38,251 nt of DNA from an uncultured Clostridia bacterium (lineage in GTDB: Bacteria; Bacillota; Clostridia; UBA1381), in contig CANQXJ010000017.1 of assembly GCA_947627795.1 (NCBI GenBank), positions 1 to 38,251 of the forward strand, in the 5' to 3' direction. This document shows positions 1 through 38,251 of this stretch, piece after piece; within the stretch, counting starts at the first letter, position 1, and each line of letters begins with the position of its first letter. Both the position numbers and the translations under genes were made by a program. Under the pieces are notes generated by a model, which ran no database searches, was not told the origin of the DNA, and saw nothing but the letters and a program-made list of their open reading frames with translations.

Positions 1-61
1 AAATTGAGATTGTTTATAACCACATCGGTATGCTTGAACCAACACAAATTGACGTTGCAAA

Positions 62-90
62 TAAAAAAGCGGTATAAACCATTATGCCGC
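62..90 (-). terminator. Rho-independent terminator of the LRR gene, overlapping its stop codon
   Basis: Read on the minus strand, GCGGCATAA pairs with TTTATACCGC (one mismatch) around a short loop and is followed by a T-run (TTTTTTAT). The 5' arm of the hairpin contains the last two Ala codons and the TAA stop of the LRR gene, so translation termination and transcription termination coincide. Confidence 0.75.
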
Positions 91-3000
91 TACCATATTT
101 GCAATATGAGTTTCCTTATTAACTATTACGTTCGTCAGACTGCCGCATCTGTCAAACGCGTCTTCGCCGATAGCGGTAACCTTGACCCCGTCGATCTCGG
201 CAGGAATAACAAGCTTGCCCGCCGCGCTCTTATCGCAGCCCGTAATCGTTCCCGTCGCCGCGTCAAACTCAAGCAGATCGGCAGACGCGCCGCCGTAATG
301 GATCTCCGCGCCGAGCAGATCATCATTGCCTTCGCCTATTTCAATATTACCCCAATCCTCTTGTGTTCCGGAATAATACACATCCGTCAGCTCGAAGCAA
401 AAGTCAAACGCATTTTCGCCGATATTTGTCACACTCACGGGTATGGTTATTCTCGTCAAATCATCACAGTATGCAAACGCGCGGTCTCCGATGCTTGTCA
501 CGCCCTCGGGTAAGGTCACGTTTGTCAGCGAGTAGCAAAACTCAAACGCGCCATTGCCGATACTCGTAACGCCCTCGGGTATGATTATTTTTGTAATATC
601 CATGCAATCCATAAACGCGCCATTGCCGATAGCGGTCACCTTGACTCCGTCGATCTCGGCAGGAATAACGACCTCGCCCGACGCACTCTCATCGCATGAC
701 GTGATAGTTCCCGTCGCCGCGTCAAACTCGAGCGGAGAGAAAGGCTCATCGATAACGCCGTCGCTGCAGTGGATCAACGCGCCGAGTAACTCGCGGTTAT
801 TTTTACCTATTTTGATTGAATCCCAATCCCCTGTCGTTCCGGGATAATACACATCCGTCAGACCGCCGCATTTATCAAACGCGCCGTCGCCGATGCTTGT
901 CACGCTGTCCGGTATAGTTATGCTTGTTAAATGGTTGCAGTAGAAAAACGCGGACTCTCCGATACTCGAAACACTTGACGGAATATTTACGCCCGTTAGA
1001 TCCTCGCAGTCGAAAAACGCATTCTCGCCGATACTTTCCGTGCCTTCGGGAATAGTGTATTCGGGCTGTATTATATCCTTGGAGTAAGCGACTATCGTCT
1101 TTTTATCCTTACTGAACAAAACTCCGTCTATATCGCAGTAAGTCTTATTACCCTCTCCGACGCTGACACTTAAACTGTGTCCGAACGCGATTGGGTCGAT
1201 GCTTGTCACGCTGTCGGGTATGCTGATACTTGTAAGATTGTCGCATTCGCCAAACACATTGGCGCCGATACTAACCAATCCGTTCGGCAGCTTTATATCC
1301 GTAATGCTGCCGCACCGGTAAAAAGCCTCCTGCCCGATACTCGTCACGCTGTCGGGTATAGTTACGTTTTCAAGACTGTCGCAGGCGGCAAGCATACACG
1401 CGCTGATACTCGTTACGCCGTCGGGAATGATTATGCTCGTCAGCGCGTCGCAGTCCGCAAACGCAAACTCTCCGATACTTGTAACGCCCTCCGGCAGCTC
1501 TATACTTTCAAGCTTAACGCATAACTCAAACGCGTTATCGCCGATCGTTGTTACACTATCCGGAATAGTTACGCTCGTCAGTTCGCCGCAGTAGAAAAAT
1601 GCGCTGTCGCCGATACTTGTCACTCCCTCCGGTATGGTCACACTCGTCAGCGATTCGCAGTATTCAAACGCGCCCTCGCCCACAGCGGTCACCTTTACCC
1701 CGTCTATCTCATCGGGAATGACAAGCTCGCCCGCCGCTTTGCTGCTGCATCCCGTAATAGTTCCCGTCGCCGCGTCAAACTCAAGCAGATCGGCAGACAC
1801 GCCGCCGTAATGAATTTCCGCGCCGAGCAAATAATCGTTCCTTTCGCCTATTTCAATATTACCCCAATCCGCCGTACTTCCCGAATAATTCACGTCCGTC
1901 AGCTTGCCGCAGAAGTCAAACGCGCCCTCGCCGATACTTGTAACGCTCACGGGTATTGTCACGCTTGTCAGAGCGTCACAGCGGTAAAACGCGTGTCTGC
2001 CGATACTTGTAACGCCCTCGGGCACTGTCACGTTTCCCAGACTGTGACAGTATTCAAACGTGCCATCGCCGATACTCGTAACGCCTTCGGGTATAGTCAC
2101 GCTTGTCAGCAATTCGCAGCCAGCAAACGCGAAAGTTCCGATACTCGTAACGCTTGACGGAATATTTAAGCTCGTCATATATTCGCAGGCGTAAAACGCG
2201 TCCTCGCCGATACTTTCCGTGCCTTCGGGAATAGTGTATTCGGGTTGGATCATATCCTTGCTGTAAGAAACTATCGTCTTTTTATCCTTGCTGAACAAAA
2301 CTCCGTCTATATCGCTGTAGGTTTGGTTACCCTCTCCTACGCTGATACTTATATTGTGTCCGAACGCGTTTCCATTGACGCTTGTAACGCTGTCGGGCAA
2401 GTTTATGCTTGTAAGGCTCGTGCAGCCGTCAAACGCGGAGGAGTCGATACTCTCCAGCCCGTCGGGCAGATTTATGTCCGTAAGCTTGTCGCAGAGGTAA
2501 AAAGCGGAATTGCCGATACTCGTAACGCCTTCGGGTATAGTCACGCTTACAAGACTTTCGCACGCCGCAAGCATACAATCGGGGATACTCGTAACGCCTT
2601 TGGGTATGTCTATGCTTGTCAGCGCGTAGCAGTCCGAAAACGCGGACTCGCCTATTGAAGTCAATCCTTCGGGAAGCTCTACGCTCGCAAGCTTGACGCA
2701 TTCTTCAAACGCGCTCTCGCCGATACTTTTAACGCTCTCGGGTATGGTCACGCTCGTCAGAGCGCCGCAGTAATGAAACGTATGATCGCCGATACTCGTA
2801 ACGCCCTCCGGTATGGTCACGCTTTCAAGGGCGGTGCAGTGGTAAAACGCGCATTCTCCGATACTTGTAACGCCGTCGGGTATGGTTATGCCCGTCAAAG
2901 CTTCGCAGCTTGCAAACGCAAGCATGCCGATACTTGTCAATCCCTCGGACATCTCGACGTTTTCAAGAGCGGCGCAGCCGTAAAACGCTTCATCACCGAT

Positions 3001-3852
3001 ACTTTTAACGCTGCCTGGTATGGTTACGCCCGTCAGCGCTTCGCATTCGTAAAACGCGGCATCGCCGATGCTTTCAGTGCCCTCGGGAATAGTGTATACG
3101 GGCTGTATTCTGTCCTTCGCGTAAGCCGCCAATGTCTTTTTGTACTTGCTGAACAAAACTCCGTCTATATCGCTGTAGGTTTGGTTACCCTCTCCGACGG
3201 TGATATTTACCCCGTGTCCGAACGTGCCTGTGCCTCCTTCTATGCTTGTAACGCTATCGGGTATGTTGATACTCGTAAGGCTGTCGCAGTCGTAAAACGC
3301 GCCGTTGCCGATACTTATCAATCCTTCCGACAGATTTATCTCCGTGAGGCCGGTGCAGTTGTCAAACGCAAACTTGCCGATCGCCGTCACACTGCCGGGA
3401 ATTGTTATGCTCGTCAGAGCGGAGCATTCTTCAAACGCGCTCTCGCCGATACTTTCAACGCCCTCGGGTATGACTATGCTCGTCAGCGCACTGCAGTAGA
3501 AAAACGTATATTTATCAATGTGCGTCAAGCCGGCGGGCAGCTTTATACTTGTGAGATTTTCACAAAATTCAAATGCACTATTGCCGATCGTCGTCACGCT
3601 GTCGGGAATAGTTACGCTCGTCAGTTCGTCGCATCCGTAAAACGCGCTCGCGCCGATACCCGTTACTTGTACGCCGTCGATCTCACCCGGAATAACAAGC
3701 TCGCCCTCCGCGTACCAATCGCAGCCCGTGACAGTTCCCGTCGCCGCGTCGAACGTCAGATCCTCCACGCCCGCCGCGTTTGCCGTAATCGGCACCGCAA
3801 GCGTGAAAAGCATACACAGCGCCGTTAATATACCAAAAATTCTTTTCATCAC
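82..3852 (-). CDS. Secreted BspA-type leucine-rich-repeat (LRR_5) surface protein
   Basis: The product of 1256 residues has an N-terminal signal peptide (about residues 1-27, ending near ANAAG). The rest is made of more than 30 LRR_5 (Treponema pallidum/BspA-type) repeats of about 23 residues, typified by LTSVTIPEGVTSIGDSAF. Three further module types interrupt them: a DAATGTITGC-containing unit (4 copies, about residues 35, 690, 1035 and 1190), a YSDIDGVLFSKDKKT unit (3 copies, about residues 220, 515 and 910), and a DWGNIEIGE unit (3 copies). Known BspA-like proteins bind host or partner-cell ligands; that role here is inference. No SLH, LPXTG or other anchor is visible, and the protein stops soon after the fourth DAATGTITGC module begins, so it may be C-terminally shortened. 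The first codon is GTG at 3852, with ATG next at 3849; GGAAG lies 7 nt before the GTG. Expression is from the repeat-bearing promoter at 3887-3950. Confidence 0.9.
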   Translation of the reverse strand: MMKRIFGILTALCMLFTLAVPITANAAGVEDLTFDAATGTVTGCDWYAEGELVIPGEIDGVQVTGIGASAFYGCDELTSVTIPDSVTTIGNSAFEFCENLTSIKLPAGLTHIDKYTFFYCSALTSIVIPEGVESIGESAFEECSALTSITIPGSVTAIGKFAFDNCTGLTEINLSEGLISIGNGAFYDCDSLTSINIPDSVTSIEGGTGTFGHGVNITVGEGNQTYSDIDGVLFSKYKKTLAAYAKDRIQPVYTIPEGTESIGDAAFYECEALTGVTIPGSVKSIGDEAFYGCAALENVEMSEGLTSIGMLAFASCEALTGITIPDGVTSIGECAFYHCTALESVTIPEGVTSIGDHTFHYCGALTSVTIPESVKSIGESAFEECVKLASVELPEGLTSIGESAFSDCYALTSIDIPKGVTSIPDCMLAACESLVSVTIPEGVTSIGNSAFYLCDKLTDINLPDGLESIDSSAFDGCTSLTSINLPDSVTSVNGNAFGHNISISVGEGNQTYSDIDGVLFSKDKKTIVSYSKDMIQPEYTIPEGTESIGEDAFYACEYMTSLNIPSSVTSIGTFAFAGCELLTSVTIPEGVTSIGDGTFEYCHSLGNVTVPEGVTSIGRHAFYRCDALTSVTIPVSVTSIGEGAFDFCGKLTDVNYSGSTADWGNIEIGERNDYLLGAEIHYGGVSADLLEFDAATGTITGCSSKAAGELVIPDEIDGVKVTAVGEGAFEYCESLTSVTIPEGVTSIGDSAFFYCGELTSVTIPDSVTTIGDNAFELCVKLESIELPEGVTSIGEFAFADCDALTSIIIPDGVTSISACMLAACDSLENVTIPDSVTSIGQEAFYRCGSITDIKLPNGLVSIGANVFGECDNLTSISIPDSVTSIDPIAFGHSLSVSVGEGNKTYCDIDGVLFSKDKKTIVAYSKDIIQPEYTIPEGTESIGENAFFDCEDLTGVNIPSSVSSIGESAFFYCNHLTSITIPDSVTSIGDGAFDKCGGLTDVYYPGTTGDWDSIKIGKNNRELLGALIHCSDGVIDEPFSPLEFDAATGTITSCDESASGEVVIPAEIDGVKVTAIGNGAFMDCMDITKIIIPEGVTSIGNGAFEFCYSLTNVTLPEGVTSIGDRAFAYCDDLTRITIPVSVTNIGENAFDFCFELTDVYYSGTQEDWGNIEIGEGNDDLLGAEIHYGGASADLLEFDAATGTITGCDKSAAGKLVIPAEIDGVKVTAIGEDAFDRCGSLTNVIVNKETHIANMVAA

Positions 3853-3886
3853 TTATATTCTTCCGTATATATATATTTCCAAGTAT

Positions 3887-3950
3887 ATTATACAATAATT
3901 TGCGTATTCAATCAAAAACTGTTCGTGCCGCTCAGAGGGCGTTTCGTGCC
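3887..3950 (-). promoter_or_regulatory. Promoter of the LRR gene with 21-bp direct repeats
   Basis: On the minus strand GGCACGAAACG (from 3950) and GGCACGAACAG (from 3929) lie exactly 21 bp apart. A -35 box TTGATT (3915-3910) begins 14 bp after the start of the proximal copy, and TATAAT (3892-3887) follows after a 17-bp spacer. This matches the layout of the other repeat-bearing promoters in the window and suggests control by a LytTR-type regulator (inference). Confidence 0.75.
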
Positions 3951-4031
3951 GGGCGGCTTCAATATTCGCCGCTTATTGCGCCGATTCTGTTTTCCTCTTT
4001 TCGGGAAAATATTCGAAAAGATGAAACAAAC

Positions 4032-4095
4032 GGCGTGAAATGCTTTATTTATGACGTGAACATACATTGATTCAGCGTCAAATGTATGGTAAAAT
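4032..4095 (+). promoter_or_regulatory. Promoter of the clostripain gene with 21-bp direct repeats
   Basis: GGCGTGAAATG (4032) and GACGTGAACAT (4053) are 21 bp apart. The -35 TTGATT (4067-4072) begins 14 bp after the start of the second copy, and -10 TAAAAT (4090-4095) follows a 17-bp spacer. A further weak copy, CGTCAAATG, sits another 21 bp on, inside the spacer. The site is separate from, and divergent to, the LRR promoter repeats. Confidence 0.75.
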
Positions 4096-4136
4096 AAATT
4101 GATATGGTTTTATGTGAAATTGATAAGGAGGAAAAC

Positions 4137-6965
4137 ATGAAAAAGGCAAACAAATTTATTTCGGCAATGCTTACGATATCCTTGTCGTTCGGCGCGCTTA
4201 TTTTACCCGCGCGCGCGGACGAAGCGGCGAGTTACGATATCTCTCCATCGTCAAATCGAGCTGCGAGGACGCTGAAAAGCAAAAAGGAAAGCGACTGGAC
4301 AATATGCGTGTATCTCTGCGGCACGAATCTCGAGAGCGGCGACAGCAGCGGGACATATAACCTTCTGCAGATGCTCGAGGCGGACATTCCCGAGAATGTG
4401 ACGGTTCTTGCAATGACGGGCGGCGCGCGCGGATGGGATCCTTTAGGGCTGGCGGACGAAGCGGTAAAGGACGGAACAATAAAAAAAGGCGCTTATTACA
4501 AGCCCGATCCCGATCACACGCAGATTTTTGAAGTTACCGACGACAAAATGAAGCTGCTTTATACATACAAGGAAAATATGGCGATGAACGACATGGCGAC
4601 GGCGGCGGAATTTATGGAATTTGCGCTGCGTTACGCGCCGTCCGAGCATCTTATGATAGATTTTTGGGATCACGGCGGCGGCCCGTTGGGCGGAGCTATT
4701 TATGACGAATACACGGAAAAAATCGCGTCTGTTGCAGAAATAACCGATTTTGCGGAGGCGGTCAGCGACGCGCGCGGTGATAAGATCGATATCTTTGGCT
4801 TTGACGCTTGTATGATGTCAAGCATTGAAATCGCCAATGTTTTGTCGCCTTACGTCGATTATCTTGTAGCCTCCGAGGAGGTCGAGCCGGGCAACGGCTG
4901 GAATTACAAATGGCTGAGCGGCATCGGCGGCAGCGCGGAGGACGTGGGCAAAAGAATTGTGGATTACTTCGGCAAAACCTACAGCGACGACGATGACTGG
5001 TCGGACGCTCTTGATATAACTCTCGCGCTTACCGATCTTTCTCAGATGGACGAATTGAGGGACGCGTTTAACAAAATGGCGGAGGAATTAAACGATGCGC
5101 TCATTAACGATCCGAAGGAGTACGCTCTTATCGCAAGAAAAGTGATGCACGCCAAAACCATGTATGACGGCACGGACGGTCTTGTTGATTTGTATGATTT
5201 CGCGGACGAAATGAAGGATATCCTGCCTTCCGCACAGGGCGTTATAGACGCGCTCGGAACGCCTCCGGGAAACACTCCCGAATTTGCAGTGGGTGGAGTG
5301 ACGGGCGAAAGTTCCGCCGTAGTATACAGAGGCGTCGGTTCAAGCTACAGCGAATGTCTGGGACTGTCATTCTATTATCCGACCGTTAAGACGCATTTCG
5401 GAACGAACAAGAAAAATAAAAAAAATATAGAATTATACAGAAGCTTTGGTCTGTCCGATACATACAGCGATTATATAGACGCGCATACAAAGGAAACAAG
5501 CGCGCTTCAGACGTTTAAAGGCGAATTTGTCGTTGGCTACGACTCCGAAACATACGATCCCGTGCTGACGATAACCGATCCCGACGACGTTATCGCGATT
5601 AAATCGGTATATTTAAAAATGCTCTATCTCCCGAAAACGGAGGAAGGAGAAGAGGAAGCTTATCTTCTCGGCACGGAATCGGTAACGGAGGACTGGGACA
5701 ACGCGAGCTTTACCGCCGCTGTTCCGGAGGAATGGTTTTCTCTGAACGGCGAAATATTTACCATTGAAAAGACCGAAACAGACTTATACGGTCAATACGA
5801 AATATACACAATGCCCGTGGTTATCGGCGATAACGACTTTTTATCCTATATGGCGCTTTACAAGCCGGTCGACGAGTCGATTTATTACATAGTCGGCATA
5901 GCAGACGATGATGGAACCGGCGACGCGGCGGACAGAACGTATATGCCCGAGGGTGATTTTACATTTAAACCCGTGCTTATCAACGACGAAGCAGAGGACG
6001 ATTATATCGTAAACAAGCCCTATACAATAACCGAAACCGAAGCCGAAAAAACGGAGGGCTATGCTTTGATTCCGGAATACACGGAGCTCGAGGAGGGAGA
6101 CGACGCGACGTACAGAGTGTATTTTGTGGCAACAGACATGAAGGATAACGAATACGAAACGAACGCCGCAAACTACATAATAATCAACGATTTCAGCGAA
6201 ATTTCGATCGACGCTCTGCCGCCGCAGATCTACACCGGCAGCGAGGTTACGCCGAGGCTTTTATACAGCTATAAGGACGAGGGCAATCTGCTGCTCAATT
6301 TAGTTGACGTGCGCTACGAGAACAACGTAAACGTCGGCACGGCGACCGTCACGGCAACGTCGCTCGACGAGGAGATGCCCGGCTTTCTCAGCACCGAATT
6401 TGAAATCAAGCCGCTCGAGGAAATTTTCGGCGATCTCAGCTATGACGATTGGGAGTTTGACGCTGTAAATTATATGTACTCAAACGGATATATGACAGGC
6501 GCGGGCGAAAACAGCTTCGCACCCGACGCGCCCATGACAAGAGCGATGACCGTCACGACGCTCCACAATATTTCGGGCGGAACGGGCGGCGCGGGCGAGA
6601 TAGAATTTGAAGACGTACGCGAAACCGACGACTACTATAAAGATGTGCGGTGGGCTGTTTCAAATAAAATCGTTTTCGGCTTCAGTGACACATATTTCGG
6701 ACCGGAAGACAGAATAAGCCGCGAGCAGTTTATGGCTATGCTCTATCGTTATGAGCAGAAAAACGGCGGCGGATACGATGATGAAGAGGAATATAAGCTG
6801 CCGTATAAAGACGCCGGCGAGCTGAGCGAGTATTCCCGCGAAGCAGCGGCATGGCTTAACGCGAACAATATATTAACCGGCTACGGCGACGGCACTATCC
6901 GTCCGAAGGATTACATAACCCGCGCCGAAGCGGCGGCGGTTATTGAAAAGTATCTTGAGAGATAA
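4137..6965 (+). CDS. Clostripain-family (C11) cysteine protease with C-terminal SLH repeats
   Basis: The product (942 residues) is a secreted protease predicted to be held on the wall by SLH repeats. A signal peptide covers about residues 1-28. The C11 catalytic core spans about residues 50-400, with the catalytic His in FWDHGGG and the catalytic Cys in GFDACMMSS, the pattern of clostripain-like Arg-directed peptidases; substrate specificity cannot be read directly. A beta-rich middle region of unknown role follows, then three SLH repeats (about residues 760-942, e.g. TRAMTV, SREQFM, TRAEAA). The chosen ATG at 4137 has AAGGAGG 5 nt upstream and opens with MKKANKF; the longer reading frame from 4104 has no ribosome site. 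It is transcribed divergently from the LRR gene from its own repeat-bearing promoter. Confidence 0.9.
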   Translation: MKKANKFISAMLTISLSFGALILPARADEAASYDISPSSNRAARTLKSKKESDWTICVYLCGTNLESGDSSGTYNLLQMLEADIPENVTVLAMTGGARGWDPLGLADEAVKDGTIKKGAYYKPDPDHTQIFEVTDDKMKLLYTYKENMAMNDMATAAEFMEFALRYAPSEHLMIDFWDHGGGPLGGAIYDEYTEKIASVAEITDFAEAVSDARGDKIDIFGFDACMMSSIEIANVLSPYVDYLVASEEVEPGNGWNYKWLSGIGGSAEDVGKRIVDYFGKTYSDDDDWSDALDITLALTDLSQMDELRDAFNKMAEELNDALINDPKEYALIARKVMHAKTMYDGTDGLVDLYDFADEMKDILPSAQGVIDALGTPPGNTPEFAVGGVTGESSAVVYRGVGSSYSECLGLSFYYPTVKTHFGTNKKNKKNIELYRSFGLSDTYSDYIDAHTKETSALQTFKGEFVVGYDSETYDPVLTITDPDDVIAIKSVYLKMLYLPKTEEGEEEAYLLGTESVTEDWDNASFTAAVPEEWFSLNGEIFTIEKTETDLYGQYEIYTMPVVIGDNDFLSYMALYKPVDESIYYIVGIADDDGTGDAADRTYMPEGDFTFKPVLINDEAEDDYIVNKPYTITETEAEKTEGYALIPEYTELEEGDDATYRVYFVATDMKDNEYETNAANYIIINDFSEISIDALPPQIYTGSEVTPRLLYSYKDEGNLLLNLVDVRYENNVNVGTATVTATSLDEEMPGFLSTEFEIKPLEEIFGDLSYDDWEFDAVNYMYSNGYMTGAGENSFAPDAPMTRAMTVTTLHNISGGTGGAGEIEFEDVRETDDYYKDVRWAVSNKIVFGFSDTYFGPEDRISREQFMAMLYRYEQKNGGGYDDEEEYKLPYKDAGELSEYSREAAAWLNANNILTGYGDGTIRPKDYITRAEAAAVIEKYLER

Positions 6966-7404
6966 GAGATAATACAGCGCGCGGAAAAACGGCAGGCGGA
7001 AACGAATGTTTCCGCCTGTAATTCTTCGGCTAAAAAGCACGTCTGAAAACGCGTTTGTAAACAATATTGAATTTCCCCGCAGAAAAACCGCCCTGATTTC
7101 TCAAAGCGGTTTAATACAAAATAGTCGGCAGACGTAGACATCTCCTGCATCTCTCAGAACTTGCTATTATAGCATTCTTGTCGTACCGTCGCGTGTGGTC
7201 GCTGCGAAGTTTACCACCTTGAATAACCTTTTTATCGCGAAAGCAAATTCGTCAATGGGCGGCAATGTAAATTCGGCAATAATTAAACTTTAACTATGCA
7301 GTGAATTATATCATTTAGTCGAAACGGCTTCGCGCTTTAGGCGAAGCCGTTTCCTAAATTTTAAAAAATGAGAGTTGTTTTCGAACTGTACTTACAGCTC
7401 GGTA
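6966..7404. other. Intergenic region between convergent genes, with hairpins but no supported gene
   Basis: These 439 bp separate the clostripain gene (+) from the methyltransferase-STAS gene (-). They contain the hairpin at 6993-7018, a minus-strand hairpin with a T-run at 7083-7112 (AAACCGC/GCGGTTT), and a 13-bp perfect stem at 7321-7353 (GAAACGGCTTCGC with its complement) lacking a clear T-run. A minus-strand TATAAT at 7171-7166 lies about 55-85 bp upstream of the 7083-7112 hairpin, which would give an RNA of about 80 nt, but no -35 box is visible. Small reading frames here have no family resemblance that I can see. Confidence 0.4.
6993..7018 (+). terminator. Probable terminator of the clostripain gene
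   Basis: CAGGCGGAAAC and GTTTCCGCCTG form an 11-bp perfect stem with a 4-nt loop, 28 bp after the clostripain stop. The downstream T-tract is weak (TAATTCTT), so efficiency is uncertain. Confidence 0.5.
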
Positions 7405-8652
7405 TTAGCACATTAAGTCGGAAAAACCGGTTTGGTCGAAGATGGTTTGAACCGTCTCGTTTTGTCCGGTGACGGTCAGATTGCCGTTTCCTACCTGCTT
7501 TATCATCATAAGCAGCACGCGCAGTCCTGCGGACGAAATATAATCGAGAGCGGACGCGTCAACGGTGATTTTTTCAACCTTTTCCTCCGCCGTCGTTTTC
7601 TCGTAAACTCCCAAAAGCTCCGGCGCGGTGATCGAATCAAGTCTGCCGCGCAGCGTTATCTCCATTTTGCCGCCGTGAGATTTCGCGTTTACGCCGAAGC
7701 TGTCGCTGTCATAGTTTTCTTCGGTTTCCCTGTAGTTTTCGTCGGGAGTAAAAATCCAGATATGTACGTTTTCAAGCGACTTTATATAATCCGCCTTCGC
7801 CTCGTCCGAATAATCCGCGAGGCTGTGGATCTCCGTTATGTAATCGGACATCGGAACGATCTCCCATTTTAAGCCTACCGAGCGCAGGAAGTCCGTTACC
7901 GTTTTCATGCTGTTTTCGTAATCGTAGGCTAAAACGGTCATGTTCTGCACCTCTATGTTTGTGTCCGACTGCTCGGCGTATACATCCATAGTCTTTACCA
8001 AATCCTCAAATGCTGCTTCGCCGTGGACAGTCTTAAGCGCCGCCATAAACAGCGGGTTCAAGTCGGTGTCGGACGTTACCCATCGACCGCCGAATTCCTT
8101 GAGCAGACGACGGATATTCGAGCAAAGCTCGGTAAGCTCGGAGTTACTCAAATATGTGAGCAGTCCGTCGCATATTATGGTAATTTCTCCGTCGACCGTG
8201 TTGAGCGCGTCACGAAGCGAGCGGTAATTAGTAGAGTCCGCACCGTGAAATTCCCTGCCCTTTATTCCGCGCTCGGCGCACATCTCACCGATAACCGGAG
8301 CGAGCTCGTCCGTTACGATAGGCAGGTCACAGCCTATGTAACGCATATCCTTAAACGTTTCGTTCAGCGCGCGCGGAGAATATCCGCACGCAATATCGAC
8401 AATAGTGCTGTCCTTGTAATTGCTTACGACTTTGTTGGTGGAGAGGTAGCGCGTTTCCACCACTACAGTGAGTTCAAGGCTGAGCGCAACCTTCTGTTCC
8501 TCCGTTCCGATAAGCGAGTCTGCGTCTACGCCGAATTTCTTAGCCAATACCGGCGCGTCCTCATCGCCGGCGATACAGAAATGCAACAGTACGGCTTTCG
8601 CTGTATTGTATATCGGATTTGTTTGTTCTCTTAAGTCTTGTTTTTCACCCAC
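7405..8652 (-). CDS. SAM-dependent methyltransferase (LCM-like) fused to a C-terminal STAS domain
   Basis: The product has 415 residues. Residues 1 to about 310 resemble the leucine carboxyl methyltransferase-like class I methyltransferases: motif I is IVDIACG (about residues 84-90), followed by the acidic IGCDLP and a later IICDGLLTYL. Residues about 325-415 form a STAS domain of the anti-anti-sigma type, with the signature DYISSAGLRVLL; the Ser pair is at 373/374, where SpoIIAA-like proteins are phosphorylated by RsbW/SpoIIAB-type kinases. The methyl acceptor is unknown. The start is GTG at 8652, with GGAGG 8 nt upstream. Its STAS tail closely resembles the lone STAS protein at 17647, so both may answer to the same kinases (inference). 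The promoter at 8690-8754 carries the 21-bp repeats in inverted orientation. Confidence 0.85.
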   Translation of the reverse strand: MGEKQDLREQTNPIYNTAKAVLLHFCIAGDEDAPVLAKKFGVDADSLIGTEEQKVALSLELTVVVETRYLSTNKVVSNYKDSTIVDIACGYSPRALNETFKDMRYIGCDLPIVTDELAPVIGEMCAERGIKGREFHGADSTNYRSLRDALNTVDGEITIICDGLLTYLSNSELTELCSNIRRLLKEFGGRWVTSDTDLNPLFMAALKTVHGEAAFEDLVKTMDVYAEQSDTNIEVQNMTVLAYDYENSMKTVTDFLRSVGLKWEIVPMSDYITEIHSLADYSDEAKADYIKSLENVHIWIFTPDENYRETEENYDSDSFGVNAKSHGGKMEITLRGRLDSITAPELLGVYEKTTAEEKVEKITVDASALDYISSAGLRVLLMMIKQVGNGNLTVTGQNETVQTIFDQTGFSDLMC

Positions 8653-8689
8653 CTTGCGTGCCTCCTTTAATATATTTTTATGTACAGTT

Positions 8690-8754
8690 ATTTTACCGCC
8701 GTTTTATATAAAATTCAATGCTTTGGCATGAAAAGTGCTTTTAACGGCACGAAT
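8690..8754 (-). promoter_or_regulatory. Promoter of the methyltransferase-STAS gene, repeats inverted
   Basis: On the minus strand TTGAAT (8718-8713), a 17-bp spacer and TAAAAT (8695-8690) form a sigma-A promoter. GGCATGAAAAG (8725) and GGCACGAATGG (8746) lie 21 bp apart on the plus strand, so the repeat pair points away from this promoter. The gap from the nearer GGC to the -35 box is 6 bp, identical to the inverted arrangement at 20471-20478. Confidence 0.7.
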
Positions 8755-8770
8755 GGTATTTTGCAAAACA

Positions 8771-11700
8771 TCAGATCAGTGAAACCGTGCTTATCATCGC
8801 CGCGAATTCCGCGCGCGTTATGCCGGATCTCGGAGCGAGCGAGCCGTCCGTATAGCCGTTTATAACTCCCGCGCCGCGCGCCCATTGTATCGCCTGTACC
8901 GCGTATTCGCTTATATCCGACGCGTCGGTGTAGCTTAAAATATCCGCCTCCGCCGATACGTCCGCGCCGATATAATTCATATATCTGTAGAGTATCGCCG
9001 CTGTTTGCTCGCGCGTCACGCTTTCGTCGGGACGGAACGTGCCGTCCTCAAAGCCCGAAACTATGCCGTTTTCCGACGCCCACGCAATATACGGAGCGTA
9101 GTAAGCGTTTTCTTCAACGTCGGTAAACGCCGAGCCGCCGACTGTTTCAGCCGCTCCCATGCGTCCGATAATCGTCACAATCATTCCGCGCGTGAGCGCC
9201 GTGTTCGGAGCAAATTCCGTATCTGTTACGCCGCTCATAAGTCCCTCGTCATATGCCGCTTTTACGGCGTTATAGAACCAATCCGAAACGTTTACGTCAG
9301 CAAACGGGAAGCTGTCCGCTGCCGGAGCGTTTGTCGGCTCGGGCTGCTGTGTTGCGGCGGGAGCCGCCGTCGCTTCGGGCGCGGCTGTTGCGGCGGGTGC
9401 TTCCGTTGCCGCAGGCTCGGTTGCCGATGGCTTTGAGGTAGACGCTGTTCCCGATGAAGCGCTCTTAAAGCCGCCTCCGCCGCCGGTGCTCGGCTTCGTG
9501 GTCGCCGTGGGAGCCGCCGGCTCTGCCGTTACTTCGGGCGTTTGTGTCGGCTCTGCCGTTACCTCCGGTGTTTCCGTCGGTTCTGCCGTTACCTCCGGTG
9601 TTTGCGTCGGTTCTGCCGTTACCTCCGGTGTTTGCGTCGGTTCTGCTGTTACTTCAGGCGTTTGTGTCGGTTCTGCCGTTGCCTCCGGTGAGGGAGCAGG
9701 AGCGCTGCCCTTTTCAAAACTAACATTTCCCGCCGCCTCGCCTGTCTGCGGATTTATATATGTAAATTTCTCGTCGTCATATTGAAGGTCATAAGAATCC
9801 ATGGCTGAATCGCCGCCCACTGCCTTTGTGCCGTCCGCCGCTTTTGCGTGAGATACGGCGGGCGAGCCTACGGCGATTAAACCGCATCCCAAAATCGAGT
9901 TGCCCTCGACAATGATCGGAGTGTTCCCCGTGTTCAGTTCCGGATCGGAGCCGTCATAACATCCGAGAAGCGCTGTACCGTTGCGATTGGACACGGATAC
10001 GGAACTCATACCACGCATGCGTATTTCGCCCGGATCTTCCTCGTCGCCCGCAACGGTAATTGTACCTTTTAAAACAGTGACAAAGGCGGAATCTTCGGTA
10101 AGCAATTTTTTGACCGTCATGCCTACGTTTGAATAATCGTCGTCTCTTACGCGGACAATGGCGTTATCCTTTATTGTAAGCGTAGTTTCCGATGAATCAT
10201 CCATTTTTATTCTGCCGGTCGAAATATACGTTTTTTCCCCGATAGTGAGATCTCCGGTTGAATATATCGCGGAAGGCGAATCCGCGCCGCCGGACGTTAC
10301 GAGTCCTCCTCTGCCGCTTATTATCAGATCCTCGGCGCGTATCGCGTAATTTTCCTCGTCGCTGCCGCTTACATCAATGCTTAAATCGCCGTCAAGATAC
10401 AGCGTGTTATTGCCGAGCATTACTATTCCGTCGGCGATTTTGTTATTTGCGGAGGATTCCGTCTTGATAACCGACGCGCCGTTTTTGGGAACATATACGG
10501 TCACACCCTCGCCGACTGTCAGCGCGGTCTCGTATGTTGTTTTGAATACGGCGTCATAGAGAATGAGCATGTCTTCGCCCTCTTCTTCGTAGGCTTCTAT
10601 TCCGTAGGGAATTGGGTCAAGAGCCTCTCCGTCTTTTGTATTTTTACGGAAGCCCGATTCCGGGTCGTAGTATATGCCGTAATCGACAGCGGGCGCGGCT
10701 TTGAACTCCACCACGTAGTCCAACCAGCCGTCAGAGCGGACATAACCCGCTTGCTCCTTATCAAATGTAACAATGCCATCCGGCAGGCTGCCTTTCACAG
10801 AATAGCTTCCCACAGGCTCATCCTGCAGATTTACTGCGCTATCCACTCCTAAAAATGCGACAGATGACTCGTCGCCGTCAACTACAATCGATACAATACC
10901 TTTCGAGTACAAACCGTATATTTCCTTTGCGTCATAATTAGTGGATCTGCAGTCGATCGTGCCGCCGTTGAATGCGCGCAGACCGCCGCCGTATCTCATC
11001 GAAAGTCCCGCGGAACGGTCACAATCAGAGTCTCCCGAGGTGTATGTGGAAAATTTACCTCCGTCAGACGTTATATTTTCCGCGACACAGCCGTATGTTT
11101 CTGTATTTTCTCCGCTGCCTATGCCTTCCGCGCGCACATCCGCGCCGCCGTAGACATAAATGTCGTAAGCATCCAGACCTACGCTACGTGCTTTAGGGCT
11201 GTCCGGATCATCTTCTTCGGACGTGGTTGAAACGTATCCCGAATACGCTCTTACGGTCGTTTCGCTCACGTTTATATCTCCCATTACCATTAAAAATATA
11301 CCCGCTGATGTCGGAGACGCGTAAGTTGTGTCAATTATATCTCCGCCCGCCGCGTACAGCGTTCCTTGTCCGGATATGGATAATACGCCGTCTTCGCCTC
11401 CATCCATGCCGCCAAAAATGCCGCAGCTGAGCTCGGGCGCGCTTCCGGCTGACACCATTAATGTGCCGTCAATATCAAGATCGCATTCGCCGCCGCACAT
11501 AAGAGCTATGGAGTCCGAATTATTCGAATCGTCTCCGCTCAATATGCTTGCAGTTACGCCCTCGGGAACTTCAAGCGTTGTGCCCGGGCGCAGATATAGT
11601 CCTACTTCGTTATTTGTTTCAAAGTGAAAATCATTCGTAAGCGTAAGATATTCATCGTCGCATATCGCGCCGGGGAAGTTTTTAAGCTTTTCACCGTCGT

Positions 11701-13210
11701 CGGTATATAACGCTCCTTTATCGGGGTCGTATATAAGATAGTAGTCGACAGCTTTTCCGCGTGTAATTTTTAAATAGTTTGTATCGTCATTATACGCGTA
11801 CATAAAGCTGTGCCGGAGGGGCTTGAAATACGTCAAAACCGCGTTGCTGCCGTCGGTTTCGAGGCTTCCCATTACGGTTATATCGCCCGAGGGCTCCTTG
11901 TACTGACTTTCATCGATGCTTTCCTGCCTACGCTGATGATACGCCTCGTCCTCGCCTGTTACGATTATTTCCGACGGCTCGGCGTTTTCGCTTTCGTCAA
12001 TGACAAATTCCACTCCGCCGTAAACTATCTGAGAAGGAGCAATTTCATCGTTTTCGCCCAAATCCAAATCCGTGTAGTAGTCGCTCATTCCATACGGATA
12101 TTCGCCGTTTCCGGCGCGCGCGTACAGCTTGCTTCCGTTGTCGGCGGTTATCGTTCTTTTTGTAACTCCCTCCGCGATTTGAAGTCCGATCGTGCGCATA
12201 TCGTTGTCGGAATCGCCGTCATCGCCCGGTACAACGCCGCCGTAGGCGTAAATCTCCGAGCCGTTCTTCGCGGATATGTTCATGGTCTCTATTCCGACGG
12301 AGCAGCTTAACGCGTTTCCTCCGACGCCGATTATAAGTGCGCCGTTATCGGCTGTAATACCGCCTGTACGCTCGTCGGAATAAGCGAGCTCTTTCGACGC
12401 GTCTATTCCTCTTGACGTTGTCGTGCTGAAGTCTCCCGCCGCTATGAGCGACGCTCCGTTTACGTTGACCGAATCGGCGTATATTCCGATGGAGGAGCTC
12501 CCGCTTTTTCCGCCGACCGCCGCGACCGTACCCGTACCGTTGATATTCAGCTCGCCGTTCATAAGCATGCCTTGAGCGGAATACTCGGATACTACCAGAT
12601 TTACCACCGCCAAATTTCCGTTTTTGTTCGTATTGACGGTAAATGTATCGCGGGAGTTATGTCCCCAGATCGTGTAGTTTAAAATCGGCTGAACGCCGTC
12701 CTTTGCAACGGCGATCACAGCGACGTTCGAATCGTCGGGAATGTCAAGCACCGCTTCGCTGTCCGCTTCCAAAGCGCCGAAATTTTTTATCGGTATAATC
12801 AGCGCCGTGTCGCCTTTGGGGAAGGCTATGGTGTTTCCCTCAAGCGTTATGCCGCCGAGGTCGTCTTCCTGTAACGGCGTGTCTCCGACAGATAATACGC
12901 CGTCTTCATACGTCAGCGCATCTTCAAAAGCAAGCGCGTTTACGCCGCTTTCTTTAAGTCTTGCCGCAAGCTCCTCCGCGTTCATAATGTCCGTGTCCGT
13001 CCAGTCAACGTCCTTAAACGCGCCCCAGTCGGTGCTGCCCCAGTCGATCGCATAAATGCCGTCGGCATAGTTTTCTCCGGCCTCGACCGGATTTGATATA
13101 GACGGGCGCGCGTATTCATCCTCGGACGCGGAAAACGCTGCGGAGGGCAAGAGCGGCACAGCCATAGCCGCCGCGAGTATGCACGATAAAATTTTATTAA
13201 TACGTTTCAT
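8771..13210 (-). CDS. Giant secreted SLH-domain surface protein (paralogue of the gene at 24054)
   Basis: The product (1479 residues) begins with a signal peptide (about residues 1-28). The body is Asp/Gly-rich and beta-strand-rich, suggesting stacked beta structure. It repeats a module of about 370 residues whose start is marked by a tyrosine-rich segment such as YLIYDPDKGALY (about 488) or YGIYYDPESGFRK (about 847). A low-complexity TAEPTQTPEV linker (about 1170-1300, with a GGGGGFK stretch) leads to three SLH repeats (about 1303-1479; TRGMIV, TREQTA, TRAEFA) that should bind secondary wall polymer. No catalytic motif is recognised; an adhesin or carbohydrate-binding role is inference. ATG at 13210 follows AAAGGAGG. 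The N-terminal segment (GSTDWGAFKDVDW) matches the paralogue's GDTDWGAFKDVDF, showing shared descent. Confidence 0.88.
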   Translation of the reverse strand: MKRINKILSCILAAAMAVPLLPSAAFSASEDEYARPSISNPVEAGENYADGIYAIDWGSTDWGAFKDVDWTDTDIMNAEELAARLKESGVNALAFEDALTYEDGVLSVGDTPLQEDDLGGITLEGNTIAFPKGDTALIIPIKNFGALEADSEAVLDIPDDSNVAVIAVAKDGVQPILNYTIWGHNSRDTFTVNTNKNGNLAVVNLVVSEYSAQGMLMNGELNINGTGTVAAVGGKSGSSSIGIYADSVNVNGASLIAAGDFSTTTSRGIDASKELAYSDERTGGITADNGALIIGVGGNALSCSVGIETMNISAKNGSEIYAYGGVVPGDDGDSDNDMRTIGLQIAEGVTKRTITADNGSKLYARAGNGEYPYGMSDYYTDLDLGENDEIAPSQIVYGGVEFVIDESENAEPSEIIVTGEDEAYHQRRQESIDESQYKEPSGDITVMGSLETDGSNAVLTYFKPLRHSFMYAYNDDTNYLKITRGKAVDYYLIYDPDKGALYTDDGEKLKNFPGAICDDEYLTLTNDFHFETNNEVGLYLRPGTTLEVPEGVTASILSGDDSNNSDSIALMCGGECDLDIDGTLMVSAGSAPELSCGIFGGMDGGEDGVLSISGQGTLYAAGGDIIDTTYASPTSAGIFLMVMGDINVSETTVRAYSGYVSTTSEEDDPDSPKARSVGLDAYDIYVYGGADVRAEGIGSGENTETYGCVAENITSDGGKFSTYTSGDSDCDRSAGLSMRYGGGLRAFNGGTIDCRSTNYDAKEIYGLYSKGIVSIVVDGDESSVAFLGVDSAVNLQDEPVGSYSVKGSLPDGIVTFDKEQAGYVRSDGWLDYVVEFKAAPAVDYGIYYDPESGFRKNTKDGEALDPIPYGIEAYEEEGEDMLILYDAVFKTTYETALTVGEGVTVYVPKNGASVIKTESSANNKIADGIVMLGNNTLYLDGDLSIDVSGSDEENYAIRAEDLIISGRGGLVTSGGADSPSAIYSTGDLTIGEKTYISTGRIKMDDSSETTLTIKDNAIVRVRDDDYSNVGMTVKKLLTEDSAFVTVLKGTITVAGDEEDPGEIRMRGMSSVSVSNRNGTALLGCYDGSDPELNTGNTPIIVEGNSILGCGLIAVGSPAVSHAKAADGTKAVGGDSAMDSYDLQYDDEKFTYINPQTGEAAGNVSFEKGSAPAPSPEATAEPTQTPEVTAEPTQTPEVTAEPTQTPEVTAEPTETPEVTAEPTQTPEVTAEPAAPTATTKPSTGGGGGFKSASSGTASTSKPSATEPAATEAPAATAAPEATAAPAATQQPEPTNAPAADSFPFADVNVSDWFYNAVKAAYDEGLMSGVTDTEFAPNTALTRGMIVTIIGRMGAAETVGGSAFTDVEENAYYAPYIAWASENGIVSGFEDGTFRPDESVTREQTAAILYRYMNYIGADVSAEADILSYTDASDISEYAVQAIQWARGAGVINGYTDGSLAPRSGITRAEFAAMISTVSLI
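9519..9690 (-). repeat. 30-bp tandem repeat encoding the TAEPTQTPEV linker
   Basis: About six units of 30 bp encode a Thr/Pro/Glu-rich wall-spanning linker just before the SLH repeats. Units differ mainly at synonymous positions and one Gln/Glu codon, suggesting recent slippage-type growth; copy number is likely to vary between strains. Confidence 0.8.
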
Positions 13211-13266
13211 AATTTCCTCCTTTTTGTTTTGGTTTTTTGTATAAAAACATATCTTAACTAATTATA

Positions 13267-13329
13267 ATTTTATCATATTGGCGGCGGTAATTCAAATTTT
13301 TTCATGCCGTAAAACGCACATTTCGTGCC
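13267..13329 (-). promoter_or_regulatory. Promoter of the first giant SLH gene with 21-bp direct repeats
   Basis: On the minus strand GGCACGAAATG (from 13329) and GGCATGAAAAA (from 13308) are 21 bp apart. TTGAAT (13295-13290) starts 13 bp after the start of the proximal copy, and TAAAAT (13272-13267) follows a 17-bp spacer. Confidence 0.75.
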
Positions 13330-13367
13330 GCCTGAGAGAGACTTATTTTAAAAATTAAATAAATCGG

Positions 13368-13396
13368 TTGTTTTTTTGAGTGAAATGTGCTATAAT
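13368..13396 (+). promoter_or_regulatory. Promoter of the LytTR response regulator gene
   Basis: TTGTTT (13368-13373), a 17-bp spacer and a perfect TATAAT (13391-13396) form a sigma-A promoter. A single half-site-like element, GTGAAATGTGC (13380-13390), abuts the -10 box. A regulator bound there would block polymerase, so negative autoregulation is possible (inference). Confidence 0.65.
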
Positions 13397-13464
13397 AACA
13401 AGCGTCAAAGACGTTGCTTTGGACGTCTGAGAGAACATTGTCTGTGATGTGGGAGGGACATACT

Positions 13465-14181
13465 GTGTATAAGCTTGCAATATGTGATGATGACATTGAT
13501 TTCGCTGCCTCGCTTAAAAGCTTCCTATATGGATTTTTCCGAGACAGGGAAACAGATTGTTCCGTTGATGTGTTTGATAATGTGTTGACGCTCGATTCGG
13601 CTGTGGATTCCGGCGCGGAATATGATTTGGTAATTCTCGATATTCTGTTTGAAAACGGCAACGGCATGGATTACGCAAAGCGGCTTCGCGCGCGGAAATG
13701 TAAATTTGATATTATCTTTATCTCTTCCTGCCGCGAATACGCTATAGAAAGCTACGACGCGGATTCGCTGTATTATATATTAAAGCCCGCTAATCCCGAA
13801 AAGCTGACCGCCGCGCTTAATCGGTTTCTCCAAAAGCACGCGCCCGTTTATATAAATCTCAATACAACGCGGGGATTAATAAAGGTTGATTTGTCCGACA
13901 TTCTCTACTTTGAGATTTACGGTCATCGTTTAAGCCTGTGTAAAAGAGACGGGACAAATGAGGAGCTTCGCAGCACGCTCAAAGAAATGGAGGAGAAGCT
14001 TCCGACCGAGATGTTTATACGTCCGCACAGAAGCTATTTGGTAAACGTCAACTGCATCACCGAAATTGCGCATTATAATATCAAAATCACAAACGGTGAG
14101 ATTATTCCGATAAGCCGCGCGCAATATAATAAGGTTCAGCTTGAATTTTTGGACTATCTTGACAAAACTGACATTATATAA
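13465..14181 (+). CDS. LytTR-family response regulator (AgrA/LytR type)
   Basis: The product has 238 residues. The receiver domain (about residues 1-120) has the acidic pair in CDDD (8-10), the phosphoacceptor Asp59 in VILDIL, Ser87 and Lys107 (ILKPAN). A LytTR DNA-binding domain follows (about 135-235; FIRPHRSYLVNVNCI and ISRAQYNKV are typical). The start chosen is GTG at 13465, with GGGAGGG 7 nt upstream; the longer frame from 13414 would begin without a ribosome site. LytTR regulators bind paired short elements about 21 bp apart next to -35 boxes, exactly the pattern found before many genes here, so this is the leading candidate for their regulator (inference). It converges on the GHKL kinase gene and shares its terminator, an unusual arrangement for a cognate pair. 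Confidence 0.9.
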   Translation: MYKLAICDDDIDFAASLKSFLYGFFRDRETDCSVDVFDNVLTLDSAVDSGAEYDLVILDILFENGNGMDYAKRLRARKCKFDIIFISSCREYAIESYDADSLYYILKPANPEKLTAALNRFLQKHAPVYINLNTTRGLIKVDLSDILYFEIYGHRLSLCKRDGTNEELRSTLKEMEEKLPTEMFIRPHRSYLVNVNCITEIAHYNIKITNGEIIPISRAQYNKVQLEFLDYLDKTDII

Positions 14182-14210
14182 AAGCCGGAGCGTAAGCCGC
14201 TCCGGCTTTT
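14180..14210. terminator. Bidirectional terminator between regulator and kinase genes
   Basis: AAAAGCCGGAGCG and CGCTCCGGCTTTT form a GC-rich perfect stem with a 5-nt loop, with A-tract and T-tract on the two sides. It overlaps the regulator stop codon and lies 11 bp from the kinase stop. Confidence 0.85.
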
Positions 14211-14220
14211 ATACTGTCGC

Positions 14221-16113
14221 TTACATATCGCCGCCGTTCAAATAAAAACCGCTTTTTACGGAAAACGCGCCGTTTTCCCTGACAATTTTTACTATCCCGC
14301 CGTATTTTTCGGCTATGCGTTTCATGTTTTCCAGTCCGTAGCCGTGCACGCCGTTCTTTTTTATATCCGTTTCGGAATCCGGAGCGCTGTTTGTACAGCC
14401 TATAAAAAGGTAGTTTCCGTTTATATACATTTTCGTGTTTATATATCGTTTTTTCGACGCGTCTGTTTTTTCGCATGCCTGCACGGCGTTCTCAAACATA
14501 TTCGTCAGGAACACGCATAAATCGGTATCCGCTACGGGAAGCGTTTCGGGAAGATTAAAGCTGTATTTTACCTCGATCCCGCGCGCTTTCGCTCTGCTCA
14601 GATATGATCCCGCGATAATATTTACCATAGTGTTTTTGCTGTACTGACCCTCGGGAAGCTCGTTATATTCCTCCGTCAGCGCCGCCGCGTATTCGCGCGC
14701 TTTGTCCGCCGCGCCGTCCTTAAGCATACCTGACAGCATGAGCATATGGTGGCGAATTTCATGCCGCGCCGAATACGTCGCTTCCTCCGCCTCCGCCATT
14801 CGTCTGTAGCCTTCCATTGCCTGCCGGTTCTGCGTTTCGAGAGCGTTGATAAGCTCCCTCGTGCGGAGCGTGCGCTTTACAAACTCTATAATTACCGCCG
14901 CTGTAGCCGTGACGGCGCAGACATACGTAATAAAAATCATCAGAACATAGAAATATCCGTGAAACGGCTCGACAAAAACGTGCCAAAGATATATACCGAC
15001 GTTTCCGTCCCATTCGGCGCTCGATATAATTATGCGGCTTACCGCCGCAGCGGCGGCGATCCCGGCATACAAAATACACGCTTTGCGCGAGAGCTTTATT
15101 CCCTTGTGCTTCATCTCGATAATTATAAGCGTAAACGCAAGCAGATATAAAATCAGTATCACCGGAGCCGTCGCCTGACCGAAAAACGCTCCGTACATTA
15201 TTCTGGACCTTATCAGTCTGATAAAGTCATATATGAACCATACTCCCGTCGCCGCCGCAAGCGTCCGCCTCCGCCATGAGGTAAGGCAGCACGCGGCAAA
15301 CATCAAAAGCGGCGCCATGTACAGCTCGCAGACAAAATCAAACATATTCAGTTTTTCCGTAAAAATACTGTAGATTCCCGCGAGCGACGCGAACGCTTCA
15401 TTTGCGGCGAGCATGGCGAAAAACAGCGTCAGAAGCAATACTCTTTTATTCGCTCTGCCGTTTGATACGTCAAGAACATACACGAGCGCCGTTAAAAACG
15501 CGAGAATAGCGCAGAGAGTAGTGCGGAATATGGGCAGAACGTTCTCGACGGAGGTAACGGAAAACGCCGTATCGACGCTGCACAGATACGGGAAAACAGG
15601 TACTATTTCCGTTGTTTCCGACGGAAAATACGTCACTGTGGTAAGCTCTTTTCCGAGATAATCCTCGGGGAGATAAACCTCCACCGTCTCCGACCGCGAC
15701 GGCTCAAAGCCGTCTGTCAGCGCAAAGCCCGACTCGTCGCGCGGCGCGCCCTCAAAGCTTGTATATAGTATTTTATCATCCACAAGTATGTCCACACCGC
15801 ACACCGCATCATAAAGATATACGCCTATCTGCGCGCCGAAAAGCTCCTCCGAGAGAGTGCGTTTCATTCTTACCGCGCGGCAGCTCTCGCCCGGGAACGT
15901 AATATTATAATCGTCGATAATCTCCGGCGAAGCCGGTCTCGGCTCGGAGCCGGAAATCAATTCATAGCTCCAGCCCATGTCATTGCCGGCGTCCATGGCC
16001 ACATCTTTAATATTTGTGCGGCTCATCATCATAAACGCCGCTATTATAAAAACCAAAACGGCAAGCGTGACGGAAATGCCGAAGATATATTGTCTTTTTT
16101 GCGCCGAGTTCAC
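14221..16113 (-). CDS. GHKL-type sensor histidine kinase with an extracellular domain and multi-pass membrane region
   Basis: The product has 630 residues. A first membrane segment (about 10-28) is followed by an extracellular beta-rich domain (about 30-185), about seven hydrophobic segments (about 190-415) resembling 7TMR-DISM sensors, a short coiled coil, and a cytoplasmic kinase. The phosphoacceptor His is in ARHEIRHHM (about 455). The GHKL ATPase has the N box NMFENAVQACEK and the G box GYGLENMKRIAEKYGG. It most likely phosphorylates the neighbouring LytTR regulator in response to an extracellular ligand (inference from family pairing). The start is GTG at 16113, with AGGAGG 7 nt upstream. 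It lies 63 bp after the oxidoreductase gene with no terminator or clear promoter between, so it is probably transcribed from the repeat-bearing promoter at 16761-16845. Confidence 0.88.
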   Translation of the reverse strand: MNSAQKRQYIFGISVTLAVLVFIIAAFMMMSRTNIKDVAMDAGNDMGWSYELISGSEPRPASPEIIDDYNITFPGESCRAVRMKRTLSEELFGAQIGVYLYDAVCGVDILVDDKILYTSFEGAPRDESGFALTDGFEPSRSETVEVYLPEDYLGKELTTVTYFPSETTEIVPVFPYLCSVDTAFSVTSVENVLPIFRTTLCAILAFLTALVYVLDVSNGRANKRVLLLTLFFAMLAANEAFASLAGIYSIFTEKLNMFDFVCELYMAPLLMFAACCLTSWRRRTLAAATGVWFIYDFIRLIRSRIMYGAFFGQATAPVILILYLLAFTLIIIEMKHKGIKLSRKACILYAGIAAAAAVSRIIISSAEWDGNVGIYLWHVFVEPFHGYFYVLMIFITYVCAVTATAAVIIEFVKRTLRTRELINALETQNRQAMEGYRRMAEAEEATYSARHEIRHHMLMLSGMLKDGAADKAREYAAALTEEYNELPEGQYSKNTMVNIIAGSYLSRAKARGIEVKYSFNLPETLPVADTDLCVFLTNMFENAVQACEKTDASKKRYINTKMYINGNYLFIGCTNSAPDSETDIKKNGVHGYGLENMKRIAEKYGGIVKIVRENGAFSVKSGFYLNGGDM

Positions 16114-16176
16114 ATCTTATCCTCCTTTTCATATCGTATCAGCCTAAGCGAAACCATTGTTTTTTAAAGCGGCGCG

Positions 16177-16728
16177 TCAAAGCTTGCGCATCGCGTCCTC
16201 AAGTATGCCTTCCGCATCCGCGCCGATTATATCGAGGCCTTCGGCTGAAATAAAGCGCGTATCGTTTATTCCGTAAAATTCTCTCGCGAGAGTATCAACA
16301 TATTCGAATCCGAAATTATGTATAATCGGTCCGCCGGCGGTTGTCACGTAATACAGCCGCCCCGCACTGCACAAGCCATTCGGAATGCCCTCCTCGGTGT
16401 AATAAAATGTCACTCCGCATACCGTGACGTTTTCAAGATAAATTTTCAAGAGCGCCGGAAATGTTAAATCCCAATACGGCGCGGCTATAACTATTATATC
16501 CGCCGCCGCGAACTCCCGCGCCGCGTCAAGCTCTAAAGCCGAGAGATTACCCGCCCCGAGCAGCTCGTTACGGCGTTCGAGCGAGATTTCGCATAACGGT
16601 TTCATTCCTTTTAAGTCCGGACGCACCTCCGTGACCTCGCCGCCGAGTTGTCCGAGAAGACGCCGCGCCAGCCTGTTTGTGCGAGATTCCTTCCGCACGC
16701 AGGTATTGATATATAAAATTTTTTTCAT
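16177..16728 (-). CDS. NAD(P)H-dependent FMN oxidoreductase (flavodoxin_2 / azoreductase-like)
   Basis: The product has 183 residues, slightly shorter than AzoR. It has a flavodoxin-like fold signature: an N-terminal beta strand followed by the phosphate-binding stretch VRKESRTNRLA, then the APYWDLTFPALLKIYLENV segment typical of the NQO/azoreductase family, and a TTAGGP loop. It probably reduces quinone- or azo-like substrates with FMN; the physiological substrate is unknown. It is the first gene of a likely two-gene unit with the sensor kinase, hinting that redox state or an electrophile may be tied to the signalling (inference). The ribosome site is only GGGGG. Confidence 0.75.
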   Translation of the reverse strand: MKKILYINTCVRKESRTNRLARRLLGQLGGEVTEVRPDLKGMKPLCEISLERRNELLGAGNLSALELDAAREFAAADIIVIAAPYWDLTFPALLKIYLENVTVCGVTFYYTEEGIPNGLCSAGRLYYVTTAGGPIIHNFGFEYVDTLAREFYGINDTRFISAEGLDIIGADAEGILEDAMRKL

Positions 16729-16760
16729 TTTTTAACCCCCGTTAACATTTACCTGCTTTT

Positions 16761-16845
16761 ATTTTACCACAGCAAGCTATGCCTTTCAAGAGCAATTCAT
16801 GCCGCATATGTTATACTTCGTGCCATAACATTGTTTTTTCACGCT
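16761..16845 (-). promoter_or_regulatory. Promoter of the oxidoreductase-kinase unit with three 21-bp repeats
   Basis: Three elements on the minus strand, AGCGTGAAAAA (from 16845), GGCACGAAGTA (from 16824) and GGCATGAATTG (from 16803), are each 21 bp apart. TTGAAA (16789-16784) starts 14 bp after the start of the third, and TAAAAT (16766-16761) follows a 17-bp spacer. Since the kinase gene lies downstream, the two-component system may control its own sensor. Confidence 0.75.
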
Positions 16846-16865
16846 ATGATTGATACGAAACGCAC

Positions 16866-16897
16866 AAAAAATCAGGAACAGTGTTTTCAACTGTTCC
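16866..16897 (-). terminator. Terminator of the STAS / ATPase unit
   Basis: GGAACAGT and ACTGTTCC form an 8-bp perfect stem with a 7-nt loop; on the minus strand a T-run (ATTTTTTG) follows. It isolates the upstream RsbW-like gene from the oxidoreductase gene. Confidence 0.8.
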
Positions 16898-16930
16898 TTA
16901 AGATATTTTTACAAATTATTTCGAAAGTCT

Positions 16931-17545
16931 TTAAGCAAATTTCTTTTTTATGATAATATCGACTTTCTTGCCGATAACGCCGACAATAACATCATCCGCA
17001 AGGTTGGCGATTATGGACTTTTCCAGTTCGTCCCATGCCTCGGACTCCTTATTATCGCCGGCGTACTGCTTGTAGCTGTTCAATGACCACGCGTTTGACC
17101 ACGTGTCATTGTAAATATGCGGCACGCTTGCGCCCATATCGTAAAAATTGTAATATTCCGCTCCTACGGAAACATTTGACGTTTCAATATATCCGTCGAG
17201 CATTCCCTCGGCTACAAGTCTGATTTTATTTATAATTCCCTTGGACGCGGCGTTTACGCCCGATTTTGAAATGGCGAGAATATCCTCCTTGTCATACAGC
17301 GAAAGACGCTCCGCCTTGATTGCCGCGTGAAGCTCAAAATCGCTTCCGTTATTTTCAATCCAAAAATTACCGCTGCCTATTTCAAGAAGCTCGGGAAGCA
17401 TTCCTACAAGCTCCTCAGCCAAAAGTCTTAATTGCAGCGCCTGTTTTTTGGGAAGCTTGTTATATTCAGCCGACTTTTCAACCTCCGTAAATATTGTGTT
17501 AAATGTCGATTTATCATTTGAAATGGTGCAAATATCCGTTTTCAT
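16931..17545 (-). CDS. RsbW/SpoIIAB-like ATP-binding protein (probable partner-switching kinase)
   Basis: The product has 204 residues. The first about 90 residues resemble histidine-kinase-like ATPases of the anti-sigma type, with an N-box-like segment LRLLAEELVGM (about 41-51); in this family the Glu and Asn residues bind Mg-ATP, but here the Asn is not obvious. The C-terminal half is not recognisable and ends in a helical, valine-rich segment (DDVIVGVIGKKVDIIIKKKF). The gene lies 101 bp downstream of a lone STAS gene, mirroring SpoIIAA-SpoIIAB and RsbV-RsbW pairs, so it probably binds or phosphorylates that STAS protein (inference). No sigma factor gene is adjacent, so the output may not be a sigma factor. 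No strong promoter of its own was found. Confidence 0.55.
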   Translation of the reverse strand: MKTDICTISNDKSTFNTIFTEVEKSAEYNKLPKKQALQLRLLAEELVGMLPELLEIGSGNFWIENNGSDFELHAAIKAERLSLYDKEDILAISKSGVNAASKGIINKIRLVAEGMLDGYIETSNVSVGAEYYNFYDMGASVPHIYNDTWSNAWSLNSYKQYAGDNKESEAWDELEKSIIANLADDVIVGVIGKKVDIIIKKKFA

Positions 17546-17646
17546 ATCTTTTCCCTCTTTCTTATAGGTATAATAGTTATAATTTTAAAACCACTGTGAG
17601 TTTCAAAATTTTTTTCATCGGCGCGGACGTTAACCGCCCCAAAGTA

Positions 17647-17943
17647 TTACTCGATTGTGAGAATATCAACGAAGCCGGTAATATCAAATACCTCCATAAT
17701 TGTTTCATTCACACCTGTAATCTTCATTTTGCCTTTTGTGTTCATTATTTTCTGAGCCTTCAAAAGCACGCGCAGACCCGCCGACGAGATATACTCAAGC
17801 TCGTTAAAATCAAAGCAAAGCTCATTCGCACCGTCCAAAGCGGCGTCGAGAGCCGCCTCAAGCTCCGGCGCGGTCACCGTGTCAAGTCTGCCCGATAAAC
17901 CGAGCGTCACTTTTCCGTTTTCGTTTGTCTGTTTGATTGTCAT
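17647..17943 (-). CDS. Lone STAS-domain protein (SpoIIAA/RsbV-like anti-anti-sigma antagonist)
   Basis: The product has 98 residues, the whole of it one STAS domain: GRLDTVTAPELE in the first half and the phosphorylation-site signature EYISSAGLRVLL with Ser53/Ser54. In known systems the unphosphorylated form binds the ATPase partner and releases its target. The start is ATG at 17943, with AAGGGGG 8 nt upstream. A longer frame from 17970 is ruled out because that codon overlaps the -10 box at 17969-17974, so it would lie upstream of the transcript. It probably forms a unit with the RsbW-like gene downstream. Confidence 0.9.
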   Translation of the reverse strand: MTIKQTNENGKVTLGLSGRLDTVTAPELEAALDAALDGANELCFDFNELEYISSAGLRVLLKAQKIMNTKGKMKITGVNETIMEVFDITGFVDILTIE

Positions 17944-17968
17944 GACAATTTCCCCCTTGTTTTTTATC

Positions 17969-17997
17969 ATTATAGCATAAAAAATCCTTTATGTCCA
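17969..17997 (-). promoter_or_regulatory. Promoter of the STAS gene
   Basis: On the minus strand TGGACA (17997-17992), a 17-bp spacer and TATAAT (17974-17969) match sigma-A consensus well. Only a single half-element (TCGAAAT, in the position of the proximal repeat) is present, without a convincing partner 21 bp upstream, so membership of the repeat-bearing group is doubtful. Confidence 0.65.
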
Positions 17998-18048
17998 TAA
18001 AATTTCGAAAGCAAAACATAATTTATATCGGTTTGCTTCGCTCCTTTT

Positions 18049-18112
18049 GGCGCAAAAAGCGCTTTAAACGGCACGAAATGCTATAGACATTATGTAAAAA
18101 ATGTGGTAATAT
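18049..18112 (+). promoter_or_regulatory. Promoter of the PAP2 gene with 21-bp direct repeats
   Basis: GGCGCAAAAAGC (18049) and GGCACGAAATGC (18070) are 21 bp apart. TAGACA (18084-18089) begins 14 bp after the start of the second copy and TAATAT (18107-18112) follows a 17-bp spacer, preceded by TGTGG, which supplies an extended -10 TGn. Confidence 0.75.
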
Positions 18113-18142
18113 TATATGAGAAAAAAATAAAGGGGGATAATT

Positions 18143-19123
18143 ATGGACATTAATTATTTGCTTATGCTGCAGAATTTCCGCGAGGCGACGGGCGGATTTC
18201 TCGACACGTTTATGGAGCTTATAACAAAGCTCGGCGTAACTTCAACGATCGTATTCTTCATAGGGATAGTATACTGGGGTATCAACAAAAGGCAGGGCAT
18301 ATTCCTGATGCTCACGCTCTACACAAACAGAATAGTAAACGGCTTTATCAAGATAACGGCGTGCGTGTACCGTCCGTGGATACGCGACGCGCGCATAACG
18401 CCCGTTCCCGAGGCGCTGGCGGACGCGACAGGCTACTCGTTCCCGAGCGGACACACTACGAACGCGGTAAGCGTTTGGGGCGGACTCTCGCTCAACCCAA
18501 AGGACGGCATAAAATGCCCGAAGTGGTTCAGTATAATATTTATTATACTTCTTCTGCTTATCGGATTTTCGAGAAACTATCTCGGAGTCCATACGCCGCA
18601 GGACGTTATAGCAGCGTTTGTTATCGGCGCGGCGGTGCTGTTTTTGACAGCGAAGCTCATGCCGCTTATCGATGAGCGGAAAAATATGGATCTGTGGTTA
18701 ATGCTCGGCGGAGTCGCTCTTTGCGTGCTGCTGATACTCTACGCCGCGTTAAAGCCGTACCCGACCGACTACGCGGCTGACGGCTCGGTTATAGTAGAAG
18801 GCTCCAAAATGGCTGTCGATTCGTTTAAAAACGCGGGTATGGGCATAGGCTTCTTCGTGGGTTGGTTCATAGAAAGACGGTTCATAAAATTCTCGACGGG
18901 CGAAAACAGGACCGAGGATATTATAAGGCTCATATTCTGTATATTTACATATACGATGATCGACAATTTTTCGGGAAGCGCCGCGAGCGCGCTCATGGGA
19001 GCGGGTTTGGGCGAGGGCTTCGCCAAGGCGCTAATGCAGTTTGTGTGCGTGTTCTATTTCGTAGCCGGAGGACCGGCGATAGTAAAGCTGTTTTCGAAAT
19101 TCTTTGTAAAAAGCGGCAAATAA
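18143..19123 (+). CDS. Membrane PAP2-family phosphatase
   Basis: The product has 326 residues and about eight hydrophobic segments. The three PAP2 phosphatase motifs are present: KITACVYRP (about 70-78), PSGHTT (about 100-105), and SRNYLGVHTPQD (about 143-154), with the catalytic His residues in the second and third. Enzymes of this family dephosphorylate lipid phosphates such as undecaprenyl pyrophosphate or phosphatidic acid on the outer membrane face. The length and extra C-terminal membrane segments resemble clostridial members. AAGGGGG precedes the ATG. It is divergent from the STAS gene and carries the shared repeat-type promoter, suggesting a role in envelope adaptation (inference). 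Confidence 0.88.
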   Translation: MDINYLLMLQNFREATGGFLDTFMELITKLGVTSTIVFFIGIVYWGINKRQGIFLMLTLYTNRIVNGFIKITACVYRPWIRDARITPVPEALADATGYSFPSGHTTNAVSVWGGLSLNPKDGIKCPKWFSIIFIILLLLIGFSRNYLGVHTPQDVIAAFVIGAAVLFLTAKLMPLIDERKNMDLWLMLGGVALCVLLILYAALKPYPTDYAADGSVIVEGSKMAVDSFKNAGMGIGFFVGWFIERRFIKFSTGENRTEDIIRLIFCIFTYTMIDNFSGSAASALMGAGLGEGFAKALMQFVCVFYFVAGGPAIVKLFSKFFVKSGK

Positions 19124-19139
19124 TAAGGCAAACAATATT

Positions 19140-19173
19140 CCCCGTCCGCGTGATGTGCGGACGGGGAGTTTTA
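19140..19173 (+). terminator. Terminator of the PAP2 gene
   Basis: CCCCGTCCGC and GCGGACGGGG form a 10-bp perfect GC-rich stem with a 7-nt loop followed by AGTTTTAT. It lies 17 bp after the PAP2 stop and 20 bp before the convergent STAS-kinase stop. Confidence 0.85.
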
Positions 19174-19192
19174 TATTTGCGATATTATCGGT

Positions 19193-20395
19193 TTAAATAA
19201 ACGAAAGAGTTTTTACTGCGGCGTCAACGCCGGGCAGCACTGACTCCTTCAAAAGCCGCGCCGCGCCTTCCAGCAGCGTCTCACGCGGTATTCCGTGCGC
19301 TGCGGACGTTGCGTTTATATGGATCAAGCGCGCGTACGCGTAGCGCATTTGCGCGAACACCTCCATGCCGTCGGTCATGGTCTTGAATTGCTCGCTTGTC
19401 AGTCCGGAGAAATACATTTCGCCGAATTTTTTGATGAATTTTTCACACATTTCCATGCTCATGCCGAAATACTGCATGGTATAAGCGCCGCCACGCTGTT
19501 TGGGCAAATCCTTATACGCGAAATACAGGTTACAAAAATCATATATCGGGTGTCCGCACATTATCTCGTCCATATCTATAAGCAGCAGCTCGCCGTTTTG
19601 GACCATTACGTTGCGCGCGTGCAAATCACCGTGAACCATTGTGTTTCTGTCGGGAATGGCGTCGAACAGACGCATAAGCTCTCCGTATTCCGCTTCCGTC
19701 AAGTAATCCTTGACTTCTGCGAATACCTTGCGGTACAAATCGTTGGCGTGTACGGAAATAATATCGCTTACGTCGGTCGATTGCACAATCTTTACGAGTT
19801 CAATGTATTTTTTTACATATTCGTCAAGCTTTTCCGGCTCCTTCATAAGCGCGTTTGCCAGCGTGTCGGATTTTATAAGCTCAAACACCGCGCCGTAACG
19901 CTCGCCGCATTTTACCATGTCGTACGAAATAGCGGTGGGAATACCCTTTATAAACGCCTGCTTCGCGTAATTCATCTCCTGTTTTATTGTTTCGATTCCG
20001 GCAGCCTTGTATATCTTTACAATTGTTTCATCGTCGATGCGGTACACTATTCCGAAGCCGCCCTCGCCGATTTTTTCACAGCCGTCAACCGATATTTCGC
20101 GTATCGCCTTCTCGATTTCAATTATTTCCGAAAAGCCCGTTATTTCAAATATCTCATAAACCTCCGGCGATGCGTTTACGATTTTGGAATCGGCTATCGT
20201 TTTTTTGAGCTTTAATATGATACGAAGTCCGGCGCTCGATATGTATTCGGTGTTTTCCGCGTCGAGCACAACGCTTTTCGCGCCGCTTTTTTCGATAATA
20301 TCAAATATTTCCTTTTCAGCCTCGGCGGCGTTGTTTGAGTCGATTCTGCCGCATAGTTTAATTGTTAAAGTATCATTTTCGATGATATGTTCCAA
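19193..20395 (-). CDS. STAS domain fused to an APH-like phosphotransferase
   Basis: The product has 400 residues. Residues 1-95 form a STAS domain (EYISSAGLRIIL, Ser53/54). Residues about 108-400 form an aminoglycoside-phosphotransferase/choline-kinase-like kinase: glycine loop GEGGFGIVYRI, Lys in VKIYK, catalytic loop MVHGDLHARNVM (about 250), and metal-binding Asp in LLLIDMDE. A protein or small-molecule substrate is equally possible; the kinase half resembles the TIGR02172-type family. The start chosen is TTG at 20395, with GGGAGG 6 nt upstream, because the frame upstream of it (to 20455) overlaps the promoter. Its promoter shares a repeat pair with the divergent phosphatase gene, so kinase and phosphatase may be co-regulated. 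Confidence 0.83.
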   Translation of the reverse strand: MEHIIENDTLTIKLCGRIDSNNAAEAEKEIFDIIEKSGAKSVVLDAENTEYISSAGLRIILKLKKTIADSKIVNASPEVYEIFEITGFSEIIEIEKAIREISVDGCEKIGEGGFGIVYRIDDETIVKIYKAAGIETIKQEMNYAKQAFIKGIPTAISYDMVKCGERYGAVFELIKSDTLANALMKEPEKLDEYVKKYIELVKIVQSTDVSDIISVHANDLYRKVFAEVKDYLTEAEYGELMRLFDAIPDRNTMVHGDLHARNVMVQNGELLLIDMDEIMCGHPIYDFCNLYFAYKDLPKQRGGAYTMQYFGMSMEMCEKFIKKFGEMYFSGLTSEQFKTMTDGMEVFAQMRYAYARLIHINATSAAHGIPRETLLEGAARLLKESVLPGVDAAVKTLSFI

Positions 20396-20442
20396 TTTGA
20401 TTCCTCCCGTTAATTTAATTTCTGATATATAAATCCATTTTA

Positions 20443-20509
20443 ATTTTACTCTCATTTACGCAAAAAGTCAATAACGCGGCACAAAACGCACTGTATTTGA
20501 CGTGAAATG
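20443..20509 (-). promoter_or_regulatory. Promoter of the STAS-kinase gene, sharing an inverted repeat pair
   Basis: On the minus strand TTGACT (20471-20466), a 17-bp spacer and TAAAAT (20448-20443) form a strong sigma-A promoter. The repeat pair GGCACAAAACG (20478) / GACGTGAAATG (20499) points the other way and lies 6 bp from this -35 box, exactly as at the methyltransferase-STAS gene. Confidence 0.7.
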
Positions 20510-20542
20510 TCCTTGAATACCCATGGAGTGATGTGGTACAAT
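20478..20542 (+). promoter_or_regulatory. Promoter of the lipoprotein phosphatase gene with 21-bp direct repeats
   Basis: GGCACAAAACG (20478) and GACGTGAAATG (20499) are 21 bp apart. TTGAAT (20513-20518) begins 14 bp after the start of the second copy; TACAAT (20537-20542) follows an 18-bp spacer and is preceded by TGTGG (extended -10). The same pair serves the divergent kinase promoter. Confidence 0.75.
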
Positions 20543-20584
20543 GGAGTTATCAATGACATTGACGCAAAAGGAGGAAAAATCATT

Positions 20585-21511
20585 ATGAGAAATTTAACAA
20601 AAAGCGTATTCGCGGTTATAGCCGCCGCTTCGGTGGCGATGTGCGCGGCGTGCTCGGGAGGCGGCGCAGCGCCGGATATAGAAGAACCGCCGACGGTTTC
20701 TCTCGAAACGCAGGCGATAGAGCTTGACGGAGTAGCCAACGCGCGCCAGCTCGGCGGCTATGTCTGCGCCGACGGACGGAAGATAAAGGACGGCGTGCTT
20801 CTCAGGAGCGCCGCGCTTTCCACATTGACGGACGAGGGCGCGAAAACGCTTTCGGAAAAGTATCATTTAAAGTACATATTCGATTTCCGTATGGAATCGG
20901 AGCGCGCGGCTCAGCCGGACAAGGAGGTCGAGGGCGCGGAAAACTTATCTTTGCCGGTATTCGGTTCGGCATTGTACGACGAGGAAACAATGGCGGCGAT
21001 GAAAGAAGCGATGCAGACGGGAGATCCCGAACAAACGTATATCACTCTCGCAAAGCACAAAGGACTTTCAACGATATATTCGAAAATGCTTGTGACCGAC
21101 GAAGGAAAAAAGGCGTACTCGGAATTTTTTGATAAGCTGCTCACCGTCGGCGACGGCGAGGCGGTTCTTTGGCACTGCACCCAAGGAAAGGACAGAGCGG
21201 GCATGGCTGCCGTGCTGCTGCTGTACGCGCTCGGCGCGGACGAGGAAACGATCATGCAGGACTATCTTTTGACAAACGACTCATACAAGGATTTGATCGC
21301 CGAGAGCGAGGCGAAAGCGAAGGAGCTTGGTCTTAACGAGGACGAAACGAAGGAATTCACAGGAACGGCGGCGGCTGTATACGAGGACTTTTTAAACCTC
21401 GCCGTTGACAGCGTGAAAACCGAATACGGCTCGGTTGAGAATTATCTCAAGGACGGGCTGGGTTTAACGGAGGAAGATATAAAAACGCTTCAGGATAAAT
21501 TCCTCGAATAA
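20585..21511 (+). CDS. Lipoprotein tyrosine/serine phosphatase (Y_phosphatase3-like)
   Basis: The product has 308 residues. It begins with a lipoprotein signal peptide with a lipobox ending at Cys near residue 20 (AACSGGG). The catalytic P-loop WHCTQGKDRAG (about 196-206) fits the CX5R protein-tyrosine-phosphatase motif, and VANARQLGGY and FDFRMESER upstream are typical of Y_phosphatase3 (PF13350-type) enzymes. It should act outside the membrane on phosphoprotein or phosphoinositide-like substrates; the true substrate is unknown. ATG at 20585 is preceded by AAAGGAGG; the longer frame from 20507 begins within the promoter. Its divergence from a STAS-kinase suggests, but does not show, an opposing pair, and they would lie on opposite sides of the membrane. 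Confidence 0.87.
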   Translation: MRNLTKSVFAVIAAASVAMCAACSGGGAAPDIEEPPTVSLETQAIELDGVANARQLGGYVCADGRKIKDGVLLRSAALSTLTDEGAKTLSEKYHLKYIFDFRMESERAAQPDKEVEGAENLSLPVFGSALYDEETMAAMKEAMQTGDPEQTYITLAKHKGLSTIYSKMLVTDEGKKAYSEFFDKLLTVGDGEAVLWHCTQGKDRAGMAAVLLLYALGADEETIMQDYLLTNDSYKDLIAESEAKAKELGLNEDETKEFTGTAAAVYEDFLNLAVDSVKTEYGSVENYLKDGLGLTEEDIKTLQDKFLE

Positions 21512-21522
21512 GACGAACATAT

Positions 21523-21560
21523 AAAAACAGACCTCAACCGCAAATTGAGGTCTGTTTTTT
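21523..21560. terminator. Bidirectional terminator
   Basis: AAAAACAGACCTCAA and TTGAGGTCTGTTTTT form a 15-bp perfect stem with a 7-nt loop, with A- and T-tracts on both sides, between the convergent phosphatase and dipeptidase genes. Confidence 0.9.
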
Positions 21561-21580
21561 ATATCCGTTTATTTGTATGA

Positions 21581-22339
21581 TTATTCCGCTTCGACCGATT
21601 CGTCGGATACGGGGAAATCAAAGTATGTGTCGGGATACGGCTCATCCGCGAGCGTGAAATGCCACCACTCCGTATCGAGCGGCTTGAAGCCGTTTTCAAG
21701 CATTATATCCCTCAGAGCGTTTCTGTTCTGTATCTGTTCCTGCGTCAGCTCGCCCGTATAATCCGGATGCGAAAGCTCGCCGAAATAGTCGAACGTGCCG
21801 CCCATGTCCAGCTCTTTTCCCGTGTCCATATCAAACAGCGTCAAATCGACCGTGCTTCCCCTGCTGTGTCCCGATTTGTCGGCGATATAGCCTTGATCGA
21901 ACAATACCGACTTGTCGAGCTCGGGATAAAAGTATTCTTTCATGCGCGTGTCGTCAACATCCTCAGCCCACTCGATGAAGTTGTTTACCGCCGTCTGCGG
22001 TCGGTACGCGTCGTAAATTTTGAGCATATATCCTTTGCTCTCGGCATCGCTTGCCGCTTCCTTGAGCGCCGCCGCGGCTTCCTTCGTCATAAGCGCGCAC
22101 GGCTCCTCGTAGCCGTCAATTCTGTCGCCGACAAAATTATAGGTGGAATAGTACCTTATTTCGAGTATCACATCAGGCACAGCCTCTGCGAGTGAAACGA
22201 AATCCGACGCGTCAGTTGACACCGCGCTTTCGGTTTGAGCCGTTTCTGCGCTCGGAGCGGGAAGTGTGGCTGCGGCGCAGGACGACAGCGCTGCGGCTGC
22301 GGCTAATAGCGCGGTAAGCTTAATTATTGCCTTAAACAT
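21581..22339 (-). CDS. D-Ala-D-Ala dipeptidase lipoprotein (VanX/DdpX family, M15D)
   Basis: The product has 252 residues with a lipobox (LSSCAA, about 18-23). The M15D metal site is visible: SGHSRGSTVDLTL carries the first His and Asp ligands, EWWHF the last His, and YDAYRPQTA the conserved Arg region. These enzymes cleave D-Ala-D-Ala; VanX-type enzymes in resistance act in the cytoplasm, whereas a lipoprotein acts outside and more likely recycles or trims wall peptides. No vanH/vanA-like ligase is nearby, so a resistance role is unlikely. It is the last gene of a probable unit after the NlpC/P60 gene (94-bp gap with only a weak hairpin). Confidence 0.87.
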   Translation of the reverse strand: MFKAIIKLTALLAAAAALSSCAAATLPAPSAETAQTESAVSTDASDFVSLAEAVPDVILEIRYYSTYNFVGDRIDGYEEPCALMTKEAAAALKEAASDAESKGYMLKIYDAYRPQTAVNNFIEWAEDVDDTRMKEYFYPELDKSVLFDQGYIADKSGHSRGSTVDLTLFDMDTGKELDMGGTFDYFGELSHPDYTGELTQEQIQNRNALRDIMLENGFKPLDTEWWHFTLADEPYPDTYFDFPVSDESVEAE

Positions 22340-22433
22340 ATTAACATCTCCTTGTTATAAATTATTTAAAATTTTTATTGTTCTCTCAGTGACGGGAGAT
22401 ATATTTTTCGTAGTTTTTATATTATAAAGTACA

Positions 22434-24008
22434 TTATTTTATGACTATGGCATGGCTCAGGTTGCCGAGCCACGTCGAACCGTTTGCGCGAAGCGTTGAC
22501 AGGTCGTTTACAACCACGCTCCTCGGTTTTACGATTGTGCCCGGCTGATTCGGCGGCACGAGCGAGCTTACGTCGTTTATCGTGTAATAAAGTCCGTTAT
22601 CCTCGCCGAGGTAAATCATTTCGTGCCCGGGGAATATCAGTATAGCTCCGGCGGGAAGCGTGTCAAGAACCGCTTTTTTCTCGTCGTCCGTCATTCCCGA
22701 CATAACCGTCACGTCAGCCGGCATCGCCGACTGCCATGTTGTGTTTCTCGGAAGCTCTAAGCCGAAGCACAGATATACCTCTCTCGCGTACGAAGAGCAA
22801 TCCTGTGAGTTCATCATACCGCCCCAGCCGTAGCGGTTGCCGAGCGATTTAAGCGCCTGGGTCACAACGTTCGCCGAGGTATACGGCAGATACCCGACGT
22901 TTACGTCACGGTTCGCGGGAATGAGCGCGTCCTTCTGATAAAAGCTTCCGTCCTCGTTTCTCGCGGGCATTTTAACCACATAATTGCTCCAAGGCAGTCT
23001 GAACGAAACTCTGCCCGTATCCTCCGTCACGAGCGGCAGAACCGTTCCCATTGTGAGCATTTTCTCGTTAAGATCCGCGTTCGCGCTCGGCTCAAGATAT
23101 ATCTTTTCGCCTGTCACAACGAGAATATTTTCCGGATTTTTGTAATTCTCCCATTCGGCTTTATCGGCGCAGATGCCTATATCCGCGGTCGGCACCCAGC
23201 CCGAGCAGCATTGGCTTCTCGCCATGGTAAACTTACCGTCGGCTGTCGTAAACAGCAGCACAAGCGGCTCGTTTACGGCTACAGCCGTGGATACGAGATT
23301 ATCCCATTCGGGATCCGAAGGGTCGTCGGACAGGTAATCCTCGTAAGGATACGCCTTCATAACCGTTCTGCTGACCGCGAAGCCGAACCTGTACGGCATA
23401 TCCTCCGTTACGGGAGAGTTGCGTATGTTTTCGCGTATAGCCTCGTAATAGCTTTCCGGAACGGGCGCGCCGTTTAAATAAAGTCCGGCGGGCGATTCAA
23501 AAGCAGCGTTAAGCTCGGCAAGCATTACGCCGTTATACGAGCCTTCGACCGCCGAAAGGTCGTTTGTGTACGTTTCGGGCGTGTCGAGAATTGAGCGGTT
23601 AAAAGCGGCTATTTCATCTCCGGTCATAATGACGTCAGCCGAGCAATTTTGCTTGTTGTGCCAAAATTCCGCCGTATGCATTTCGGACGTAACATTCGGA
23701 GCCTTGAAGGTGCTTTCCATATTTTCAAGCACGTTACCCGCGCCGCGCGTGTAGTCTGAAACTATAAGCTCGCCCACCGGCTGCAAGGTATCGTTCCACT
23801 GAAATAGCTTTGCTTTTGCCGCGTCCTCGGGCGCAAGCGAGTCGAGAACATTTTTCAGCTCGCTTGCGTTGAAGGTCTTCGCGTCCACGAGCGTGCCGCC
23901 GTCGTTATAGTACGCGCATATGTACATTGTTTCGTCCTGCGCGTACACGGCCGCCGGCGAAATTACTGCCGCCGCCGTAAGCGCGGCTATCAACTGTCTA
24001 AGTTTCAT
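22434..24008 (-). CDS. Secreted SH3-like plus NlpC/P60 (C40) peptidoglycan endopeptidase
   Basis: The product has 524 residues. A signal peptide (about 1-23) is followed by a long N-terminal region, SH3-like segments (about 260-370; SGWVPTADIGI is typical of bacterial SH3b), and a C-terminal NlpC/P60 domain (about 380-524). The catalytic Cys lies in NSQDCSSYAREV (about 402) and the His in FPGHEMIYLG (about 461). The order SH3b-SH3b-NlpC resembles gamma-D-Glu-diamino-acid endopeptidases (YkfC type). The gene starts 45 bp after the giant SLH gene, so it is almost certainly co-transcribed with it, and precedes a D-Ala-D-Ala dipeptidase gene. Confidence 0.87.
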   Translation of the reverse strand: MKLRQLIAALTAAAVISPAAVYAQDETMYICAYYNDGGTLVDAKTFNASELKNVLDSLAPEDAAKAKLFQWNDTLQPVGELIVSDYTRGAGNVLENMESTFKAPNVTSEMHTAEFWHNKQNCSADVIMTGDEIAAFNRSILDTPETYTNDLSAVEGSYNGVMLAELNAAFESPAGLYLNGAPVPESYYEAIRENIRNSPVTEDMPYRFGFAVSRTVMKAYPYEDYLSDDPSDPEWDNLVSTAVAVNEPLVLLFTTADGKFTMARSQCCSGWVPTADIGICADKAEWENYKNPENILVVTGEKIYLEPSANADLNEKMLTMGTVLPLVTEDTGRVSFRLPWSNYVVKMPARNEDGSFYQKDALIPANRDVNVGYLPYTSANVVTQALKSLGNRYGWGGMMNSQDCSSYAREVYLCFGLELPRNTTWQSAMPADVTVMSGMTDDEKKAVLDTLPAGAILIFPGHEMIYLGEDNGLYYTINDVSSLVPPNQPGTIVKPRSVVVNDLSTLRANGSTWLGNLSHAIVIK

Positions 24009-24053
24009 TTTATTTTCTCCTTTATATTTTTCGCCGATGAATCGTTTCTATAT

Positions 24054-27000
24054 TCATATCAGCGAAACGGCGCTTATCATCGCCGCGAACTCCGCGCGTG
24101 TTATGCCCGATTTCGGAGCGAGCGAGCCGTCCGTGTAGCCGTTTATAACTCCCGCGCCGCACGCCCACTGTATAGCGGGTACCGCGTATTCGCTTATTTC
24201 ACTTGCGTCCGTATAGCTTAATATATTCGTGTTTTCGCCTACCGATACGTTAGCGCCCACATATTGCATATATCTGTACAGGATCGCCGCCGTCTGCTCG
24301 CGCGTCACGCTTTCGTCGGGTCTGAACGTGCCGTCCTCAAAGCCCGATACTATGCCGTTTTCGGCTGCCCACGCTACATACGGAGCGTAGTACGCGTTAT
24401 CGTCAACGTCGGTAAACGACGCGCCCGCCTTTGCGTCAGCCGCGCCCATGCGTCCTACTATCGTTACGAGCATTCCGCGCGTGAGCGTCGTGTTCGGAGC
24501 GAACTCCGTTTCCATTACGCCGTTGATAAGGCCCTCGGTATACGCCGCCTTTACGGCGTTGTAGAACCAATCCGAAGCGTTTACGTCAACGAACGGTAAA
24601 TTGTCGGCTGCCGGAGCGTTTGTCGGCTCGGGCTGCTGTGTCGCTTCGGGAGCGGTTGTTGCCTCGGGAGCTGTTGTCGCTTCGGGGGCTGACGTAGGCT
24701 CGGCTGTCGCCGCGGGTGTCGCTGTCGGCTTCGATGATGAAGATGAAGGCTTGAATCCGCCTCCGCCGCCGTGCGTGGACGGAGCGGTCGTCGGCTTCGT
24801 ATCGATCGCTTCAAACGATATTTCCTTTACGAGATTTCCGTCCGCGTCAACGTAGCCTACCTTTTCGCCGTCACAGGTCACAATCTTGCCGTCAGACACA
24901 GCCGAAACTCCGCTGAGCGCCGTTACGGACGCGGCAGCGGTACCCTCCGCCGTAAACGTGCAGTCCTTATCCATCTTTGCGATTATAGGCTTAGGCTGAT
25001 TTGTGCCGTAAATGCCGCAGCCGTATGTTGAATCAAGAGCCTTCAGGACAAGAGAGCTGCCGCCCGAAAGGTCGATTTTTCCGTCGCCGTACTCTTCCCA
25101 GTTATAAATCACAAGCGCGTAAGACTCATCCGCGTCCGAAGACGTCGCCGTAAGACTCGAATTGTCTTTTATTATAACATGATTAGCCGCGCATCCGATG
25201 CTTACATTGTACCCGTCGCCATCGTCGGCGCCGACGCAGACGCCGCCCTTAGCATTGACTTTCGCGCCGCCGCTTATGGTGATCGTATGAGGCTCCATGC
25301 TCGGATAGTCCACGCATATACCGTTGGAAATTTTGTAAGAATCACCGCCTACGGCGTTTAATTCGGCGATAGATATGTTAAGGTCGTTGTAGCTGACTAT
25401 TCCGGCGCTGTCGCCTCTCGATCCTTCTATAGTCCCGTCGTATACAACATCTCCGCCGCGCGCGGTAAGACTGCCCTTACCCGTTATATTTAACGACCCG
25501 TTTTTGGTGGAGCTCACAATACCCCAGCTGCTTATGTTTGTTCCGCCGCTGCCTATGACTTCAAGATCGCCGTCTATTTCGAGCGTATTGCCGCCCATAC
25601 AGTATATACCGGAGCTGCCGCCGATATCGCCGCCGAGCGTAAGACCGGAAAAGCCGCCGCAAACCGTCGGGCTTTCACCCTCGGGAACGTACAGCGTTGT
25701 GTCCGTGCCGAGATATAATCCGTCCATATAATCCGTGTAGAATTGGAAATCCGACGTGAGCGTCAGCTTATTTCCTTCGCATATCGCGCCCGGGACTTCT
25801 ATAGGGTCGGAATATGTTACATTTGCTACATCTCCCGTCTCCTGATCGAAACTGAAATCGCACGTTTTATAGAGCTTGCCCGTTTCGCCGTCGAAATAGA
25901 GCGGATAATCTACCGCCGCGCTCTTGAACAGAACGTAATTAGCCTCGTCCTCCGTGCCCGGGATCACATATGTATCGCCGTTGTATTCGAGCGCGCCGCT
26001 GTCGCCCTGCGCGTTGCCGCCTACGACGCTTACGCCGTCCGCCGCCTTCGCGCGGCTGACTGCGCCTCCGTTTTCGGCAACTGTGTATGATGATACGCTT
26101 GCATTGTCAGTAACATAGATCTGAGCGTCGCCTTCCATGCCCGCTCCGCGCATGATGCCCCAATCCAGTACATTGTCGCCGTTTCCGTTATAGTCACATT
26201 CCACGGTTACCGTGCTGTTGCCGGACGCGCGGATCGCGCCGGGCTTTGTCTCCGCGTTTCCGTATAAAATCAGGCTGCCGTCAGCGATAACGGAAGCGTT
26301 GTCCTCTGTTACCAGGTCATAGCCGTCCCATATTCCTATACTTCTCGAGTTTATGCCGCCCGATGTGTCAAGCACGGCGTTGTCCTTTACCGTAAGCTGA
26401 CGTGACATACTGCCGACAACATTGGGTTCTCCCTCTTTTGGGATCACCATCGCGTACGCGTATACATGCGCCGATTCCTCTATCGTGAGAGCATCGGTCG
26501 ACATCAGCGCCCAGGAGCTGTCAGTGTCGGCGAAATCCGCCACGAATAGGTCACCCTCGCCCTTTACCGTCAAATTGCCGTACGACGCCAAACCGAACGT
26601 TCTGCCTTCGCCTTTAGCCGACACGTTCATATCACCGTCCGCCTGTATAACGCTGTCTCCGAAAAGCATCATGCCAAAGACGTTTGACGCGTCGGGGTCT
26701 TCGGGATCTGCGGAGTCGGAGTTATTTGCCGATATTGCCGCCGAGCTGTTTTTGGGAATATTCAGCGTCACGCCGCCGTCCGCGATGAGTGCGCAGCTTT
26801 TTGTTGTGTGGAACTCCGTGTCTCTAAGTGTGATAGTGTTCCCCTCCGCGCTCATTCCCTCGGGAAGCTCGGTAAGAGGCTCACCCTCTTCGTTGTTTTT
26901 ACGGAAGCCTGTGTCCGCGCTGTAGTATATCGCGTAATCCGCCGCGGGACGGGCTTTTATTACCGCCCTTTGCGCCGGCTTGCCCTCGGAATTTACGTAA

Positions 27001-29474
27001 CCCATATAGTCGCCGTCGTGCGTAAGCGTATTGTTTTCTCCGTCCGTCACGTCTATATTGCCGAACATTCGTCTTGCCGCGCACACACCCAGCGTGTCGC
27101 CTTCAAACTCCATACTGCCGTCATTATATATATTGACCGCGATACGCTTTGTGCCGTCAAATTCCTCGCTGTCAAACACGATCTCGCTCAGACCGTACGA
27201 TATATCGCCGCCCGACGCTTTTCCTCTTAACGAGGCGCTGTCAAACAGGTCTATTCCGCTGTTACTGTTAAGCTCTATTCCGAGACCTATTGCGTTCACC
27301 GACTCCCCATACGTGTTGAGCACCAATTCCGAATTGTCGCTCATAAGCAGATGTGACGTAATACAGCCGAAGGAGTCCGCGTTTCCGCTTCCGCCGGTCG
27401 CGGACGCCGATACATATGCGTCGCCGTAAATTCCTATGCCGTCACTCACATCAGGGCTTACCTCGCTTTCGTAGAGAGCGCCGCTGAGCATACCGATGGA
27501 CTCTCCGTCGGCTCCCTCGTTATCCGCGTAAATACGTCCGCCGTCGGCGAATACCAAGGCGTCGGACACCATAATTGCGCGTCGTCCGTAAATGCCTATG
27601 CTTTGGTGAAAGCCGTCGGACACGTTCACACAGCCGCCGACAGACTCCAATATGCCGTTTCCCGATACATTCACACTGCGGTCGCTGTATATACCAAAGC
27701 TGTCCTTATTGTTTCCGTATCCGCCGGACACGTGAAGCGCGCCGACGTTGCTGTCGCTGTGTATTCTTAAAACACATCCCTTCATCGAGTAAATTCCCGC
27801 AGTAAACTCACTGTCCGTGAGACTTCCCGCGATTATTGTCGGCTGCTCTCCCTCATTAACGTTAATATACGTATACTCCGGCAGAACAAGTCCCAAATCA
27901 GCCGAGGTGTAAAACTCAAAATCGCTTGTGAGCGTAAGGTTTTCGCCGTCGCCCGCCGCGCCCGCGACATTGTCAAGCTTTTCCGTATACTCGCCCGTTT
28001 CGCTGTCATAGTGCTTATAGAACGAGCTGTCGGCTGTATTGTAGTAAAGCGAATAATCAGCTGTTTCACCCTTCGTGAAATTGATGTATGCTGCGCTGCT
28101 GTTATTGTATGTATATGTATGTTTCTCGGTGTTAAATTCGACAATGTTCGTGAAGCCTCTGTCTGCATCTTCGCTGCCGAGTACCGTGACGCTTCCCGCA
28201 GGCGCTTTGAATTTAGACTTGTCCACAGTACCCGTGCTGTCGTCGCTGCTTTGCATATAAGCCGCCGTATCGCCGTACGCCGTAACATTTGAGTTGGGAT
28301 TTTCGTTCACGCTGTCGTCAATCACAATTCTTACTCCGCCGAATTCCGCGTCCCGGTTTTCCTCATAGGAGAAGTAAAGTTCACCTATTCCGACGCTGCC
28401 TTCGCCTCTGCCGCACGCGAATATATTACTTTCATTGTCGGCTGTGACAGTTCTTGTTCTTTCGTCCGTTATACCGAGCATAAGACCTACCGAGGGAACG
28501 TTGTCCTCCGTGCCGTCTACTTTCGCGCCGCACGCGTAGATCGAGGATTTATTGCGCGCCTCGATGTTTGAAGTATATATTCCGTAGGTGTAGTTCGTAC
28601 CGATACCGCCCGCGCCTATGATAACGGCGTCGTCCGTCGCCGATACGGTTCCCGAGCCGAAGGTGCCGTCCGCTTTCTGCCTGTCCTCCACCATTATGCC
28701 GACGCTGCCTCCGTCACCCGCCGCGCCCACACCGACAAGCGAAGCGCCTTTTACGCTGATCGAGTAATCCGCGTCTGCACCGGTGGACTGAACCTGAGCC
28801 CTGCCGCCGTATGATGCGACTACTCCCGTGCCGTAAACGTTCAGATTTCCCGCGTATATTCCGCAGCTGCTGAGCGTACCGCTGTTAAAGGCGGCAACAG
28901 CCAAATTACCTGTTTCGTTCGTGTTTATGTTTAATGTGGTATCGCTGTCGATAACCGTGGGGTACGAGTCCTCTCCCTCCGTCTCCGCCTTATACGCGCT
29001 TATAACCATTACAGACGAGCCGTCGGGAATGTTGAACGTCGTTTCGCCGATAAGGTCAAACGTCTTCTTCGCCGACGAGATTATGACCGTGTCGCCCTCG
29101 GGGAATGTGATCTCACCAACGCCGTAATCCAAGTCCTCCAAATCGACGTCAGACTCCGCATCGGTGTAAAACGCTCCCTCGTCGGACTCAAAGCTTAAAA
29201 TGCTGTCGGTCTTTATGACATTGAATTTATTTTCGTCAAACAAAGCCGCCAATTCGTCAGCTGTTTTGCTTTCCGCGTCCGTGAAGTCCACGTCCTTAAA
29301 CGCGCCCCAATCGGTATCGCCCCAGTGAATTTCGCCGATACCGCCTTCGTACTCAGAAGACAGTCCGGCGATAAACGGACTCACCGCCGGCGCGGCAAAC
29401 GATACCGCAGGCAAAAGCGATACGGTCATTGCCGCCGCAAGAACGCATGATAAAAGCTTCTTGAAGTGTTTCAT
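24054..29474 (-). CDS. Giant secreted SLH-domain surface protein (paralogue of the gene at 8771)
   Basis: The product has 1806 residues. Signal peptide at about 1-27; N-terminal segment GDTDWGAFKDVDF shared with the paralogue; then three clear repeats of a module of about 370 residues introduced by tyrosine-rich segments (YSLYYNTADSSF about 474, YAIYYSADTGFRK about 848, YPLYFDGETGKLYK about 1188). These are Asn/Asp/Gly-rich and predicted to be beta structure. A GGGGGFKPSSSSSKP / ATTAPEATTAPEA linker (about 1560-1627) leads to three SLH repeats (about 1628-1806; TRGMLV, TREQTA, TRAEFA). It has one module more than the 8771 paralogue. Function is unknown; adhesin-like or matrix roles are inference. 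AAGGAGG precedes the ATG. Confidence 0.88.
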   Translation of the reverse strand: MKHFKKLLSCVLAAAMTVSLLPAVSFAAPAVSPFIAGLSSEYEGGIGEIHWGDTDWGAFKDVDFTDAESKTADELAALFDENKFNVIKTDSILSFESDEGAFYTDAESDVDLEDLDYGVGEITFPEGDTVIISSAKKTFDLIGETTFNIPDGSSVMVISAYKAETEGEDSYPTVIDSDTTLNINTNETGNLAVAAFNSGTLSSCGIYAGNLNVYGTGVVASYGGRAQVQSTGADADYSISVKGASLVGVGAAGDGGSVGIMVEDRQKADGTFGSGTVSATDDAVIIGAGGIGTNYTYGIYTSNIEARNKSSIYACGAKVDGTEDNVPSVGLMLGITDERTRTVTADNESNIFACGRGEGSVGIGELYFSYEENRDAEFGGVRIVIDDSVNENPNSNVTAYGDTAAYMQSSDDSTGTVDKSKFKAPAGSVTVLGSEDADRGFTNIVEFNTEKHTYTYNNSSAAYINFTKGETADYSLYYNTADSSFYKHYDSETGEYTEKLDNVAGAAGDGENLTLTSDFEFYTSADLGLVLPEYTYINVNEGEQPTIIAGSLTDSEFTAGIYSMKGCVLRIHSDSNVGALHVSGGYGNNKDSFGIYSDRSVNVSGNGILESVGGCVNVSDGFHQSIGIYGRRAIMVSDALVFADGGRIYADNEGADGESIGMLSGALYESEVSPDVSDGIGIYGDAYVSASATGGSGNADSFGCITSHLLMSDNSELVLNTYGESVNAIGLGIELNSNSGIDLFDSASLRGKASGGDISYGLSEIVFDSEEFDGTKRIAVNIYNDGSMEFEGDTLGVCAARRMFGNIDVTDGENNTLTHDGDYMGYVNSEGKPAQRAVIKARPAADYAIYYSADTGFRKNNEEGEPLTELPEGMSAEGNTITLRDTEFHTTKSCALIADGGVTLNIPKNSSAAISANNSDSADPEDPDASNVFGMMLFGDSVIQADGDMNVSAKGEGRTFGLASYGNLTVKGEGDLFVADFADTDSSWALMSTDALTIEESAHVYAYAMVIPKEGEPNVVGSMSRQLTVKDNAVLDTSGGINSRSIGIWDGYDLVTEDNASVIADGSLILYGNAETKPGAIRASGNSTVTVECDYNGNGDNVLDWGIMRGAGMEGDAQIYVTDNASVSSYTVAENGGAVSRAKAADGVSVVGGNAQGDSGALEYNGDTYVIPGTEDEANYVLFKSAAVDYPLYFDGETGKLYKTCDFSFDQETGDVANVTYSDPIEVPGAICEGNKLTLTSDFQFYTDYMDGLYLGTDTTLYVPEGESPTVCGGFSGLTLGGDIGGSSGIYCMGGNTLEIDGDLEVIGSGGTNISSWGIVSSTKNGSLNITGKGSLTARGGDVVYDGTIEGSRGDSAGIVSYNDLNISIAELNAVGGDSYKISNGICVDYPSMEPHTITISGGAKVNAKGGVCVGADDGDGYNVSIGCAANHVIIKDNSSLTATSSDADESYALVIYNWEEYGDGKIDLSGGSSLVLKALDSTYGCGIYGTNQPKPIIAKMDKDCTFTAEGTAAASVTALSGVSAVSDGKIVTCDGEKVGYVDADGNLVKEISFEAIDTKPTTAPSTHGGGGGFKPSSSSSKPTATPAATAEPTSAPEATTAPEATTAPEATQQPEPTNAPAADNLPFVDVNASDWFYNAVKAAYTEGLINGVMETEFAPNTTLTRGMLVTIVGRMGAADAKAGASFTDVDDNAYYAPYVAWAAENGIVSGFEDGTFRPDESVTREQTAAILYRYMQYVGANVSVGENTNILSYTDASEISEYAVPAIQWACGAGVINGYTDGSLAPKSGITRAEFAAMISAVSLI

Positions 29475-29533
29475 AATGTTTATCCTCCTTGTCTTTATAC
29501 ACTTAATTTTATTTAATCCGCAATAAAGCGATT

Positions 29534-29562
29534 AATATACCATATCCGCAAGTTAAATTCAA
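29534..29562 (-). promoter_or_regulatory. Promoter of the second giant SLH gene
   Basis: On the minus strand TTGAAT (29562-29557), a 17-bp spacer and TATATT (29539-29534) with an upstream TGG (extended -10). It overlaps the stop region of the MATE gene. No 21-bp repeat pair is present here, unlike the paralogous SLH gene, so this gene may depend on read-through from the MATE promoter for regulated expression. Confidence 0.55.
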
Positions 29563-29566
29563 ATAT

Positions 29567-31357
29567 TTACTTTTTCATATCTATCGTGATAATATTCATT
29601 TTGTATACGTAATTATATTTGATCTCCTCGGCTACCTTCCGCGCCATATGTACGCCTATTTTTGAAAAGTCCTCGGGATCGTATTTGAAATCGAGCGGGT
29701 TATATTTTTTGGCCGTGTTGCGGATTATTATACGAAACGTATTTTCATCGGAGAACAGCTTTATATCCATAAGCTCTCGGTTCTCGTTAATCTTCTCATT
29801 CGTAATCTGCGAATGAGCGATAAAATCCGCCGCCAGCTCCTCAAGGCAGAGCGCGCTCATATACGCCGTTCGCGCCGCCGCGCCGTTGTTTTTCAGGAAG
29901 CGCTGGATCTCAGCCGATAATCCGCTTATATCCGTATTGCTGTATCGTATGCTGATATCCTTCATCGGCACATTGTCGCGTATGCTCTCGTCGAGGAAGA
30001 GCATATCGTCGATTGAGGGCTTCAGGGTGCGTTTTTTCAAAACGAACAGCAAAGCGAAAATTATAAGAAATACCGTTTCGCAGCTTCCGTACGCGAGCCA
30101 CACGCCGTTATATCCCAAAGCCGGAACGAGCAGAAACATCAAAATCGGCATTATGAGCGAGTCCGGCACCGCCGCGAACGCTATTGACAGCAATGGTTTG
30201 TCTATCGCTTCGTAGAATCCTACTATAACATATACCACGAGCATAAACGGCGTAAACGCCGAAATAATATACACGCCTGTGCGTATGATGCTCTCCATTC
30301 CCTGCGCTTCGCTGCCGTTCATGTAAACGCTTATCAGGGGATTGAGCATAATCAGAATAACCGCAAGCCATGCTATCGCGAAAATATATGTAATTTTCAG
30401 CCCCTCCGCAAGTGTTCTCTTAACTCCGTTTTTATCGCGCGCGCCGGAAAATATTCCCATCATCGGACACAGAGCCGCGCGCATTCCGTCGGACGCGGTG
30501 AGAATAAGATACTGTATGCTGTTTACAACGGAGTACACAGCGAGTCCCGCAGTGCCGAGAGCCGCCGCTAATATATTGTTTATTACACTGTCGGCAAGAC
30601 CTTCGGCAAATTTATCCGCCGAGGTCGGGAAACCGTATTTGAACAGATTTGCCGCGTCGGAAAGCTTAAAGCGGTAAAATTTAATCATTATAGGCAGTTT
30701 CCTGCGCTTCATTGACGCGATACAGCAGAACATACTCATAAATGTCGCTACCCACGAGCCCATGGCAAGCGCCGCGACGCCGAAGTCTGTGAATTTTGCG
30801 AGTATCACAGACATTACCAAATTCAGAACAAGCTCGACGACCGTTGACAGCGTCACCTCAGCCTGATAACCGTATACGCTCAGGACAGACGTGAACACGA
30901 ACTTTATTCCGAGGAACAGAAAATACGGAGCGACAAATCTCAGATACACCGCCGCGATAGCCTCAACCTCAGCTTCGCTTGCGCCGCAGAGACGAACTAT
31001 AGTGTGCGCGAACACCTCCGATCCGACTACAAACAGCGCGCACAGAACTATTGCGGCAATCATGCCGAGCGAGTACATTCTGTTCGCCTTGTCGTTATCT
31101 TCCGCGCCTATTGCCACGCTCATTCCAAGCTCAACGCCCGCGCCTATGGCGTTCATAAGCGCCGCCGCTATTATGGTAACGGGCGCTACAACTCCTATCG
31201 CCGCTATATGCGTGGGAGTGAAGAAAAATCCCGCGAGCATCGCGTCGACCATACTTAAAAAGTTTATGGTAAGAATCCTCAAAAAACACGACGGAAACAT
31301 CCTTGTTACGGAGCGCCGTATTATTCTGTTATTACCTAATGTTTTTTCATTTGTCAT
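29567..31357 (-). CDS. MATE-family transporter fused to a C-terminal RsbW-like ATPase domain
   Basis: The product has 596 residues, about 130 more than a normal MATE exporter. Residues 1 to about 455 are a 12-helix MATE (NorM/DinF-like) domain. Residues about 468-596 resemble the histidine-kinase-like ATPase of anti-sigma factors: an N-box-like segment ALCLEELAADFI (about 500-511), FRIIIRNTAKKYNPLDF, and KIGVHMARKVAEEIKYNYVYKMN near the end, as in RsbW-type proteins. The fusion suggests transport is controlled by, or reports to, STAS partners (inference). The promoter has the 21-bp repeats. It lies 92 bp upstream of the second SLH gene and may lead a unit of four genes. Confidence 0.83.
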   Translation of the reverse strand: MTNEKTLGNNRIIRRSVTRMFPSCFLRILTINFLSMVDAMLAGFFFTPTHIAAIGVVAPVTIIAAALMNAIGAGVELGMSVAIGAEDNDKANRMYSLGMIAAIVLCALFVVGSEVFAHTIVRLCGASEAEVEAIAAVYLRFVAPYFLFLGIKFVFTSVLSVYGYQAEVTLSTVVELVLNLVMSVILAKFTDFGVAALAMGSWVATFMSMFCCIASMKRRKLPIMIKFYRFKLSDAANLFKYGFPTSADKFAEGLADSVINNILAAALGTAGLAVYSVVNSIQYLILTASDGMRAALCPMMGIFSGARDKNGVKRTLAEGLKITYIFAIAWLAVILIMLNPLISVYMNGSEAQGMESIIRTGVYIISAFTPFMLVVYVIVGFYEAIDKPLLSIAFAAVPDSLIMPILMFLLVPALGYNGVWLAYGSCETVFLIIFALLFVLKKRTLKPSIDDMLFLDESIRDNVPMKDISIRYSNTDISGLSAEIQRFLKNNGAAARTAYMSALCLEELAADFIAHSQITNEKINENRELMDIKLFSDENTFRIIIRNTAKKYNPLDFKYDPEDFSKIGVHMARKVAEEIKYNYVYKMNIITIDMKK

Positions 31358-31396
31358 TCAATTACACCTCTCTGAAACCATATTAATCTCTATTTT

Positions 31397-31461
31397 ATTA
31401 TATCATAAAAAGGCGCTGAGCTTCAAGAACATTTTATGCCAAAAATAATACATTTCGTGCC
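31397..31461 (-). promoter_or_regulatory. Promoter of the MATE-ATPase gene with 21-bp direct repeats
   Basis: On the minus strand GGCACGAAATG (from 31461) and GGCATAAAATG (from 31440) are 21 bp apart. TTGAAG (31426-31421) begins 14 bp after the start of the proximal copy; TATAAT (31402-31397) follows an 18-bp spacer. Confidence 0.75.
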
Positions 31462-31601
31462 ATTGTATTAGAACACGTTAATCCGGATGATTAGCAAATA
31501 TAGACGACGGGCAAAAGCGTAAAAAACAAAGGTGTGATATACCCCCGACAGTCAGACGATTTTGGGAGTGAATATCTCTATGAGTTCGGCTTTTTTCATA
31601 T

Positions 31602-31633
31602 AAAAAATCGAGGAAATGCTCCCTCGATTTTTT
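31602..31633. terminator. Bidirectional terminator
   Basis: AAAAAATCGAGG and CCCTCGATTTTTT form a stem with A- and T-tracts on both sides. A second small hairpin, GGGACT/AGTCCC followed by TTTT, lies at 31637-31657. Together they end the minus-strand DUF1540 transcript. Confidence 0.8.
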
Positions 31634-31690
31634 GCGGGACTTTTACAGTCCCTTTTGTCGGTTCTGAAATGATCTGATTTTTTTGGTTTT

Positions 31691-31867
31691 TTACTTTTTC
31701 AGCACAAACGAGTTACAGTCCGTGCATTCAACCATTGTGGGATTTGACTCGTGAGTTCCCACCTGAATAGCCGAAAGAGAGCAATAGTCCTCTTTTTGGC
31801 AGTGATTAGCGCACTGCGTTACGGTGCACTGAATGCTTTTGTTAGCGTCATCACAGCACTTATCCAT
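31691..31867 (-). CDS. Small Cys-rich DUF1540 protein
   Basis: The product has 58 residues, with eight cysteines arranged in closely spaced pairs (IQCTVTQCANHC, EDYC, VECTDC), matching the DUF1540 family of Firmicutes, which probably binds a metal. The start chosen is ATG at 31867, with GGAGG 8 nt upstream; the frame begins upstream at 31882 without support. The biochemical role is unknown. A candidate sigma-G promoter and its position next to spoIIE suggest late forespore expression (inference). Confidence 0.8.
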   Translation of the reverse strand: MDKCCDDANKSIQCTVTQCANHCQKEDYCSLSAIQVGTHESNPTMVECTDCNSFVLKK

Positions 31868-31918
31868 AATAGCTACCTCCAATATTCCGCGGAAATTTCC
31901 GCTGTAATCTTACATGGA

Positions 31919-31949
31919 TAGTATGCGCGGAGAGGAAGCGGAATATTAG
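31919..31949 (-). promoter_or_regulatory. Candidate sigma-G promoter of the DUF1540 gene
   Basis: On the minus strand CATACTA (31925-31919) equals the sigma-G -10 consensus; 18 bp upstream is CTAATA (31949-31944), a partial match to the sigma-G -35 (GNATR core). No sigma-A promoter of comparable quality lies before the gene. Confidence 0.45.
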
Positions 31950-31967
31950 TGGAAAAATTTTCATAAT

Positions 31968-34286
31968 TTACACGCTCTCCACCAATCTTATCGCCGCTAC
32001 GGACATATCGTCCGCAACTTCGTTGTGGCTTTTTTGAACCGCCGCCGTTATTATGTCGTCCGCGAGCGCGTCCATTGTGTCGTACGGCATCTTTATCTTT
32101 TTCTTTATCCACTCCGTCCTGACTCTCCCGTATCCCGCTTCCGTTATCCCGTCGGAAAGCATTATAACAATATCGCCGTCGCCGAGCTTTTTCATCTGTC
32201 CTTGAATTTTAACGTCCGGAAGCATTCCCACCGGCAGCGAAACGGAAAATACCGTTTCAACGCTGTCGCCTGCGTAAATGTAGCTCTCCGCGCCGCCTAT
32301 CTTGTAAAAGTCCGCGATGCCGGTCATGAGGTCAATACAGAGCAAATCCACGGTCGAAAAGCGCTCGTTATCGAGCTTCAGGCACAGCGCGGAATTTATT
32401 ATGTTTATTGCTGTGCGTATTCCGAACCCCGACTGTAAAAATTCGCGCAGCAGCCTGAGTGTTATGTGGCTTTCAACAAGCGCTTCTCTGCCGCTGCCCA
32501 TGCCGTCTGACAAAATCGCATACAGCTTGTAATCGTCGGTGGTGAACACGGTCATACTGTCGCCGGAAATCTCGCTGTCGTCGCGCGAAAGCTGGCGCGT
32601 GCCTATGTCGACGGTGTAGCGCGGCTTGGACGCAAATTTTAATAAACCGCTCTGCGCCACGTTTTCGTAGCCTATCGGTGTTTCCAAAGCCATAGTCAGT
32701 ATATCCGCCACTTGCTCGGCGTTCGTGCCGAGGCTGACGCTGAGATATATTTCCAATCGTCCCTTGCCGCCTTCGATTACGCTTATTTCCCGCGGCGTTA
32801 TGCCGTGCTTGTCCAGCTCGTTTACGGCGGTTTCCTCCATATCCTCGCGAAAAACGAAGCCCTCGCTTATTTCGCGCGACATTGTATCCATAAGCTCCGA
32901 CATCTCCCTGTACTGCCGCGCCGCGAGGTCGCGTCCCATTACGGCTTCGCCGGTGCGAACCATATTCTTTTTGTACAGCTCGTAAACGTGGCTGAATTCA
33001 AGCACGAAAAGCTCCTTATGAATACACCGTTCCCGAAACGACTGCGGCGCGGACGCAGCGGAAATGCCGCCGTCGTTTTCTATCGCGTCAAGCATTGCCA
33101 TTACGCTCCTGTAGGTTTTCGTAAAATCCGACTGCCAGCATTTTTGCGCCATGGAACAATTCGCGCAAACGCGCCGCGCAAGCTCGTCAAATATCGCATT
33201 CGCCTCTTTGCCGTACATTTTCAGGCGCTTGTCCGACGCGGCGCAGAAGCATTCCTCAAGACTGCGGAACGCGTTTGACGAGCGCTCGAGCCGCATTGAC
33301 AAATATTCCTTTATCCTCTCCTCTGTATTTACCGATTCAATTTGCAGAGATTTCGAGAAAAACGCGCCTATCCGACCGTGAACGCGGCGCGGCGTGGCGA
33401 TGAAAAGAATAACCGCGATCAACGCTTCATATATTGTAAGGGAAAGCGCGTCCGTTCCGCGCGCGTAAAGAAGCGATATCGCCGTGCCGCCGAGAAATCC
33501 GAGCGCGGCGCCGAAACGACCGAATGATTTTAACAGGCTTCCGAAAAGCGCGTTAAGCCCGTAAACGCCCATCATGATCATCGCGTTACTGTCAGCCATC
33601 GCCGACATAAACCCGATGCAGAGTCCGCCGCTTCCGGCGGCGGCAAGACCGCCGTGGAGAGCCATGCACATTACCGCGTACGCCGCGAAAATGTCGGCTA
33701 TGTCTATTCCGTACGGGAGCGCTATTCCGCGCATTCCCGTTATGAATACTCCCAAAGCAACCGCGACGGATATTATTTCGTCCTGCGCCGCCTGAGCGCG
33801 CTTTTTTCTGTTGGCGACGAGCCTTCGCGCTTTCAGAAAAATTATGTACATAATTGACGAAATAAGCGACTCCATAAAAAGAATCATCATTTCGTACATA
33901 CCTATATAGTTATACGCCATTACAGCCGCGCCGCCGATGAGCACCGATGCTCCGCACGCTATGGATTCCAAAATCCTGCGGTTTATGCGGGCGGGTGTTT
34001 TTACCCGCGTAAAAATCCAAAAAAGCAGCACGGCGATCAGATACTTTATCACGCCTGTTCCCGCTCCTGAGGTGGCAAGCCCGAGGCAGACCACCGCCAC
34101 TCCGAGATACGCCGCGCTTTTGTCGAAGCACGCCGCGAACATTGCCGCCCCAAAAGGAAACGTGCCGAAAACCGACGCGCGGCTCGCCAAAAACAAAAGC
34201 GCGCTCAGCGGAATATCCCCGATTTTCGGTGCACGCAATGCCTCCGCACTGTTTTTCGGCTCGATAACTACATTTGGCTCACTCAT
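31968..34286 (-). CDS. spoIIE: Stage II sporulation protein E, membrane PP2C phosphatase
   Basis: The product has 772 residues, close to the usual length (about 800). The N-terminal third has about ten membrane segments (residues about 25-300), the middle region (about 310-560) contains a Cys-rich stretch (VCANCSMAQKC), and the C-terminal PP2C domain (about 570-772) has the metal-binding Asp residues in LYAILSDGMGSG and IVIMLSDGITEA. In Bacillus it dephosphorylates SpoIIAA at the asymmetric septum and so activates sigma F. ATG at 34286 has GGAGG 8 nt upstream; the TTG at 34292 is too close to it. The promoter at 34320-34385 is of the Spo0A-activated type. Its STAS substrate could in principle include the STAS proteins of this window (inference). 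Confidence 0.92.
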   Translation of the reverse strand: MSEPNVVIEPKNSAEALRAPKIGDIPLSALLFLASRASVFGTFPFGAAMFAACFDKSAAYLGVAVVCLGLATSGAGTGVIKYLIAVLLFWIFTRVKTPARINRRILESIACGASVLIGGAAVMAYNYIGMYEMMILFMESLISSIMYIIFLKARRLVANRKKRAQAAQDEIISVAVALGVFITGMRGIALPYGIDIADIFAAYAVMCMALHGGLAAAGSGGLCIGFMSAMADSNAMIMMGVYGLNALFGSLLKSFGRFGAALGFLGGTAISLLYARGTDALSLTIYEALIAVILFIATPRRVHGRIGAFFSKSLQIESVNTEERIKEYLSMRLERSSNAFRSLEECFCAASDKRLKMYGKEANAIFDELARRVCANCSMAQKCWQSDFTKTYRSVMAMLDAIENDGGISAASAPQSFRERCIHKELFVLEFSHVYELYKKNMVRTGEAVMGRDLAARQYREMSELMDTMSREISEGFVFREDMEETAVNELDKHGITPREISVIEGGKGRLEIYLSVSLGTNAEQVADILTMALETPIGYENVAQSGLLKFASKPRYTVDIGTRQLSRDDSEISGDSMTVFTTDDYKLYAILSDGMGSGREALVESHITLRLLREFLQSGFGIRTAINIINSALCLKLDNERFSTVDLLCIDLMTGIADFYKIGGAESYIYAGDSVETVFSVSLPVGMLPDVKIQGQMKKLGDGDIVIMLSDGITEAGYGRVRTEWIKKKIKMPYDTMDALADDIITAAVQKSHNEVADDMSVAAIRLVESV

Positions 34287-34319
34287 TTTCAATTCCTCCC
34301 CTGTTGATACGCATAGCCT

Positions 34320-34385
34320 ATTATATCACCAACCAAAGGAAAAATTTGTCATTTTTTATTGTCGAACGGAAAAAATTTTTCGACA
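34320..34385 (-). promoter_or_regulatory. spoIIE promoter: sigma-A with 21-bp spacer and Spo0A boxes
   Basis: On the minus strand -35 ATGACA (34352-34347) and -10 TATAAT (34325-34320) are separated by 21 bp instead of 17, the unusual spacing known for Spo0A-activated promoters spoIIE and spoIIG in Bacillus. Spo0A-box-like elements are TTGTCGAA at 34359-34366 (plus strand) and TGTCGAA on the minus strand (34385-34379), with TGACAAA overlapping the -35. Confidence 0.75.
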
Positions 34386-34406
34386 TAAAAAAACAATAAC
34401 AATATT

Positions 34407-34435
34407 TTGACAATGCGCTTTCCGTATGATATACT
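34407..34435 (+). promoter_or_regulatory. Promoter of the phosphoesterase gene
   Basis: A perfect -35 TTGACA (34407-34412), a 17-bp spacer and TATACT (34430-34435). It is divergent from spoIIE and close to constitutive consensus. Confidence 0.75.
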
Positions 34436-34476
34436 GTATACGGCAATATTTCACACCGGTTTCAGCGGAGGATTTT

Positions 34477-34947
34477 ATGAAAAGAATACTGGTTTTTTCG
34501 GATACACACGGTAATATTGACGGATGTATCGACATAATAAAAAGAACGCCCTCGGTGAGCGCGGTTCTCCACGCGGGAGACTGTGTGCGCGACGCTGAAG
34601 GGCTTGAGGCGGCGTTTCCGTCGCTTAAAATTTACTATGTGAAGGGCAACAATGATTTCTTTACGCGCGCTCCGGCTTCCATGCTTATTCCGATAGCGGG
34701 CAAGAGGATATATCTCACGCACGGACACGAGCAGCGGGTGAAGTACGAGTTTCACTATACAACGCTTGCGAACCGCGGCGAAGATGTGAACGCCGATTTG
34801 GTGGTATTCGGTCACACGCACGAGCCGTACACGGGATATGTCGGAAAAATGACGCTGTTAAATCCGGGCAGCGCGCTGTTCACGCGTACATATGCGGTTG
34901 TGGAAATCGAGGGGGATAAGCTCAAAACGGCAATTTTGGATATATGA
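34477..34947 (+). CDS. YfcE/MJ0936-type metallophosphoesterase
   Basis: The product has 156 residues, the usual length. All five calcineurin-like metal motifs are present: FSDTHGN (8-14), HAGDC, KGNNDF, LTHGHEQ and FGHTHEPY. The family hydrolyses small phosphodiesters; the cellular substrate is unknown, and this enzyme often lies with housekeeping genes. The start chosen is ATG at 34477 with GGAGG 5 nt upstream; the frame extends to 34426 but that part overlaps the promoter. Confidence 0.9.
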   Translation: MKRILVFSDTHGNIDGCIDIIKRTPSVSAVLHAGDCVRDAEGLEAAFPSLKIYYVKGNNDFFTRAPASMLIPIAGKRIYLTHGHEQRVKYEFHYTTLANRGEDVNADLVVFGHTHEPYTGYVGKMTLLNPGSALFTRTYAVVEIEGDKLKTAILDI

Positions 34948-35059
34948 CAAAGCGCGGACGCGCCGATTGCCGAGGTTTTTGAAATGTACTCGCCTACCCC
35001 CGTTCATCAGGCTTGCCGCCGCGGCTGTGTCTTTGCTTATCTTGTGTGTTTTTATTATC

Positions 35060-35185
35060 TTACTTATCTTCGTCCCCGTCCGCGACAAGCATCTGCTCTA
35101 CTTCCTTCTGCGCCGTCTGCAGCGTTTCTATTGCGTCTGAAACCGCGTCAAACAGTTTTAAGTACATTTCCTTGTAATTTTCCAT
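35060..35185 (-). CDS. Small 41-residue helical protein, unknown function
   Basis: A frame of 42 codons including the stop starts with ATG at 35185, preceded 8 nt upstream by a perfect GGAGG. The product opens MENYKEMYLKLFDAV and continues DAIETLQTAQKEVEQM, ending in an acidic tail; it is predicted to be one or two amphipathic helices with heptad-like hydrophobic spacing. It resembles short hypothetical proteins I have seen in clostridial genomes, but I cannot assign a family name. It lies downstream of the minus-strand structured RNA and its terminator, and would be expressed by read-through or from an unseen promoter. Confidence 0.65.
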   Translation of the reverse strand: MENYKEMYLKLFDAVSDAIETLQTAQKEVEQMLVADGDEDK

Positions 35186-35274
35186 TCATAACACCTCCTT
35201 TTCCCGTTAATAACAAAGAAAAGGCGCGTGCGGCTTATAAAGCCGTATACACCTTTCGAGTTTCATTGCTTCAT

Positions 35275-35309
35275 ATAAAAAGTGCGCGGCGTTTTTCAAA
35301 GCCGCGCAC
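35275..35309 (-). terminator. Terminator of the minus-strand structured RNA
   Basis: GTGCGCGGC and GCCGCGCAC form a 9-bp GC-rich stem with a 10-nt loop, followed on the minus strand by TTTTTAT. Confidence 0.85.
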
Positions 35310-35495
35310 AAAAAACGCAGCTTTGATTTCAAAATGTTGCTACGCATCTTTGTGTGTTATCCGTTTCTGACGTCCCTAAATCAGCAGGAACACAATCAAA
35401 GCGTGCGCTTTTTTAACAAGCGCAGTCCGCCTTTTTAGGGTATGCGTCCGGATAAGCACGTATACATACATATATTAAAAACAAAGATTCGTAGC
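35276..35495 (-). ncRNA. Structured RNA of unknown class, copy 1
   Basis: Predicted RNA of about 220 nt. Its 5' end (35495-35481) pairs with 35353-35339 in a 15-position helix with a single mismatch (GCTACG...CGTAGC outermost), and the helix begins at the expected transcription start. Inside, TTATCCG (35455-35449) pairs with CGGATAA (35363-35357), CCCTAAA (35440-35434) pairs with TTTAGGG (35380-35374), and TGCGC/GCGCA (35424-35404) forms a hairpin. The internal segment GCTTTGATT (35402-35394) pairs perfectly with AATCAAAGC (35328-35320) in the tail beyond the closing helix, giving a pseudoknot. A terminator follows. No reading frame fits. The plan and the tail sequence match the plus-strand RNA at 35624. 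A 6S-like or raiA-like RNA is possible; I cannot confirm either. Confidence 0.65.
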
Positions 35496-35501
35496 GTTTA
35501 T

Positions 35502-35530
35502 ACTATATCACAATAGTCAGGAAAAGTAAA
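35502..35530 (-). promoter_or_regulatory. Promoter of structured RNA copy 1
   Basis: On the minus strand TTTACT (35530-35525), a 17-bp spacer and TATAGT (35507-35502). The expected start, 7 bp downstream, is G at 35495, the first base of the closing helix. Confidence 0.6.
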
Positions 35531-35589
35531 GAAGAAAATGCGGGGAAAGGAGGTAAATTATGAGGTGAAATATATTTTTAAAAAACATA

Positions 35590-35617
35590 TTGCAAAATCC
35601 GGTTGATGTGGTATAAT
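35590..35617 (+). promoter_or_regulatory. Promoter of structured RNA copy 2
   Basis: TTGCAA (35590-35595), a 16-bp spacer and a perfect TATAAT (35612-35617) preceded by TGTGG (extended -10). The expected start, 7 bp downstream, is A at 35624, the first base of the closing helix. Confidence 0.7.
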
Positions 35618-35623
35618 ATACAT

Positions 35624-35833
35624 ACCACATGTTTTCTTTAATAGCGTATTTAGTGTATTCTTTCGGGGTATGCTGTTTTTGATGTATTTTGGATTAAAGT
35701 TTGCGTTTGTAAAAATGCAGGCTTTTAATAAGACGCTTTAATCTAAGTACGTCATTTGTTAAAGAAAATGTGTGGTAGCATTAATCCAAGCCGCGTTTTT
35801 ATGCGTGGTGCGGGTATGTGCCACGCATTTTTT
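35624..35833 (+). ncRNA. Structured RNA of unknown class, copy 2 (free RNA or leader of the DUF6273 gene)
   Basis: Predicted RNA of about 210 nt. 35624-35641 pairs with 35759-35776 over 18 bp (two G-U pairs), starting at the predicted transcription start. Inner hairpins are AGTGTATT/GGTATGCT (35652-35674) and TGCGTTT/AAATGCA (35702-35719); GATTAAAG (35692-35699) can pair with CTTTAATC (35736-35743). TTGGATTAA (35689-35697) instead pairs perfectly with TTAATCCAA (35781-35789) in the tail, a pseudoknot that excludes the previous helix. That mutual exclusion, with a terminator 12 nt downstream and a gene 53 nt beyond it, also fits a riboswitch-like attenuator. The tail aligns with that of copy 1 (GCNGCGTTTTT before the terminator in both). 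Confidence 0.65.
35801..35833 (+). terminator. Terminator of structured RNA copy 2
   Basis: ATGCGTGG and CCACGCAT form an 8-bp perfect stem with a 12-nt loop followed by TTTTTT. It lies 53 bp before the DUF6273 start codon. Confidence 0.8.
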
Positions 35834-35886
35834 GATGGGTGGGAAAAGTTACATTCATGTTATTTTAAATTACAGGAGGACTGATT

Positions 35887-37176
35887 ATGAAGAAACGTTT
35901 TTTTAGCTTAGCGGTTGCTGTGACAACGCTGACCGCATTAATGCCGATATTTACTGTACGGTCGGCAGCGAGTGTTAATATAGGTGATTATGTGCAGATG
36001 GGGACATATTATGGTGCGCCTATATTGTGGCGATGTGTGGATATTGATGAAAATGGTCCGCTTATGCTGTCAGATAAAATAATTTGTTTAAAACCTTTTG
36101 ATGCTATTACGAGTGAAAATAGTGAAACAGGATCTCACAGCAGGAACGAGGATAGACGATTACGAGGTTCCGAATACTGGGCGGACAGCAATATACGTTC
36201 ATGGCTTAATTCAAATGCAGATTCAGGAGAGATAGAATGGTTGTGCGGAAATCCTCCGGACGAAGATCATGTAAAGGGCGGATATAATGATTATGATCAA
36301 GAACCCGGATTCTTAACCAATTTTACGCAAAGCGAAGTTAATGCCATAAAAGAAGTAACGCAAAAATCCATTCTGTTGTATCCTGAAATAAATGTCGGTA
36401 TGGCAGTGACGGGAACCGAAAACCATATATATGATAATAATATACCGGACGCTGTGACGAACTATGATACGGCGTATGCGGAATATGTAACGGATAAGAT
36501 TTTTTTGATTGATGTAAAACAGCTAAATGCTATCTATGACAACAGAAATGTTTTAGGCGCGGAATATTATTATATAGGAGAACCTACAGAGCAATGTGCA
36601 GCAAACAGCGAATATAAAACAGATAGCTTAACAAGCGGACAAAAGTGGCCTTATTGGCTTCGTTCATCAAGCGTAAATGATTCTCATTGTTATGTCAGAT
36701 ATGTCATTCCGTCCGGATATGTATATAATAGCAGTGCTTATTATGGTGATATTGGAGTTCGTCCCGCTTTGTATTTAAACGAAAGTGCAATAACTATCTC
36801 TGGAAGTGGTACAAATGATAATCCTTATACTATTGATGATAGTGAGGAGAAACCTGCGATTACACCTATGCCGATTATCCCGCTTGAGGTTGAGAAAGTT
36901 CAGCCGGTAGTTAATTCGGAAACAAACACTGTTGCATTCCCCGTCACCGTGGTTGATTCGTCACGCGCGGAGGAGCTTAACGAGGTGGAGCTGTATGTTG
37001 CCGAATATGACGCGGACGGCAGGTTTACCGGCTTGACGCGAGGCGTGAAATCTGCGCTCGAGGGGGATACAATTACCATTACCGCCGGTATTCCCGAATC
37101 GGATAATTACAAATTCATGCTTTGGGACGGCAATAACATACCTCTTATGGACGCGGTTACAAATATTAAGGAGTAA
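35887..37176 (+). CDS. Secreted DUF6273-domain protein with a C-terminal beta domain
   Basis: The product has 429 residues with a signal peptide (about 1-28). Residues about 30-310 match the DUF6273 pattern of clostridial secreted proteins: GDYVQMGTYYGAPILWRC near the start, IRSWLNSN in the middle and YWLRSSSV with GVRPALYLN at the end. Residues about 330-429 form a small beta-sandwich-like domain ending KFMLWDGNNIPLMDA, of a type common at the end of secreted clostridial proteins. Function unknown. The DUF6273 part is clearly more AT-rich than the rest of the window, while the last about 250 bp return to local composition, suggesting an imported domain joined to a resident one (inference). 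AGGAGG precedes the ATG; it lies downstream of structured RNA copy 2. Confidence 0.83.
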   Translation: MKKRFFSLAVAVTTLTALMPIFTVRSAASVNIGDYVQMGTYYGAPILWRCVDIDENGPLMLSDKIICLKPFDAITSENSETGSHSRNEDRRLRGSEYWADSNIRSWLNSNADSGEIEWLCGNPPDEDHVKGGYNDYDQEPGFLTNFTQSEVNAIKEVTQKSILLYPEINVGMAVTGTENHIYDNNIPDAVTNYDTAYAEYVTDKIFLIDVKQLNAIYDNRNVLGAEYYYIGEPTEQCAANSEYKTDSLTSGQKWPYWLRSSSVNDSHCYVRYVIPSGYVYNSSAYYGDIGVRPALYLNESAITISGSGTNDNPYTIDDSEEKPAITPMPIIPLEVEKVQPVVNSETNTVAFPVTVVDSSRAEELNEVELYVAEYDADGRFTGLTRGVKSALEGDTITITAGIPESDNYKFMLWDGNNIPLMDAVTNIKE

Positions 37177-37197
37177 ACAATTTACATTCATATATAA

Positions 37198-37228
37198 AGG
37201 CACAGCCCTCCGCGGCTGTGTCTTTTAT
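37198..37228 (+). terminator. Terminator of the DUF6273 gene
   Basis: CACAGCC and GGCTGTG form a stem with a 6-nt loop, followed by TCTTTTAT. Confidence 0.8.
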
Positions 37229-37333
37229 AATACAGCGTTTGTTGAAAACGGCTTCGTTTTTGCTTCCTTGCTCCCACCGTGACGAGAGAGAGGAAAATTT
37301 TAAAAAAATTACAGAAAAATTACAATTTTGATA

Positions 37334-37362
37334 TAGACAATTTACAAATTAACTGTTATAAT
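37334..37362 (+). promoter_or_regulatory. Promoter of ppdK
   Basis: TAGACA (37334-37339), a 17-bp spacer and a perfect TATAAT (37357-37362). A small hairpin GGCGC/GCGCC (about 37380-37398) lies in the leader of about 70 nt. Confidence 0.75.
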
Positions 37363-37436
37363 ATTATCAAGTAAAATGAGGCGCGTATGCAATGCGCCGA
37401 GTATTTATTAATAATTATTATTAGGAGGAGATTCCA

Positions 37437-38251
37437 ATGGCTAAGAAATACGTGTACCTTTTTACAGAAGGTAACGCAAACATGAGAGAGCTTCTCGGCG
37501 GTAAGGGCGCTAACCTCGCTGAGATGACCAATCTCGGACTGCCTGTTCCGCAGGGCTTCACAATTTCAACCGAAGCTTGTACTCAGTATTACGAGGACGG
37601 CAGACAGATCAATGACGAAATTCAGGCGCAGATCAACGAGTATATCGTTAAAATGGAGGAAATCACGGGCAAAAAGTTCGGCGATCCCGAAAATCCGCTG
37701 CTCGTTTCCGTTCGCTCGGGCGCGAGAGCGTCAATGCCGGGCATGATGGACACAATTTTGAACCTCGGTATCAACGAGACTGTTGTCGACTACATGGCTA
37801 AGGCTTCGCAGAACCCCCGCTGGGCTTGGGACTGCTACAGAAGATTTATCCAGATGTACTCCGACGTTGTTATGGAGGTCGGCAAGAAGTACTTCGAGGA
37901 GCTTATCGACAAGATGAAGGCTGAGAAGGGCGTTAAGCAGGACGTTGAGCTTACGGCTGACGACCTCAAAGAGCTTGCTTCACAGTTCAAGGCGGAGTAC
38001 AAGAAGGTTATCGGAGAGGACTTCCCGACAGATCCGAAGGAGCAGTTAATGGGCGCTATCAAGGCTGTATTCCGTTCATGGGACAACCCCAGAGCTAACG
38101 TTTACAGACGCGATAACGACATTCCTTATTCATGGGGTACTGCCGTAAACGTTCAGATGATGGCGTTCGGCAACATGGGCGACGACTGCGGTACGGGCGT
38201 TGCGTTCACGCGCGATCCGGCTACGGGCGAAAAGCACCTCATGGGCGAGTT
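37437..38251 (+). CDS. ppdK: Pyruvate phosphate dikinase, N-terminal part (runs off the window)
   Basis: The first 271 codons of a protein normally about 875-890 residues long are present. The opening [14 protein letters not shown], the [23 protein letters not shown] segment (split here by position: [10 protein letters not shown] about 22-31, PVPQGFTI about 37-44), [17 protein letters not shown] and [13 protein letters not shown] are hallmarks of the PPDK ATP-grasp domain. The enzyme interconverts pyruvate, ATP and phosphate with PEP, AMP and pyrophosphate, and in clostridia usually serves glycolysis and gluconeogenesis. AGGAGG lies 8 nt before the ATG. The codon use is strongly biased, as expected for a highly expressed gene. 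The window ends before the phosphohistidine and PEP-binding domains. Confidence 0.95.

Follow-up and report, generated by a model that had tools for sequence, protein, structure and literature searches.

What are the two structured RNAs that diverge from one intergenic region of this clostridial genome, and what might they control? The window analysed here is a stretch of 38,251 nucleotides from an uncultured Clostridia bacterium, in which the region 34947-35887, reaching from a metallophosphoesterase ORF to a DUF6273 gene, holds two promoters set back to back and the ORF of a 41-aa microprotein. The original prediction had placed two divergent, paralogous RNAs at this site, each beginning with a long closing helix at the expected transcription start, and had offered 6S-like and raiA-like RNAs as candidate classes.

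Two divergent RNAs at one locus

Both RNAs, and the position of the closing helix, were confirmed. Behind each promoter the long closing helix (P1) begins about 7 nt past the -10 box and is followed by a structured core and an intrinsic terminator, with a P1-to-P1 length of 157 nt in RNA1 and 155 nt in RNA2. The computed folds reached -78 kcal/mol for RNA1 (z -5.5) and -77 kcal/mol for RNA2 (z -8.3), values that were equalled by none of 200 dinucleotide shuffles in either case. The features of the locus are as follows.

35525-35530 (-): -35 box of the RNA1 promoter, TTTACT
35502-35507 (-): -10 box of the RNA1 promoter, TATAGT
about 35276-35495 (-): whole structured leader RNA1, P1 to terminator end (fold z -5.5)
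35482-35495 (-): RNA1 P1 5' strand, GCUACGAAUCUUUG (from the fold)
35405-35423 (-): RNA1 P3 hairpin, GCGCUU..AAGCGC
35394-35402 (-): RNA1 segment J, GCUUUGAUU, the upstream partner of the tail
35339-35352 (-): RNA1 P1 3' strand, CAAAGAUGCGUAGC (from the fold)
35311-35328 (-): RNA1 tail or switch strand, AAUCAAAGCUGCGUUUUU
35282-35309 (-): RNA1 intrinsic terminator, whose 5' arm and loop GGCUUUGA mimic segment J (folds, then TTTTT)
35060-35185 (-): 41-aa YxEMY microprotein ORF under RNA1, MENYKEMYLKLFDAVSDAIETLQ... (homologues in 14 of 70 genomes)
35590-35595 (+): -35 box of the RNA2 promoter, TTGCAA
35612-35617 (+): -10 box of the RNA2 promoter, TATAAT
about 35623-35833 (+): whole structured leader RNA2, P1 to terminator end (fold z -8.3)
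35623-35641 (+): RNA2 P1 5' strand, UACCACAUGUUUUCUUUAA (from the fold)
35696-35725 (+): RNA2 P3 hairpin, AAAGUUUGCGUUU-GUAA-AAAUGCAGGCUUU (from the fold)
35711-35724 (+): RNA2 upstream partner of the tail, AAAAAUGCAGGCUU
35759-35777 (+): RNA2 P1 3' strand, UUAAAGAAAAUGUGUGGUA, also like the terminator 5' arm AUGCGUGG
35778-35800 (+): RNA2 switch strand and tail, GCAUUAAUCCAAGCCGCGUUUUU
35801-35833 (+): RNA2 intrinsic terminator, AUGCGUGG..CCACGCAUUUUUU (terminator scan)
35887-37176 (+): gene under RNA2 for a secreted DUF6273 protein of 429 aa (Pfam PF19789, E 4.5e-16; signal-peptide-like start)

The RNA1 terminator hairpin was not among the calls of the terminator scan; it is present in the RNA1 fold with TTTTT behind it. 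RNA1 was also matched by the family covariance model (C17:35277-35360, E 7e-13), a match that exists by construction because the RNA1 sequence stood in the model seed. A homologue of RNA2 with 87% identity lies in the sister genome G001, where the divergent pair is retained (C8:16310-16388 (-) and 16771-16852 (+)); one of these RNAs is followed by a YxEMY ORF and the other by a signal-peptide protein. At about 35215-35255 (-) in the window, the RNA1 terminator and the ribosome site of the microprotein are separated by another long hairpin with Ts behind it, and an insert at this position is also present at two further loci (L235, L240).

The candidate classes share general features with the pair. 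6S RNA (RF00013) has a similar length of about 200 nt, a long closing helix and its own promoter, while raiA RNA (RF03072) is likewise about 200 nt long, pseudoknotted and found in Clostridia. We nevertheless regard a divergent 6S or raiA RNA as extremely improbable, since neither the window nor the scanned family loci gave an above-threshold Rfam match. The window RNAs are unmatched by the 6S model, and true 6S RNA lies at a separate locus of the same genome (C51:11494-11686) and in 12 of the 13 genomes searched; to our knowledge, neither the tail pairing nor the terminator-loop mimic is part of the 6S plan. raiA RNA stands in front of raiA, a context that was not seen at the family loci, and the raiA model matched neither window RNA nor anything else in 13 genomes, in a search that lacked a positive control. 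Neither of the two proposed classes was upheld. The Rfam scans of the window RNAs and family loci gave no match to the T-box model (RF00230), and a search for tRNA and tmRNA genes found none.

The RNA family and its covariation

A search with Rfam covariance models and a covariance-model search of related genomes had both been proposed for these RNAs. Against Rfam 15, at gathering as well as relaxed thresholds, the window and the scanned family loci returned chance-level matches only, with no related family at either RNA. The search of related genomes recovered a large family. Relatives were found in 22 of 61 genomes by a DNA search with RNA2 (at most 8 matches in one), and a covariance model of the 3' module located the family in 44 of 70 genomes belonging to the same GTDB family as the window; a single genome held as many as 19 copies, and the window's own genome 7 to 9. 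When 84,980 species were scanned with a strict 3'-module pattern, 100 stretches were returned, which among those listed came from Clostridia, Monoglobus, Oscillospiraceae, Lachnospiraceae, Ruminococcus, Eubacteriales, unnamed Bacillota and bacterial genomes and one viral contig. With a model built from 18 compact members, matches were obtained in 51 of the 243 genomes sampled from the class (33 of 160 genera, about 16 families); copies per genome reached at least 13 in distant families, and several genomes had at least 12 matches. The two RNAs therefore belong to a large and apparently undescribed family, absent from Rfam 15. That they are members of a widespread, multi-copy family, most of whose members are leaders of downstream genes, had been missed in the original prediction. 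We did not find the motif described in the literature outside the supplementary lists of PMC8040213; it may stand as a bare listing among the thousands of unnamed human-microbiome candidates reported in that work (Fremin and Bhatt, 2021).

Two copies have neighbours of a mobile kind. One lies on an IMG/VR viral contig (L178 10500-10640; viral status taken from the database) before a small lipoprotein gene, and the leader may therefore travel with phages or prophages. At the other, an ORF like an IS200-type transposase begins directly past the terminator (L278 437-599).

The minimal plan of the family can be read from compact members (L124, L013, L178, L163). In the 5' half, the promoter is followed by P1, a conserved UAAUA, P2 and a hairpin P3 with a GUAAAAA-type loop; the 3' half consists of segment J (GCUUUGAUU in many members), CAUA, P2', P1', ARCA, a variable strand S, which in compact members ends in AGCYGCGUUUUU, and the terminator. 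RNA1 and RNA2 are long members that carry inserts. The alignment of their tails noted earlier reflects a truly conserved GCNGCGUUUUU tail. The ACGTCA motif, which had also been put forward as shared, is found in both window RNAs yet in only 6 of 109 family units, and is therefore coincidental.

Paralogy on one shared plan with compensatory change, as originally suspected, was borne out by the helices. P1 varies widely in sequence (GCUACACA, ACCACACA, GCCAAACA, GCGAAACA, GCUAAAUU, GCGACGUA and others) and the partner strand co-varies, such that P1 pairs swap between G-C, A-U, C-G and U-A among relatives. In 30 clean diverged units, a subset in which the RNA1 strands were set by eye, 98.75% of P1 pairs were standard, compared with 80% when partners were shuffled. 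For the combined structure of P1, tail and terminator in an 18-member alignment, 97.5% of cells were paired, and 26 double-change cells were counted against 8.8 in shuffled data (0 of 500 shuffles). RNAalifold, run on 18 compact members with no structure supplied, returned the antiterminator pairing as its consensus; taken alone, the antiterminator structure gave a modest result in the pair-count test, 4 of 500 shuffles reaching its covariation score. P1 and the tail pairing are backed by compensatory changes.

Further elements were observed beyond the terminator of some members. In two GCCAAA-type variants (L198, L199), the post-terminator sequence UCGCCAAAC is complementary to the end of the P1 3' strand and the bases following it, as if it were a second competitor. 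At eight loci (L003, L004, L007, L011, L024, L025, L028, L029) an element GGAAAGGAG recurs past the terminator at a distance of 10-60 nt, ahead of the real start codon, and is followed directly by a small hairpin of changing sequence, for example GGCUUGCCGCAAGCC.

A tail strand with two partners

The original prediction had included a perfect 9-bp pairing between an internal segment and the 3' tail of each RNA. In RNA1 this pair is real, formed by GCUUUGAUU and AAUCAAAGC (35402-35394 with 35328-35320), and it extends to about 19 bp at -23 kcal/mol. In RNA2 a 9-bp pair exists (TTGGATTAA with TTAATCCAA, 35689-35697 with 35781-35789) but is not the homologous pairing, and we rejected it as the conserved one; the family-wide tail pairing in RNA2 joins AAAAAUGCAGGCUU and AAGCCGCGUUUUU (35711-35724 with 35788-35800).

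Throughout the family, the tail (S together with GCGUUUUU) is complementary to the P3 3' strand and J over 13-19 bp with one bulged base. S is also complementary to the 5' arm and loop of the terminator, whose sequence repeats J, and the P1 3' strand is complementary to the terminator 3' arm. The three partners in RNA1 are J (GCUUUGAUU), S (AAUCAAAGC) and the terminator (GUGCGCGGCUUUGA...). Because the terminator loop mimics the internal segment, one tail strand can pair either upstream, which leaves the terminator free, or with the terminator, as an antiterminator. This second, putatively competing partner of the tail had escaped the original prediction, and given such a partner, the pseudoknot probably represents one of the states adopted by a termination switch.

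We compared the pairing of each strand with its own and with foreign partners. For 46 diverged units, S paired with its own terminator loop at -9.5 kcal/mol versus -5.8 kcal/mol with foreign loops (0 of 20000 permutations; reversed control z -2.9), giving a z-score of -12.3 that, like the others in these comparisons, is inflated by the non-independence of related sequences and by the use of complementarity searches to place the helices. The tail paired with its own core at -16.9 versus -12.8 (z -11.0, 0 of 20000 permutations; reversed control z -1.7). Twelve representatives of other families, which are not a fully independent validation because R2, the model that found them, includes antiterminator pairs, gave -10.6 versus -5.9 for S with its own terminator (z -5.7, 0 of 20000) and -16.4 versus -12.4 for the tail with its own core (z -4.3). 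The full antiterminator, in which the P1 3' strand and S pair with the loop and 3' arm, reached -19.2 versus -14.5 (z -6.5; control z -0.5), and its P1 part by itself was weak (z -2.2).

The two states are not balanced in computed energy. The RNA1 tail gains -23 kcal/mol with the core versus -14 kcal/mol with the terminator, P1 3' strand included, and in almost every example the terminated state has the lower energy because P1 is long and stable. Readthrough would therefore need a signal or kinetic trapping.

Downstream genes and the proposed switch

The next gene is co-oriented in 64 of 72 loci, with a median distance of 51 nt from the terminator, as it is in 20 of 20 loci of three genomes (G070, G073, G075) and in 17 of the 18 assessable loci of other families. 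By a simple hydrophobicity rule, 43 of 64 next genes have signal-peptide-like starts, versus 22% of all ORFs in the loci. Domains encoded behind the leader are LRR_5, CHAP, SLH, Cu_amine_oxidN1, DUF6273, DUF5067 and PKD. The second target is an acidic microprotein of 40-46 aa (YxEMYxxLFNxxTDxIExLK...), present in several copies per genome and without a family in Pfam or NCBIfam. Its gene has the leader directly upstream in nearly all assessable loci (window 35060-35185 (-), L186, L192, L208, L212, L244 and others), with one clear exception (L236); at YxEMY loci missed by the first model, a divergent leader was identified by eye. At two loci from two bacterial families (L280, L282), a small Cys-rich protein, MLIDVTGI.LTPGN.GKDC.GNGE...ECCCDECDY, is encoded directly behind the RNA.

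Could the RNAs instead be parts of a dispersed repeat or mobile cassette of promoter, structured RNA and terminator that has spread to sites ahead of genes which it does not regulate? The multi-copy state, the near-identical 3' tails within a genome (8 matches of up to 93% identity in G032) and the IS200-like ORF behind one copy would fit, but very divergent copies retain all helices through compensatory change, the bias in orientation and gene class is unexpected for random insertion, and an unsystematic look noted no flanking duplications. We judge this explanation very unlikely.

At some loci, two or three complete units of promoter, RNA and terminator, their helices diverged, stand in tandem, as follows.

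L186 390-1090: tandem array
L192 430-1090: tandem array
L187 320-760: tandem array
L189 290-870: tandem array
L190 240-680: tandem array

Arrays stand before genes at L186, L192, L189 and L190, and at the first two of these all three units precede a YxEMY microprotein gene. At L187, L198 and L283, the gene behind the unit is convergent or no downstream gene is nearby. These arrays and copies may represent serial leaders, remnants or free RNAs, and they speak against a pure leader, which does not need them. Together with the strong terminators, they are what would be expected of free-standing, trans-acting sRNAs, each made from its own promoter-terminator unit, whose neighbouring genes are incidental or have promoters of their own. 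A free sRNA would, however, give its terminator loop no reason to complement S, yet the two are complementary copy by copy, and the next gene is nearly always close, co-oriented and of two main kinds. Free sRNAs, although the main rival, therefore seem an unlikely explanation, and we consider it probable, from the pairing and gene order, that the RNAs are cis-acting leaders controlling transcription termination of the gene behind them.

In the terminated state of such a leader, P1 and the core-tail helix would hold S, the terminator would form and the gene would be off. In the readthrough state, S, with or without the P1 3' strand, would pair with the terminator loop and arm, no terminator would form and the gene would be on. 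The U5 tail beside the GC-rich strand may be a pause site that times this choice, and a signal would shift the balance; most likely, this would be a ligand that binds to conserved unpaired positions of the core (UAAUA, GGUAAAAA, CAUA, ARCA). In this way, one signal acting on a multi-copy leader would jointly set the YxEMY microprotein and many genes for secreted proteins.

This arrangement resembles that of transcription-terminating riboswitches such as SAM-I, lysine and c-di-GMP-I, with which the family shares a 5' aptamer-like core enclosed by P1, a post-P1 strand common to core and terminator, and an intrinsic terminator before a co-oriented gene, in many copies controlling a regulon. A conserved structured core is present in the 5' leader, a co-oriented gene lies directly behind it (exceptions L187, L198 and L283), and the terminator and antiterminator are, as judged from their sequences, mutually exclusive. 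The family differs in that it matches none of the Rfam riboswitches by sequence or covariance, and in its members the switch strand invades the P3 3' strand over 13-19 bp and the terminator loop copies J. A ligand-binding riboswitch is the likely identity suggested by these features.

The signal could also be an RNA-binding protein or a trans RNA in place of a small ligand, a sub-case that overlaps with the cis-acting leader. All evidence for switching would fit equally, protein antiterminators, too, typically govern regulons of many unlinked genes for secreted proteins, and the YxEMY microprotein, with its gene behind the leader, could conceivably regulate its own expression. A conserved regulator gene, however, was not observed beside the copies, and a 99% complete genome with 8 copies (G009) had no YxEMY gene detectable with a short query of limited sensitivity. 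Since the RNA occurs in genomes with no detected YxEMY gene, this protein is not required, and we rejected it as an obligatory regulator. We consider a protein or trans-RNA signal somewhat unlikely.

As for the ligand, c-di-GMP riboswitches I and II (RF01051, RF01786) are multi-copy in Clostridia and often precede genes of secreted or surface proteins. The family shares both their multi-copy state and their secreted-gene context, and neither model was matched in the Rfam scans. Six genomes (G004, G022, G026, G029, G033, G079) carry 2-7 RNA copies and no GGDEF match, two of them being at least 95% complete. We rejected c-di-GMP as a required ligand on the basis of these six carriers, a test limited by the incomplete genomes; with several carriers lacking a detected GGDEF protein, c-di-GMP is unlikely to be the signal.

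We tentatively propose a new riboswitch class, present in many families of gut Clostridia, with copy numbers per genome that reach a dozen or more. One small molecule other than c-di-GMP, possibly an unrecognised signal, would act through a strand that can pair either with P3/J or with the J-mimicking terminator, and would set the secreted and surface proteome and conserved microproteins. On the basis of the alignments and the three-partner switch, ligands could be sought, termination assayed and the structure determined directly. If the proposal is true, the RNAs would be among the more abundant unassigned regulatory RNAs of gut Clostridia, and orphan microproteins (YxEMY and the small Cys-rich protein) would be tied to common control. 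The regulon would largely consist of secreted proteins that meet the host and other microbes, comprising BspA-type leucine-rich repeat, CHAP, SLH, copper-amine-oxidase-N and DUF6273 proteins and lipoproteins.
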